NCBI GenBank assembly: GCA_001804705.1
Contig: MHAY01000058.1
Location: forward strand, 1 to 52,946
DNA from: Ignavibacteria bacterium RIFOXYC2_FULL_35_21
GTDB taxonomy: Bacteria > Bacteroidota > Ignavibacteria > Kapaibacteriales > UBA2268
DNA length: 52,946 nt
Reading direction: 5' to 3'
Part shown: positions 1 to 52,946 of the stretch, piece after piece
How the letters are laid out: each line of letters opens with the position of its first letter
How positions within the stretch are numbered: the first letter of the stretch is position 1
Notes under the pieces: model-generated
Told to the model about the DNA's origin: nothing
Database searches by the model: none
Seen by the model: the letters and a program-made list of their open reading frames with translations, nothing else
Position numbers and translations under genes: made by a program

Positions 1-74
1 CGCCGTATGCCGAACGGCACGTACGGTGGTGTGAGAGGACGGTAAGGGAAATAATCCCTTACCTCCTACTCGAT
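1..74 (+). mobile_element. 3' end of a group II intron (domains V and VI)
   Basis: The first bases match a bacterial group II intron domain V: GCCGTATGC pairs with GCACGTACGG including the two-nucleotide bulge, closed by a GAAC loop (about 2-27). If the first visible base belongs to the catalytic triad, the triad reads CGC as in class C introns; this is inference because the upstream partner is cut off. Domain VI follows: GTAAGGGA (42-49) pairs with TCCCTTAC (55-62), then CCTACTCGAT, the usual intron 3' end, with a likely bulged branch-point A at 68. The intron would end near 74, 18 bp from the stop codon of the convergent AIM24-family gene. The maturase ORF, if any, lies outside the window. 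Confidence 0.72.
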
Positions 75-92
75 TGGGATTGCCTCAATTAT

Positions 93-764
93 TTATGATT
101 TCGGTAAAAAAGGAATAAGTAGTTTTGCCAGGGCGCCAACATTCCTGGTTTGTACCCAAAGTTTACCGGGTCCCACGTATTCGCAAACAAGGCCTTCGCC
201 TGATGCAACAGTGGAGAATAAACCTTTTGCAGCTTTTTTAATTGTATAATTAACAGATTCCTCGAATGCAACGATATGACCGGTATCAACAATATATCTT
301 TCGCCCGGAGCTAGTTCTTTCATGAAAATCGCACCATAAGAATTGACGAAAAGCGTTCCTGTGCCTGAGATTTTTGAAAGGAAAAGTCCTTCACCGGAGA
401 ACAGTGCCTTCGCTGAACCCTTTGTCGAAAGCTCGAGTTCAGGGCTACCTGCGAGATAAGCACCAGCCTGTGTATAAATTGTCTGGTTGCTGAGTTCCAT
501 TTTGAGTATATCGCCGGGTGATGCAGGTCCAAGCACTACTTCGCCAGGACCATCAACAGCAGTGAATAAAGATGCAAAGAATCCTTCACCACCGACAGCA
601 GCTTTCAGTGTGCCGAATAAACCTTTCCCGGTAGTTTTAGCTTCAAGCTGAATCGAAGGAGACATCGACATCATTGCTCCTGCCTCTGCTCTGTATGACT
701 CACCCTTTTCAAGGTTAACCCTCAGAATAGTAAACACCGGTTCATTTTCTATTTTAAAATTCAT
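93..764 (-). CDS. AIM24 / TIGR00266 family protein
   Basis: A 223-residue protein of the AIM24 family (TIGR00266, formerly DUF124). It shows the family's Gly-rich beta-strand repeats: KTTGKGLFGTLKAAVGGEG near residue 45 and the echo KGLFSTVASGEGLVCEYVG near 185. Bacterial members are cytoplasmic beta-sandwich proteins of unclear function; mitochondrial AIM24 is linked to inner-membrane organisation. The ATG at 764 is preferred over the in-frame TTG just upstream because GGAG sits 5 nt before it. It is transcribed divergently from pfkA across a ~215-bp AT-rich gap that probably holds both promoters. A group II intron ends just beyond its stop codon. Length is normal. Function is not deducible from context. 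Confidence 0.85.
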   Translation of the reverse strand: MNFKIENEPVFTILRVNLEKGESYRAEAGAMMSMSPSIQLEAKTTGKGLFGTLKAAVGGEGFFASLFTAVDGPGEVVLGPASPGDILKMELSNQTIYTQAGAYLAGSPELELSTKGSAKALFSGEGLFLSKISGTGTLFVNSYGAIFMKELAPGERYIVDTGHIVAFEESVNYTIKKAAKGLFSTVASGEGLVCEYVGPGKLWVQTRNVGALAKLLIPFLPKS

Positions 765-979
765 CAAAACTCCATTTAATAGTTAAACAATTAGATATAT
801 ACTTCAAGAAATCATTTATTTCACTTTATGTATATTACAATTTAAAAATTATATGAGATTAAAAGAAAGATATTTAATAAAATTTTAATATAAACAGATA
901 GTTTTTCTTAAGTGAAAATTTAGTTAATTTTGGTTTTTACAAGGTTCATTATTAAAATCTTATCATAGAATCGGGGAAC

Positions 980-1939
980 ATGAAGAAAATTGCTGTTTTC
1001 ACAAGCGGGGGCGATGCTCCCGGAATGAATGCTCTGATACGTGCCGTAGTGAGAAGTTCCATAGCCAAAGGAATTGAAGTGTTTGGCATTGTGGGTGGCT
1101 TTTCAGGAATGATTGAAGGTAATATTATTAAGTTGGGTAGGAAAGAAACAGCAAACATCATTTCACTTGGTGGGACAATACTTAAGACAAGCCGCTCAAA
1201 GGAATTTATGCAGAAAGGCGGTAGAGCGGCAGCAGCTGAAAAACTCAAAAATAACGGAATTGAAGGAATTATTGCCTGCGGGGGGGATGGAACGTTTCAT
1301 GGTGCTCACGATATTTGGGAAGAGCACAAAATACCTATTGTCGGCACTCCGGGAACCATTGACAACGATTTATACGGCACTGACTATACTATCGGATTTG
1401 ATACTGCAATTAATACCGCCGCCGAGGCAATAGATAAAATAAGGGATACTGCCGATTCTCATGGCAGGGTTTTTATCGTCGAAGTTATGGGACGTCATGC
1501 AGGTTTTATTGCTATGGATGTAGGTATTTCTGCAGGTGCCGAATTCATTGCTGTTCCTGAGACTGTTACCAACCTTGACCAGCTTTACCAAAGAATTTTA
1601 ACTCAGGGGAAACAGCAAAGGACTATCGTCATTGTGGGCGAAGGTGATGAAGTCGGTGGAGCCACTACATTCGCACAAATTTTAAAAGACCAGTATGAAA
1701 TAGATGCTAAAGTTACTATACTTGGCCATATTCAGAGAGGTGGTAGTCCTACGGTTCGCGACAGAGTACTTGCAAGCCATCTCGGTGTTGCTTCTGTTGA
1801 AGCACTGCTCGCAGGAAAAACCGATGTGATGATTGGAGAAATCAATTCCAAAATTGCATATACTCCTCTCAAAGATACATGGTCAAAGAAAAAGCCGATA
1901 CATGAATATCAAATTCAGCTTGCTGATATACTTACATAA
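980..1939 (+). CDS. pfkA: ATP-dependent 6-phosphofructokinase
   Basis: Phosphorylates fructose 6-phosphate to fructose 1,6-bisphosphate, the committed step of glycolysis, in the cytoplasm. The 319 residues match the usual length of short bacterial PfkA. Visible motifs: N-terminal nucleotide loop TSGGDAPGMN (8-17), GGDGT (101-105), catalytic loop TPGTIDND (123-130, catalytic Asp128) and GRHAG (171-175), plus GHIQRGGSPT near 250. Gly in GGDGT and the PGTIDND context indicate ATP rather than pyrophosphate as phosphoryl donor, because PPi enzymes carry Asp and Lys there (family knowledge). GGGGA lies 5-9 nt before the ATG. The NAD kinase gene follows after 46 bp on the same strand, so co-transcription is likely. 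Confidence 0.96.
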   Translation: MKKIAVFTSGGDAPGMNALIRAVVRSSIAKGIEVFGIVGGFSGMIEGNIIKLGRKETANIISLGGTILKTSRSKEFMQKGGRAAAAEKLKNNGIEGIIACGGDGTFHGAHDIWEEHKIPIVGTPGTIDNDLYGTDYTIGFDTAINTAAEAIDKIRDTADSHGRVFIVEVMGRHAGFIAMDVGISAGAEFIAVPETVTNLDQLYQRILTQGKQQRTIVIVGEGDEVGGATTFAQILKDQYEIDAKVTILGHIQRGGSPTVRDRVLASHLGVASVEALLAGKTDVMIGEINSKIAYTPLKDTWSKKKPIHEYQIQLADILT

Positions 1940-1985
1940 AGAAGAATATGAAAAATAAAGTTATATTTAATTACCAGTCTTATAT

Positions 1986-2885
1986 ATGAAAAATATCGGA
2001 ATTTTTGAAAATAACGGGAAACCGGAAGCTATAAAATGGATTGACTATTCGCTCGGCATTCTTAGGAGCTATGGTTCCGAATGTGCCGTCCGGCCTGAGC
2101 TTGTTAATCTTTTAGATAAATTCAACAGAAGTTATGTTAAGTCTATTCCGCATGAAGAATTTGAGAAATTCGCCGATGTCGTGATTTCTTATGGCGGCGA
2201 TGGCACTATGCTTTCGGCGGCGAGAATCATGCTCAATTCGGTCATACCTATAATGGGAATCAATGTCGGAAAGCTCGGTTTTCTTGCCGAATTTTCAGTC
2301 AACCAGCTCGATAAATCGCTTAATGACCTGATGAAAGGCAACTACCGGGTGGTTGACCGCACAGTTATTGAATCGGATTTTGGCGAGGAAAAGATATTTG
2401 CACTGAATGATTTTGTAATCGAGAAAAAAGATTCTTCTCGTATGATAACTCTTGACGGATATGTCAACACACATTATATAGGCTCGCTAAGGGCAGACGG
2501 GCTCATAATTACTACTCCTACCGGCTCGACGGCTTATTCGCTTTCATGCGGGGGGCCTATTATCACTCCGGCAACTGAAGTTATTTGCATTACACCGATT
2601 TCGCCTCATTCATTGACTTTGCGCCCGCTGGTTATTCCGGATTCAAGCGAGGTTGCATTAGTTGTACATTCTCCTACAGGAGACGCATCGCTGGTTGCCG
2701 ACGGACAGATTAGAAAAATTGTCAAGAATGGCGACACGGTTAGAATCAGAAAATCGGATGCAAAGGTGAAACTTATAAAACCTCTCGAAAGCTCGTATTT
2801 CGACCTGATTCGTGCAAAACTTTTATGGGCTGTGAATGTTGTTGATAGTGAAAAGAATCCAGTCGAGGGAAAAATATTTGAATAA
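1986..2885 (+). CDS. nadK: NAD kinase
   Basis: Makes NADP+ from NAD+ and ATP in the cytoplasm. The 299-residue sequence has the diagnostic GGDGTML motif (70-76), NVGKLGFLAEF (93-103), and the Gly-rich NAD-binding segment with TTPTGSTAYS followed by CGGP. The C-terminal half has ITPISPHSL and RPLVIPDSS, typical of the NadK beta-sandwich domain. Length is standard. It follows pfkA after 46 bp with no terminator in between, so the two are probably one transcription unit. Downstream is a palindromic C-rich hairpin (2908-2933) and a copy of an FCB-type dispersed repeat before lgt. Confidence 0.96.
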   Translation: MKNIGIFENNGKPEAIKWIDYSLGILRSYGSECAVRPELVNLLDKFNRSYVKSIPHEEFEKFADVVISYGGDGTMLSAARIMLNSVIPIMGINVGKLGFLAEFSVNQLDKSLNDLMKGNYRVVDRTVIESDFGEEKIFALNDFVIEKKDSSRMITLDGYVNTHYIGSLRADGLIITTPTGSTAYSLSCGGPIITPATEVICITPISPHSLTLRPLVIPDSSEVALVVHSPTGDASLVADGQIRKIVKNGDTVRIRKSDAKVKLIKPLESSYFDLIRAKLLWAVNVVDSEKNPVEGKIFE

Positions 2886-2907
2886 AATAATCACCTATTA
2901 ACGGTAT

Positions 2908-2933
2908 TCCCCTCCTTTATTAAAGAGGGGAAA
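2908..2933. repeat. Palindromic CCCCTC hairpin
   Basis: TTCCCCTC and GAGGGGAA flank a short AT-rich palindromic centre just after the nadK stop codon. Related palindromes sit at 22273-22300, 28791-28814 and 52926-52946, always next to gene ends. They look like a dispersed repeat that may act as a transcription terminator in either direction. Confidence 0.6.
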
Positions 2934-2987
2934 TTTTGATAGAAGCGGAAAATCGGTGTGGTTGATAAAATATATTTACTAATTAAA

Positions 2988-3063
2988 AGTGATGTCAGCC
3001 TGAGCTTTGTCGAAGGCTTGCTGATACGAGGCTTTCACACTTCGACTAAGCTCAGTGTGACAT
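2988..3063. repeat. FCB-type dispersed inverted repeat (TCGA-AGCTC family)
   Basis: Two inverted half-copies surround the core CTTCGACTAAGCTCAGTGTG and its partner AGCCTGAGCTTTGTCGAAGG. Similar words recur at 36155-36235, 40993-41026, 42237-42336 and 52898-52923. It is an intergenic repeat of a type widespread in Bacteroidota-related genomes (established knowledge). No coding content. Confidence 0.6.
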
Positions 3064-3132
3064 TTTTTTCTTAAATTCAATATAAATTTAATTTTTCATT
3101 TTATTTCAAGAAGAAATTTAAGGTTTTTAATA

Positions 3133-3927
3133 ATGGACTTACTGGCAGCAATCAACTGGAATGCAGACCCTGAAATATTTCACATTGGCTCTATTTCTAT
3201 CAGATGGTACGGTCTTCTTTTTTCGATAGCATTCATCGCCGGTTACCAGATTATGTCCTGGGTGTTTAAAAGCGAAGGAAAAACACAAAAAGACCTCGAG
3301 GCTTTAACCATTACAATGATTATCTCGACTGTCGTCGGAGCAAGGCTGGGACATTGCTTATTCTATGACCCTGTCTATTACCTGTCTCACCCAATTGAAA
3401 TACTGATGGTCTGGAAAGGCGGACTTGCAAGCCACGGAGCCGCAATCGGCATTATGTTCGGATTATGGCTTTTTTCGAGAAGGCGAAAGAAAATAACCTG
3501 GCTCTGGGTTCTCGACAGGATTGTCATTGTGGGTGCTCTTGCGGGTGTATTCATCCGCACAGGTAATTTCATGAACTCGGAAATAATAGGAAGTCCTTCC
3601 AATTTACCTTGGTCAGTCGTGTTTCAGCACGTTGATGCAATCCCTCGTCATCCTGCACAGCTTTATGAAGCATTATGCTATCTTGCCATTTTTCTATTCT
3701 TGTTTTTCAGATATAAAAAATATAAATCGGCACTTCCCGATGGACAGCTTTTCGGCTTCTTTCTTACCACAGTTTTCACAGCGAGATTTTTACTCGAGTT
3801 CATCAAGAAAGAACAGGAAAGTTTCGAAAAGTCTCTCCCCCTCGACATGGGACAATTCCTCAGCATTCCATTCATCATTCTCGGAATTTATTTTTTATAT
3901 AGGGCATGGAAATTGAAGGAGAAATGA
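3133..3927 (+). CDS. lgt: Prolipoprotein diacylglyceryl transferase
   Basis: Transfers diacylglycerol from phosphatidylglycerol to the lipobox Cys of prolipoproteins in the inner membrane, the first step of lipoprotein maturation. The 264-residue polytopic protein shows the Lgt features ISIRWYGLLF near residue 22, GARLGHCLFYDP near 72, WKGGLASHGAAIG near 93 and the signature region RTGNFMNSEIIG near 136, with HPAQLYEAL near 174. At least six hydrophobic segments are visible. Length is typical. It serves the lipoproteins encoded in this genome, such as the one at 15031. It is followed after 40 bp by the AT-rich defence segment, so lgt marks the left edge of probably acquired DNA. Confidence 0.96.
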   Translation: MDLLAAINWNADPEIFHIGSISIRWYGLLFSIAFIAGYQIMSWVFKSEGKTQKDLEALTITMIISTVVGARLGHCLFYDPVYYLSHPIEILMVWKGGLASHGAAIGIMFGLWLFSRRRKKITWLWVLDRIVIVGALAGVFIRTGNFMNSEIIGSPSNLPWSVVFQHVDAIPRHPAQLYEALCYLAIFLFLFFRYKKYKSALPDGQLFGFFLTTVFTARFLLEFIKKEQESFEKSLPLDMGQFLSIPFIILGIYFLYRAWKLKEK

Positions 3928-3967
3928 ATTTATTAGAATGGTTAAATAATAATTATTTAGAATTAGT

Positions 3968-5122
3968 ATGGATAGAAAAGTAAACATAAAAACAAATCCC
4001 GCTGTTCTTAAATGGGCAAGAGAATCCTTAAACATAAGTAAGTCTCATGCAGTTGAGAGTTTGGATATTTCCACTAAACAATTGGAACAGATAGAATCTG
4101 GTGAATTACCTCCCACGATTGATGAATTAAAGAGTATGTCAAAAGCTTATAAGCGAACAATAGCAACTTTACTATTGAATGCTCCTCCTATTGAAAAACC
4201 TTTACCAAGGGATTATAGAACTATTGATTCTTCAAGAATAGGTTTATTTGATGAAAAAACTTTTATTGCAGTACGAAAAGCACGTGCTTTAACACAATCA
4301 CTATTAGAGTTATATAATGAATTAAATATAAAATCACCAGGATTTAATTGGAATGCTTCAATGAATGATAATCCCGCACAATTGGGTGTTCATTTCAGAG
4401 AACTCTTAAAAATAAATGAGATTCCTGCATTTGATGATAAAAATCTTTTTTTAGAAGCATGTATAGAAAAATTAGAAGAAGTTGGAATTGCAATTTTTCA
4501 ATTAAGCCTTACACAAGACGGAATAAGAGGTTTTTCTCTGATTGATGAGATTATTCCAGTTATAATATTAAAACGAAATGAGCAACCATCTGCAAAAGTA
4601 TTTACGTTATTTCATGAGTTGGGCCATATTTTGCTGAATGAAGGTGGCCTTTGTAATATTGCACTAAGCCAAAATGATCCAAAGATAGAGCAATGGTGTA
4701 ATACTTTCTCGGCAGAATTGTTAGTACCATCATCCTTATTAATGGAACAAGATTTATGTATTGAGTATAATCGGAAAAATCAAAAGGAATGGAAGCATAA
4801 AGATCTAGTTGAACTATCAAATAGGTTTAATGTTGGTCCATTAGTAATTCTCCGCAGACTTCTCACACTAGGTAAAACCACATCAGACTATTATAAAGAA
4901 AAACATGAAATATGGAATAAACCTCAATTTGGAAGAAGTCAACACCCAGAAGGTAGAAACATCGCAAAAGAAACTATTAAGGAAAAAGGTAGAAAATATT
5001 TATCACTTGTTTTCAGAGCTTATGATTTAAATAAAATTGATTTAAAAGATACTGCTGATTTTTTAGGTATTAAACTTTCATATATTACAAAAACTCGTCA
5101 ATTATTTAATTCATGGATGTAA
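3968..5122 (+). CDS. XRE-type HTH / ImmA-IrrE metallopeptidase, antitoxin-like
   Basis: The 384-residue protein has two parts. Residues ~8-75 form an XRE-like helix-turn-helix (AVLKWARESLNISKSH, then LDISTKQLEQIESGELPP). Residues ~150-290 form an ImmA/IrrE metallopeptidase domain with HELGH at 216-220 and a downstream FSAELLVP segment. Proteins of this architecture are site-specific proteases that remove a repressor, or antitoxins paired with PIN-like toxins (family knowledge). Its last 10 nt overlap the DUF4411 gene, the usual arrangement of COG2856/DUF4411 toxin-antitoxin pairs, so an antitoxin or regulatory role is the best inference. The gene is much more AT-rich than lgt, suggesting transfer. 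Confidence 0.86.
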   Translation: MDRKVNIKTNPAVLKWARESLNISKSHAVESLDISTKQLEQIESGELPPTIDELKSMSKAYKRTIATLLLNAPPIEKPLPRDYRTIDSSRIGLFDEKTFIAVRKARALTQSLLELYNELNIKSPGFNWNASMNDNPAQLGVHFRELLKINEIPAFDDKNLFLEACIEKLEEVGIAIFQLSLTQDGIRGFSLIDEIIPVIILKRNEQPSAKVFTLFHELGHILLNEGGLCNIALSQNDPKIEQWCNTFSAELLVPSSLLMEQDLCIEYNRKNQKEWKHKDLVELSNRFNVGPLVILRRLLTLGKTTSDYYKEKHEIWNKPQFGRSQHPEGRNIAKETIKEKGRKYLSLVFRAYDLNKIDLKDTADFLGIKLSYITKTRQLFNSWM

Positions 5123-5643
5123 CTTTACCTTTATATGCTACGGTTGGTACTGTTTACTTAATCGATACAAGTGGATTAATCAAACTTGAATCAACTTTTC
5201 CACCGGATGATTCAACATTTGAGGGATTATGGGAAGAAATTGATTATCTTATTAGTCTTCAGTGTTTTCGTATTATTGATTATGTTGAGGAAGAAATAAA
5301 CAGTTATGAAGGTGCTCGAGATTATCTAAAACGTTGGATTTCAAAGAAGAAAAAATTACTTGTTTATGAAACTACAATAGATTGTTACAATGCTGCAATC
5401 CCTATTATAAATGCTGAATACAATACAGGTTTTTTTGATTCTAAGAAACAAGCTGAAGGGAAAGAAGAGGCTGACCCTTATTTAATCGCCTATTGTAAAA
5501 TAAATAATTGTACACTTATTACTAATGAAAGTAAAATCAAACCCAATAAAATCCCTTCAGTATCACAAAAAAACGGTGTAAGATGTATTGATGTTTACGA
5601 ATTTCTTAAAGAAAGAGGCCTTAAAATGGAGCGTAAAAAATGA
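5113..5643 (+). CDS. DUF4411 PIN-like domain protein, probable toxin
   Basis: The 176-residue protein begins with a PIN-type strand and acid, VYLIDTSGLIKL (Asp18), has further acids at YVEEEINS (58-65) and EEADPYLIAYC near 117-127, and ends with a CTLITNES strand, the order expected of a PIN RNase core. It matches the DUF4411 family, normally encoded directly after an XRE/ImmA-type protein. The start codon lies inside the upstream gene (10-nt overlap), implying translational coupling. By family and context it is a likely RNase toxin of a type II toxin-antitoxin module. RNA cleavage is inferred, not shown. A type IIG RM gene follows after 138 bp. Confidence 0.82.
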   Translation: MDVTLPLYATVGTVYLIDTSGLIKLESTFPPDDSTFEGLWEEIDYLISLQCFRIIDYVEEEINSYEGARDYLKRWISKKKKLLVYETTIDCYNAAIPIINAEYNTGFFDSKKQAEGKEEADPYLIAYCKINNCTLITNESKIKPNKIPSVSQKNGVRCIDVYEFLKERGLKMERKK

Positions 5644-5781
5644 GCAAGGAAGTTGGAGGAGAAAAAAGGTTAGATTGAATAAATTTATTTCCACTTATAT
5701 TTTATCAAACAAGCAAATTCCTTAAATTGCTTTTTTTCTAATCTTATAGTTTAGCTGAATCTCAAAATTTGCGGCAGTTGA

Positions 5782-8700
5782 ATGAAACTAAAAGTAATTG
5801 AACCGAAAATAGCTCTCAATAAAGCTTTCTTAAAAGAAAAAGTTATCAGGAATGATATTGATATTTTTAAGAAAAACCTAAATATATTGTTAAAAAATAC
5901 TTATGAGGAGGATAGTGAAGAACACGATAAGGTAAATTTATTAACTTTCCTGAAAGAAACATACTACAAAGATAAATATGAGATAAATACAAAAGAAAAT
6001 ATTGACCTTGCTATTCATTTGGACAAATCATCAAAAAGTAATGTCGGAGTAATTATTGAGGTAAAGAGGCCATCCAATTATTCAGATATGATAACCGATG
6101 ACAATTTAAATACTCGTGCATTTCATGAATTGGTTTTATATTATATGATTGAAAGGGTAATTAATAAAAACATTTATATTAAAAATCTCATTGCAACGAA
6201 TATTTATGGTTGGGTTATATTCAGTTCGCAAGAATTTGAAAGACTTTTTTATAACAATAAAAAGTTCCTGAAATCTTTTGAGGATTGGCATAATAAGAAA
6301 ACAATTGATAAATCTACAAATTTCTTCTATGAGAGTATTGTTAAATCCTATATCACAAATCTTGATGAGGAAATAGAAGCTGTACATTTTGATTTTAGGA
6401 TGTTTCAGAATGTAATAGAAAGTGAAAATAGGGAAGATGATAGTAAGCTTGTATCCTTATACAAAATTTTATCACCGGTACATCTCCTCAAAGAATCATT
6501 CGCAAATGACAGCAATACATTAGATACAAAATTCTATTTTGAACTTCTTCATATAATGGGACTTGAGGAAACAAAAGAGAAAAGCAAAAAAGTAATCAGG
6601 CGTAAGCCTGAAGGCAAGCGTGACACAGCTTCTTTTATTGAAAATGCAATTAATATTATAAAAATTGAAAACAGGTTAAGCAAATTAAAAAATCCTGAGA
6701 ATTTTGGTGCAGACGAGGAAGACCAATTGTTTAACGTTGCTCTCGAACTTTGCATAAACTGGATGAACAGATGTTTATTTTTAAAACTTGTTGAAGCACA
6801 AATTTTCAAATATCACAGAGGTAATCCTGATTATAAATTTCTCGAGTATAAAAAGATTCCTGATTTCGATGAACTCAATAAATTATTTTTTCAGGTTCTT
6901 GCCATTAGGAATATTGAAAGAACCCTACCAATCAAAGAAAAATATGAGCATGTCCCATACCTTAACAGTTCTCTTTTTGAAATCAGCCCGCTTGAAGATG
7001 AAACTATTCGCATAAGCAGTCTTGATGATAATCTAAGAATAAAGACACTAAGCAGTACCATTCTTAAAGACAACCAAGGGAGGCGATTTAATGGAGAGTT
7101 GCATCCACTCGATTACTTATTCAGATTCCTCGATGCTTACGATTTCACTTCCGAAGGCTCAGATATTATACAGGAAGAAAACAAAACATTAATAAACGCA
7201 TCTGTTCTTGGTTTGATTTTTGAAAAAATCAATGGCTATAAAGACGGTTCTTATTTCACACCCGGTTTTATAACAATGTATATGAGCCGTGAATCCCTCA
7301 GGCTGGCAGTGGTTCAGAAATTTAAGGATAAATATGAATGGGATATTGATACATTCGATGACCTGAAAAACAAAACATGGCAAACGAGTAAAACTAAAGA
7401 TGTAAAAGAATATAATGAAGTGTTGAATAGTTTAACTATTTGCGACCCAGCAGTTGGTTCAGGACATTTTCTCGTATCCATCCTAAATGAATTTATTGCA
7501 ATTAAATCTGAACTTGGATTGTTATCCGATATTAATGGAAATAGGCTTTACGATTGTGAAGCTCATGTTGAGTACGATGAATTAATAATAACTCATAACA
7601 AGGGTTATGATGTTTTTGAATATTATGTTGAAGATTTAATAACTAATAGAGTATCGGATACACTACAGAGAATACAAAAGATAATTTTCCATGAAAAAGA
7701 GACAATAATTGAAAATTGCCTTTTTGGTGTTGACATTAATCCCAATTCTGTTAATATAGCTCAATTAAGACTTTGGATTGAACTTCTAAAAAATGCTTAT
7801 TACACTGAAGAAAGCAACTTCAAGGAATTGGAAACATTGCCTAATATTGACATTAACATTAAAGTCGGTAATTCTTTAATTTCTAAATTCGGTATTGCCG
7901 GCAAACTGAATGTTACAATTTCTGACAGAGAAGCAATAAAGCAGTATAAACAGGTTGTCAATGAGTACAAGAATTGTAAACATAAAAAGCAAAAAGAAAA
8001 ACTTAAAATCCAAATAGCAAACTTCAAGGATATACTTAGCGGAGGTTTGGTTGAACGAAGCAACAAATATTTCACATATACAAAACTTTTGAAAGAGTTT
8101 GCAAAAAAATTCAAACCGCCAAATATAAATCCAATGTTTGTTTCTGATGTAAAAGATGAATACAAAAGTGGAAATGAAAATAATAATAATGGTAAAAAAG
8201 ATTTAGAAGCAAGAATAATAAAACTGAAAGAAGAGATGGAGCAGGAAGAGCAAGACAAAAAAACAATCTATCGCAACGCTTTAGAGTGGCGATTCGAATT
8301 CCCCGAAGTTTTGGATGATGACGGAAACTTTATCGGATTTGATTTGATAATATCGAATCCGCCTTACATAAAAGAGTATGAAAACAGACAGGCATTTGAT
8401 GGAATAAGAAAATCTCCGTACTATCAAGGTAAAATGGACATCTGGTATATGTTTGCTTGTAATTCGATTGATATGCTGAAAAAATATACCGGCATTATTA
8501 CATTTATAGCAACAAATAATTGGGTAACAAATTATGGTGCATCAATTTTAAGAAATAAAATTATAAATGACACAAGAATAGAAAAATTAATTGATTTTGG
8601 TAGTTTCATGGTATTTGAATCAGCTGATGTTCAAACAATGATAATGATTTTACAGACTGATAAAATCACAGATAATTATGAGTTTGATTTTAGAAGATTA

Positions 8701-9705
8701 CTTGACTCAAATTTATCTTCTGAGGATGTTACTGATTTATTTAATTATGTTGACAGTAATAATGCCGAATTTTTACGGCCAATAATTTTGAGAGATAAAT
8801 TAATTGATAAAACACTATCATTTACGAATTCTGATATTGACATTATTCTTGAAAAGATGATTAATAAATGCAATTTTTATTTGTCTGAAAAAGAAGCCAC
8901 AAATGGGATTCATCCTCATCATGACTATGTAAGAAAAAATATGCTTGAACAATTACCCAACGATGTTAAAGTTGGAGATGGTATCTTCGTTTTATCACAC
9001 CAAGAAAAGAAAAATTTAAATTTAACAAAAAAAGAATTGGCAATAATTAAACCATATTATTCATCAGATGAATTGGTAAAATACTCATGTAATAAACAAA
9101 ATAGTAAATGGATAATATATACCAATCATAAATTTTTAAAATCAAAAAATATGGATGATTATCCAAATTTAAAAGAACATATTGATAAATTTCATGCTGT
9201 GATTACATCAGACAACAAACCTTATGGTATTCATAGAGCAAGGGAAGAAAGATTTTTCAAAGGTGAAAAAATTGTATCTTTAAGAAAATGTATAAAACCT
9301 TCATTTTCCTATACAGATTTTAATTGTTATGTACCTGCAGCTTTTTATGTCATCAAAAGTGAAAGGATAAATTTAAAATATCTAACGGGGTTACTAAATT
9401 CAAAGCTAATAGCATTTTGGCTGAGACATAAAGGTAAAATGCAAGGTACCAATTATCAAGTTGACAAAGAACCTCTTCTTAAAATACCAATATACAATTC
9501 TGATTCTCCAGAACCAGTGATAAAACTTGTTGATAGGATATTGCAAATTAAGTCTTTGAATTCAAAAGCCGATATTATTTATCTTGAAAAAGAAATTGAC
9601 ATTTTAGTTTACAAATTATACGAACTCACTTTTGATGAAGTTAAAATCTTTGACCCATCCTTTGAGTTAAACAAAGATGAATATGATAACTTTAAAGTAA
9701 AATAA
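5782..9705 (+). CDS. Type IIG restriction-modification enzyme (Eco57I-like, single chain)
   Basis: A 1307-residue fusion of nuclease, N6-adenine methyltransferase and target-recognition parts. An N-terminal PD-(D/E)XK nuclease is suggested by Asp75 and the EVK triad at 93-95 (VGVIIEVKRPSN). Methyltransferase motif I is CDPAVGSGHF (554-563) and the catalytic motif IV is NPPY (859-862), typical of gamma-class adenine methylases. The ~400 C-terminal residues probably contain the target-recognition domain (LRKCIKPSFSYTDFNCYVPAAFYV, described here only by its position near 1171-1194, then LTGLLNSKLIAFWLRHKGK). Such enzymes cut at a fixed distance from their site and protect host DNA by methylation. 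It is AT-rich, follows a TA pair, and ends 5 bp from convergent corA. Recognition sequence cannot be read from sequence. Confidence 0.9.
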   Translation: MKLKVIEPKIALNKAFLKEKVIRNDIDIFKKNLNILLKNTYEEDSEEHDKVNLLTFLKETYYKDKYEINTKENIDLAIHLDKSSKSNVGVIIEVKRPSNYSDMITDDNLNTRAFHELVLYYMIERVINKNIYIKNLIATNIYGWVIFSSQEFERLFYNNKKFLKSFEDWHNKKTIDKSTNFFYESIVKSYITNLDEEIEAVHFDFRMFQNVIESENREDDSKLVSLYKILSPVHLLKESFANDSNTLDTKFYFELLHIMGLEETKEKSKKVIRRKPEGKRDTASFIENAINIIKIENRLSKLKNPENFGADEEDQLFNVALELCINWMNRCLFLKLVEAQIFKYHRGNPDYKFLEYKKIPDFDELNKLFFQVLAIRNIERTLPIKEKYEHVPYLNSSLFEISPLEDETIRISSLDDNLRIKTLSSTILKDNQGRRFNGELHPLDYLFRFLDAYDFTSEGSDIIQEENKTLINASVLGLIFEKINGYKDGSYFTPGFITMYMSRESLRLAVVQKFKDKYEWDIDTFDDLKNKTWQTSKTKDVKEYNEVLNSLTICDPAVGSGHFLVSILNEFIAIKSELGLLSDINGNRLYDCEAHVEYDELIITHNKGYDVFEYYVEDLITNRVSDTLQRIQKIIFHEKETIIENCLFGVDINPNSVNIAQLRLWIELLKNAYYTEESNFKELETLPNIDINIKVGNSLISKFGIAGKLNVTISDREAIKQYKQVVNEYKNCKHKKQKEKLKIQIANFKDILSGGLVERSNKYFTYTKLLKEFAKKFKPPNINPMFVSDVKDEYKSGNENNNNGKKDLEARIIKLKEEMEQEEQDKKTIYRNALEWRFEFPEVLDDDGNFIGFDLIISNPPYIKEYENRQAFDGIRKSPYYQGKMDIWYMFACNSIDMLKKYTGIITFIATNNWVTNYGASILRNKIINDTRIEKLIDFGSFMVFESADVQTMIMILQTDKITDNYEFDFRRLLDSNLSSEDVTDLFNYVDSNNAEFLRPIILRDKLIDKTLSFTNSDIDIILEKMINKCNFYLSEKEATNGIHPHHDYVRKNMLEQLPNDVKVGDGIFVLSHQEKKNLNLTKKELAIIKPYYSSDELVKYSCNKQNSKWIIYTNHKFLKSKNMDDYPNLKEHIDKFHAVITSDNKPYGIHRAREERFFKGEKIVSLRKCIKPSFSYTDFNCYVPAAFYVIKSERINLKYLTGLLNSKLIAFWLRHKGKMQGTNYQVDKEPLLKIPIYNSDSPEPVIKLVDRILQIKSLNSKADIIYLEKEIDILVYKLYELTFDEVKIFDPSFELNKDEYDNFKVK

Positions 9706-9710
9706 TCTTC

Positions 9711-10700
9711 TCACTCCTCCTTATTCACATCCGCTTTATTACTGCTGAAAAACTTCCTTGGGACACGGCTGATTGAAATGGTTGACTTGCGGAATATCAG
9801 AATACCGGTAACAGATAATATTGCGGATACACCAATAATAAATGCAAAAGCAAAAGGTGACCCCTGAAATGGCAGTCCTATATTCATTCCATAAGTGCTG
9901 ACAATTAGAGTCGGTATCATCAGAATAAGAGAAATGAATGTGAGTTGTTTAATCACCACGTTGAGATTATTCGAAATCACAGATGCAAAAGCATCCATCA
10001 TTCCGCTCAAAATGTTGCTGTATATGTTTCCCATTTCGAGTGCTTGCTTAATATCGTTTTGTACTTCCTCAAGGAAATCGGTCTCATCAGGATCCAGGTA
10101 AAGTTGTGCAAGACGCGGGAATTTATCGAGAAGGTATTGATTCCCCTGCAATGAAGTTGTGAAATATACGAGTGATTTTTCCATAGCAAGAAGCTCTATT
10201 AATGCACTGTTCTCTACTGACTTCCTCAGGTTTCGCTCCACGACGTAAGTTCTGCGGTTAATCTCCTTCAGATGGTTCAAAAAGTAATATGCAGAACGGT
10301 TGAAAATATTAAGTATATAATCGGTAAAGTTTGTCATGCTTACATTCCTGATTCGGTTTGTCAGAATGTCATCTAATATGGCACTGTCATGGAGGCATAT
10401 CGTGAGCAGATAACTTTGATGAAGAATTATTCCCAAGGGAATCGTTCTGAATGGAATTTCTTCAGTTGGAGTGAAAAGCGGTATTCTCATAATGATAGCT
10501 GTCGTGCCGTTCTCCTTATCAATTCTAGCAACCTCGTCAATATCGAGAATATCGTGAATCAAATCAATATCGAGTTTTAATTCATTGACCAGGAAATCAA
10601 ATTCGTCTTTGTCAGGAGTGACAACTTTAATTAAACAATTTTCTTCTATACTTTGAATTTGCTGAAAGCTGCCGTCTGTTTGTTTCCAAAAAGTAATCAT
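9711..10700 (-). CDS. corA: CorA-family magnesium/cobalt transporter
   Basis: Inner-membrane pentameric channel for Mg2+ or Co2+ uptake. The long cytoplasmic N-terminal domain is followed by two C-terminal membrane helices, and the selectivity motif YGMN occurs at the end of the first (IPTLIVSTYGMNIG). The basic C-terminal tail RKSTISISR is usual. I start at the ATG at 10700 because GGAGGTGA lies immediately upstream, which gives 329 residues; longer readings would use the GTG inside that ribosome-binding site. It is convergent with the RM gene with only 5 bp between, and no hairpin is evident there. Some relatives export or transport Zn2+, so the exact cation is uncertain. Confidence 0.93.
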   Translation of the reverse strand: MITFWKQTDGSFQQIQSIEENCLIKVVTPDKDEFDFLVNELKLDIDLIHDILDIDEVARIDKENGTTAIIMRIPLFTPTEEIPFRTIPLGIILHQSYLLTICLHDSAILDDILTNRIRNVSMTNFTDYILNIFNRSAYYFLNHLKEINRRTYVVERNLRKSVENSALIELLAMEKSLVYFTTSLQGNQYLLDKFPRLAQLYLDPDETDFLEEVQNDIKQALEMGNIYSNILSGMMDAFASVISNNLNVVIKQLTFISLILMIPTLIVSTYGMNIGLPFQGSPFAFAFIIGVSAILSVTGILIFRKSTISISRVPRKFFSSNKADVNKEE

Positions 10701-10982
10701 GTTCACCTCCACGTTTTGGTTTTTGCCGCCACATGAAGGTCCCTTAATGGGCTATAATGAAGTATTCATGCGGGGAAAAAGCCGTGTACTATTTAATCTG
10801 AAACTACAACTACCACAAGGGTCGTTCATCTTTAATTTTTACTCCGTTATTAATAATTATTATTCAAAAATACGAAATTTGGGGGAGGTAGAAAAAGGTA
10901 GATTATGAAAAATAATAGAAATATTTATTTATTTCAGGTTTTGTTATTTAATAGAATTTTAATTCAAATTTTACAATCACAT

Positions 10983-12359
10983 TTACAAATGCTTCCCTCT
11001 GGCTAAAGAAGCAAAAATTCCGATTGTGCAGAGAACTACAAAAATTGTGAATATTATTTTCATGCTTGCTATTAATTGTGAATGATATTCAGGTTTGATT
11101 TGTACATTTCCAATCAGAATAGCCATAACCAACATTGCTATACCCATACTCAGCATTTGCCCGATTAATCTCATCGTACTGACAGTTGCAGAGGCTATTC
11201 CGTAATACTTTCTCTCGACCGAACTCATAACGGCATTCGTATTTGGCGAAGAAAACAAACCGAATCCAAGCCCGAGAATAATCAGGCAGAGAACAATATA
11301 GTATGTTCCTGAATTCTCAGTCAATAGGGTAAGCATTATCAAACCGATTACAGTCAATCCCATACCGATTGACGCTATAATTCTCGATTCAATTTTATCT
11401 GAGAGCCTGCCCGAAATCGGTGCAAAAATCGCCATCACAATCGGCTGAGTAACGAGGATGGAACCTGCTGCTTGTGGTGTTAAAAGTTTAATGTACTGCA
11501 GGTAAAAACTAAGAAGAAAAGTAATGGCAAATGTAGCGCTGTAATTTATCAGTGCCGCAAGATTTGAGAATGCAAAAACAGTATTATTCCTGAATAGATT
11601 TATATTCAAAACAGGGTTCTCTATCCTTAATTCCCAAAAAATAAAAATCAGTAATCCTATTAATCCTCCTCCGAGTAAAATAAATCCGTAGGTTTTTGGA
11701 AGCTGAGACAGGCCATACATCAGCATTACAAGCGATAAGCCATAAATGAGCGAACCTGAATAATCGAGCTTCTCCCCTTTAGCTTCAGCCCATTCTCCTT
11801 TGAGTTTAAACATTACATAATAAATGGCAATTGAACCCAACGGCACATTAAAAATAAAAACGCTCCTCCATCCGAAATTATGAGTTAATACACCTCCCAG
11901 AAAAGGGCCGAGAGACAATCCGACATATACCATAGAAATTGTGATGCCGATTATTTTACCTCTTTCATTCGTTGGAACAACAGAAGTAACCAGGGAAACA
12001 CCTGTTCCAAAAATCATTGCACCCCCAATTCCCTGTATGATACGCCCGATGATTATCATAAATCCGCTGTATGATGCAGCACAAAAAATGGCTGAAGATG
12101 TATATATAATTAATCCTAACAAAAAGATTTTTTTTCTACCGTAAATGTCTGCTGCTTTACCGAGCGGAACGAGGAACATTGCGGCTGTTAATAAATATGT
12201 GCTCGCTACCCAGCTTAAATATATGGCACTCATACCGAATTCTTTGCCTATTGTCGGCAATGCAATATTTATTGAAGATGCCATGAATGGGGTCAAGAAG
12301 GAACTTAAAGTTGCAGAAATGATTACTGCTTTCTTAATCGCGGGACTATATTCTTCCAT
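10983..12359 (-). CDS. MFS transporter, DHA2 (EmrB/QacA-like) drug efflux family
   Basis: A 458-residue polytopic membrane protein with about 14 hydrophobic segments, as in DHA2-type proton antiporters. Family motifs: LPTIGKEFGMSAIYLSWVAS near 35-54, the loop 2-3 motif GKAADIYGRKKIF (68-80), GRIIQGIGGAMIFGTG near 106-121 and the motif C-like GPFLGGVLTHNFGWRS near 151-166. DHA2 members export drugs, dyes or metabolites across the inner membrane. There is no membrane-fusion partner or regulator beside it, so the substrate is unknown. About 280 bp separate it from corA upstream on the left and 258 bp of AT-rich sequence separate it from the divergent SDR gene. Confidence 0.9.
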   Translation of the reverse strand: MEEYSPAIKKAVIISATLSSFLTPFMASSINIALPTIGKEFGMSAIYLSWVASTYLLTAAMFLVPLGKAADIYGRKKIFLLGLIIYTSSAIFCAASYSGFMIIIGRIIQGIGGAMIFGTGVSLVTSVVPTNERGKIIGITISMVYVGLSLGPFLGGVLTHNFGWRSVFIFNVPLGSIAIYYVMFKLKGEWAEAKGEKLDYSGSLIYGLSLVMLMYGLSQLPKTYGFILLGGGLIGLLIFIFWELRIENPVLNINLFRNNTVFAFSNLAALINYSATFAITFLLSFYLQYIKLLTPQAAGSILVTQPIVMAIFAPISGRLSDKIESRIIASIGMGLTVIGLIMLTLLTENSGTYYIVLCLIILGLGFGLFSSPNTNAVMSSVERKYYGIASATVSTMRLIGQMLSMGIAMLVMAILIGNVQIKPEYHSQLIASMKIIFTIFVVLCTIGIFASLARGKHL

Positions 12360-12617
12360 ATAAAATTTTGAAATAGTTTAATTTTTTACTTTATTACTGT
12401 TAGAATAATAATTGCATTTGATTAAATTAACAAATAGAAATGTAGAATAAAAGGATTAAGGGCAAAAAATAAAAATTTTATTATTAAACGAATATTTATC
12501 GTGGAAAAATAAATCCAATTTCTCAAGAAATGAGATGAACTAATGAACTGAAAAGAATGTAGAAAAGAATTATTTTTGTCTAATTTTATACTCATGAATT
12601 TTAAATAAGTGAAATAA

Positions 12618-13532
12618 ATGTTAACGAGAAAAATCCATGCAGTTACCGGTGCCTACGGTTATTCCGGGAAATATATAGCAAGACGGCTTCTGGAAAAAGG
12701 ACACGAAGTTATTACTCTTTCTAATACCATTCCTCAGGAAGATATATTTAATGATAAAGTGAAACAGTATCCTTTGAACTTTAATGATTCCGATGAACTT
12801 TGCAGAAACCTTGAAGATGTAGATGTACTGTATAATACATATTGGGTAAGGTTTAATTACAAAACATTTTCACATGAACAAGCTGTTGATAATACTATAA
12901 GATTGTTTAATGCTGGATTGAAAGCTGGTGTCAGAAAAATTGTTCATGTAAGCATAACAAATCCGTCTGAAAATTCTCATTTAAGTTACTTCAAGGGAAA
13001 AGCAATACTTGAAAGAGAATTAAAAAATCTTTCGATACAATATTCAATATTAAGGCCCGCAGTCCTTTTTGGCAAAGAAGATATACTAATAAACAACATA
13101 GCATGGATGTTAAGAAAATTCCCTTTATTTGGTGTTTTCGGAGATGGCGAATATAAAATTCAGCCAATCTTTGTTGATGATTTGGCTTTACTCGCAATTG
13201 AAAATGGAGCAACAGATGAAAACAAAACCATTGATGCCATTGGTCCGGAAACATTTTCATATAATCAGCTTGTTGAAATTATAAAGAGTGAATTAAAAAT
13301 CAAAAGAAAAATAATTCATGTTAACCCTAAGTTCGGCTACTTTGCCGGAAATATAATGGGAAAATTTGTTAATGATGTTGTAATAACTAAAGACGAGATT
13401 GACGGATTAATGTCCAATCTTTTATTTACAAATTCTACTCCTGCTGGTGTAACAAAACTTTCTGATTGGGTAAAAAGCCACGCTCAAACACTTGGATTAA
13501 AATATGCGAACGAATTGAAAAGAAGAAAGTAA
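12618..13532 (+). CDS. NAD(P)-binding atypical SDR (NAD-dependent epimerase/NmrA-like)
   Basis: A 304-residue Rossmann-fold protein with the nucleotide-binding loop TGAYGYSGKYIARRLLEKGH near residues 10-29. The equivalent of the SDR catalytic YxxxK is YFKGK near 127-131, followed by LSIQYSILRPAVLFGKED, a pattern seen in atypical SDRs related to complex I NDUFA9-like and NmrA-like proteins. Substrate is not evident. It is followed after 1 bp by the ATG of a YgiT-type zinc-finger gene, so the two are translationally coupled. It may act on a quinone, sugar nucleotide or steroid-like substrate, or be a redox sensor; I cannot choose. Confidence 0.8.
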   Translation: MLTRKIHAVTGAYGYSGKYIARRLLEKGHEVITLSNTIPQEDIFNDKVKQYPLNFNDSDELCRNLEDVDVLYNTYWVRFNYKTFSHEQAVDNTIRLFNAGLKAGVRKIVHVSITNPSENSHLSYFKGKAILERELKNLSIQYSILRPAVLFGKEDILINNIAWMLRKFPLFGVFGDGEYKIQPIFVDDLALLAIENGATDENKTIDAIGPETFSYNQLVEIIKSELKIKRKIIHVNPKFGYFAGNIMGKFVNDVVITKDEIDGLMSNLLFTNSTPAGVTKLSDWVKSHAQTLGLKYANELKRRK

Positions 13533-13533
13533 T

Positions 13534-13767
13534 ATGAATAATAAATGCAATAACTGTGGTAATGAAACCTTTCATGATGGAATTGTCAATCATGTACTTG
13601 AAATCAATGGACACATCTATGCCATTAAAAATATTCCCGCTAAAATTTGTGACAGGTGCGAAGCGAAATTTTTCAATCCTGAAACTTACGATACTGTTTA
13701 TAAGTTGATTTATAATCCGAAATCTCCGAAAAGAAAAATTGAGGCTGAGTTATTAGAGTTTAGTTGA
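13534..13767 (+). CDS. YgiT-type (MqsA N-terminal-like) zinc-finger protein
   Basis: A 77-residue protein with two CxxC knuckles: CNNCG near 4-8 and CDRCE near 38-42, the zinc-ribbon arrangement of YgiT-type domains. In MqsA this domain binds the toxin, and free-standing versions are commonly antitoxin-like partners of DUF4258 toxins. No toxin gene is adjacent: upstream is the SDR gene (1-bp gap) and downstream is convergent lpxH, overlapping by 8 bp. It is therefore either an orphan or has another role. No DNA-binding HTH follows the zinc finger. Confidence 0.78.
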   Translation: MNNKCNNCGNETFHDGIVNHVLEINGHIYAIKNIPAKICDRCEAKFFNPETYDTVYKLIYNPKSPKRKIEAELLEFS

Positions 13768-14494
13768 TTTTTAGATACTCCTCAACCTCTCTAATCTTAA
13801 ATTCATTTCCGTCAAAACAGCCGAAAACGGGCTTTTCAAGCCAACTTCCAAGGTTATAGTAATTTCCATTTCCGATTTGCTTTTGGATGAGGCGATGCCT
13901 GTGTCCCATAATCACATAATCGAAGCCTTCATTAATCTTACTTTCTGCAAAGTTTTCCATTCCCTCGGTTTTTCCGTAATGCTTATTCGAAGTATAGCCA
14001 CGGCTTTTCCGGGATGAGGATGAAGCAAGTCGTATTCCACAATCGGGATGAAGCTTGAGAAAAAGCCAGAGTGAAAAACGGTTCCTCATCACCTTCTTGA
14101 GAGCCCTATATCCCGCATCATTATTTGCTTTCCCGTCACCGTGAGATATATAAAACCTCTTTCCCGAATGTTCCCTTTCTATATCATCTTTATAAATCGG
14201 AATACCCATCTCAGTTTCAAAGAAATCCTTATGTCCGAAATCATGGTTGCCCATCAGGTATTCGATTTTTACTCCATTGTCTCTGAGCCATTTCAATGCT
14301 TCTAGTGTTCGGTAGAAGTATTTAGGCACGACTGTTTTATATTCGAACCAATAATCGAACAAATCCCCAACAATGTACAGTACTTCACAGTCATTGACTA
14401 TTGATTTAAGGAATTTTACCAGCAATTCCTCTCTCGGTGCATCAGCACTTCTTTCGAGTATGCCAAGATGTATGTCCGAAATGAAGTAAATCAT
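13760..14494 (-). CDS. lpxH: UDP-2,3-diacylglucosamine diphosphatase
   Basis: Hydrolyses UDP-2,3-diacylglucosamine to lipid X and UMP on the cytoplasmic face of the inner membrane, in lipid A synthesis. All calcineurin-like metallophosphoesterase motifs are visible in the 244 residues: SDIHLG (6-11), GDLFDYWF (43-50), GNHDFG (82-87), SHGDG (117-121) and GHRHR near 198-202. The DYWFEY context is characteristic of LpxH rather than of general phosphoesterases. Its presence supports a lipid A-making Gram-negative host. The 3' end overlaps the convergent zinc-finger gene by 8 bp. The upstream gap carries dispersed repeats. Confidence 0.92.
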   Translation of the reverse strand: MIYFISDIHLGILERSADAPREELLVKFLKSIVNDCEVLYIVGDLFDYWFEYKTVVPKYFYRTLEALKWLRDNGVKIEYLMGNHDFGHKDFFETEMGIPIYKDDIEREHSGKRFYISHGDGKANNDAGYRALKKVMRNRFSLWLFLKLHPDCGIRLASSSSRKSRGYTSNKHYGKTEGMENFAESKINEGFDYVIMGHRHRLIQKQIGNGNYYNLGSWLEKPVFGCFDGNEFKIREVEEYLKIN

Positions 14495-15030
14495 ATAATT
14501 TGTGTTTTGTTTTCTTTTGTCATGCTAAACTCGTTTCAGCATCCATATTCCAAATTGTCATGCTAAGACTCAAACCACCGCCGATGCGTTGGTAAAAAAA
14601 ATATGACAATTTAGAATTGTTCTTTATTTTTTTTTTGAATAGCCACTATCTTCAGATAGTGGAGGTTTATAGCCACAGAGTTTCTACTTCAGTCACTTAC
14701 TATTCAGGGATAGATCCCGATTTGTGGCGATAGACCCTCACCACTACTTAAAAGTAGTGGCTATTCATTTATTTATTATGAACTTGTCATTAACATCGAC
14801 GTCGAAGCATGAACCCGATTCAGCATCCATAGGTTCTTATATCTAAAATGGATTCTGAACCAAGTGCAGAATGACTTAAAAATTTACCATTTTTCTTTGT
14901 CATGGAATTATATTAATTTTAATGATAATTTATGTTCCGCTGACAAAGGGTTTATTGCAAAAATACAAGATTAAGCTATATGAAATGCAATGAAAATGCC
15001 AATGCTTTCTATAAATTGAATGGTGCTGTC
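14495..15030. other. Intergenic stretch filled with dispersed repeats
   Basis: No credible gene. It contains a degenerate FCB-type repeat (GTCATGCTAA, CAGCATCCATA words at 14519-14570 and 14790-14880), a 63-bp segment (14574-14636) that recurs at 26874-26936, and the multi-hairpin element at 14637-14766. The promoter for the lipoprotein/coaX pair presumably lies in the last 100 bp. Confidence 0.6.
14637..14766. repeat. Multi-hairpin REP/MITE-like element, copy 1
   Basis: A 130-bp unit with terminal inverted repeats GAATAGCCACTA and TAGTGGCTATTC. Each end folds into its own hairpin (CCACTATC/GATAGTGG; CCACTACTT/AAGTAGTGG), and the interior holds a GGGATAGATCCC hairpin. Copies 2 and 3 are at 19841-19974 and 26937-27066. 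It contains no coding sequence. The structure suggests a REP-like or MITE-like element mobilised in trans; no transposase is present in the window. Confidence 0.75.
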
Positions 15031-15669
15031 ATGAAAAAAATATACTTATGTTTATTTTTACTGCCACTGCTCTACGGCTGTATTTCGCTCAAATCGGAAT
15101 ATCCCGAAATCAGCTACTACAGGCTTTCCCAGGAACCTATTAATATAAATAATGGTGGTGGCATAACAGGAACTTTGCAAATACGAAACTTTTCATCGAG
15201 TGACCAGCTTAACACAGAACATATAATGGCGATTTGGGATGAAACAAAAATTCAGAATTATTATTATCACCGCTGGGTTTCTGCACCTGCAGAACTTGTA
15301 ACGGATTTCATTATAGAAAGAATGAATAATGCTAAGCTGTTCAATGGTGGTGTTATTAAACCAAATTCGCTCGTAATTCCCGATTACATTCTCGAAGGAC
15401 ATCTGCTCGACATGATTGCCCATAACACGAGAGACCGCGAACTTGACACAAATTTCATAATTATATCATATCAGATAAGCTTGATTAAAAAAGAACCTTT
15501 GAAAACCGAAAGAAATGTCCTGCTTAATAAATTATACACAATCTCAGTCCCAAGAAAAAATAATGAAGTCAGTACTGTCGCACCTGCCTTCAGCCGCGGC
15601 ATGTCCAAGCTATCGGATAAAATGCTTAATGACATTATTGAAGCAGTTAAAAATTCTGGTAATAAATAA
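15031..15669 (+). CDS. PqiC/ABC-transport auxiliary lipoprotein
   Basis: A 212-residue lipoprotein. The ATG at 15031 gives a clean signal peptide MKKIYLCLFLLPLLYGC with lipobox LLYGC; a longer in-frame start at 14980 would bury it. The mature part has the order of ABC-type auxiliary lipoproteins (COG3218, PqiC/DUF330-like): early YRL strand, a middle HRWVSAPAELVTDFIIERM segment and a late LSDKMLNDII helix. Such proteins serve MCE (Mla/Pqi) lipid-transport systems between the membranes. No MCE, permease or ATPase gene is next to it in the window, so partnership is inferred. The coaX start follows after 12 bp, suggesting co-transcription. Confidence 0.72.
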   Translation: MKKIYLCLFLLPLLYGCISLKSEYPEISYYRLSQEPININNGGGITGTLQIRNFSSSDQLNTEHIMAIWDETKIQNYYYHRWVSAPAELVTDFIIERMNNAKLFNGGVIKPNSLVIPDYILEGHLLDMIAHNTRDRELDTNFIIISYQISLIKKEPLKTERNVLLNKLYTISVPRKNNEVSTVAPAFSRGMSKLSDKMLNDIIEAVKNSGNK

Positions 15670-15681
15670 TCAGGGTGAGCC

Positions 15682-16461
15682 TTGGATAATACTTCTCTTA
15701 GAAATAAAAGTATAAGCCTAAATTTTTCTGCAATTGATGTAGGGAACAGCAGGATAAAAGTTAAATCCGGGAAAAAATCAATTGCTCTTGAATATGAACA
15801 GAACTGGGAAAGACAAGTAAAATCCTTTTTAATCCAATTTACTGATGATGTGCTGTTGATTGGCTATTCATCTGTCAATCATCAAAAGTTGAAATCTCTG
15901 CTCCCCGTCCTGAAAAAAATAAATGCAATAGTAGTTGACATGATGAACATGGCTGAAAAGCAGGTACAGCTTGAATACCAACACATCAAAGGCATCGGAA
16001 TTGACAGGGTGCTGGGAATGTTAGGTGCATTGAGTTTTATAAAGCCACCTTTTATCACAGTTGACTGCGGCACTGCAATTACAATCAATGCGGTTGATAA
16101 GCAAGGAAAATGCCTTGGCGGTACAATCATGGCAGGAATCGGAACACAGCTTCATTCTTTATCTCAGAGAGCATCGGCATTAAACATAGTCGAACTAAAA
16201 CATACAAAAAAGACAGTTGGCAAAGACACTAAATCTGCCATGAGTTCAGGTATCATTACAGGCACAACCGGAGCAATCAAAGAAATAATCAGGAAAATTG
16301 AGAAAGAAGAATATGCTTCAAAGCAAGTGCCAATCATAATCACAGGTGGCGAGGCAGTCTATGTTTTCAGGGAACTGAAAAAGCAAAGAAGCAAAACATT
16401 CCAGAAAAAAGATTTAGTCCTCGACGGAATATTGTGGCTGATGAAAAACTATAATTTTTGA
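15682..16461 (+). CDS. coaX: Type III pantothenate kinase
   Basis: Phosphorylates pantothenate, the first step of coenzyme A synthesis, in the cytoplasm. The 259-residue ASKHA-fold protein has the N-terminal phosphate loop AIDVGNSRIKV near 17-27, GIGIDRVLGMLGA with the catalytic-type Asp near 106-118, the DCGTAITIN motif near 130-138, and GGTIMAGIG near 147-155, all type III markers. The start is a TTG at 15682, supported by AGGGTGAG a few bases upstream; no ATG precedes the DVGNS motif in frame. It lies 12 bp after the lipoprotein gene. The first barrel-like gene follows 40 bp later. Confidence 0.93.
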   Translation: MDNTSLRNKSISLNFSAIDVGNSRIKVKSGKKSIALEYEQNWERQVKSFLIQFTDDVLLIGYSSVNHQKLKSLLPVLKKINAIVVDMMNMAEKQVQLEYQHIKGIGIDRVLGMLGALSFIKPPFITVDCGTAITINAVDKQGKCLGGTIMAGIGTQLHSLSQRASALNIVELKHTKKTVGKDTKSAMSSGIITGTTGAIKEIIRKIEKEEYASKQVPIIITGGEAVYVFRELKKQRSKTFQKKDLVLDGILWLMKNYNF

Positions 16462-16501
16462 AGTTTAAATTAATGAAATTATCAATAAATAATAATTTAA
16501 C

Positions 16502-17032
16502 GTGAAAAAATTTATCATCATAGTATTTATCACCTCTTTGTGCTTCACACAGAGTCTATTCTCTCAACAGGATACTATAAAATCAAATGTTGAAATTATT
16601 AATACAGACTCCATAGCTCGAAATGCATGGTATATAGAAATAATGGGAAATACGTGGAGTTATAGTTTTAATTATGATCGAGCTTTCTTAATATTCCCTA
16701 CAATTTTTAGTGATTATACAAGTATATTTGGTAGAATCGGTTTAGGAATAAATCTATATCCAGGTCATGTTCCACTACCTGTATTGTTATTAATAAATTT
16801 TGGTAAAATTCATAGAGTAGAGTTTGGTTTGGGTTTTTATTATGATTATTTGCCAAATGGATGGAGTGAAGGTCTAAATTATCCACGTAATAAAATAAAG
16901 TGGATATTAAATATTGGATATAGATATCAAAAACTTGGTGGTGGTTTTGTTTGTCGAGCCGGCTTTACTCCAATTTTTTATTCTGGTGGATATTATCATT
17001 TTGGTGGAGTTAGCTTTGGGTATGCTTGGTAG
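16502..17032 (+). CDS. Secreted small beta-barrel-like protein, array copy 1
   Basis: A 176-residue protein starting at GTG with a signal peptide (MKKFIIIVFITSLCFTQSLFS, cleavage near 21). The mature part alternates polar and hydrophobic/aromatic residues as in 8-stranded outer-membrane barrels: WYIEIMGNTWSYSFNYD, then NIGYRYQKLGGGF and GVSFGYAW with a terminal aromatic. It is the most divergent of four tandem paralogues (others at 17192, 17822, 18435). Its 3' end overlaps, in the +1 frame, a small Cys-rich ORF that recurs after copies 2 and 3. Function unknown; a putative immunity or surface-structural role is inference. Confidence 0.75.
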   Translation: MKKFIIIVFITSLCFTQSLFSQQDTIKSNVEIINTDSIARNAWYIEIMGNTWSYSFNYDRAFLIFPTIFSDYTSIFGRIGLGINLYPGHVPLPVLLLINFGKIHRVEFGLGFYYDYLPNGWSEGLNYPRNKIKWILNIGYRYQKLGGGFVCRAGFTPIFYSGGYYHFGGVSFGYAW

Positions 17033-17180
17033 AAAATGTTTTACTTGTCATTGGAAATGTATTTATGATAATGGTGATCTGATTGGAAAAGAATTAATAA
17101 CTGATCCTTATGGGAAATTGCCATGTTGTTCAGGAACTGGAACTCCACAACAAAGAGATAAAATTAAATGTCCCGTTTAA
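17022..17180 (+). CDS. Small Cys-rich tail ORF, copy 1
   Basis: A 52-residue ORF whose ATG overlaps the end of barrel copy 1 by 11 nt and which stops 11 nt before the ATG of barrel copy 2. It has a Cys cluster CFTCHWKC at residues 5-12, the core DLIGKELITDPYGKLPCC, then SGTGTP and a terminal KCPV. The last 36 residues recur at 17700-17810 and 18312-18422, with mostly third-position changes, so the frame has been under protein-level constraint. I do not recognise a family. It may be the C-terminal tail of a larger secreted or toxin-like protein, or a true small protein. Confidence 0.5.
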   Translation: MLGRKCFTCHWKCIYDNGDLIGKELITDPYGKLPCCSGTGTPQQRDKIKCPV

Positions 17181-17191
17181 TGTTTTTTGTT

Positions 17192-17701
17192 ATGAAAAGC
17201 TATAAAATATATTTATATATTGCCATAATTCTTGTTTCTTTTTCAGAATTAAAATCTGAATATGTTATGCCTCAGGATAGCCTTGGCAAACACCAATGGT
17301 ATATTGAGATAGGGGGCGTAGCCGTTGGTCTCTCATTTAATTATGAATATACTTTAGCTGAAGACTTATTTTTAATTAATAAAATAAATCTTAGAGCTGG
17401 ATTAGGTACAACATTATTTATGGTAAATTATTTTGATATACCAATTATGGTAAACTTTTTAGTAGGAAAAAATTATTGTTTTGAACTTGGTATAGGTTTA
17501 CTACTAGATTATGTGTACAAACCGGTACCTAATAATGATATGCCATATTCAAGTGAAGCTATAAAATTTATAGGAAATATTGGGTATAGATATATTGGTA
17601 ACGGCGGGTCAATTTTCAGAGTAGGCATTACTCCTTTTTATTTCGTTAATTATAGACTAATATTTCCAACCATTGGTATTAGCTTCGGTCATTATTTTTG
17701 A
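17192..17701 (+). CDS. Secreted small beta-barrel-like protein, array copy 2
   Basis: A 169-residue paralogue. I start at the ATG at 17192, equivalent to the start of copy 3 (MKSYKIYLY versus MKKYKIYLC), not at the in-frame ATG 24 nt upstream. A signal peptide is followed by PQDSLGKHQWYIEIGG, a segment shared by copies 2-4, alternating strands, NIGYRYIGNGGSIFRVGITP, and the C-terminal GISFGHYF ending in Phe, as is common for outer-membrane barrels. The gene ends in TTT TGA, and its +1 frame continues straight into tail copy 2. Part of an AT-rich tandem array; function unknown. Confidence 0.75.
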   Translation: MKSYKIYLYIAIILVSFSELKSEYVMPQDSLGKHQWYIEIGGVAVGLSFNYEYTLAEDLFLINKINLRAGLGTTLFMVNYFDIPIMVNFLVGKNYCFELGIGLLLDYVYKPVPNNDMPYSSEAIKFIGNIGYRYIGNGGSIFRVGITPFYFVNYRLIFPTIGISFGHYF

Positions 17702-17810
17702 TTGTGATTTAATTGGAAAGGATTTAATTACTGATCCTTATGGTAAATTACCATGTTGTTTTGGTACTGGCACTCCAAAACAAAGAGATGAAACAAATTG
17801 TCCAGTTTAA
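17673..17810 (+). CDS. Small Cys-rich tail ORF, copy 2
   Basis: A 45-residue open frame from a TTG that lies inside the 3' end of barrel copy 2, stopping 11 nt before the ATG of barrel copy 3. The homologous part begins at DCDLIGKDLITDPYGKLPCC and ends NCPV. Compared with tail 3, codon changes in the core are largely synonymous (ACT/ACG, TTA/TTG, CCA/CCT, GGC/GGT). Unlike tail 1 there is no ATG, so translation would need the TTG, a +1 slip at TTT TGA, or does not occur. Family unrecognised. Confidence 0.4.
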   Translation: MVLASVIIFDCDLIGKDLITDPYGKLPCCFGTGTPKQRDETNCPV

Positions 17811-17821
17811 TATGATGCGTT

Positions 17822-18313
17822 ATGAAGAAATATAAAATATATTTATGTTTTACACTTTTTTTGATTTTTTTTTCAGAAATAAAATTATGTTCTGCTGTAC
17901 CTCAGGACAGTTTAGGTAATCATTTGTGGTATATAGAATTTGCTGGTGCTAATTTTGGAATATCTTTTAATTATGAATATATATTGTTAAAGGATACATC
18001 ATTAAAAATTAGTGCTAGAACTGGTATAGGTGGAAATTTTTTTTTCTTCCTTCGTTATGGTTCCCCTTTAATGATTAACTTTATTTTTGGTAAGGAATAT
18101 TGCTTAGATTTAGGTGTTGGTATTTTGTTTGATTATTTCCCTAAGCAGGTGGAGTATGATTATTCAACTCAAGCTATAAAGTTTATTGGAAATATTGGTT
18201 ATAGGTATATCGGTGATGGTGGATATTTATTCAAAATAGGATTTACTCCAATTTATTTTGCTGATAGAGGTATTATTCCACTTTTTGGTATTAGCTTCGG
18301 TCATTATTTTTGA
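17822..18313 (+). CDS. Secreted small beta-barrel-like protein, array copy 3
   Basis: A 163-residue paralogue with signal peptide (MKKYKIYLCFTLFLIFFS, cleavage probably near SAVPQ), the shared QDSLGNHLWYIEFAGANFG segment, Gly/aromatic alternating strands, FIGNIGYRYIGDGGYLF and the terminal GISFGHYF. Copies 3 and 4 are the closest pair. The ATG is 11 nt after the stop of tail 2. The gene ends in TTT TGA with tail 3 open in the +1 frame. Localisation to the outer membrane is inferred from signal peptide, strand pattern and terminal Phe. Function unknown. Confidence 0.75.
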   Translation: MKKYKIYLCFTLFLIFFSEIKLCSAVPQDSLGNHLWYIEFAGANFGISFNYEYILLKDTSLKISARTGIGGNFFFFLRYGSPLMINFIFGKEYCLDLGVGILFDYFPKQVEYDYSTQAIKFIGNIGYRYIGDGGYLFKIGFTPIYFADRGIIPLFGISFGHYF

Positions 18314-18422
18314 TTGTGATTTAATTGAAAAAGAATTAATTACGGATCCTTATGGTAAATTGCCTTGTTGTCCTGGTTCAGGTTCTCCTGAAGATAAAAG
18401 TAAAATTAAATGTCCGTTATAA
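18285..18422 (+). CDS. Small Cys-rich tail ORF, copy 3
   Basis: A 45-residue open frame from a TTG inside barrel copy 3, stopping 12 nt before the ATG of barrel copy 4. The core is DLIEKELITDPYGKLPCC, then PGSGSP and a terminal KCPL. It keeps exactly the same length and reading-frame offset as tail 2. No copy follows barrel 4. Same caveats as tail 2: no ATG, family unrecognised, and it may be a translated small protein, a frameshift extension, or a decayed domain. Confidence 0.4.
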   Translation: MVLASVIIFDCDLIEKELITDPYGKLPCCPGSGSPEDKSKIKCPL

Positions 18423-18434
18423 TTGTATAATTAT

Positions 18435-18932
18435 ATGAGAAACTTTAATATATATATTTTTTTTGTATTCATTATTATTTCATTTTCATGTTCAAAATCA
18501 TGTTTTTCAAAACCTCAAGATAGTTTAGGCAATCATTTGTGGTATATTGAAAATGTTGGTGTTCGTTATGGTGTCTCTCTTAATTATGAATATATATTCT
18601 TAAAAGATGCTTTTTTAATTAATAATATAAGTTTAAGGACATGTATTGGTGGAAACATTTTTTTTATATCCCATATCAGTTCTCCTCTAATTATTAATTT
18701 CATTTTAGGTAAAAAATATTGCTTGAATATTGGTATGGGCATTTTGTTTGATTATGCCCCAAAACAGGAGGGATATAATTATCCAACACAAGCTATAAAA
18801 TTTATTGGAAATATTGGTTACAGGTATGTTAGTGATAGTGGATTTGTTTTCAGGGTAGGTCTTACACCCTTTTATTCAGCTAATCACGGCATAATTCCTT
18901 TTTTTGGAATTAGCTTTGGCAATTATTTTTAA
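18435..18932 (+). CDS. Secreted small beta-barrel-like protein, array copy 4
   Basis: A 165-residue paralogue starting at the ATG at 18435; an in-frame TTG 12 nt upstream is less likely. Signal peptide MRNFNIYIFFVFIIISFSCS may be a lipoprotein-like or normal signal. Then come KPQDSLGNHLWYIENVG, strands with aromatic alternation, KFIGNIGYRYVSDSGFVF and terminal GISFGNYF. It ends in TTT TAA rather than TTT TGA and is not followed by a tail. It closes the array; about 150 bp of AT-rich non-coding sequence separates it from the next gene. Confidence 0.75.
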   Translation: MRNFNIYIFFVFIIISFSCSKSCFSKPQDSLGNHLWYIENVGVRYGVSLNYEYIFLKDAFLINNISLRTCIGGNIFFISHISSPLIINFILGKKYCLNIGMGILFDYAPKQEGYNYPTQAIKFIGNIGYRYVSDSGFVFRVGLTPFYSANHGIIPFFGISFGNYF

Positions 18933-19084
18933 TTTTATATATTTTAATAATTCCTCAAATTATAAATATTATAAAAAAATCTTCCATTTTAATTCTCAAT
19001 ATTTTGCGTTCCAAATAATATATACATAAATTTGCAGAGCAATTGGGTTGTGTTGTGTATTTCATCTTACTTGAACCGGATTAA

Positions 19085-19846
19085 ATGCTGATAGGGAAAA
19101 AAATAGTCGTTGTCCTGCCTGCATATAATGCAGAAAAGACGCTTGAGCAAACCTTTAAGGAAATTCCTCTCGATATTGTTGATGAGCTGGTTCTCGTTGA
19201 CGATGCAAGCAACGACAAGACAGTCGAGCTTGCCCGCTCGCTCGGCATCCGACATATCATTAAGCACGAAGAAAACAAGGGCTACGGCGGCAACCAGAAA
19301 ACATGCTACAACAAAGCCCTCGAAATCGGAGCTGACATTGTAATCATGCTCCATCCGGATTACCAGTACACACCCAAGCTGATTTACTCGATGGCGTACA
19401 TAATTGCAAACGGAGTATATCCTGTCGTGCTTGGCTCGAGGATTCTCGGCAGAGGTGCTTTGCGAGGAGGTATGCCTCTCTACAAATACATAGCAAACAG
19501 GTTTCTCACTTTGTTTCAGAATTATATAATCGGGCAAAAGCTTTCTGAGTATCACTCGGGTTATCGTGCTTTTTCCGCCGAAGTGCTTCGTGAAATCAAC
19601 TATGAAGCTAACTCTGACGATTTCGTTTTCGATAACCAGATGCTTTCACAGATTTTCATGGCTGGTTATGAAATAGCCGAAATAACATGCCCTACCAAGT
19701 ATTTCAAGGAGGCATCATCAATCAATTTCACACGAAGCATAAAATATGGCTTTGGTGTTGTATTTACATCAATCAATCACCGATTGAATAAGTGGGGAAT
19801 ATTGAAATCGGGGATTTATCAAAATAAAAAGGATAATAATGAATAG
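19085..19846 (+). CDS. Glycosyltransferase family 2 (DPM1-like)
   Basis: A 253-residue GT-A fold transferase. Visible are VVVLPAYNAEKTLEQTF near 8-24, the nucleotide-binding LVLVDDASNDKT near 35-46, GYGGNQKTCYNKALE near 68-82 and the acidic metal-binding segment MLHPDYQY near 91-98. It resembles dolichyl/polyprenyl-phosphate sugar transferases but has no C-terminal membrane helices. Acceptor unknown; probably cytoplasmic. The stop codon TAG is the first in-frame stop of the multi-hairpin repeat that begins at 19841 (GAATAG), so the repeat fixed the gene's 3' end. GC is higher than in the preceding array. Confidence 0.88.
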   Translation: MLIGKKIVVVLPAYNAEKTLEQTFKEIPLDIVDELVLVDDASNDKTVELARSLGIRHIIKHEENKGYGGNQKTCYNKALEIGADIVIMLHPDYQYTPKLIYSMAYIIANGVYPVVLGSRILGRGALRGGMPLYKYIANRFLTLFQNYIIGQKLSEYHSGYRAFSAEVLREINYEANSDDFVFDNQMLSQIFMAGYEIAEITCPTKYFKEASSINFTRSIKYGFGVVFTSINHRLNKWGILKSGIYQNKKDNNE

Positions 19847-19974
19847 CCACTATCTTTAGATAGTGGGAGGCTTTTTCTAACTCAAGGTGGACTTTAGTCC
19901 CTGAATTGTTTAAGGGGATAAATCCACATGAGATTCTTCACTGTAAGCCCACTACCTGAAGGTAGTGGCTATTC
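19841..19974. repeat. Multi-hairpin REP/MITE-like element, copy 2
   Basis: A 134-bp copy with ends GAATAGCCACTATC and GGTAGTGGCTATTC. Terminal hairpins CCACTATC/GATAGTGG and CCACTACC/GGTAGTGG keep pairing although their sequences differ, and the interior has GGACTTTAGTCC. It overlaps the last six bases of the GT2 gene and supplies its stop codon. It lacks the 63-bp left flank shared by copies 1 and 3. Confidence 0.75.
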
Positions 19975-20033
19975 ATCCAACATTCAGGATTATGTTGAAA
20001 ATATTTTTTTTATCATAAAAAGGAGAATTCATA

Positions 20034-20933
20034 ATGGGTAACAAGGACAAAGAAAATAAGAAAGAAAAAGAGCAGAAGGTAGAAAAAAAGGATAAGAAGG
20101 AGAAGAAAGACAAAAAAAATAAGGATGAAAAGCAAATCGAAAAGTATAACAAGAAGGGCAGAATCAGCAATGAATATTATGAGCGTGAAATTGCCAAACT
20201 CCAGGCTGAGCTTGTTAGACTGCAATACTGGGTAAAGCATAAACAACTAAAAGTTGTTCTTATTATGGAAGGGCGTGATGCCGCAGGTAAAGGAGGCACG
20301 ATCAAACGTATAACCGAACCTTTAAATCCCCGCGGATGCCGCATCGTTGCTCTCGAAAAACCTTCCGACAAGGAAAGAGGGCAATGGTATTTCGAAAGGT
20401 ATATCCAAAGCCTTCCGAGTGCAGGCGAAATTGTCATATTCGACCGCAGCTGGTATAACCGCGCCGGTGTCGAGCATGTAATGGGTTTTTGCACAAATGA
20501 CGAATACGAAGAATTCCTGCGTTCATGCCCCGAGTTCGAGCGAATGTTAGTCCGCTCAGGAATAATACTCCTAAAATACTGGTTCTCAGTCAGCGACGAC
20601 GAGCAGGAGCGTCGTTTGAAAGACCGCGTATCCGACCCCGCAAAGAGATGGAAGTTCTCACCTATGGATTTGGAATCATGGAACAAATGGGTGGAATTTT
20701 CAAAAGCAAAGGATACTATGTTTCAATATACAGACATTAAACAAGCTCCCTGGTATGTTGTAGAGTCGGACGAGAAAAAGAAAGCACGTTTAAATTGCAT
20801 TGCACATATTCTCAGCATGATACCCTATGAAGATGTAACTCCAGAGCCATTTGAACTGCCTGCACGCAAGATACATTCGGATTACATACGTCCTCCAAAA
20901 GGAGACCAGAACATAGTGCCGGAGGTGTATTAA
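20034..20933 (+). CDS. ppk2: Polyphosphate kinase 2 family protein
   Basis: A P-loop kinase that uses polyphosphate to phosphorylate nucleoside di- or monophosphates, or the reverse. In 299 residues: an unusually Lys/Glu-rich, coiled or disordered N-terminus (2-40), the PPK2 Walker A EGRDAAGKGG (79-88), the conserved PLNPRGCRIVALEKPS stretch, the lid/Walker B region FDRSWYNRAGVE (136-147), and KFSPMDLESW near 213-222. A single PPK2 domain with this spacing is typical of class I enzymes; NDP versus NMP specificity cannot be settled by eye. AGGAG precedes the ATG. It lies 60 bp after the repeat element. Confidence 0.92.
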   Translation: MGNKDKENKKEKEQKVEKKDKKEKKDKKNKDEKQIEKYNKKGRISNEYYEREIAKLQAELVRLQYWVKHKQLKVVLIMEGRDAAGKGGTIKRITEPLNPRGCRIVALEKPSDKERGQWYFERYIQSLPSAGEIVIFDRSWYNRAGVEHVMGFCTNDEYEEFLRSCPEFERMLVRSGIILLKYWFSVSDDEQERRLKDRVSDPAKRWKFSPMDLESWNKWVEFSKAKDTMFQYTDIKQAPWYVVESDEKKKARLNCIAHILSMIPYEDVTPEPFELPARKIHSDYIRPPKGDQNIVPEVY

Positions 20934-20996
20934 TGAAATTTTGAATTTTAAATGAAGAAATTAAATTAGATTTAATATATATCACATGGTAATCAA

Positions 20997-21827
20997 ATGA
21001 GTAATATTAAATTATTCGAATCGAAAAAAATCCGTTCCGTTTGGAATATGGCAGAACAAAAGTGGTACTTTTCTGTTGCTGATGTAATCGAAGCATTAAC
21101 AGGTTCTGTAAATCCTAAAGATTACATCAAGAAAATGAGAAAACGGGAATCAGAGCTAAATTCGAACTGGGGGACAATTTGTCCCCTACTTGAAATGATT
21201 GCCGCTGATGGAAAAAAAAGAAAGGTTATGTGTGCTAATGCAGAAGGACTTTTAAGAATCATTCAGTCAATTCCATCTCCTAAAGCGGAACCTTTCAAGC
21301 GATGGCTGGCTCGTGTGGGATATGAACGGCTTGAGGAAATAGAAAATCCCGAGTTGGCACAAAAAAGAATGAGAGAAATTTATAAGGCAAAAGGATACAG
21401 CGATGACTGGATAGAAAAAAGAATACGTGGTATTGCAGTCAGAGATACACTTACAAAAGAGTGGAAAAAGCGGGGTGTTAAAGAGGATTTGGAATATAAG
21501 ATCCTAACAGCCGAAATTAGAAAAGCTACTTTCGGTATGACTCCAACTGAATATAAGGATTATAAATCATTAACAAATCCGAAGGATAATCTCAGAGACC
21601 ATATGACCGACCTCGAACTGATTTTCACAATGCTTGGTGAGGCTTCAACAACTGAAATCGCTCAAAACAAAGATGCTCAAGAGTTTGTAGAAAATAAAAT
21701 TGCTGCAAAAAAAGGTGGTGGTGTGGCTGGAAGAGCCAGGAAAGATTTAGAGAAAAAATCAGGTAGAAAAGTAACATCCGGAATAAACTACAAAGAAATA
21801 AAACAGATTGATTTAAAAATAAATTAA
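20997..21827 (+). CDS. BRO-N domain protein (phage antirepressor-like)
   Basis: A 276-residue protein beginning with a BRO-N domain (IRSVWNMAEQKWYFSVADVIEALTG, here only located to residues 13-37), then MRKRESELNSNWGTICPLL and GLLRIIQSIPSPKAEPFKRW, the usual BRO-N order. The C-terminal half is conserved in chromosomal Bacteroidota versions (KATFGMTPTEYKDYKSL near 178-194) and ends in a basic segment. Phage relatives are antirepressors, but free-standing chromosomal copies like this are common and of unknown role. No phage structural gene is nearby, so I do not call a prophage. The next gene starts after 12 bp. Confidence 0.85.
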   Translation: MSNIKLFESKKIRSVWNMAEQKWYFSVADVIEALTGSVNPKDYIKKMRKRESELNSNWGTICPLLEMIAADGKKRKVMCANAEGLLRIIQSIPSPKAEPFKRWLARVGYERLEEIENPELAQKRMREIYKAKGYSDDWIEKRIRGIAVRDTLTKEWKKRGVKEDLEYKILTAEIRKATFGMTPTEYKDYKSLTNPKDNLRDHMTDLELIFTMLGEASTTEIAQNKDAQEFVENKIAAKKGGGVAGRARKDLEKKSGRKVTSGINYKEIKQIDLKIN

Positions 21828-21839
21828 TTGATAAAAATA

Positions 21840-22253
21840 ATGAATCCTGATATTGAAAAAATAATTGTTTTTATGACTTTTGATAAACCAATAGAAGCAA
21901 ATATTATAATGTCTAAGTTAGAATCAAATGGAATAAATTGCTTCTTGAGTGATGAGAATATAGTTTCAATAAACCTTCTTTACAGTAATGCTGTCGGAGG
22001 AATAAAACTACATATTTTTGAAAAAGATTTGATTGAAGCACAGAACTTATTAATGGAATTAAATGAATTAGAGGTAGAAAAGGAATCAGGAAAAATTCAA
22101 TGTCCAAAATGTTTATCCTATAATGTTACAAAAGGACCTTCATCAAAAAAACGTTATGGTTTTTGGACAATACTAATATCATTTCTTTTTTTCATTTATC
22201 CCTTCAAAACAAAAAATGTTTATTGTTGTTTCAATTGTGGAAATGAATTTTAA
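21840..22253 (+). CDS. DUF2007-type protein with C-terminal zinc knuckles and a membrane segment
   Basis: A 137-residue protein. The N-terminal ~70 residues resemble the DUF2007 'putative signal transducing' fold: FDKPIEANIIMSKLESNGI, a two-strand middle, GGIKLHIFEKDLIEAQNLL. A CPKC (near 83-86) and CFNCG (near 131-135) pair brackets one hydrophobic helix (FWTILISFLFFIYPF), so the cysteines may form a zinc ribbon at the membrane. I start at the ATG at 21840; a TTG lies 12 nt upstream. It follows the BRO-N gene closely and is convergent with the T9SS gene across a palindrome. Role unknown. Confidence 0.7.
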   Translation: MNPDIEKIIVFMTFDKPIEANIIMSKLESNGINCFLSDENIVSINLLYSNAVGGIKLHIFEKDLIEAQNLLMELNELEVEKESGKIQCPKCLSYNVTKGPSSKKRYGFWTILISFLFFIYPFKTKNVYCCFNCGNEF

Positions 22254-22272
22254 AAAAAATAACCACCCTTTA

Positions 22273-22300
22273 ATTCCCCTCCTTAATTAAGGAGGGGAAT
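22273..22300. terminator. Palindromic C/G-rich hairpin between convergent genes
   Basis: A perfect 28-bp palindrome ATTCCCCTCCTTAA/TTAAGGAGGGGAAT between two convergent stop codons, preceded by AACCACCCTTTA. The same arrangement occurs after the gene at 27961 (28791-28814). Placement suggests a bidirectional terminator, although it belongs to a dispersed repeat family. Confidence 0.55.
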
Positions 22301-22322
22301 ACCTTTATGTGGTGGTAAAAAC

Positions 22323-25300
22323 CTACTTCGTAACTACCATCTTCTCAATTTTCTTGTAAGGGCCCGAACTCAACTCAAGCCAATATACACCTGATGGCAA
22401 GTCTTGTACAGAAATTCCAAGCCTATACACTCCCGGCTTCAGAACTTCCGAAACAGGCACTGCCACGACTTCAGAAGATGAACCGAAGATTTTAATTTCT
22501 GTCAGTGCTTCAAGCCCCACAGAAAATTCAATTTCAGCACTGTTTGTAACCGGGTTAGGATTTACTTTTGACATAGAATAAGCTGTAGAATTAAGTACTA
22601 CTTTTCTTAAGTCATAAGCGCAGGTTGGTTCGAGATTTATCTTGCCGGTATCCGACATAATACCCACACATCTCGTTTCAGGCACTACAATAGTATCAAC
22701 GATATCCGAGCTGTCTGTCTGTGTTTTTGGCAGATAAGTACCAATATATAATCGCAGGATTTCACCGCCGCCCGGCAGGTTAAGTATATCTGTCGTACTG
22801 ACAAGGCTTAGCTTTACAATTCCTGCCACATCATTAATTGTCAGATTCTGAATAGCAAACTTCCCTTCCAGAGCCGTACCTACATGAACGTCTGGTTCGT
22901 ACACTTTCAGAAAATCCCCGTTGTATGTTACAGTGATATCGAGCTGTCTGACTTGTGCAAGAGATATATCTAACCCTGGTTCGAGATTCAGGCTGACATA
23001 AGTCGTATCGCCAATCTTGTTAGTTTGCTTCTTGGGAATAATAGTCGAATTCCTGCCATAAAATTCTGCATTTCCTGTTACAGGTATTGCGCTTGTTACA
23101 ACCGGGCTTGCTACCGAATTGTTATATGCTACAAGGTTTGCCCTGTGAATAGTTAACCTCGGAATAGGAGTAGTTATCGGCACAGGCGAATACTTAATTA
23201 ATACGGTTTGGTATAATCCAGCAGGTATTACAAATCCATCTTCATCCGCAAGATTCACGAAGCTGAATACCGTTGCACTCTCGGCATCCAGAGGCTGTAT
23301 TTCTAGAGAATCAACAGAAATATCATTGCTTCCTATGTTGTAAATCCTGCATGCGATTGTAACAGTATCATAAACACATATTGTCTCTGTTCCGGTCTCG
23401 ATATTCAAACCTTGTGCTATTCCTTTACCAAACCAGTTTGAAATAACCTCGTTTTCGGCATCGCTCTTAGTCAATAGCCTTCCATTTGCCTGCGGAATTT
23501 TATTTGCAACAAATTGTGCATCGAAATCCAAATGCTCACCCCTTCGAAGAGTAAGAGGAAAAGTAATTGCAGATTTATCATATTTGAATCCTTCAGTTCC
23601 GAATACCGTCATATTCTCGGAAATTACATTTCCTGCAGGCTGAACAATCAAATCTTCAATAATGAGTGAATCACCGTAATCCCAGTCTATTGGTGATAAA
23701 TTTGTAAACCTGACTTGTCTAATGTTCGGATGCAAAGTATCGTTGATGACCGTCTCACCGAAGTCCACATCACTTGTCTCTACCCGTGGGACAATGCCTA
23801 TACCACGAAGAATGGTTTGGGTGCTATCGCCGGCTGAATTTTCATACACAATTATTAACGCATGCTGGCCTGTTACAACAGGATGAAATTTAACGGGAAC
23901 GATGATAAAGCTCGAATCCTGTATCTGCCTGTTAGTAAGCAAGCCTCTGTCGAACTCAAATGCAGTTCCGTTAATATCACTTATAATTTTATAGTCCCAG
24001 ATAGTTACCGCTGAAGAGCCGTTATTTTCAAGCTTTATTACATCATAATTATTATCGGGGTCATAAGGCCCCGATGGAAAAGCCGTTCTGTCAATTCGCC
24101 TTCTGCCCCAGTCGTATGAATTAGCCGCCAAACCCGGTTTAATACCTCTGCCAAATAAATCTCCAACGCTGTCAGGATTATTGACTTTTTCTGTATTGCT
24201 TATAAAAAACATTGAATCAGTGTATCGCTGTTCCGCCGGGGGGATAAATGTTACTTCATACGTAAATACATCGTTGGGTTTAATTACCAGAGGTGTTGGT
24301 TCTGAAATGGCAACGATATCCGGAATAAATATTACTGGCTGCCTGGGGACGGTATATCCTGTTATAACCAAATCAATGTTACCGTTATTTCTTATTTCAA
24401 TTTGGCCGTTTGCTGTGTGGTTGACAACCACATCACCAAAATCGTGATATGTAACATTAATTATTGCACTCCCCACATTAGCTTTAACAAGAGACTCAAA
24501 ATTGAAAAAACAAGTGTCACCCACACCCACAGAATCCCTAAACTCTCCATTGATTGTAGCTGTAAACCTAACTTTAATCGGCACAGAATCGAGAGGCTGG
24601 AGAAGATAAGGTAAATTTAATCCAAAAACTTCAAAACCCTGATTATTATATTTGAGTGAAAGTGAATCCAGCATCACAGCCGATTGCGACGATTCATTAA
24701 TTACCCAGGCATCTTTTTCGACAACTGCACCTATTGGTAACATCCCAAAATCAAGGTCAGGCCTGATTGCAAGCTTCACTGCATAATAATTTATCGTAAT
24801 AATTGTGTCATTTCCCCTGCGGTCGGTGAAAATTATAACTGCCCTGCCATCCCTGTTTTTGTCGACAACCCAGGCTTTCCATTCTGTTGAAGCATCTTCA
24901 CCCGGCATGAAATCCTTGTATGTCATCTTATAATTAAAACTCTGCTCCGAGAGCAGGATGATTTGTGATAAATTAGACCTGTCGTTGTTGCGGGGCATAT
25001 CTTCAACCGTAGCTCCTTTTATAGTTCCGTCACATTCGAGTATCCAAATCGGGTCCGGAGGTATCGTATCGGGCTTCTCGAGGTCGCCAAGAGCCACACT
25101 GGTCGGAAATCCATAAGAATCGAAACTTGAAAATCCGTAAGCATAAGCCGCAAACGGGTCATTAGCTCTTATTTTATAAACACCATCCCCAGGTAATGTA
25201 ATCGTTTTACAGTAATATTTCTTCCCATTGACAAGAATCGAAAACTGCTGGCCGGGATTCGGGTCTATTGATGACAACTTCTTCCAGATAAATACTCCCC

Positions 25301-26594
25301 CCTGCACATGTGCAAATTCGAGGTCATCGGGAATTGTACCATCGTCAGCAGCCCGGTATACAAGGTTAATATAATTACTCGTAAAACCTGAACCACCCTT
25401 TATCCCGGGTGTATTAAAGACAATTTCCCTTTGATATTGTTCCAATGGAGTTAGTATAAGCTGGAATGGGTCACTGTATATACCATCATCCAACTGGCCC
25501 GGATTATATTGCGTAACGCTAATCGGTTTATCACCGGATATGATTATTGGCCTGGGGTCACCTTGGTCTACCCTCATCCTCAGCCAACCTGTACTTTCAA
25601 GTCCTCCCCCCGTTGACAGTGATGTAAGCTGAATCCCGTCACGGTAAATTTTCGTCCCTGATTCCTTTGGAAAAATCTTTATAAAAGAATTTTTCAACCT
25701 GTCAATTATCTTTGTTACATGATATTCTGTTCCCCAGGTATGTGTTGGAAGTTCCATCTCAATAATAAAATCGCAGGCAGGTGTGTTCTCAGGTATATAG
25801 GCACAAAAACTTCCCGATATTACACTTACCGGCTTGTTTGCCCTGATCCTGCTGCCCGACAGGTCGCTGTGCTTTCCTATACTCCCAAATAATAAGACGT
25901 CGCCTTTGTATAGAATCCACTGCTTCGTTTCACCGGGAGTCATATTGCCGGCTGTCCTCGTTGATGACGTTCCTCCAAGTGTAAACCTGACTCTCGTTTG
26001 GTCATAAGCTGCAGTAACCGCAGTATAACTCGTCAGATACTGCGGATTGGGACTAGTAGGGTCATTATTAGCAGGGTCAGCCCATGATGCAACAATATAG
26101 TCCTTGCCAAGTGATGATAAAGGTACACCCAAATAACCGTCACTTGTATACAGGTACCTCGTAACACCATATACTATGATTGGGTCTTCGGCATAAACGT
26201 GAATACCATTACCTGTATATACATCATCAGGTTCGGGCGGCTGTGCATCAGTTTTCCTGTAAGGCTGTCCTATCGATGGAGATAGTGTAAACTCGATTAT
26301 GTCGTTTGGTATTGTCTTTTGTTGCCTTACATAACCTTTACCGGGTATTTCAACTGTAACAACTGTTTCCACACCCGAGGAAATGTAAAGTTTCAGGTCA
26401 TTCTTTGCCCCTGTAGTTTCCCAGCAGGGTATGAAAGTCAGCCAGAATTCTGTACCTACGTTATTCGAACCAAGCAGTTTCGGCAATTCCTTCTTCAGCT
26501 TCTTTAAATCGAAGTCTTCGGCTGTTGCCCGATATGCTGTGAATAACAGCGTGCATATACTAACGAGTAAAATAGTGTTAATCAACTTTTTCAT
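22323..26594 (-). CDS. Large secreted T9SS-sorted protein with IgGFc-binding-like and ASH-type domains
   Basis: A 1423-residue secreted protein. Signal peptide at 1-25 (AYRATA site). Residues ~40-500 resemble the IgGFc-binding N-terminal domain: NNVGTEFWLTFIPCWE, VYGVTRYLYTSDGYLGVPL, GKDYIVASW. Residues ~600-1170 contain several ASH/choice-of-anchor-D modules recognised by phrases such as DFGDVVVNHTANGQIEIRNN and DFGETVINDT. Residues ~1190-1320 are cohesin-like (GDTTYVSLNLEPG, VGTALEGKF). The end is a type A T9SS sorting domain (NPNPVTNSAEIEF, LPSGVYWLEL, KKIEKMVVTK). It would be exported through the T9SS and attached to the surface or released. GGGAG precedes the ATG. Ligand unknown. Confidence 0.88.
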   Translation of the reverse strand: MKKLINTILLVSICTLLFTAYRATAEDFDLKKLKKELPKLLGSNNVGTEFWLTFIPCWETTGAKNDLKLYISSGVETVVTVEIPGKGYVRQQKTIPNDIIEFTLSPSIGQPYRKTDAQPPEPDDVYTGNGIHVYAEDPIIVYGVTRYLYTSDGYLGVPLSSLGKDYIVASWADPANNDPTSPNPQYLTSYTAVTAAYDQTRVRFTLGGTSSTRTAGNMTPGETKQWILYKGDVLLFGSIGKHSDLSGSRIRANKPVSVISGSFCAYIPENTPACDFIIEMELPTHTWGTEYHVTKIIDRLKNSFIKIFPKESGTKIYRDGIQLTSLSTGGGLESTGWLRMRVDQGDPRPIIISGDKPISVTQYNPGQLDDGIYSDPFQLILTPLEQYQREIVFNTPGIKGGSGFTSNYINLVYRAADDGTIPDDLEFAHVQGGVFIWKKLSSIDPNPGQQFSILVNGKKYYCKTITLPGDGVYKIRANDPFAAYAYGFSSFDSYGFPTSVALGDLEKPDTIPPDPIWILECDGTIKGATVEDMPRNNDRSNLSQIILLSEQSFNYKMTYKDFMPGEDASTEWKAWVVDKNRDGRAVIIFTDRRGNDTIITINYYAVKLAIRPDLDFGMLPIGAVVEKDAWVINESSQSAVMLDSLSLKYNNQGFEVFGLNLPYLLQPLDSVPIKVRFTATINGEFRDSVGVGDTCFFNFESLVKANVGSAIINVTYHDFGDVVVNHTANGQIEIRNNGNIDLVITGYTVPRQPVIFIPDIVAISEPTPLVIKPNDVFTYEVTFIPPAEQRYTDSMFFISNTEKVNNPDSVGDLFGRGIKPGLAANSYDWGRRRIDRTAFPSGPYDPDNNYDVIKLENNGSSAVTIWDYKIISDINGTAFEFDRGLLTNRQIQDSSFIIVPVKFHPVVTGQHALIIVYENSAGDSTQTILRGIGIVPRVETSDVDFGETVINDTLHPNIRQVRFTNLSPIDWDYGDSLIIEDLIVQPAGNVISENMTVFGTEGFKYDKSAITFPLTLRRGEHLDFDAQFVANKIPQANGRLLTKSDAENEVISNWFGKGIAQGLNIETGTETICVYDTVTIACRIYNIGSNDISVDSLEIQPLDAESATVFSFVNLADEDGFVIPAGLYQTVLIKYSPVPITTPIPRLTIHRANLVAYNNSVASPVVTSAIPVTGNAEFYGRNSTIIPKKQTNKIGDTTYVSLNLEPGLDISLAQVRQLDITVTYNGDFLKVYEPDVHVGTALEGKFAIQNLTINDVAGIVKLSLVSTTDILNLPGGGEILRLYIGTYLPKTQTDSSDIVDTIVVPETRCVGIMSDTGKINLEPTCAYDLRKVVLNSTAYSMSKVNPNPVTNSAEIEFSVGLEALTEIKIFGSSSEVVAVPVSEVLKPGVYRLGISVQDLPSGVYWLELSSGPYKKIEKMVVTK

Positions 26595-27199
26595 TTTATT
26601 CTCCCGAAATATTTTATATCTATATCAATAATTATTTTCTTATTCGGTTGAATATGCCTCTCAATTGTTTCGACGCTCCAAGGCATCAAAATATTTCAAC
26701 TTCAAAATTATCACTTATTTTCTACATCTAATAACACATTTTTCGGCAAAATGTTTCACTGATACAAAAAAAAGATTTATTCCATTATTAATTACCCCCT
26801 CAAAAGAATGGATTATTTAGTAAGAAATGTCCCCTTTTCTCAGAAAGCCTGCCCTTGTCACCCTGAGTCAATGACCACCGCCGATGCCATGGTAAAGCAA
26901 AAATATGACAAATTAAAATCGTTCTTTATTTTTTTTGAATAGCCACTATCTTCGGATAGTAGAGGTTTTTTTTTCACTCGATTCTGACTTTAGTCACTAA
27001 TATTAAGGGGGTAAATCCCGAATTGTGGCGAGGAGCCATCCCACGACTTAAAAGTCGTGGCTATTCATAAAATATCAATTTTTTTATAATGTTTCATTAA
27101 CAGCGAAGACGAAGGGAAGATTCTGATGGTTTCCTGAATTTTGTTATCAAACATTTTCCATCTTTTATACGTCACAATTAAAATTAAAGGAGTTCATTA
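26595..27199. other. Intergenic stretch with promoter region and repeats
   Basis: No gene seen. Going rightward it holds the upstream region of the large T9SS gene, the 63-bp segment 26874-26936 shared with 14574-14636, element copy 3 (26937-27066), and the promoter/RBS region of hicB, where AGGAG sits 7 nt before the ATG. Confidence 0.6.
26937..27066. repeat. Multi-hairpin REP/MITE-like element, copy 3
   Basis: A 130-bp copy. The right hairpin CCACGACTT/AAGTCGTGG has two compensatory changes relative to copy 1 (CCACTACTT/AAGTAGTGG), while the outer GAATAGCCAC/GTGGCTATTC ends are identical. The interior has GACTTTAGTC and GGGGTAAATCCC. It shares its 63-bp left flank with copy 1. Confidence 0.75.
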
Positions 27200-27418
27200 A
27201 TGATAAACAGCTTTACAGCAAAATATACAAAAATATCTTCAGGGTACATGGGGCAACTAATAGAATGGCCCGAAGTAGTAACAGAAGGGGAAACACTCGA
27301 AGAATGTAATCTGATGCTTAAAGATGCCTTGAAAGAAATGATTCAGGCATATAGGCAAATTGGCAAAGAAGTACCTCATACTCAGTCTATCTTTGAGCAA
27401 ATAACTGTAGAAGCCTGA
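27200..27418 (+). CDS. hicB: HicB-family antitoxin
   Basis: A 72-residue HicB antitoxin: the partial RNase H-like fold is seen in FTAKYTKISSGYMGQLIEWP, EVVTEGETLEECNLMLKDAL and KEMIQAYRQIGKEVP. In intact modules HicB neutralises the HicA mRNA interferase and represses the operon. The order hicB-hicA, with the hicA start overlapping the hicB stop (TGATG), is a known variant. Here hicA is frameshifted, so HicB may now be an orphan. AGGAG precedes the start. The gene lies just after repeat copy 3. Confidence 0.88.
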   Translation: MINSFTAKYTKISSGYMGQLIEWPEVVTEGETLEECNLMLKDALKEMIQAYRQIGKEVPHTQSIFEQITVEA

Positions 27419-27607
27419 TGCCGGTAAAAAGAAAAGATTTACTCAAATACCTTGAACAAAACGGATTTTTCCTTTTGAGAGAAGGTGGTAACCATTCAAT
27501 TTATTCAAACAATGATAAAACTATTCCTGTTTAAAAGACATTCGACCTTTGACAGAATTACCGCTAATGAAATTTGCAAACAGGCTGGTTTAGAAAAAAA
27601 GTTCTAA
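27418..27607 (+). pseudogene. hicA: HicA toxin, frameshifted
   Basis: Not open in a single frame. From the ATG overlapping the hicB stop, the frame reads MPVKRKDLLKYLEQNGFF, then REGGNHSIYSNNDKTIPV and a TAA at 27532-27534. The canonical HicA dsRBD-like fold, with catalytic His in GNHSIY, is present. Removing one T from the GTTTAAAAG run near 27529-27533 restores KRHSTFDRITANEICKQAG followed by LEKKF and a stop at 27605-27607, exactly the expected HicA C-terminus. It is therefore a one-base insertion or an assembly error in a homopolymer. If real, the toxin loses its last ~25 residues. Confidence 0.82.
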
Positions 27608-27960
27608 TGAAAAACCAACAAAGATTAAACTCCCCTCAGGTATTGCACCTGACAGATTAACAATTTCCCCTTGCTTTTCTAATTATTACTGATTAGTTTC
27701 GATTTATTAATTAAGAAGGTAGCGATTAGACTGTATGTCTATTATTAAATTTGAAACAAAATCTACGAAGTTGTCAGGGTATTGCAAATCGAGCATCGGC
27801 TGTGAAGCCGCACTGAAAATAATCTGAGACCTTTTGTCTTTTAATGTGTCATTATAGATAGTGAATAATGAATAATGAAAAGTGAATAATTTCGGTTATA
27901 TTATTTTTAATCATTTTTCAAAGTCCCTCGCCTTTGGAGAGGGATTTAGGGTGAGGTAAA
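27608..27960. other. Intergenic stretch with a possible gene remnant and a TCCCTC hairpin
   Basis: No complete gene. On the minus strand an open stretch 27707-27850 reads as a plausible protein C-terminus (LDLQYPDNFVDFVSNLI, ending RYLLN) but has no good start and no RBS. A hairpin TCCCTCGCC/GGAGAGGGA lies at 27924-27944, with GGGTGAGG just before the next ATG acting as possible RBS. The AATGAATAATGAAAAGTG words are simple-sequence repeats also seen near 35980. Confidence 0.4.
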
Positions 27961-28779
27961 ATGAAAACAATATTCAAAATCTTACTTGTAATTGTCTTTT
28001 TATCTTTCATTGCACAAAATGCAAAAGCGGCGGATACACTTAATCCATGCTGGACAATGTACTATCCACATGAACCTGAGAATGGATATTTTAATCCTGA
28101 TTCTGTACTTTATGATTCCTGCTTTTGCAAAGATAGATTGCATGAAGGATGTGATAGTATTTATGCAAAGCAATGGTATGAAATTATATTTAATAATAAA
28201 GACCCTTATGGCTTTACACAATTTCCTGAAGATACAATAATTGAGACTACATGGCAAAACCTTGATTCAAACTATGTTGATTTGAGAAACATGTTTCAAA
28301 TTGCAGAGAATATGTTTGGAACTTTTATTTTAAGGAAAAGATACCCAGAAATAACAGACTCTACATCATTAGGAAGTAGAGGTTATTTAATTAAATTTCA
28401 AAATTATCGTAATATTTTTTCTGTCGTTTATTATTTCTATTATACTAATTTATTATTTGATTTTTATTATAAAGAAGAACTTACATATATCCCAGATTTA
28501 ATAATAGATGATAACGAATTAGATAATATTTTTATTAAAATCTATCCTATACCTTGTTATAACTCAATAACGATAAGTTTCTCTTCAGATAAAGTATTTT
28601 CTTATGATATTAAAATAATAGATAACTTAGGATACGAATTATTATTAGAAAATCAATCAATTCAACAAGGTGAACAATCAATAAAAATAAATACGGATAA
28701 ACTTTCTGAAGGTATATATTTCCTTTTAATTGATTTTGGTAAAAATAAAATAGTAAAAAAAATTATTAAAATAAAATAA
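27961..28779 (+). CDS. Secreted protein with T9SS C-terminal sorting domain
   Basis: A 272-residue secreted protein. Signal peptide MKTIFKILLVIVFLSFIAQNAKA, cleaved near residue 23. The mature N-terminal ~160 residues have several cysteines (CFCKDRLHEGCDS near 51-63) but no recognised fold. Residues ~190-272 are a type A T9SS sorting domain: IYPIPCYNSITISF, IIDNLGYEL, LSEGIYFLLI, KIVKKIIKIK. It would be exported by the T9SS. The gene is AT-rich and closely followed by the palindrome at 28791-28814. Function unknown. Confidence 0.8.
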   Translation: MKTIFKILLVIVFLSFIAQNAKAADTLNPCWTMYYPHEPENGYFNPDSVLYDSCFCKDRLHEGCDSIYAKQWYEIIFNNKDPYGFTQFPEDTIIETTWQNLDSNYVDLRNMFQIAENMFGTFILRKRYPEITDSTSLGSRGYLIKFQNYRNIFSVVYYFYYTNLLFDFYYKEELTYIPDLIIDDNELDNIFIKIYPIPCYNSITISFSSDKVFSYDIKIIDNLGYELLLENQSIQQGEQSIKINTDKLSEGIYFLLIDFGKNKIVKKIIKIK

Positions 28780-28790
28780 CCACCCCTCAA

Positions 28791-28814
28791 TCCCCTCCTT
28801 AATTAAGGAGGGGA
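28791..28814. terminator. Palindromic C/G-rich hairpin between convergent genes
   Basis: Perfect palindrome TCCCCTCCTTAA/TTAAGGAGGGGA, 12 nt after the stop of the upstream gene and facing the convergent C69 dipeptidase gene. The prefix AACCACCCCTCAA matches that at 22261, so the repeat includes its left flank. Confidence 0.55.
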
Positions 28815-28871
28815 ATCAAAGGGAAGTTTTTTATAATTTTTAATTGTGAATTGTGAATTTTTAATTGTTAT

Positions 28872-30515
28872 TTATTTCTTCTTTTTCTTTTTATCCTGCC
28901 ATTTAACTTCGTAGTAGCCGGGCTTATCTTTTATTACTGCTTTCAGGAACTCATCTCCGTAGCCGACACCCTGGGGATGTCTCCCGTTTGCAACGTTTAC
29001 ATCATTGATGTAGCCGTCATTGTATTTCATCACGAGAAATCTCCACAAGTCTCTCCATCGGTAGAATGTGTTATCGGCTTGTGTAACAGAATAATCCGTC
29101 AGGTAATCAACCATTAAAGCCCTGTCTGTTTTCTCGAGTTCGAGTGCAGCTTTTTCCACTGCCGGCTGAGTTGCATGGAATTTGTTTTCCAGCTCACTCT
29201 GTACCTTCTGAATATCTTTTATAATATATGAATATTTCGTATATGCAAGATTGGCGACAAGGTTGAACACCCACCACCCGGATTCAAGCGAGAAATCGCT
29301 TATGCTTCCGATTGTGAAAGGCTCTGGAGGACGTGTCATACAGCAATAAAGAGGCATATACACATTCGAGTATGTATCGTCAACGCCATACCAGAACACA
29401 CCACCGATTTCTCTCGGCAGAAAGTTGCGCATCTGCGACACAAACGAAAATGCAGTCTGCTGAGTCGAGGTAGGACGCTCCCATCCATATTCGGTTACAG
29501 TATCGCCGGCAACTTTCCATGTCAGATTCTTCCACCTTACAGGGCATCCGTAAGGGCCTGCTGCTACACCTTTTGTCATGTCATATGGAGTGCCTTCGAA
29601 GTGGTCTCTCATCAGGCTAATCACATCCCGAACAGAAAGCTTCTTGTCCGGCTTAACAAACAAGGGATAAGGCTTAGCACCTTTTACTGCGCGCCAGTAA
29701 TCTTCGGGAAAATCCTGCGAGGGAGCAATTCGTGTAAAGAATCTCCATATTCTTCCTTCGCAGAAAAGCAAACCACCGGGTTCAAGAGGACAATAAGTAT
29801 CGGCAAAGCTGAATGGGCCTGACTTGGGGTCATACCACCCTTTTTTGATTGCATAAGAAATTGCATCGGGAGAGAAGAGGCAATTCATTGTGTCATTTTC
29901 CACAAGCTCCCTGATTCTTGCCTGGTTAGCATGGGCGCAGACGTAACCATCAGGCACTCTGCGTGCCGCCCAAACTGCTCCGCCTTCTGACTTTGCGAGC
30001 ATTTCGAGAATCCATGCTTCGTTTGCATCCGCAACAGAGAAAGATTCGCCTGCACTGTAATATCCGTGCTCCTCGACAAGGCTTGTCATAACATGAATGG
30101 CTTCTCTTGCGGTTTTTGCTCTTTGCATTGCAAGAAACATGAGGCTTCCATAATCCATTTTTGCCGTTGTATCCCTCATCTGGGACCTTCCACCGAATGT
30201 AGTCTCACCTATGGAAACCTGGTATTCATTCATATTTCCGATTACAAGATATGTATGAAGTACCTGTTTGATTCTTCCGAGTAATTTTCCTGTGTCCCAT
30301 TCAATCACATCGACCGAATCACCGGGTTTGTAATCTCGCGCAGGTGAGTAATACAAAGGGCCCATAAATCCCCCTGCGTCTGCATTATATGTTATCATCA
30401 CAGAACCATCGGCTGATGCTCCTTTTGACACGAGCAAATTCGTGCATGCAGTATTATAATTATAAGAAAATAAAAATATTACTCCCGTTATAAATAGTTT
30501 AACTCCGATTCCCAT
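28872..30515 (-). CDS. C69-family dipeptidase (PepD-like), secreted
   Basis: A 547-residue N-terminal nucleophile hydrolase of peptidase family C69. A signal-like hydrophobic segment precedes the ACTNLLVSKGASADGS motif; the Cys of ACTN is the expected nucleophile once the leader is removed. Further family landmarks are TYNADAGG, IGNMNEYQVSIGETTFGGR and WILEMLAKSEGGAVWAARRVP. These enzymes hydrolyse dipeptides, here probably in the periplasm. The start is the ATG at 30515, with AAGGTGA about 4-10 nt upstream. It ends in a poly-Lys tail. The convergent partner is the secreted protein at 27961. Confidence 0.9.
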   Translation of the reverse strand: MGIGVKLFITGVIFLFSYNYNTACTNLLVSKGASADGSVMITYNADAGGFMGPLYYSPARDYKPGDSVDVIEWDTGKLLGRIKQVLHTYLVIGNMNEYQVSIGETTFGGRSQMRDTTAKMDYGSLMFLAMQRAKTAREAIHVMTSLVEEHGYYSAGESFSVADANEAWILEMLAKSEGGAVWAARRVPDGYVCAHANQARIRELVENDTMNCLFSPDAISYAIKKGWYDPKSGPFSFADTYCPLEPGGLLFCEGRIWRFFTRIAPSQDFPEDYWRAVKGAKPYPLFVKPDKKLSVRDVISLMRDHFEGTPYDMTKGVAAGPYGCPVRWKNLTWKVAGDTVTEYGWERPTSTQQTAFSFVSQMRNFLPREIGGVFWYGVDDTYSNVYMPLYCCMTRPPEPFTIGSISDFSLESGWWVFNLVANLAYTKYSYIIKDIQKVQSELENKFHATQPAVEKAALELEKTDRALMVDYLTDYSVTQADNTFYRWRDLWRFLVMKYNDGYINDVNVANGRHPQGVGYGDEFLKAVIKDKPGYYEVKWQDKKKKKK

Positions 30516-30587
30516 CAATCACCTTAAATAGTAATTATTAACATTCCTGTAAGCATAAGTTTACAAAAATGACAAATTATTCCTAAA

Positions 30588-30620
30588 TAAAAAAAGCCTG
30601 CGGGTGTATTTCCACAGGCT
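30588..30620 (-). terminator. Rho-independent terminator of the FN3-repeat gene
   Basis: On the minus strand AGCCTG pairs with CAGGCT around a 14-nt loop and is followed by a run of seven or more T. It lies 25 bp beyond the stop codon at 30646, the classic intrinsic terminator layout. Confidence 0.85.
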
Positions 30621-30645
30621 CTTAGTAAAACAAAAAGGTTAAGTG

Positions 30646-33606
30646 CTATTTAACAAGCACGAGCTTATTAACTGCTTTATAACTTCCAATCTGAACTGAA
30701 TACCAGTAAACCCCGCTGGAAAGCCCTCTGGCTGTCCAGTTGATGTTATGCTCGCCTGCTGACATTGGTTTATCGAGCAAGGTTTGCAATTCAGCCCCGA
30801 AAGAATTTGCTATCTTAATAGAAACATGATTTTCACTCGGCAGATTGAAATGTATGATTGACGATTCAGATGTTGGATTCGGGAATGCAGTTATTTCATA
30901 TTGCTTCCAGACTAATTCATCAACCCCGGTGTATCTCTTAGTTTTGAATTTCCACGATTCTGACCATGGGCCTGAACCTGCTTCGTTAGTACCTTTGACT
31001 CGCCAGAAATATTCCATATTCCAATCCAAGCCGTCAATATCCATCCTGGTGTTATAGTTGGATAGATCTTCCTTAACGATTGAATCAATTGTAAAGGAAG
31101 CACTCGTTGCAACCTGTATCTGGTATTCAACTGCACTGTTGCTTACCGCAGGATCCCAGAACAAAGTGCCTGTAGTATCCCAGTCAACAAAGTTATTTAC
31201 AGGTGCCCGAAGGTAAGGTGCAAGAGGAGGTACGTCAATCACCCTGAAATGCCATGTGGAGGAGTATTGTGTTTCGCCACTGTCGTTAATAGCACTGACA
31301 TGCCAGTAATAAGTCCTGAAATTATCGAGGTCCGTAGCTGTATAAGTTGTGGATGTCAATGTGTTCAGGTCATATAATGGACCGAGTATAATTGTGTCTT
31401 CTACTACTCCTGTGCCTACCTGTAAATGGAATCTGTCTGCATAAACTGATGAATTCCACTCAAGAGTTACAGTAGTTGGGATTTGCTCGGCTCCTGATGG
31501 CGGATATATCAGAGACGGAACCCCTGGGCCTTGCTTAACAGTTGTGAAGTCCCAGACAGCAGACCAATCGCTTGTTCCCTCGCTATTCTGTGCATTAACA
31601 CGCCAGTAATACTTCGTTTCCGGGTCAAGAGCATCTGTTAAAAGGTAGTTCGTTGATGAAGTAATAGTTCCCCTAAGTATAGTCAAGAAATTAGCTGTAG
31701 TTGATAAATTAAATACATAGTTTGTCGCTCCCGGTACAGCTTCCCACTGGCAAAGCAGTTGGACAGGCTGGTTGGTTGCATGGTTTGGAGGCGACAACAG
31801 GTTCGGTGCCTGAAGCACTGTCCTGAATGTCCATACATCCGACCATGTACTTGAACATGGTGTAAACGTTGCAGATACTCTCCAATAGTATTCATCATTC
31901 AAGGAAGGAACCTGGTATGTAAATGAGTTTGATGTCAATCCGGTAACATCAACAATAGATGTAGTAAATGTCGGTTCAGTCGAAAGTTGGAACTTATACT
32001 CAGTGTTTGGCTTAATATGTTGCCAGCTAAAGTTAATTGTCCTCTGATATCCGCCTGAATTATCAGCAGGCAGATACAGTTCGGGTGCAGGAATATTTGT
32101 TTCAAAATCCCATGTGGCAGACCATAAACCTGTATTTGCTATGTCCTCGCCTCTCACCCTCCAATAATAAGAAGTCAACTCTTCGAGTCCGCTTACATCA
32201 TAGTATAAATCCATTATATTGTCCTCATTGACAACAATGTCAGTGAAACCTGCATCCTTTGCAACCTGAATCCTGAAGGCTGTTGCTCCCGTTATTCCAT
32301 TCCAACGGAACGTGTAACTCATCGGCGTGCAAGACCTGTGATTTATCGGCGATGTGAGTGTCGGCGAATCGTAAGGTGTCTTAAATGTAAAAGTACTCGA
32401 CCACATCGAAGTACAGCCGCCTATTACAGATGCTACCCTCCAGTAAAACATAGTGTTAGCCTTAATGGTCGGCAATGCAATTGTATATGATGTAGAGGTA
32501 ATTCCTGTTTGATTAACATCGGGTGCAGTAAAGTTGGGATTATCTGCTACCTGAAGGTTATAAGAATTAGAACCTGCTACAACAGTCCATGAACAGCTTG
32601 TGTTGAACGGAACACCTTCCGCTAAGTTCGGAGGCAGAAGAGGTGTCGGTTCCGGCTGTGAAGTTGTAAATGTCGTTGTCGTTGACCAATCCGTAACACA
32701 TCCGGTGGTAAAAGATGAACTGACACGGCTGTAGTATGTTGCCAGGTAATTAGGCAGTGATACAGTCTGAGAACTTGTTGTAATTCCGTTATTACTATAT
32801 ACCCGATTAGCGGGAATAAAACTCGGTGAATTATAGACTTCCAGCCTGTACCAATCCGCAGGCGGAGCGGCAGTCCATGTAAAGTTCGATATCCTCGGTG
32901 TGCAGGTTGAACCATGCACAGGAAATGTGATTACAGGTTTGTCGGGTATAGTAGTAAATGTTCTACCAGGACTCCATCCCGACCAACAGCCTCCAACGTC
33001 TGTGTTCAACCTCCAGTAGTATTGGGTATTATAAGCTACAACACCAGTAAGGCTGAATGTGGTTGATGTCGTTGTATTGTGATATACGATACTTCCAGGG
33101 TCAAATGTCGATGATGTATTAATTTCTAAATCATACTGGTCTGCTGTCGTAGCATAACCCCACGATGAAATACCGTCAATGGGTACACAGGTCAAATAAT
33201 CAGACGGTGTGTACATTGTTGCATATGGCGACACTGTCGTGAAAGTTGCCGCAGTAGAATACAAGTGCGATAAATCCGTAAATGATGCACTCACCCTCCA
33301 GAAATATGGATCCAGGCTCCTCGGAACATTATATGAATATGTTGTAGATGTGGGTGAAATACCAAAGTAGTTCAGTATTTCAGAACCTGTTGCCGAACTT
33401 TGGGATATGTATATCCCGTAACCTGTTACTGTTCCCGAAACAGGTGCAGTCCAGGTAAATAACACATTCGGGTCGTCGCAAGAACCCACGCCACCTGTCG
33501 GTGAATCAAGCGTAGGTGCCGACTGCCCAAAAGCGGAATTAATGCCCGAAACTGCAAATAATGCCATAACAAGCATTAAATAAAAAAGTCTTCTGGTTGA
33601 TTTCAT
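30646..33606 (-). CDS. Secreted multi-FN3 protein with T9SS sorting domain
   Basis: I start at the ATG at 33606, with AGGAG 5 nt upstream and a clean signal peptide (MKSTRRLFYLMLVMALFAVS, site near AFGQ); the longer frame would add 24 unlikely residues. The 986-residue product has nine FN3-like modules of about 95 residues, each opening with a P-x-L-x-x-P motif (APTLDSPTGG, SPTLTSPINH, APNLLSPPNH, APYLRAPVNN) and having YYWRV near its end. The C-terminal ~75 residues are a T9SS sorting domain (AFPNPTSESSIIHF, GLSSGVYWYSV, YKAVNKLVLVK). It is probably a cell-surface adhesin or scaffold. It has its own intrinsic terminator. Confidence 0.9.
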   Translation of the reverse strand: MKSTRRLFYLMLVMALFAVSGINSAFGQSAPTLDSPTGGVGSCDDPNVLFTWTAPVSGTVTGYGIYISQSSATGSEILNYFGISPTSTTYSYNVPRSLDPYFWRVSASFTDLSHLYSTAATFTTVSPYATMYTPSDYLTCVPIDGISSWGYATTADQYDLEINTSSTFDPGSIVYHNTTTSTTFSLTGVVAYNTQYYWRLNTDVGGCWSGWSPGRTFTTIPDKPVITFPVHGSTCTPRISNFTWTAAPPADWYRLEVYNSPSFIPANRVYSNNGITTSSQTVSLPNYLATYYSRVSSSFTTGCVTDWSTTTTFTTSQPEPTPLLPPNLAEGVPFNTSCSWTVVAGSNSYNLQVADNPNFTAPDVNQTGITSTSYTIALPTIKANTMFYWRVASVIGGCTSMWSSTFTFKTPYDSPTLTSPINHRSCTPMSYTFRWNGITGATAFRIQVAKDAGFTDIVVNEDNIMDLYYDVSGLEELTSYYWRVRGEDIANTGLWSATWDFETNIPAPELYLPADNSGGYQRTINFSWQHIKPNTEYKFQLSTEPTFTTSIVDVTGLTSNSFTYQVPSLNDEYYWRVSATFTPCSSTWSDVWTFRTVLQAPNLLSPPNHATNQPVQLLCQWEAVPGATNYVFNLSTTANFLTILRGTITSSTNYLLTDALDPETKYYWRVNAQNSEGTSDWSAVWDFTTVKQGPGVPSLIYPPSGAEQIPTTVTLEWNSSVYADRFHLQVGTGVVEDTIILGPLYDLNTLTSTTYTATDLDNFRTYYWHVSAINDSGETQYSSTWHFRVIDVPPLAPYLRAPVNNFVDWDTTGTLFWDPAVSNSAVEYQIQVATSASFTIDSIVKEDLSNYNTRMDIDGLDWNMEYFWRVKGTNEAGSGPWSESWKFKTKRYTGVDELVWKQYEITAFPNPTSESSIIHFNLPSENHVSIKIANSFGAELQTLLDKPMSAGEHNINWTARGLSSGVYWYSVQIGSYKAVNKLVLVK

Positions 33607-33817
33607 AACAACTCCTTTAATAGTACTATTAAAATATACTTTATTTTCAAAGTGATTATTTTTTGCTGCATTTTTCATTTGTACGTAACCTGACGTATTT
33701 ATTCAAAATTAATTATTTATTTATTAATAGTTAATAGAAAAAAACGTACCAAAAATGTTTTTTTTAATATTTTTTTCTCTTCTTTAGCAATAATTTTTAT
33801 TAAATTGCGTTTCATTG

Positions 33818-33844
33818 TTAGCACTCTTTCACAGAGAGTGCTAA
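33818..33844. promoter_or_regulatory. CIRCE operator (HrcA binding site)
   Basis: Exact CIRCE consensus: TTAGCACTC, nine-base spacer, GAGTGCTAA. It lies 58 bp before the groES start, within the expected promoter/leader. HrcA binding here represses the operon until heat shock (established knowledge). hrcA itself is not in the window. Confidence 0.97.
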
Positions 33845-33902
33845 TTTTTTCGATAAAAAAATCTAATTTATATTTATTAACAAAATAATGGAGTTAAAAG
33901 CT

Positions 33903-34190
33903 ATGAACCTAAAACCTCTTCATGACAGGATAATCGTTAAACCTTCTGAGCCAGAAGAAGTAACAAAGGGTGGTATCATCATACCCGACACTGCAAAAGA
34001 AAAACCAATGCAGGGAGAAGTCATCGCTGTCGGCAATGGTAAAATCACGGAAGAAGGCAAAGTGCTTCCTCTTCAGGTTAAAGCCGGAGACAAAGTGCTT
34101 TACGGAAAATATTCGGGAACTGAAGTAAATATTGAAGGTGTTGACCATCTCATCATGCGTGAAAGCGATGTATTTGCCATCATCAGCTAA
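33903..34190 (+). CDS. groES: Co-chaperonin GroES
   Basis: The 10-kDa lid of the GroEL folding chamber, cytoplasmic. I start at the ATG at 33903 ([14 protein letters not shown]), the usual GroES N-terminus; an ATG 15 nt upstream overlaps the ribosome-binding site TGGAG. At 95 residues it is standard. Visible are [13 protein letters not shown] (mobile loop region, near 23-35), [10 protein letters not shown] and [13 protein letters not shown]. It is the first gene of a CIRCE-controlled operon, with groEL 87 bp downstream. Confidence 0.97.
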
Positions 34191-34265
34191 GTATTACAGT
34201 GGATTTATTTTCACACTGTGTAATTTTTACTACAACAAATAAACTTTTGAAATTATTAAATTTAA

Positions 34266-35909
<1,644 letters not shown>

Positions 35910-35932
35910 TAGTAATTTTTCTATTCAAACTT

Positions 35933-35966
35933 AAAAGGCTGATGCGTAAGTGTCAGCCTTTTTTTA
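35933..35966 (+). terminator. Rho-independent terminator of groESL
   Basis: AAAGGCTGA pairs with TGTCAGCCTTT around a short GCGTAAG loop and runs into seven T residues, 25 bp after the groEL stop codon. Confidence 0.88.
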
Positions 35967-36408
35967 AGTTAACAATGAAAAGTGAAAAGTGAATAATTGT
36001 GGATATATATTTAATTGATAATTCTGTATTTTGAATTAAAGTTTGAATTATCACCTTATCAAAAATTATAACAAATTTATCGCATAGCGATTATATATTA
36101 GTAGCATAAGAAGTACCGCAACCACCCTTATCCCGTAGGGATTATATATTCAATTACGGCACTTCGACTACGCTCAGGATGATATGATTCTGATTTACGA
36201 ATGAAGGATATCATTCTAAGCCTGTCGAAGAATCCATAGCATGAAACTGCATAAATGCTAATTTTTTACCACGAAGAGCACAAAGTAAAACACAAAGAAC
36301 CCAAAGAATAAAAACAATATTGAACTGATATTAAATTATAATTAGAAATCATAGAAAATATTCTTAGTTTGAAATCGAATATAACAATAAAGAATATTTA
36401 AAGGGAAA
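35967..36408. other. Intergenic repeat-rich stretch
   Basis: No gene seen. It contains simple AATGAAAAGTGAATAA words, two short covarying hairpins (36079-36091, 36130-36142) with TATATAT 3' flanks, an FCB-type TTCGACTACGCTCAGG inverted repeat (36155-36235), and an ACCACGAAGAGCACAAAG word near 36270. The promoter for the DUF5618 genes presumably lies in the last 80 bp. Confidence 0.6.
36079..36150 (+). repeat. Short hairpin repeats with TATATATTA flank (two copies)
   Basis: Copies ATCGCATAGCGAT (36079-36091) and ATCCCGTAGGGAT (36130-36142), each followed by TATATATT. The stems differ by paired changes (C-G-C versus C-C-C with matching 3' arm). Other copies are at 40811-40977 and 43329-43400. 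Confidence 0.75.
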
Positions 36409-36828
36409 ATGAAAACCGATTATCCATATCATGAAGCAATGCGTTATATAGATGATGCAAGGAAATTGCTTAAACTTGTAGATAAGGATGGCAAATTCTA
36501 TGTTGATGATGACTATATAAAAAAAGCTTGTAAAACTGCTTACAATGGTATGCTGAAAGCCTTGGATTTCCTTTTTGATATCAAGGGTGTTCCAAAAAAG
36601 AGAGGCAGGAAATCATATTTTTATTATGAGGATGTTCTGTCAGAATTAAATCCCGTATTATATAAAAATTTACATTCTGCTTATCTTGTACTTTATCTTG
36701 ACGGTTCTACCGGTAATTTAAACAGCATAAGAGCAATCAATGCTGGAATCGAATGTGCCGTTGAAATAATCAAAGCCCTGAAGCCCTATTCAAAAAACGT
36801 AAATAAAATCAAACGATGGGTGATTTAA
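36409..36828 (+). CDS. DUF5618 family protein, first of tandem pair
   Basis: A 139-residue, mainly helical protein. Conserved segments shared with the next gene: HEAMRYIDDARKLLKL, YVDDDYIKKACKTAYNGMLKAL, VPKKRGRKSYFYYEDVLSEL and IIKALKPYSKN. This matches the DUF5618 family; the helix pattern resembles HEPN-type four-helix bundles, but the RxxxxH active motif of HEPN RNases is not evident, so RNase activity should not be assumed. It sits in an accessory region rich in TA-like genes. About 70 bp separates it from its paralogue. Confidence 0.75.
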   Translation: MKTDYPYHEAMRYIDDARKLLKLVDKDGKFYVDDDYIKKACKTAYNGMLKALDFLFDIKGVPKKRGRKSYFYYEDVLSELNPVLYKNLHSAYLVLYLDGSTGNLNSIRAINAGIECAVEIIKALKPYSKNVNKIKRWVI

Positions 36829-36897
36829 AAATTTACAATAAAATTCATATTTAAACTTTTGTAAATTTGTGAAAATTGGTATAAGATTAACAATAAT

Positions 36898-37296
36898 ATG
36901 ATAACAGAAAATCCAAACAAAGATGCAATGCGTTATATTGACAACGCAAGAGCAGCTCTTAAGCTGGCAGGTAAAAAAGATAGAAATTACCTCGATGAAA
37001 AATATGTTCATACCGCCTGCGGTACTGCATATATTGGTGTATTAAAAGCATTAAATATGCTCTTCAATATTAAGAATGTGCCAAAGAAAAAAGGCAGGAA
37101 ATCAATCGAATATTATCAGGAACATCTTTCTAAAATTGATAAGAAACTTTTAACTTATCTGAACAATGCTTATCATAGTCTACACATTAATGGATATTAT
37201 GATGGTGTCACCGAAATTAAGATGATTGAAGCAGGTTTCGAGAATGCCATCTTAATTATCAACGCCCTGAAGCCCTATTCAAAAAACGGAATATAA
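36898..37296 (+). CDS. DUF5618 family protein, second of tandem pair
   Basis: A 132-residue paralogue of the gene at 36409. Equivalent blocks are DAMRYIDNARAALKLAG, YLDEKYVHTACGTAYIGVLKAL, VPKKKGRKSIEYYQEHLSKI and LIINALKPYSKNG. The GRKS block and the ALKPYSKN end are nearly identical, while the middle has diverged, which indicates an old tandem duplication with two conserved surfaces. Function unknown; no nucleotidyltransferase partner is adjacent. Confidence 0.75.
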   Translation: MITENPNKDAMRYIDNARAALKLAGKKDRNYLDEKYVHTACGTAYIGVLKALNMLFNIKNVPKKKGRKSIEYYQEHLSKIDKKLLTYLNNAYHSLHINGYYDGVTEIKMIEAGFENAILIINALKPYSKNGI

Positions 37297-37475
37297 AACA
37301 AAATAAAAATAAATATATAAGGGATGATTCCTGAATTGCCCCTACGGGAAATCGAAAAATCATAAAAGAATAAATTTTGCATACACTGGAGATGCTGTTT
37401 GAATAGATTTTGATTATGATATAAATAATTTTTTTAGATATTGTCTAAATTTAAATAACTTAGGAAATATTACAA

Positions 37476-38567
37476 ATGGAACCTTTTTACAAAAAACATA
37501 AATGTTGGTTTTGGTTAATTGTCATTGTAATTTTTATTATTATAGTCGTATTAATAAAATTCATACCCGAACTATATATTAATTATTATTCTTTACCTTA
37601 CGATAAAGTCAAATTAGATGCGATAAGAGATGTTAGATTATTAGTGGTTCAAATCATAGGTGGAATTTTAGTAATTATTGGAATTTGGTTAACTTGGAAA
37701 AGGACTAAAGCTACTGAAGAATTAACAAGAGCCACTGAGAATCAGGTAAAAGAATTTGCTCGTAAAACAGATAGTGATCAAAATGCAGAATTTGAAAAAA
37801 GAATGCTTGAGCAATATGCAGAAGGTGTAAAATTATTAATACATGCTGAACCATATAGTAGATTAGCTGGTATTTATGCACTTGAAATTATTATGAATAC
37901 AAGTCCAAGATTCCATAATAAAATTATTGAATTATTTTGTACAAAAGTTAATGAATATCGTAAAATTTCATTCCCAATATATTTATCTACAAAATGTGAA
38001 ATTGAAATTTTAAAAAAGCAAAATAAGATTGCAGATACTAGAAAACCTATGGAGAAATTAGTTAGTGAATATGATAAACCAATGGAAACTGAACTACAAG
38101 CAATATTAACAGCATTAGGTAAAAGAAAATCTAGAGATGTTGAAAAAGAAGAAAAAATCCAAGTTGATATACGAGATGCAACACTTTATAATATTAATTT
38201 ATCAGATTTAGATTTTAATAACTCAGTTTTTATTAGAGTATTATTAAGTGGGGAGGAAGCTAAATTTGTTAGAACTGTATTTATTGATTCCGACCTAAGA
38301 AATTCTATATTTGAACAAGCTGATCTCCGTGGAGCAAAATTTGATGGTGCATATATTTTACAAACAAATTTTGATGGTGCTAATTTAGAAGAAGCTTCAT
38401 TTATTGGAAGTACATTTAAAGATGATTATGGTAACATGAATATTGAAAAGGTAGTAGAACAATTCAGTAAAGTAAAAACATTATATAAAGCAGAATTCGA
38501 CCAAGAAATCAAGATGGCAATAAATGATAAATATCCAGAATTGTTTGAAAAACCTGTTAGAAATTAA
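37476..38567 (+). CDS. Membrane-anchored pentapeptide-repeat protein
   Basis: A 363-residue protein. Two membrane helices at ~8-30 (CWFWLIVIVIFIIIVVLI) and ~52-68 (IIGGILVIIGIWLTW) are followed by a basic/helical linker with RLAGIYALEIIM near 128-139, a segment often seen in this architecture, and a right-handed pentapeptide helix near 225-310 (DLDFNNSVF, SDLRNSIFEQADLRGAKF, ANLEEASF). Pentapeptide proteins can mimic DNA or act as scaffolds; with this membrane anchor the role is unknown. It is AT-rich and shares an accessory block with TA genes. A 71-residue protein follows after 50 bp. Confidence 0.8.
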   Translation: MEPFYKKHKCWFWLIVIVIFIIIVVLIKFIPELYINYYSLPYDKVKLDAIRDVRLLVVQIIGGILVIIGIWLTWKRTKATEELTRATENQVKEFARKTDSDQNAEFEKRMLEQYAEGVKLLIHAEPYSRLAGIYALEIIMNTSPRFHNKIIELFCTKVNEYRKISFPIYLSTKCEIEILKKQNKIADTRKPMEKLVSEYDKPMETELQAILTALGKRKSRDVEKEEKIQVDIRDATLYNINLSDLDFNNSVFIRVLLSGEEAKFVRTVFIDSDLRNSIFEQADLRGAKFDGAYILQTNFDGANLEEASFIGSTFKDDYGNMNIEKVVEQFSKVKTLYKAEFDQEIKMAINDKYPELFEKPVRN

Positions 38568-38617
38568 AAATAATCCGTTTGTAATGAATTTATTATTTTC
38601 GATGAAAAGGTGATATT

Positions 38618-38833
38618 ATGACACATAAAGAGAAGTATGATATTCTAATTTTAGTGAAAAAAAATAAATCCGATGAATTAGAAAAGATTGATAAAGGAAT
38701 AATTAATCAATTAGAAAATGAAGGATATTTTACAAAATTAGTTGTCGGTATTTATGAAAATAATAAAAGAGACATTAGTTATAAATTAACAGAAAAAGGT
38801 AAATATTATTTAGAAGATTTTGAAAATTACTAA
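38618..38833 (+). CDS. Small winged-helix-like protein
   Basis: A 71-residue protein with AAGGTGAT about 6 nt before the ATG. Its order of helices and the motif IINQLENEGYF, two strands, then YKLTEKGKYYLEDF resembles the recognition helix and wing of small wHTH proteins (the LTEKG turn is typical). No family can be named with certainty. It directly follows the membrane pentapeptide gene and may be its regulator or partner; this is inference from proximity only. Confidence 0.55.
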   Translation: MTHKEKYDILILVKKNKSDELEKIDKGIINQLENEGYFTKLVVGIYENNKRDISYKLTEKGKYYLEDFENY

Positions 38834-38840
38834 ATCATTT

Positions 38841-38996
38841 TTAAATTGTTTCAATATATAATTCAACTGCCTCTTTAATATTGGTCATCGCTTCTTCGAA
38901 AGTATCTCCCTGTGTGTGACAGCCTTTCAGTTCAGGGCAATAAGCAAAATACCCATAATCATCTTTTTCAATTATAACTGTTAATTTTCCTCTCAT
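38841..38996 (-). CDS. Orphan HicB-like antitoxin (type II TA family)
   Basis: A 51-residue protein starting MRGKLTVIIEKDDYGYFAY, then CPELKGCHTQGDTFEEAM and NIKEAVELYIETI. This is the compact HicB/UPF0150 fold, in which DxxGYFAxCPELxGCxTxGDTxEEA is the family signature. It is too short to carry a C-terminal DNA-binding domain. No HicA-like gene lies within 300 bp on either side, so it appears to be an orphan, or its toxin has been lost. It is convergent with the small wHTH gene with 7 bp between them. Confidence 0.85.
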   Translation of the reverse strand: MRGKLTVIIEKDDYGYFAYCPELKGCHTQGDTFEEAMTNIKEAVELYIETI

Positions 38997-39096
38997 ATCA
39001 TGTTCCTTAGTTTGTTTTTTCTTTAGAAGTCATATTCCAAATTTTATTTTAAAATTTCTTAAATTTGAAATTACTAATTATTCAATGACTCACCTA

Positions 39097-39154
39097 TTTT
39101 CATTATTTTTGCACATTGTATTTTTAATAATGGAAAAATGCTTAAAACAAGAGT
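39097..39154 (+). repeat. 58-bp direct repeat, left copy (5' end of hisF2-like gene)
   Basis: Identical over 58 bp to 40004-40061. It includes an upstream segment, the TAATGGAAAA pre-start region and the first ATG CTT AAA ACA AGA GT codons of the hisF2-like gene, then diverges (GACTCTAATT here). The ~850 bp between the copies carries the HigB/RelE-type TA pair. Confidence 0.9.
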
Positions 39155-39252
39155 GACTCTAATTGTAACGAGTTTAATACTAAGGATTAACAACTTCAGA
39201 CAGTGAATTCGCAATTATGGTTTGAAGTATTATTCGGTTATGAGCCAAAGAA

Positions 39253-39468
39253 TTACTGAATATATGTGAGATGAAAATCCTGCTTAACCAAGTTTTCAAG
39301 ACTTCTGACTTTTTTCAAAATTGTTGAACTGCTCTTATTATTCTTAATATCTTCCTTCAATCCGTTCAATTTCATTTCAATATCGAATTTGATTGATTCT
39401 TCAATGTATGCTTTTCTGAAAGATTCAGATTCATATAATTTTCTAAAATGTTCTTCTGCTATATTCAT
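39253..39468 (-). CDS. Putative antitoxin of the HigB/RelE-type pair
   Basis: A 71-residue, strongly charged, mostly helical protein (EEHFRKLYESESFRKAYIEE, then ILKKVRSLENLVKQDF). Its ATG overlaps the stop codon of the upstream toxin-like gene, the toxin-first order seen in HigBA modules. It shows no clear XRE HTH, so the antitoxin family is not identified. The role is inferred from gene order, size and overlap. Confidence 0.6.
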   Translation of the reverse strand: MNIAEEHFRKLYESESFRKAYIEESIKFDIEMKLNGLKEDIKNNKSSSTILKKVRSLENLVKQDFHLTYIQ

Positions 39469-39827
39469 TATTTATGTTCCTTAAAGTATTTACGTATTTC
39501 TTTTGCCTTATTTATTTCATTTCTTGGTGTCTTTGTTGACTTTTTAATAAACCCATTCGTAAATATAATTTCACGATTTATTTCATAAAAATATAAACTT
39601 CTTGAAGTTCTGTTTTCAAAATCAATCCTTAATTCAAAAATTCCATCTTCTAAATATTTAGTCAGTTTCTCGCTAAGACGATAATTATTGTTCTTCATTT
39701 CAATAAATTTGTGAATATAAACATATAATCTTGATTTTTCATTTTCTGACAGGGAATCAATAAAATCAATCATTGGAACTCGATTATAATATTTTGCAAA
39801 GTTATATGTATATGACGAGTCAGCCAT
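39468..39827 (-). CDS. RelE/HigB (Gp49-like) family toxin
   Basis: A 119-residue protein of the phage-derived Gp49-like/HigB group of RelE-fold mRNA interferases. The family pattern is visible: LTKYLEDGIFELRIDFENRT near 59-78, SRSLYFYEINREIIFTNGF with the central strands, then KKSTKTPRNEINKAKEIRKYF, the C-terminal basic helix. Ribosome-dependent mRNA cleavage is the family activity. It is the first gene of a two-gene unit that lies exactly between the two 58-bp direct repeats, suggesting insertion as a cassette. Confidence 0.8.
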   Translation of the reverse strand: MADSSYTYNFAKYYNRVPMIDFIDSLSENEKSRLYVYIHKFIEMKNNNYRLSEKLTKYLEDGIFELRIDFENRTSRSLYFYEINREIIFTNGFIKKSTKTPRNEINKAKEIRKYFKEHK

Positions 39828-40003
39828 TCTTATTTATTAATTGTATATGTCTAATACAATATAGATATAACAATATATATTCTTGGTTTATGCATATTCA
39901 AAGCTACAAAATATTATAATATCAACAAAATGTTGCAGGGGGTGTTTTGGATAATAGAAAAGACAAGCAGATTCATTAAGTGAATTTAAAAAATACATGT
40001 CGT

Positions 40004-40061
40004 TTTTCATTATTTTTGCACATTGTATTTTTAATAATGGAAAAATGCTTAAAACAAGAGT
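40004..40061 (+). repeat. 58-bp direct repeat, right copy (promoter and start of hisF2-like gene)
   Basis: Identical to 39097-39154. Here it is followed by the intact reading frame, so this copy holds the functional start of the hisF2-like gene. The repeat ends inside codon 6. Confidence 0.9.
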
Positions 40062-40803
40062 AATCCCATGCCTGCTTCTCAAGGAAGGAGGATTTGTCAA
40101 GACTGCCAGATTCTCCAAACCGCGTTATCTTGGTGACCCCAGAAACATTGTCAGACTCTTCAATGAAAAAGAGGTTGATGAAATTGTCATTCTCGATATT
40201 GATGCAACTCGAGATAAGCGAAAACCATACTTTGACCTGGTCAGAGATATTGTCAGCGAAGCATTCATGCCGATTGGCTATGGCGGCGGCATCACAACGA
40301 TTGAGGATATTAAATTGCTATTTAAAATCGGCGTTGAAAAAGTTGTAATCAATACACAAGCAGTGAACAAACCTGAGTTCATCAGCGAAGCCTCCGAGCG
40401 GTTCGGAAGCCAGAGCATTGTCGCTTCTATTGACGTGAAAAAGAATTTATTCGGGAAGTATAAAGTTTGTATTGAGTCGGGTAGAAAAAAATGCAGTGTA
40501 TCTCCGGTTGAACATGCAAAAGCAATGGAAGATAGTGGTGCAGGCGAGATAATAATAAACTCGATTGACAGGGACGGAACAATGGAAGGCTATGACATTG
40601 AGTTAATAAAATCAGTTGCTTCAAATGTCTCGATTCCTGTGATTGCACTTGGTGGAGCGAGTAAGTTAGAGCATTTTCGTGATGCAGTGAATTCTGGAGC
40701 CTCTGCCGTATCTGCCGGGAGTATGTTTGTTTACCAGGGAGTTCATAAGGCTGTGTTGATTAATTATCCCACTCAGGATGAGTTGAAGGGGTATTTGGTA
40801 TAA
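40045..40803 (+). CDS. HisF homologue for sugar amidination (HisF2/WbuZ-like)
   Basis: A 252-residue TIM barrel related to imidazole glycerol phosphate synthase cyclase. It starts MLKTRVIPCLLLKEGG, where histidine-pathway HisF has Asp11 (CLDV); here residue 11 is Leu, so the catalytic acid needed for histidine synthesis is missing. GYGGGITT, ASIDVKKN and NSIDRDGTMEGYD remain. In Pseudomonas and E. coli O-antigen loci such HisF2/WbuZ proteins act with HisH2 and WbpG/WbuX to convert acetamido to acetamidino sugars (established). The amidotransferase gene follows 242 bp later across repeats. No hisH is present in the window. Confidence 0.88.
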   Translation: MLKTRVIPCLLLKEGGFVKTARFSKPRYLGDPRNIVRLFNEKEVDEIVILDIDATRDKRKPYFDLVRDIVSEAFMPIGYGGGITTIEDIKLLFKIGVEKVVINTQAVNKPEFISEASERFGSQSIVASIDVKKNLFGKYKVCIESGRKKCSVSPVEHAKAMEDSGAGEIIINSIDRDGTMEGYDIELIKSVASNVSIPVIALGGASKLEHFRDAVNSGASAVSAGSMFVYQGVHKAVLINYPTQDELKGYLV

Positions 40804-40810
40804 CAAAGAT

Positions 40811-40977
40811 ATATAATCCCTACGGGATAAGTGTGGCAACGGTTAATCATATTCTACTAATATTTATTCACTACGTGAAAAGAAAGGATGTACAAATTTT
40901 ACTCCGTAGGAGTTATATATTAGTAGAAAATGTTGATACCGAGTTTATAATTTACTCCGTAGGAGTTATATATTAGG
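40811..40977. repeat. Short hairpin repeats with TATATATTA flank (four copies, two orientations)
   Basis: Copies at 40816-40828 (minus orientation), 40867-40879 (minus, TTCAC/GTGAA stem), 40901-40913 and 40954-40966 (ACTCC/GGAGT stems). Those in plus orientation are followed by TATATATTAG. They occupy most of the 242-bp gap between hisF2 and the amidotransferase gene. An FCB-type repeat half-copy follows at 40993-41026. Confidence 0.8.
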
Positions 40978-41045
40978 TAAGAAAAAAAGTGGTTGAGATT
41001 CTTCGACTAAGCTCGGCATGACATAATTAATATTATGAATTTTAT

Positions 41046-42215
41046 ATGAAAGAAGAAAATACATATCAGATATGCACACATTGCGTGATGGACACAAGCG
41101 ACCCGGACATCAGTTTCGATGAGAAAGGTGTTTGCAGTCATTGCCATCATTACGATACTTTTTATAAAAATATATATCCTTTCAATCTTTCACTCGAACA
41201 GAGAAAATCTGAATTTTCTAAAATTGTTGATGAAATCAAATCTGCAAGAAGTTACAAAAAATATGATTGTATAGTCGGATTGAGCGGCGGCGTTGACAGC
41301 TCCTACACGGCATTCAAAGCGAAACAACTTGGATTGAATCCTCTGGCAGTTCATCTCGACAACGGATGGGATTCCGAACATGCTGTTAAGAATATCGAAT
41401 TACTGGTTCGAAAACTTGATATAGACCTGTACACACACGTCATAGACTGGGATGAATTCCGGGATTTGCAGAAAGCTTTTTTCAAGTCTTCAATTATAGA
41501 TATTGAAATTCTCACAGACCATGCAATATTTGCTGTGATTTATCAATTGGCAAAAAAGCACGGAATAATGCATTTCATCAGCGGAGTAAATTTTTCAAGC
41601 GAATCCACAATGCCCGCGGCATGGTACAGCGGCTCTAAGTTGGATGCAGGACTGATTAAATCAATCAATAAAAAATTCGGCACAAAGAAAAAGTTGAGAA
41701 CATTTCCTACAGTCAGCTTCATGACTTTTCTCAGGGATTTTCCTGCTCTGAAACGGGTTGACTTACTGAACTTCATTGATTATGACTATCATAAGGCAAA
41801 GCAGTTACTCATTAATGAGCTTGGTTGGATTGACTACGGATTGAAGCATTACGAGTCAGTGTTCACACGGTTTTATCAAGGTTACATTTTACCAGAAAAA
41901 TTCGGTATTGACAAGAGAAGGGCACATCTTTCGAGCCTCGTCTATTCGGGACAAATGACAAGAGAGGAAGCACTCTCCAAACTTGAACAAGATAAATATG
42001 AAACTGAACTACTGCGGCAGGACAGGGAATTTCTTCTGAAAAAATTAAATTTCAGCGAAGAAGAATTTGCTAAATATCTTAAAGAACCTGGCAAATCCTA
42101 TACGAAGTTTAATTCATATACACGATTGCTTGATGAAAATATCCTGGTGAAAGCAATTATCAAAACAGCGGCATTCATAAAAAAACCATTTAACAAATTA
42201 TTCAAATTATCCTAA
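41046..42215 (+). CDS. N-acetyl sugar amidotransferase (WbpG/PseA-like)
   Basis: A 389-residue PP-loop ATPase. N-terminal zinc knuckles CTHCVMD (near 10-16) and CSHCHHYD (near 31-38) precede the PP-loop signature SGGVDSSYTAF near 80-90, followed by LDNGWDSE. This is the layout of WbpG/WbuX/PseA (TIGR03573-type) amidotransferases, which use ammonia delivered by HisH/HisF partners to make acetamidino groups on bacillosamine- or mannuronate-type sugars. It fits the HisF2-like gene upstream and the diacetamido-uronate genes downstream. Cytoplasmic. The substrate is inferred from neighbours. Confidence 0.92.
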   Translation: MKEENTYQICTHCVMDTSDPDISFDEKGVCSHCHHYDTFYKNIYPFNLSLEQRKSEFSKIVDEIKSARSYKKYDCIVGLSGGVDSSYTAFKAKQLGLNPLAVHLDNGWDSEHAVKNIELLVRKLDIDLYTHVIDWDEFRDLQKAFFKSSIIDIEILTDHAIFAVIYQLAKKHGIMHFISGVNFSSESTMPAAWYSGSKLDAGLIKSINKKFGTKKKLRTFPTVSFMTFLRDFPALKRVDLLNFIDYDYHKAKQLLINELGWIDYGLKHYESVFTRFYQGYILPEKFGIDKRRAHLSSLVYSGQMTREEALSKLEQDKYETELLRQDREFLLKKLNFSEEEFAKYLKEPGKSYTKFNSYTRLLDENILVKAIIKTAAFIKKPFNKLFKLS

Positions 42216-42236
42216 TTTGCGTTTGGAGTTTTTTAC

Positions 42237-42336
42237 AATGTCATTCTGAGTGCAACGAAGAATCTCGTTTGTTTTTGAATGGATTGAGATTCTTCACGGA
42301 GTTTATCCCGAACTTGATTCGGGATTCAGAATGACA
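42237..42336. repeat. FCB-type dispersed inverted repeat
   Basis: Begins TGTCATTCTGAGTGCAACGAAGAATCTC and ends with GAACTTGATTCGGG and ATTCAGAATGACA, so the ends are inverted (TGTCATTCTGA/TCAGAATGACA). The class is widespread in FCB genomes. It separates the amidotransferase and methyltransferase genes. Confidence 0.65.
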
Positions 42337-42371
42337 AAGATATATTTTTATAATTTAATGAATTTTTCTAA

Positions 42372-43226
42372 ATGAAACTTGTTAATGTAATTTGTTACTA
42401 TTGCGGCTCAAACAGGAGCAGTTTCTTCGATTCCGAAAACGGATTTAATTTGGTTAAATGTGATTCATGCGGACTGCTCTATGTTAATCCACGCCCTTCT
42501 GATGAAGACATAACGAAGGGTGCTGAAACAGGACTGCATCAGGGAGAACAGACACTCGACCTGACAGGCTCGTTCAATGAAGAACACGTAAAGAGATTCA
42601 ATAAAATACTAAATAAAATTTATGGTAAAAATATTCCTGCTGAAAACTCTTCGTGGTTAGATATTGGCTGTGGGCATGGCGAATTCCTGATTGCATTAAA
42701 ACAAAAATATGACAGTAAATTGATTTTTAAAGGATGTGAGCCAAATTCAGTAAAGGTAGATTCTGCAGTCAGCAAGGGACTCGATGTCGAAACATTTTTC
42801 CCGGAAGAGCATGATGGAGTCTATGATTATGTTTCTTTACTGAATGTGTATTCGCACTTGTCAAATCCTTTGAACAGCCTGAACAGTTGGAAAAATCTTG
42901 TGAAAACAGGCGGAGAACTATTACTTGAAACCGGAGATACAACCGGCCTGACAACCCATACGATTGCAAAGCCATACTATCTTCCCGACCATCTCAGCTT
43001 TGCGACAAAGGATATTGTTGTGGATATTTTGAAAAGAGTTGGTTTTGAAATTATCAAAATTCACTATTTTCGTCACCAGGGAATTCCCGACTTAAACCTT
43101 GTGAATGTGCCTTATGATATAAAAGAAACCATTACAGGAAAAAAGAATATTAAGGAACTGAAAAAATACAGCAGGAAATATTCATATCGTGATATGTGGA
43201 TTAGAGCGAGGCGAGTTGAAGATTGA
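42372..43226 (+). CDS. SAM-dependent methyltransferase with N-terminal zinc ribbon
   Basis: A 284-residue protein. An N-terminal zinc ribbon (CYYCG near 8-12, CDSCG near 31-35) is followed by a class I methyltransferase Rossmann fold with motif I WLDIGCGHGEFLIAL near 96-110, an acidic end of strand 2 in GCEPNS, and a post-motif YDYVSLLNVYSHLSNP. This architecture is common in polysaccharide and secondary-metabolite clusters and acts on sugars or lipids. The position inside the amidino-sugar cluster suggests sugar O- or C-methylation; substrate not determined. Confidence 0.85.
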   Translation: MKLVNVICYYCGSNRSSFFDSENGFNLVKCDSCGLLYVNPRPSDEDITKGAETGLHQGEQTLDLTGSFNEEHVKRFNKILNKIYGKNIPAENSSWLDIGCGHGEFLIALKQKYDSKLIFKGCEPNSVKVDSAVSKGLDVETFFPEEHDGVYDYVSLLNVYSHLSNPLNSLNSWKNLVKTGGELLLETGDTTGLTTHTIAKPYYLPDHLSFATKDIVVDILKRVGFEIIKIHYFRHQGIPDLNLVNVPYDIKETITGKKNIKELKKYSRKYSYRDMWIRARRVED

Positions 43227-43606
43227 TTCTGAATCATGAATGTTGAATGCTAAATTGAAATTTTGAATTTTGAATTTTAAATTAAGGTTATATGTTAATC
43301 AGAAAAATGAGTATTAAGAGGTAGGGTTATCACGTAGTGATTATATATCAGTAGTATATGAATAATCACTGCCTGTCTTATCCCGTAGGGATTATATATT
43401 AAAAATAATTTATGAATTATGAATTTTGAATTCTGAATTGGAATTAGGAAGTCGGAAATTGCAGGTGGAAATAATTTATTAAGTAGTGGTTATATATCTG
43501 TTGTAGATGCTTCACCGCAATTAGGATTATCACTTAGGGATAATACAACATATATGATAAAATGTAATTTGGAATAAAGTTTCAGAAATAAATTTTGAGG
43601 AATAAG
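43227..43606. other. Intergenic repeat-rich stretch
   Basis: No gene. It holds simple GAATTTTGAATT words (43255-43285, 43411-43445), hairpin repeats at 43329-43341 (ATCAC/GTGAT) and 43380-43392 (ATCCC/GGGAT) with TATATAT flanks, and decayed relatives near 43478-43505 and 43527-43550. The promoter of the propeller protein is presumably in the final 60 bp. Confidence 0.6.
43329..43400 (+). repeat. Short hairpin repeats with TATATAT flank (two copies)
   Basis: ATCACGTAGTGAT at 43329-43341 and ATCCCGTAGGGAT at 43380-43392, each followed by TATATAT. The two stems differ by a compensated C-G/A-T pair. Confidence 0.8.
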
Positions 43607-45643
43607 ATGAAAAAATTTGGCTTTTACATTTTGATTACTTTTACATTATTAATTAATAATATTTTTGCACAATGGGAAGAATGTAACAATGGATTATACG
43701 GTGGTTCAGTCAGTTGTATTACAATGAGTGAGAACCATCTTTTTGCCGGTACTTCAGGAGGAGGAATATTCCTCTCAACTGACAATGGTAATTCATGGAA
43801 CACAAGAAATAATGGATTAACAAATTATTTCATAACTTCAATTGCAGTTAGCCAAAATTTTATAATTGCAGGAACCGATGGCGGGGGAATATTTATTTCT
43901 TCAGATGGAGGTTATTCATGGGAGTCAATGAACAAAGACTTAACAAATCTACGGATAACCGATATAATTTTTGATGATGACAATATTTTTATTGGTACAT
44001 ACGATGGAGGAATTTTTAAATCAACGGATAATGGTTTATCGTGGGTAGAAAAAAATAATGGATTATCGAATCTGGAAGTATATTCTCTTGCAATAAGCGG
44101 GAATAATATTTTTGCAGGAACTTTTGGTGATGGTGTTTATCTGTCAACTGATGGTGGAGATAACTGGTCAGATGTTAATAATGGATTATCCGGTTTACGT
44201 ATTCGTAAAATTTCAATTAATGAAACTAAAATTTATGCCGGTACCTGGGGAGGCGGAATATTTCTTTCGACAAACAATGGCGATTTATGGAGTGAGTTAA
44301 ATGAAGGCTTGCCAACTTTATATATAAATACAATTTCAACAGGAAGCAATATTATTTTTGCTAGTATCTGGGGTGAGGGAATATATCAATCATCAGATAA
44401 TGGTCTCACATGGGCTAACAAAAACGATGGTTTAAATAGTTTATTTATTAACTCTATTACTCAAAATGAAAATGATGTGTTTTTAGGTACAAGGGGAGCA
44501 GGTATTTATCAATCAAATAATTTCGGTAATTCTTGGTCTGAAAAGAATAATGGTTTAACATGCATGAGTATTAGTTGTGTTATTAAAAATGAAAATAATA
44601 TTTATACAGGCTCTTATGGTACTGGTATATTTTCATCAACAGATAATGGTTATTCATGGGAAAAAAGAAATAATGGATTAACCAATCTTAATGTTACTTC
44701 CATTGCATTAAAAGATAACAATATTTTTGTTGGTACCGACGGAGGGGGAATATTTCAGTCAACAGATAATGGAAATTCATGGGTAGATAAAAATAACGGG
44801 GTAAATTTATATATAACATCATTAATTACATTCGGGAACATTATTGTTGCCGGAACCAAAGCTGGAATTTATATTTTATCCGATAATGGCGAGTCCTGGC
44901 TAGAAAAAAATATTGGCTTAACGAACCACAACATATTTTCAGTAGCAAATAATAATGAAAATATATTTGCCGGGACTTTCGGGGGGGGAATCTTTATGTC
45001 AACAAATAAAGGCGATTCCTGGGCTTCAAAGAATACCGATTTAACAGACCTTCGTATATACTCATTAACAATAAGCGGGAGTAATATTTTTGCAGGGTCT
45101 CGGGGTGGAGGAATATTTTTTTCGTCAGATATTGGTGATACCTGGACAACAAGAAATATCGGATTATTAAATCCCTGGATTTTATCAATTGCTATTGTAG
45201 ATTCCAATATATTTGCCGGTACTTATGGAGGTGGTTTTTTTCTGTCAACTGATTATGGTATTTCGTGGACAGAAAATAATAAATTCTTAACAAATTTGTA
45301 TGTCCTATCAATTGCTATAGTCGGTAATAATATTTTTATCGGTACTGATGGCGGTGGGATTTACAAATCAGAAATTGATAAAATTATATCAGTAAATGAT
45401 GCCCTATTGAAAGAGAATTATTCTTTCAGTGTTTACCCAAATCCTGCAACTAATATATTAATTGTTAATCAGGAAAAATCAGTTTATTTTAAAAATTATG
45501 AAATTATTAATCTCTTTGGTGCGAAAGCTATGACAGGTGAGCTATCAGGGAAAAGCACAGTAATTAATACATCATCACTACCACAAGGTTTGTATTTTAT
45601 GCGGATTGGGAAAGAAACAAGAAAGTTTCTGAAGAATGATTAA
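43607..45643 (+). CDS. Secreted 14-repeat Asp-box beta-propeller with T9SS sorting domain
   Basis: A 678-residue secreted protein; I start at the ATG at 43607 (AGGA upstream, signal peptide MKKFGFYILITFTLLINNIFA). Residues ~20-590 are 13 complete and one partial repeat of ~42 residues with the Asp-box/YCF48-like pattern G-GG-IF-STDNG-SW, alternating with NNGLTN-type turns and SIAVS-N-IFAGT strands. Fourteen units would suit two seven-bladed propellers; this is inference. The end is a T9SS sorting domain (VYPNPATNILIVN, LPQGLYFMRI, ETRKFLKND). It lies inside the polysaccharide cluster but is probably an independent surface protein. Confidence 0.87.
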   Translation: MKKFGFYILITFTLLINNIFAQWEECNNGLYGGSVSCITMSENHLFAGTSGGGIFLSTDNGNSWNTRNNGLTNYFITSIAVSQNFIIAGTDGGGIFISSDGGYSWESMNKDLTNLRITDIIFDDDNIFIGTYDGGIFKSTDNGLSWVEKNNGLSNLEVYSLAISGNNIFAGTFGDGVYLSTDGGDNWSDVNNGLSGLRIRKISINETKIYAGTWGGGIFLSTNNGDLWSELNEGLPTLYINTISTGSNIIFASIWGEGIYQSSDNGLTWANKNDGLNSLFINSITQNENDVFLGTRGAGIYQSNNFGNSWSEKNNGLTCMSISCVIKNENNIYTGSYGTGIFSSTDNGYSWEKRNNGLTNLNVTSIALKDNNIFVGTDGGGIFQSTDNGNSWVDKNNGVNLYITSLITFGNIIVAGTKAGIYILSDNGESWLEKNIGLTNHNIFSVANNNENIFAGTFGGGIFMSTNKGDSWASKNTDLTDLRIYSLTISGSNIFAGSRGGGIFFSSDIGDTWTTRNIGLLNPWILSIAIVDSNIFAGTYGGGFFLSTDYGISWTENNKFLTNLYVLSIAIVGNNIFIGTDGGGIYKSEIDKIISVNDALLKENYSFSVYPNPATNILIVNQEKSVYFKNYEIINLFGAKAMTGELSGKSTVINTSSLPQGLYFMRIGKETRKFLKND

Positions 45644-45680
45644 AAAATAATGATGAAATAGTATTCAATTGAAATAGAAA

Positions 45681-46691
45681 ATGCAAAGAAAAATCAGATT
45701 TGGAATAATAGGCTGTGGACGCATTGGAAGCCGCCATGCAGAGAGAATTAGTCAAAATCCTCAGGCTGAGCTTGTCGTTTTGTGCGATAACAAACAAGCC
45801 AGAATTGATGAGTTGAAAAACAAATACAAAGTTGACTCATATCTGAATTATCATGATTTATTAAAAAGAAATGACATCGATGTTGTCTCGATTTGTACTC
45901 CAAATGGCCTGCACTCTGAAATGTCAATTAAAACTGCAAACGCAGGCAAGCATATACTCTGTGAAAAGCCAATGACAATAAGAGTTGATGATGGAAGAAA
46001 AATGATTGATGCCGCAGAGAAAAATAATGTTAATCTTTTCGTTGTCAAACAGAACAGGTATAATCCTCCAGTCGCTATGGTAAAGGAAATTATTGATAAT
46101 GGTATCATTGGAAAAATCTATATGCTGATTGTTAATGTTTTCTGGAACCGCGGTGCAGATTATTATGAAGAATCAGATTGGAAAGGACGGCTGGAACTCG
46201 ACGGTGGAACTCTTTACACACAGGTAAGCCATTTCATTGACCTTATGCTCTGGTATGGAGGCGATTTCACAAATGTCGAAGTTTTAGGAAAGCGGAATAA
46301 ATATAATATTGACTTTGAGGACAATGGAATAGTTCTCGCCGAATTTGTAAGCGGTGCTATCGGTTCTGTCAATTATACTGTTTGTGCTGAGCAGGAAAAC
46401 ATGGAAGGCTCAATCACAGTGATTGCAGAAAACGGCACTGTGAAAATCGGCGGACAGTATCTGAACACACTCGAGTACGAGAGAATAAAAGATTACAAAA
46501 TTCCCGGCCTCGAGCCGTCAAGGCCTGCTAATGATTATGGGAAATATCGAGGCTCGATGTCGAATCATGACAAAGTTATTCAGAATGTAATTGATGTGCT
46601 ACAAAATAACGGTGAACAGCATGTAACGGCATTTGAAGCCTTGAAGACTGTCGAATTTATTGAACAATGCTATAAGAAAATGAAGGTGTGA
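45681..46691 (+). CDS. Gfo/Idh/MocA oxidoreductase (WbpB/WlbA-like)
   Basis: A 336-residue NAD-dependent dehydrogenase with the Rossmann loop GIIGCGRIGSRHAERI near 8-23 and the Gfo/Idh signature ILCEKPMTIR near 93-102. Together with the next two genes it forms the WlbA-WlbB-WlbC triad; WlbA/WbpB oxidises C3 of UDP-N-acetylglucosaminuronic acid (established for homologues). Its stop codon overlaps the RBS region of the acetyltransferase gene. Sugar identity is inferred from the gene trio. Cytoplasmic. Confidence 0.87.
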   Translation: MQRKIRFGIIGCGRIGSRHAERISQNPQAELVVLCDNKQARIDELKNKYKVDSYLNYHDLLKRNDIDVVSICTPNGLHSEMSIKTANAGKHILCEKPMTIRVDDGRKMIDAAEKNNVNLFVVKQNRYNPPVAMVKEIIDNGIIGKIYMLIVNVFWNRGADYYEESDWKGRLELDGGTLYTQVSHFIDLMLWYGGDFTNVEVLGKRNKYNIDFEDNGIVLAEFVSGAIGSVNYTVCAEQENMEGSITVIAENGTVKIGGQYLNTLEYERIKDYKIPGLEPSRPANDYGKYRGSMSNHDKVIQNVIDVLQNNGEQHVTAFEALKTVEFIEQCYKKMKV

Positions 46692-46693
46692 AT

Positions 46694-47287
46694 ATGATTG
46701 CAAAAACTGCGATAATACATCCGAATGTGAAGCTTGGTGAGAATGTAACAATCGAGGACTACTGCATTATCGGTTCTCCTTTCAAAGACTTTAATAATGA
46801 AGAAACAATAATAGGGGACAATGCAATCATCCGCTCCCACACTGTGATTTACGCCGGAAATAAAATCGGGAATAATTTTCATACGGGCAACAAAGCGAAT
46901 ATAAGGGAGTTGAATACAATCGGGAACAATGTAAGTATCGGTACTCTGAGTGTTGTCGAACATCATATTATTATCGAAGATGATGTTAGAATCCACACAC
47001 AGGCATTTATCCCTGAATATTCCGTATTGAAGAAAAATTGCTGGATTGGACCGAATGTAGCGATGGCAAATGCAAAATTTCCCAAACACCCGGAAGCCAA
47101 GAAAGGATTGCTTGGGCCAACTATTGAAGAGAACGCGAAAATCGGGGCTAATGCCACAATAATGCCCGGATTAACTATCGGTAAAAATTCACTTGTTGGT
47201 GCGGGTAGCGTTGTTACAAAAGATGTACCTGAAGGTATTGTGGTTGCAGGTAATCCTGCACAAATTTTAAAAACAATACATTATTAA
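46694..47287 (+). CDS. Left-handed beta-helix N-acetyltransferase (WbpD/WlbB-like)
   Basis: A 197-residue hexapeptide acyltransferase. Repeated [LIV]-G-x-x-x-x units run from IGDNAIIRSHTVIY through IGANATIMPGLTIGKNSLVGAGSVVTKDVPEG, the last described only by its position near 150-180. WlbB/WbpD acetylates the 3-amino group of UDP-2-acetamido-3-amino-glucuronate. I start at the ATG at 46694 with AAGGTG about 5 nt upstream; the GTG at 46688 is less likely. Immediately after the dehydrogenase and 5 bp before the aminotransferase: a tight three-gene operon. Confidence 0.87.
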   Translation: MIAKTAIIHPNVKLGENVTIEDYCIIGSPFKDFNNEETIIGDNAIIRSHTVIYAGNKIGNNFHTGNKANIRELNTIGNNVSIGTLSVVEHHIIIEDDVRIHTQAFIPEYSVLKKNCWIGPNVAMANAKFPKHPEAKKGLLGPTIEENAKIGANATIMPGLTIGKNSLVGAGSVVTKDVPEGIVVAGNPAQILKTIHY

Positions 47288-47292
47288 TAGAC

Positions 47293-48396
47293 ATGATAAA
47301 ATTTGTTGACCTGAAACGGCAGTACACAAGTATAAGAGAGGAAATAGATGATGCAATCTCTTCGGTTATTGCCGGTACTGCATTTATAGGTGGAAAATAC
47401 GTTCAGAGTTTTGCAGGTGAGTTTGCAAAATATATTGGCGTTAAGCATTGCATTACCTGTGGCAACGGTACAGATGCTATCGAAATCGCTCTCAAATCTC
47501 TCGGTATTGGCAATGGTGATGAAGTGATAGTTCCCACTCATACATGGATATCGACATCCGAAGCTGTTACTCTCGTTGGTGCAAAGCCTGTTTTCTCGGA
47601 CACACTTTCTTATTATTATACTATCAATCCTCATGAAATTGAAAAGCATATAACACCGGCAACCAGAGCCATTATTCCTGTTCATCTATTCGGCTTGCCT
47701 GCCGATATGGATCCAATTACGTTGCTCGCAAAAAAACATAAATTATTCGTTCTCGAAGACTGCGCTCAGGCACACGGTGCAAAGATAGACGGCAAGTTGG
47801 CAGGGACATTCGGAGACATTGCAACATTTAGTTTCTACCCAAGTAAAAACCTCGGTGCTTTCGGCGATGCCGGTTGTATTGTTACAAATAACGATGAGTT
47901 GGCTGAGAAAGCAACACTCATCGCTAACCATGGACAGTTAATAAAACATGAGCATAAAATCGAAGGAAGGAACAGCCGCCTCGACGGCATCCAGGGGGCA
48001 ATTCTCACAGCCAAGCTCAAACATCTGAATGACTGGAACGAGCGAAGAATTGTAAATGCAAAAATATATTTTGAATACCTTAAAGATATACAGCAAGTAA
48101 GGACTCCCGCTTCTATTGATGGATTCACTCATGTTTATTATGTTTACTGCATTAAAGCATTGGAAAGGGATAAACTGAGACAATATTTAAACTCAAAGGG
48201 AATTGAGACTGCAATTCATTATCCGAAGATGCTGCCAATGCTGGATGCATACAAACATATCGAGCAAAGCCCCGATGAATTTAAGATGTCTTATGAGTAT
48301 CAACCTTTCATTCTGTCTTTGCCTATGTATCCTGAGTTGACAGAAGAAGAAATCAAATATATTTGCGATTCTATCAAAGAATTTTATTCGAAATAA
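47293..48396 (+). CDS. DegT/DnrJ/EryC1 sugar aminotransferase (WbpE/WlbC-like)
   Basis: A 367-residue PLP-dependent aminotransferase. GNGTDAIEIALK near 57-68 binds the cofactor phosphate, LEDCAQAHGA near 154-163 has the Asp that contacts the pyridine N, and the Schiff-base Lys is in FYPSKNLGAFGDAG near 182-195. WlbC/WbpE aminates the 3-keto sugar produced by WlbA/WbpB, before WlbB acetylation. Length and motifs are standard. It ends the trio, with a CgeB-like gene 19 bp downstream. Confidence 0.9.
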   Translation: MIKFVDLKRQYTSIREEIDDAISSVIAGTAFIGGKYVQSFAGEFAKYIGVKHCITCGNGTDAIEIALKSLGIGNGDEVIVPTHTWISTSEAVTLVGAKPVFSDTLSYYYTINPHEIEKHITPATRAIIPVHLFGLPADMDPITLLAKKHKLFVLEDCAQAHGAKIDGKLAGTFGDIATFSFYPSKNLGAFGDAGCIVTNNDELAEKATLIANHGQLIKHEHKIEGRNSRLDGIQGAILTAKLKHLNDWNERRIVNAKIYFEYLKDIQQVRTPASIDGFTHVYYVYCIKALERDKLRQYLNSKGIETAIHYPKMLPMLDAYKHIEQSPDEFKMSYEYQPFILSLPMYPELTEEEIKYICDSIKEFYSK

Positions 48397-48415
48397 TATT
48401 CATGGCTCAATCAGT

Positions 48416-49558
48416 ATGAACAAAATCAGGTTATTCAAGGCAGGCGAGATTTATCCAAGATATATGAATAATTTCTACGAGAATGAGCCTGATACTGTTA
48501 ATCTTCCTTATAGTGGCCATCTCTCAAAAATCATGTACGACAGCTTCTATTGGGCTGACTTCTGGAAAATCAATCTTGAAAAAACTGGAAATTTCATTGT
48601 CGAAGAAGCACTGCCGAATAATCAGATTCTGCAAAAGCAATGGGCAAAGGAGCATGGAATAAAATTTTCTGAGGATAACTGGTTTTATGATATTTTAGAT
48701 GCCCAGATTTCAGAATTTAAACCCGATATATTTTTCACAAACGAATTTCAAATCAAGCCTGAATACAAATCAACAATCAAAAAGAAACATTCTTCTATTA
48801 AACTTGTCATAGGTTGGGACGGCATTTTAAGAAATGATGCATCATTGTTTCAGGGTTGCGACATTGTCCTTTCATGTGTTCAGGACAGTGTTGACTATTA
48901 CAATGCTAATGGATTTCAAGGATATTATTTCATATTTGGTTTTGAACCTGAAATATTAAATAGAATAAAAATAAGAAAACCAATCTATGATTCTACCTTT
49001 GTAGGTTCTCTTTATTCATGGGGACATAGTCAACGGCTAAGGCTGATGGCTGAACTTTCAAAAAAAGTACCATTTAAAATATGGGCTTCTTCTTTCGCTC
49101 CACCATCAATGAGTGGTTATCTGATTGAACAACTATCGAGAATAAGGAGAGGGAAATTCAGAGACCTGCTTGATGTGTCTCGTATAAGAAAAGACAATCA
49201 GGGAGAGGCTTTCGGATTGAAAATGTACCAGATTCTCTCAGATTCAAAAATCACAATAAACTCACACATTGACTTTGCAGGGAACAAAGCCGCAAACATC
49301 CGCCTCTTCGAGGCAACAGGTGTTGGCACTTGCCTCGTTACTGACTGGAAAGATAACCTGAATGACTTTTTTGAAATAGACAAAGAGGTGGTTGCTTATA
49401 AATCAATTGATGAATGTATCGAGAAAGTGAAATACCTGCTCGTACATGATTCCGAACGTCATGCAATCGCAAAAGCAGGACAGGAGCGTACTCACAGGGA
49501 TTATAATTTGGAGAAGCGATTTAGTAGATTTGCAGAGTTTTTATTAAGTGTATTATAA
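48416..49558 (+). CDS. CgeB-like (DUF3880) glycosyltransferase family protein
   Basis: A 380-residue protein of the CgeB/GT4-like group: N-terminal half with FTNEF and VIGWDGIL strands, linker, then a C-terminal glycosyltransferase-like domain (KINSHIDF-like ITINSHIDFAGN, RLFEATGVGTCLVTDW, VVAYKSIDECIEKVKYLL, RTHRDYNLEKRFSRF). Related proteins add sugars in spore-coat, O-antigen or glycoprotein maturation pathways. Directly downstream of the sugar-nucleotide genes, it may transfer the amidino-sugar or a neighbour. Donor is unknown. Confidence 0.8.
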   Translation: MNKIRLFKAGEIYPRYMNNFYENEPDTVNLPYSGHLSKIMYDSFYWADFWKINLEKTGNFIVEEALPNNQILQKQWAKEHGIKFSEDNWFYDILDAQISEFKPDIFFTNEFQIKPEYKSTIKKKHSSIKLVIGWDGILRNDASLFQGCDIVLSCVQDSVDYYNANGFQGYYFIFGFEPEILNRIKIRKPIYDSTFVGSLYSWGHSQRLRLMAELSKKVPFKIWASSFAPPSMSGYLIEQLSRIRRGKFRDLLDVSRIRKDNQGEAFGLKMYQILSDSKITINSHIDFAGNKAANIRLFEATGVGTCLVTDWKDNLNDFFEIDKEVVAYKSIDECIEKVKYLLVHDSERHAIAKAGQERTHRDYNLEKRFSRFAEFLLSVL

Positions 49559-49590
49559 TTATTTTTTTCTTTTTGATAGTATAAAAATTC

Positions 49591-50571
49591 ATGCCCATTG
49601 ATAAAATAAATATCGGAGTCGCAATAATAACAAAAGATGCCGAACTAAGCATTGAAAATGCGATTAGGCCGGTATTGCCTGTTGTCAGGCAGGTTGTCGT
49701 TGTTGATACAGGCTCCACAGATAAAACACCCTCGATTGCTGCAAGACTTGGTGCCGAGGTTTACTTCAGGATGTGGGACGATAATTTTTCAAATGCAAGA
49801 AATTATGCACTTAGCTTTATTAGGACTGAATGGGTATTGTCGCTTGATTCGGACGAGACACTCGATATTAATTCATTCAATAAAAATATATTTTTACTCA
49901 AGAATAATAAAGTTGGTGGAATTCAGGCCAGAATATTAAATTTCCTCAAACCTGATGATATTTCCTATCAAACAGAACACACTTACACAAGATTATTCAG
50001 GAATCATACGAATATCAGGTTTGAAGGCAGTATTCACGAACAGATTAATAATTCCGTTATTAGTGCCGGGTATGAAATTGCAGAAAGCGAAATAATAATA
50101 AATCATTTTGGGTATATAAATACATCAACTGAAAAAATCAGCAGGAATCAGGCATTGCTCGAAAAAGAGCTTAGACAAAAACCGCAGGATGAATGGTATA
50201 AGTTCCATCTTGCTGAAACTGAGTTTGCTGCCGGCAATATTTCTAAAGCTAAGGAATTGTTTGAATCTCTTGTATTCTCGGAGGAATTAACAATTGACCA
50301 AAAAGAAAAGTCCTGCATTAGGCTTTCACAGATTGCACTAAAAAATGATTTATTCAATGATATCGAGAAATGGCTCGGGTTCCGGAGTACAAACATCCAT
50401 ACCGAAGGATTCAGAAAATTCATTTTAGCAACAGCCTTAATGATGCAGCAAAAATTTGAAGAAGCGGCATTGCTATTGGATTCCGATGATGTTAAAAATT
50501 CCTCTCTCGTTGACAGAATTAGTCTTAATCAGGCTTTTGAAGTAATCAGTACCGTGAGGAAAATCAGATGA
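49591..50571 (+). CDS. Glycosyltransferase family 2 with C-terminal TPR-like helices
   Basis: A 326-residue protein. Residues ~5-190 form a GT2 domain: GVAIITKDAELSIENAI, VVVDTGSTDKTPSIAA, and the metal-binding LSLDSDETLD near 90-99, then FEGSIHEQI, a motif typical of this subgroup. Residues ~195-326 are helical pairs of the TPR kind (KFHLAETEFAAGNISKAKELF). The same domain pairing occurs in GT2 enzymes that act on surface polysaccharides or glycoproteins. It ends the polysaccharide cluster; 32 bp separate it from the CgeB-like gene. Confidence 0.88.
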   Translation: MPIDKINIGVAIITKDAELSIENAIRPVLPVVRQVVVVDTGSTDKTPSIAARLGAEVYFRMWDDNFSNARNYALSFIRTEWVLSLDSDETLDINSFNKNIFLLKNNKVGGIQARILNFLKPDDISYQTEHTYTRLFRNHTNIRFEGSIHEQINNSVISAGYEIAESEIIINHFGYINTSTEKISRNQALLEKELRQKPQDEWYKFHLAETEFAAGNISKAKELFESLVFSEELTIDQKEKSCIRLSQIALKNDLFNDIEKWLGFRSTNIHTEGFRKFILATALMMQQKFEEAALLLDSDDVKNSSLVDRISLNQAFEVISTVRKIR

Positions 50572-50693
50572 TTATAAATTATTATATCCATTTTTTAAAC
50601 AGATTTGCGTTATACCCTTTTTCAGAGCTATATTTGAATTATGGATTTTCCTCGAGGGTGTTTTTATTTTAAGTATTTGAATTTGGAATTGAA

Positions 50694-52781
50694 TTGAAAG
50701 TTATCCGACTAATCATAATTATTCTTTTTATTTCTTCACTAAGTGTTACTGCACAGAGTGATTTCATTGAGAGCAGCTCAATCAGGTATGGTATCTTTTC
50801 TCATTACAATTACAATCAGGTTATCGCGGGATTCAAAGAACTTCCGGGTATTCCTAACTGCTGTCCTGAATTTGATAATGGCTCGGGAACGGGATTCAGT
50901 CTTGGTATTTTTGCTGATTATGAACTCCCTTATTCCCTCAGAACCGGCTTAAGAATGGGCATTTCATCCTTAAACAACAAACTTTCAACAATCGAAGGAA
51001 CAATCGTCAGAGTAGGCCCCGATTTGGTTACCGGTAAATTTGAACATTCGATTGATGCTTCAATTCTTGATTTGTCATTTGAACCGTTTTTAGCTTATAA
51101 TCCTGTTTTCGGAATTAACCTAACAGCAGGAGTAAGCATAGGATACCTGATAACAAAAAATTTTCACCAGGAAGAACGGATTGTTGAACCTGCTGACAGA
51201 GGAGTTTTCGTTGAAACAAATACACGCATCAGAATTGATACTTCAGGAGTTATACCGGGAGCTAATGATATAATCAGTTCCCTGTTTGTTGGTATTGGAT
51301 ATGAACTGCCACTTAATAGAGAAGGTTCATTGATGCTTGTTCCCGAGCTGTATTATTATTTAGGCTTATCCAATATTGTGAAAGAAGTGAAGTGGAAAAT
51401 TAATTCAATCAGGGCTGGTATATCAATTGTGTATTCTCCCAAAATTAGAGAGAAATTGCCAATCGAAAAGCATCTGAAAGAAGAATTTATTGATACTATT
51501 ACTATCGAAGCAAAAGAAATAACAGATAATAAAATAATTTATGGTACTCCTCAAATCAGCAGAAGAGTAGAGAAAACCGAAGATACGGTTTATATTGTTG
51601 ATACTTTTAAAAGGACAGATACATCATTTATTCAGCCAGGTTTGATTGCAAAGCTGAACTACAATGAACCTGAAATCATCCTCTCGCTCAATTATTCAAA
51701 AATATCTTTTCCTGTTCTGCCAGTTCTGTTTTTTGATAAAATGACTGAACAACTTGATGATTATTATCAAAAACTTAATGATAAAAATTCATTTTCTATT
51801 GAATCAATTGAACAAAATCTACTTGTTTTCCATAAAAACATTCTAAACATAATCGGCAGGCGAATGGAACTGAATACCGATGCGACAGTTCAATTGAGGG
51901 GTTACGTTGATTTCGACAGAGAAAATAGGGATTGCAACCTTGCTTTGAAAAGAGCTGAAGGTATTAAAAATTACCTGACAGAAATCTGGAAAATTGATGA
52001 GGGAAGAATAGAAATATTGAATGGCAGTCAGAATTGCTTTCCCGAAAACGTGCCATCAGATAAGACAGATTCAGCCTTTGCTGAGAACCGCCGTGTCGAA
52101 ATCCTTACCTCCAATCCCGAAATAATGACTTCATTGGTATTCAAAGAGACTATTGATACTGCAATTAGTTTTACAAATGAAATTGATTTTAATTTAAGTG
52201 AATCAACACAGAAAGGTATTGTAGGATTGGTGATAGAAGGAAGTCAGGATGGAAAACAAAAATTTATCAGCAGTAAAAATGTGATGGTAATATTCAATAA
52301 TCAAAAAATTAACAAAGATATTATTGCCGATGAGCTCGATGGGAAACCATTAGAAGTATCACTGACAATCGAAGACCTGAATCATAGAAAAGCTACCGGT
52401 AAAAGAAAAATCAATTTCAATAAAATTATTAAAGAGAATGACAAACACATAGTTTTCTCAATTTTATTCGGCCTGGCAGACGACAGACTTAGCAATAAAG
52501 TAAAAAGTGAACTTAAGAACTTAGTCGAGAGGCTGGATTCAGCCCGGGTTAAGATAACAGGTTATTCCGACATAATCGGCGGTGAGAAAAAGAACAGAAT
52601 GCTCTCGGCAAACCGGGCGAAAAACAGTGCCGAACAAATACGAAATATAAATCCGAAATTAGAAATTATAAGTATTAAATCATACAGCTACGATAAATTC
52701 CCACCAGGAATCAATTCCTATGGCTTGCCCTCAGAGAGATACCTTGCAAGAACAGTGTTAGTTGAAATATTTAAGAAATAA
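50694..52781 (+). CDS. Large OmpA-family outer-membrane protein
   Basis: A 695-residue protein starting at TTG with a signal peptide (MKVIRLIIIILFISSLSVTAQ). The N-terminal ~250 residues look like an outer-membrane barrel (alternating strands, LGIFADYELPYSLRTGLRMG). A first OmpA-like peptidoglycan-binding module is seen near 360-480 (TVQLRGYVDF, NLALKRAEGIKNYL, AFAENRRVEIL). An Ig-like linker follows, and a second, more divergent OmpA-like module occupies ~585-695 (ITGYSDIIG, NRMLSANRAKNSAEQI, SERYLARTVLV). It probably links the outer membrane to the cell wall. Start choice is moderately certain. Confidence 0.82.
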   Translation: MKVIRLIIIILFISSLSVTAQSDFIESSSIRYGIFSHYNYNQVIAGFKELPGIPNCCPEFDNGSGTGFSLGIFADYELPYSLRTGLRMGISSLNNKLSTIEGTIVRVGPDLVTGKFEHSIDASILDLSFEPFLAYNPVFGINLTAGVSIGYLITKNFHQEERIVEPADRGVFVETNTRIRIDTSGVIPGANDIISSLFVGIGYELPLNREGSLMLVPELYYYLGLSNIVKEVKWKINSIRAGISIVYSPKIREKLPIEKHLKEEFIDTITIEAKEITDNKIIYGTPQISRRVEKTEDTVYIVDTFKRTDTSFIQPGLIAKLNYNEPEIILSLNYSKISFPVLPVLFFDKMTEQLDDYYQKLNDKNSFSIESIEQNLLVFHKNILNIIGRRMELNTDATVQLRGYVDFDRENRDCNLALKRAEGIKNYLTEIWKIDEGRIEILNGSQNCFPENVPSDKTDSAFAENRRVEILTSNPEIMTSLVFKETIDTAISFTNEIDFNLSESTQKGIVGLVIEGSQDGKQKFISSKNVMVIFNNQKINKDIIADELDGKPLEVSLTIEDLNHRKATGKRKINFNKIIKENDKHIVFSILFGLADDRLSNKVKSELKNLVERLDSARVKITGYSDIIGGEKKNRMLSANRAKNSAEQIRNINPKLEIISIKSYSYDKFPPGINSYGLPSERYLARTVLVEIFKK

Positions 52782-52946
52782 TATTGGACTTTTCCACATG
52801 TTGAAACATGGGATTTTTCATACTAATGCCACAATTCAGTGTGAGGGATTAGTTAAACCCAGATTATTCAATAGAAATTGATATGGTATAATTTAATGTC
52901 ATGCTGAGCGAAGTCGAAGCATCTTTCCCCCTTTTTCAAAGGGGGA
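52782..52946. other. Intergenic tail with hairpin and FCB-type repeat
   Basis: CATGTT/AACATG (near 52799-52812) followed by GGGATTTTT may be a weak terminator for the OmpA-family gene. TGTCATGCTGAGCGAAGTCGAAG (52898-52923) is an FCB-type repeat half-copy, and TCCCCC/GGGGGA (52926-52946) is a C-rich hairpin running to the window edge. No gene seen. Confidence 0.5.

Follow-up and report, generated by a model that had tools for sequence, protein, structure and literature searches.

A toxin-antitoxin (TA) pair of the HigB/Gp49 type lies at the start of a hisF2-like gene in an Ignavibacteria genome, and comparison with related genomes indicates that it came there by an insertion that duplicated a 58-bp target and left hisF2 intact. 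We consider it probable, though well short of certain, that neither a transposase nor Ku took part in the capture of this fragment, which likely came about through replication or repair, and that addiction favours TA modules among the inserts that survive.

The repeated start of hisF2

The window (the whole stretch of DNA analysed, 52,946 nucleotides of contig MHAY01000058.1 from Ignavibacteria bacterium RIFOXYC2_FULL_35_21) contains two direct copies of a 58-bp sequence that are identical at 58 of 58 positions, as re-checked by string identity, and that lie 907 bp apart from start to start (Table 1). This pair is the longest exact direct repeat of the window, and base composition alone would be expected to give about 2e-24 such pairs by chance. 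Each copy is made up of 41 bp of DNA upstream of hisF2 and 17 nt of the gene itself, that is, five codons and two more nucleotides counted from the ATG at 40045; the reading frame that opens in the left copy runs to a dead end after 22 codons, whereas the right copy continues into the intact 252-aa gene. The initial annotation had described a perfect repeat, composed of the upstream region and first five codons of hisF2, on both sides of a segment of about 850 bp with a HigB/RelE-type pair, the right copy leading into the intact gene and the left being a truncated duplicate, and this description is borne out at the coordinates given, the segment measuring 849 bp and carrying a PF05973 toxin and a 71-aa ORF. 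An exact scan of the genome contigs with the 58-bp repeat gave no match, and no tRNA or tmRNA was found when the window was scanned for them.

Table 1. Features at the hisF2 locus, with positions in the window
Feature	Position	Strand	Basis or remark
51-aa ORF, native left flank	38841..38996	-	same place in G001 (alignment); HicB-like by eye only
Left copy of 58-bp target duplication	39097..39154	+	native hisF2 upstream context and truncated hisF2 start; context common to congeners
Inserted segment, 849 bp	39155..40003	.	G001 joins both flanks directly; ends compared for inverted repeats
Putative antitoxin, 71 aa, adjoining 3' side of toxin gene	39253..39468	-	ORF; role inferred from position
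Gp49/HigB-type toxin, 119 aa	39468..39827	-	PF05973, E 6.5e-19
5' end of PIN-toxin gene and upstream remnant	39868..39931	-	ATG at 39895, MHKPRIYI...; 64-bp limits set by eye
Right copy of 58-bp duplication	40004..40061	+	runs into intact hisF2
hisF2-like gene, 252 aa, intact	40045..40803	+	PF00977, E 7e-68

There are two ORFs of at least 60 aa wholly inside the insert, namely the toxin and its putative antitoxin. The toxin belongs to the Gp49/HigB-like family by its Pfam match, and a profile built from 13 toxin sequences matches the solved HigB structure 6af3 at 1.2e-9. Its 71-aa partner has no match in Pfam or NCBIfam, and this includes the recognisable helix-turn-helix families; from its position, and from the short ORFs that adjoin many other Gp49 genes, we infer that it is the putative antitoxin. 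No transposase or integrase ORF is seen in the ORF listing of the insert, there are no terminal inverted repeats (the best match between its 60-base ends is a poor one of 17 columns), and no conserved end of the insert was found. The homology of the TA pair with G013 C159 stops at the end of the antitoxin, a comparison in which only one boundary is informative, as there are just 29 bases of contig left after the toxin ORF.

A stretch of about 64 bp upstream of the toxin, which the initial annotation does not mention, matches the 5' ends and upstream DNA of PIN-toxin genes in the same genome (six matches, the best at 86% over 56 bp), and the length of this remnant is about that of the target duplications at other loci. 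It is possibly a scar from an earlier insertion of the module before a PIN gene. At L150-L151 (G000 C102), moreover, PIN-toxin modules are arranged in tandem, at least three of them at intervals of about 0.75–0.78 kb.

The 51-aa ORF of the left flank has no match in NCBIfam. On the other side, hisF2 is followed by an ORF with an NAD_synthase fold and a methyltransferase, and farther on by an oxidoreductase, a hexapeptide transferase, an aminotransferase and glycosyltransferases, a gene content like that of a surface-sugar cluster. Behind hisF2, at 40807-40881, lies a dispersed repeat with a CCTACGGGAT-type motif, of which there are many partial copies in G000, G001, G002, G003, G012 and G018. 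Elsewhere the window contains a tandem paralogous family of ORFs of about 165–177 aa (16502-18934) and two tandem DUF5618 genes (36409-37296).

At a threshold of E <= 1e-60, hisF2 is present in six of the 54 family genomes, the window's own included (the protein queries started at 40042, one codon before the ATG), and its upstream DNA was compared in G001, G002, G003 and G015, with G066 left out. In each of the three congeners (G001, G002 and G003) the 58-bp stretch occurs once before hisF2, and the TA pair is absent. The join is clearest in G001, where the same left-flank ORFs meet hisF2 without a gap by way of the single copy, which differs by eye at three positions from the two identical copies of the window. 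The genes farther upstream are different in G002 and G003, while the conserved block from CACCTATTTTC or close by is the same; in the more distant G015 there is no TA pair at hisF2 and the upstream region has diverged. The native context, CTCACCTATTTTC, is found at the left copy of the window and also in G001 and G003, and with one base different in G002.

Because it is the left copy that has kept the native context, the right copy and the intact gene now follow inserted DNA; and since the repeat begins inside the conserved upstream block, its edge is not merely the end of homology between relatives. The single copy without an insert in the congeners, together with the join in G001, thus shows an insertion with a 58-bp target duplication, and parsimony over the four relatives settles the direction as gain of the insert. 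The initial annotation had taken a cassette insertion that regenerated the gene start as the simplest reading, and the empty one-copy site in three congeners upholds it; a relative that lacks the TA pair and yet carries both 58-bp copies, which would have spoken for the opposite, was not seen.

Repeat-flanked inserts in related genomes

Direct repeats straddle 6 of 28 Gp49 toxins, compared with 29 of the 1276 ORFs that served as controls (Fisher p 6e-5). The six toxins are what is left of nine loci passed by the automatic rule after three were dropped by hand: L043 and L044, which are in distant, order-level genomes and have low-complexity-like repeats, and L048, which has a dispersed repeat. 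All three were judged by hand, the copy-number filter of the controls not being applicable to them. With the window excluded, 5 of 27 Gp49 loci are straddled (p 5e-4). The test took 28 of 29 rows, as L045 is on the same contig as L037, and at several of the loci (L029, L037, L043 and L050) a contig edge is too near for a repeat to show. The straddling repeats outside the window are of 81 bp (84% identity) in G012 C123, 56 bp (91%) in G013 C186, 43 bp (93%) in G018 C3, 55 bp (93%) at a gene 3' end in G021 C19, and 48–60 bp in G001 C115, where the repeat is the 3' end of tyrS. The arrangement for which the initial annotation proposed a search, with further TA pairs lying between copies of an end of the adjoining gene, is found at several other loci.

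The 3' end of tyrS is a hotspot, with arrays of different single-gene cassettes and copies of the gene end between them (L162, G001 C115, 7561-9434; L198, G003 C15, 3224-4398). Three copies in G001 set the TA pair apart from a 264-aa ORF with no Pfam match; three copies in G003 set a 152-aa ORF (no match) apart from a 112-aa BamE-like ORF, and here the TA pair sits outside the last repeat copy. The Gp49 insert of G012 C123 (L202, 2144-5342) lies directly before an EcoRV-type restriction-modification (RM) pair (PF09233, E 4.2e-117), behind which there is another direct repeat, of 119 bp and 89%.

Outside the family there is no enrichment: when the first 28 out of 80 named Gp49 loci were scored, 3 reached at least 20, compared with 10 of the 152 control positions, which had been shifted. 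L063, one of these three, is the same locus as that of G013. L057, from the Nitrospinae, has a near-perfect 28-base repeat at a distance of 674 bp.

A survey of 2.25 Mb (1.05 Mb of G000, 0.80 Mb of G002 and 0.40 Mb of G018) gave 13 locus-specific repeat-flanked inserts, of which five are TA-type and of five kinds (the window, L156, L223, L234 at 9711, and L247), two are ambiguous (L283 and L295) and six are not TA (L165, L177, L287, L291, L268 and L302, the last with two repeat pairs counted once); the survey is partly non-blind, since G000 contigs C13, C18, C58, C65, C77, C79, C102 and others, and the contigs that provide most of the G018 sample, had matched earlier searches. Repeats that occur more than three times in the sample were dropped together with pairs within one ORF, as were pairs in two paralogous ORFs (for example L161, L167, L170, L216, L227, L239, L277, L293 and window 17556), the tandem gene families of the window (17074 and 36765), the array of PIN modules at L150 and, as a matter of judgement, L156 15349 and L234 12532 for their resemblance to dispersed repeats. 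TA modules are the largest recognisable class of insert in this small and partly non-blind sample. With six of the 13 inserts not TA and two ambiguous, the insertion process acts on other cargo as well; the heads of G000 contigs C1-C23 (318 kb, chosen regardless of TA genes) have two inserts, and neither is TA. TA-like genes are themselves common, with at least four nucleotidyltransferase and at least two HEPN matches among 140 random ORFs, counted among the 25 families listed out of 175. Repeat lengths vary from about 35 to 90 bp across loci, and 13 repeats that were compared have no common word above shuffles, although recombinases that differed from site to site would escape this test.

Three of the inserts that are not TA deserve description. 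At L302 (G000 C40, about 1276-5048) the 3' end of tmRNA is repeated behind the intact tmRNA gene (970-1328) at spacings of about 1.85 kb, and the ORFs between the repeats match Glyoxalase, DUF3024 and HNH, with no integrase among the four ORFs scanned. The 3' end of a cyclophilin gene is duplicated around a YitT-family gene at L177 (G000 C17, 4507-6148), and a HigBA pair (PF05015 and HTH_3) lies just outside, starting right behind the second copy. At L268 (G002 C5, 11986-14161) the duplicated sequence is the 3' end of a hisH-like glutamine amidotransferase gene, and a 452-aa ORF with no Pfam match is between the copies.

The other TA-type inserts are of varied kinds, and antitoxin roles within them are inferred from position. 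A PIN gene (PF10130, 3.1e-22) and a 67-aa partner are flanked by 66-bp copies of an acyl-CoA dehydrogenase gene start; G000 and G001 have this insert in common, each with both copies. The corresponding site of G002 has other ORFs, one of them nucleotidyltransferase-like by eye, and before them a short stretch similar to the start of the dehydrogenase gene. Of 61 positions, 4 differ between the two copies around the PIN insert within G000 and 1 within G001, with 5–8 differences between the genomes, and because they are closer within than between genomes the repeat copies seem to recombine or exchange sequence. A HicA gene (PF07927, 1.6e-11) and its partner are between copies of 85 and 90 bp in G002, and the site has a single repeat copy in G001 and G003. 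A third module, again in G002, has the end of a peroxiredoxin-like gene repeated on its two sides and contains DUF2283, which we take to be a TA component (at this locus, L234, the only Pfam match is for the DUF2283 partner); it is half deleted in G000 and absent with one copy in G001, and the contig of G003 ends there. The repeat-flanked HEPN-MNT cluster of L247 (PF05168, 5.9e-22) is not a clean insertion, as the 3' part of the MNT gene includes one of the copies, and the MntA match of the cluster falls short of the NCBIfam cut-off.

Homologues of the PIN, HicA and DUF2283 modules are found at unrelated sites in congeners (G003 C87, G002 C40 and G001 C16). Their likeness covers the ORFs and extends no more than 50 bp beyond them, with unrelated flanks, and a likeness limited in this way fits fragments without fixed ends.

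How the insert may have been captured

The course of events that we favour, as a probable one, is that a TA-bearing fragment was captured at hisF2 without a transposase or Ku. Most likely, replication or repair synthesis would have left the chromosome at codon 5 of hisF2, copied the TA fragment and re-entered the chromosome about 58 bp upstream, so regenerating hisF2 on the right and leaving a truncated start on the left. A detour that re-enters tens of bases away would explain both the variable duplications and the absence of fixed ends. The survivors would be those events whose duplication spans a gene edge or which themselves fall between genes, a filter that fits gene starts (hisF2 and acyl-CoA dehydrogenase) as well as gene ends (tyrS and others). 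With direct repeats of such length the insert could delete itself cleanly, and TA inserts would be over-represented among the survivors because a cell losing the pair also loses the antitoxin; addiction is thus the probable reason why the pair at hisF2 has not been deleted. The inserts without TA genes, the general frequency of TA-like genes and the lack of enrichment outside the family count against this reading.

Another route would be Ku-dependent joining of the ends of a staggered break. Ku (PF02735) was not found in any of the 54 family genomes, a B. subtilis control being positive, and this route was dropped for that reason.

A different origin of the repeat would be homology with a donor, in which DNA of a relative with the TA pair before its own hisF2, or a circle with one repeat copy, entered the genome and was incorporated either by a homologous join in hisF2 with an illegitimate join at the other end, or by a single crossover of the circle. 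Some repeats do end near a natural gene edge (the acyl-CoA dehydrogenase ATG and the tyrS 3' end), and the tyrS arrays of different cassettes in G001 and G003 are such as repeated homologous exchange would give. We nevertheless regard this origin as unlikely, as the hisF2 repeat begins inside the block conserved in congeners, the copies of the window are identical throughout while that of G001 has its three differences by eye, and the first acquisition of the insert by the donor itself would be left unexplained. ComEC, which is present in 48 of the 54 family genomes, is also present in 10 of 14 controls and is therefore uninformative.

It could also be supposed that the repeats are the attachment sites of a trans-acting, site-specific recombinase that puts small cassettes into gene ends. 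Gene 3' ends with tandem arrays are typical of integrase targets, many of the repeats are at gene 3' ends, and those of tyrS and tmRNA have tandem arrays; however, an excess of 3' ends is also expected if survivors must keep both gene and promoter. The lack of a common word in the 13 repeats beyond that of shuffles, the lack of any recognised recombinase ORF in the listed inserts, and the occurrence of homologous TA modules at unrelated sites with unrelated flanks make such a recombinase quite improbable. The target-regenerating integrase raised as a possibility in the initial annotation fares no better, since no integrase is seen in the insert and the repeats have no common core motif; recombination, which it also named, or repair may still apply.

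A mobile element that has defined ends, makes an exceptionally long target-site duplication and depends on a transposase that is elsewhere or lost would account for the target duplication and the empty site, both of which are demonstrated, but it is very improbable: the insert of the window has no terminal inverted repeat, repeats of about 35–90 bp are too variable for the usual transposase stagger, which normally varies less than this, and homologous modules share no DNA past the ORFs and 50 bp. As the genome is metagenome-assembled and in 105 contigs, and a repeat of 58 bp is close to common assembly k-mer sizes, an artefact of assembly or a mixture of strains might be suspected. We give this hardly any weight, since the TA pair at the acyl-CoA dehydrogenase gene is present together with both repeat copies in two separate genomes, G000 and G001, and the DUF2283 case is common to G002 and G000.

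Beyond the hisF2 locus, the capture of fragments without a transposase suggests a broader picture that we offer tentatively and hold to be rather doubtful, in which TA modules in this bacterial family would be minimal mobile units without transposase or defined ends, captured as fragments that duplicate 35–90 bp, repair the target gene and are held in place as deletion between the repeats kills the cell that deletes; the PIN start in the insert of the window would then be the scar of a previous stop.

Relation to known systems

The movement of chromosomal TA modules is mostly explained by a carrier plasmid, phage or transposon, and the hisF2 locus, with its empty site in close relatives, is a case of a TA module that moved on its own. 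In its genes the insert is like HigBA, having a PF05973 toxin, the toxin gene first, overlapping genes and a profile match to solved HigB chains, but it is unlike HigBA in that the 71-aa partner has no recognisable helix-turn-helix family match. It resembles the integrase islands at tRNA, tmRNA and other gene 3' ends in that direct repeats restore a gene end and tandem arrays occur, and differs from them in having no integrase, much smaller cargo and no shared core, and in that the repeat at hisF2 is a 5' end.

RM gene insertion with long target duplication has reportedly been described by Nobusato et al. in 2000 and by Furuta et al. in 2010. A full-text search of the literature, with subscription journals mostly outside its scope, found no paper that treats the insertion of TA modules with a long duplication of the target as a class, and judging from passages of the sources concerned the nearest published cases are the RM papers and a module of Microcystis. 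In Microcystis aeruginosa PCC 7806, a ParE/ParD-like module beside MaOC1 is flanked by two identical 152-bp direct repeats (PMC7935541). Both there and at hisF2 a single TA module is between two identical direct repeats; the Microcystis repeats contain 16-bp inverted repeats and are placed behind the stop codon (PMC7935541), whereas the repeat at hisF2 is the neighbour gene's own 5' end.

Passages of the RM literature describe some RM systems as inserting with long and variable target duplications, of the order of 100 bp (PMC3874152), and long target duplication as frequently associated with RM genes (PMC1643837). The inserts described here are like those insertions, to the extent that these passages characterise them, in having a small addictive gene set, a long and variable direct duplication, one copy in a related genome and no transposase, and the argument that a TA pair punishes its own deletion is the same as that made for RM systems. 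They are unlike RM insertions in that the TA cargo is of several families and some inserts have other genes, and also in that they occur in an Ignavibacteria-related family and not in H. pylori, with repeats of about 35–90 bp. If the pattern holds, the RM precedent would be extended to TA modules of several families, and repeat-flanked inserts with a working toxin should be lost less often than those without. The insert at hisF2 is a real and clean example of TA-carried insertion with a long target duplication, and its cargo differs from the known RM pattern.
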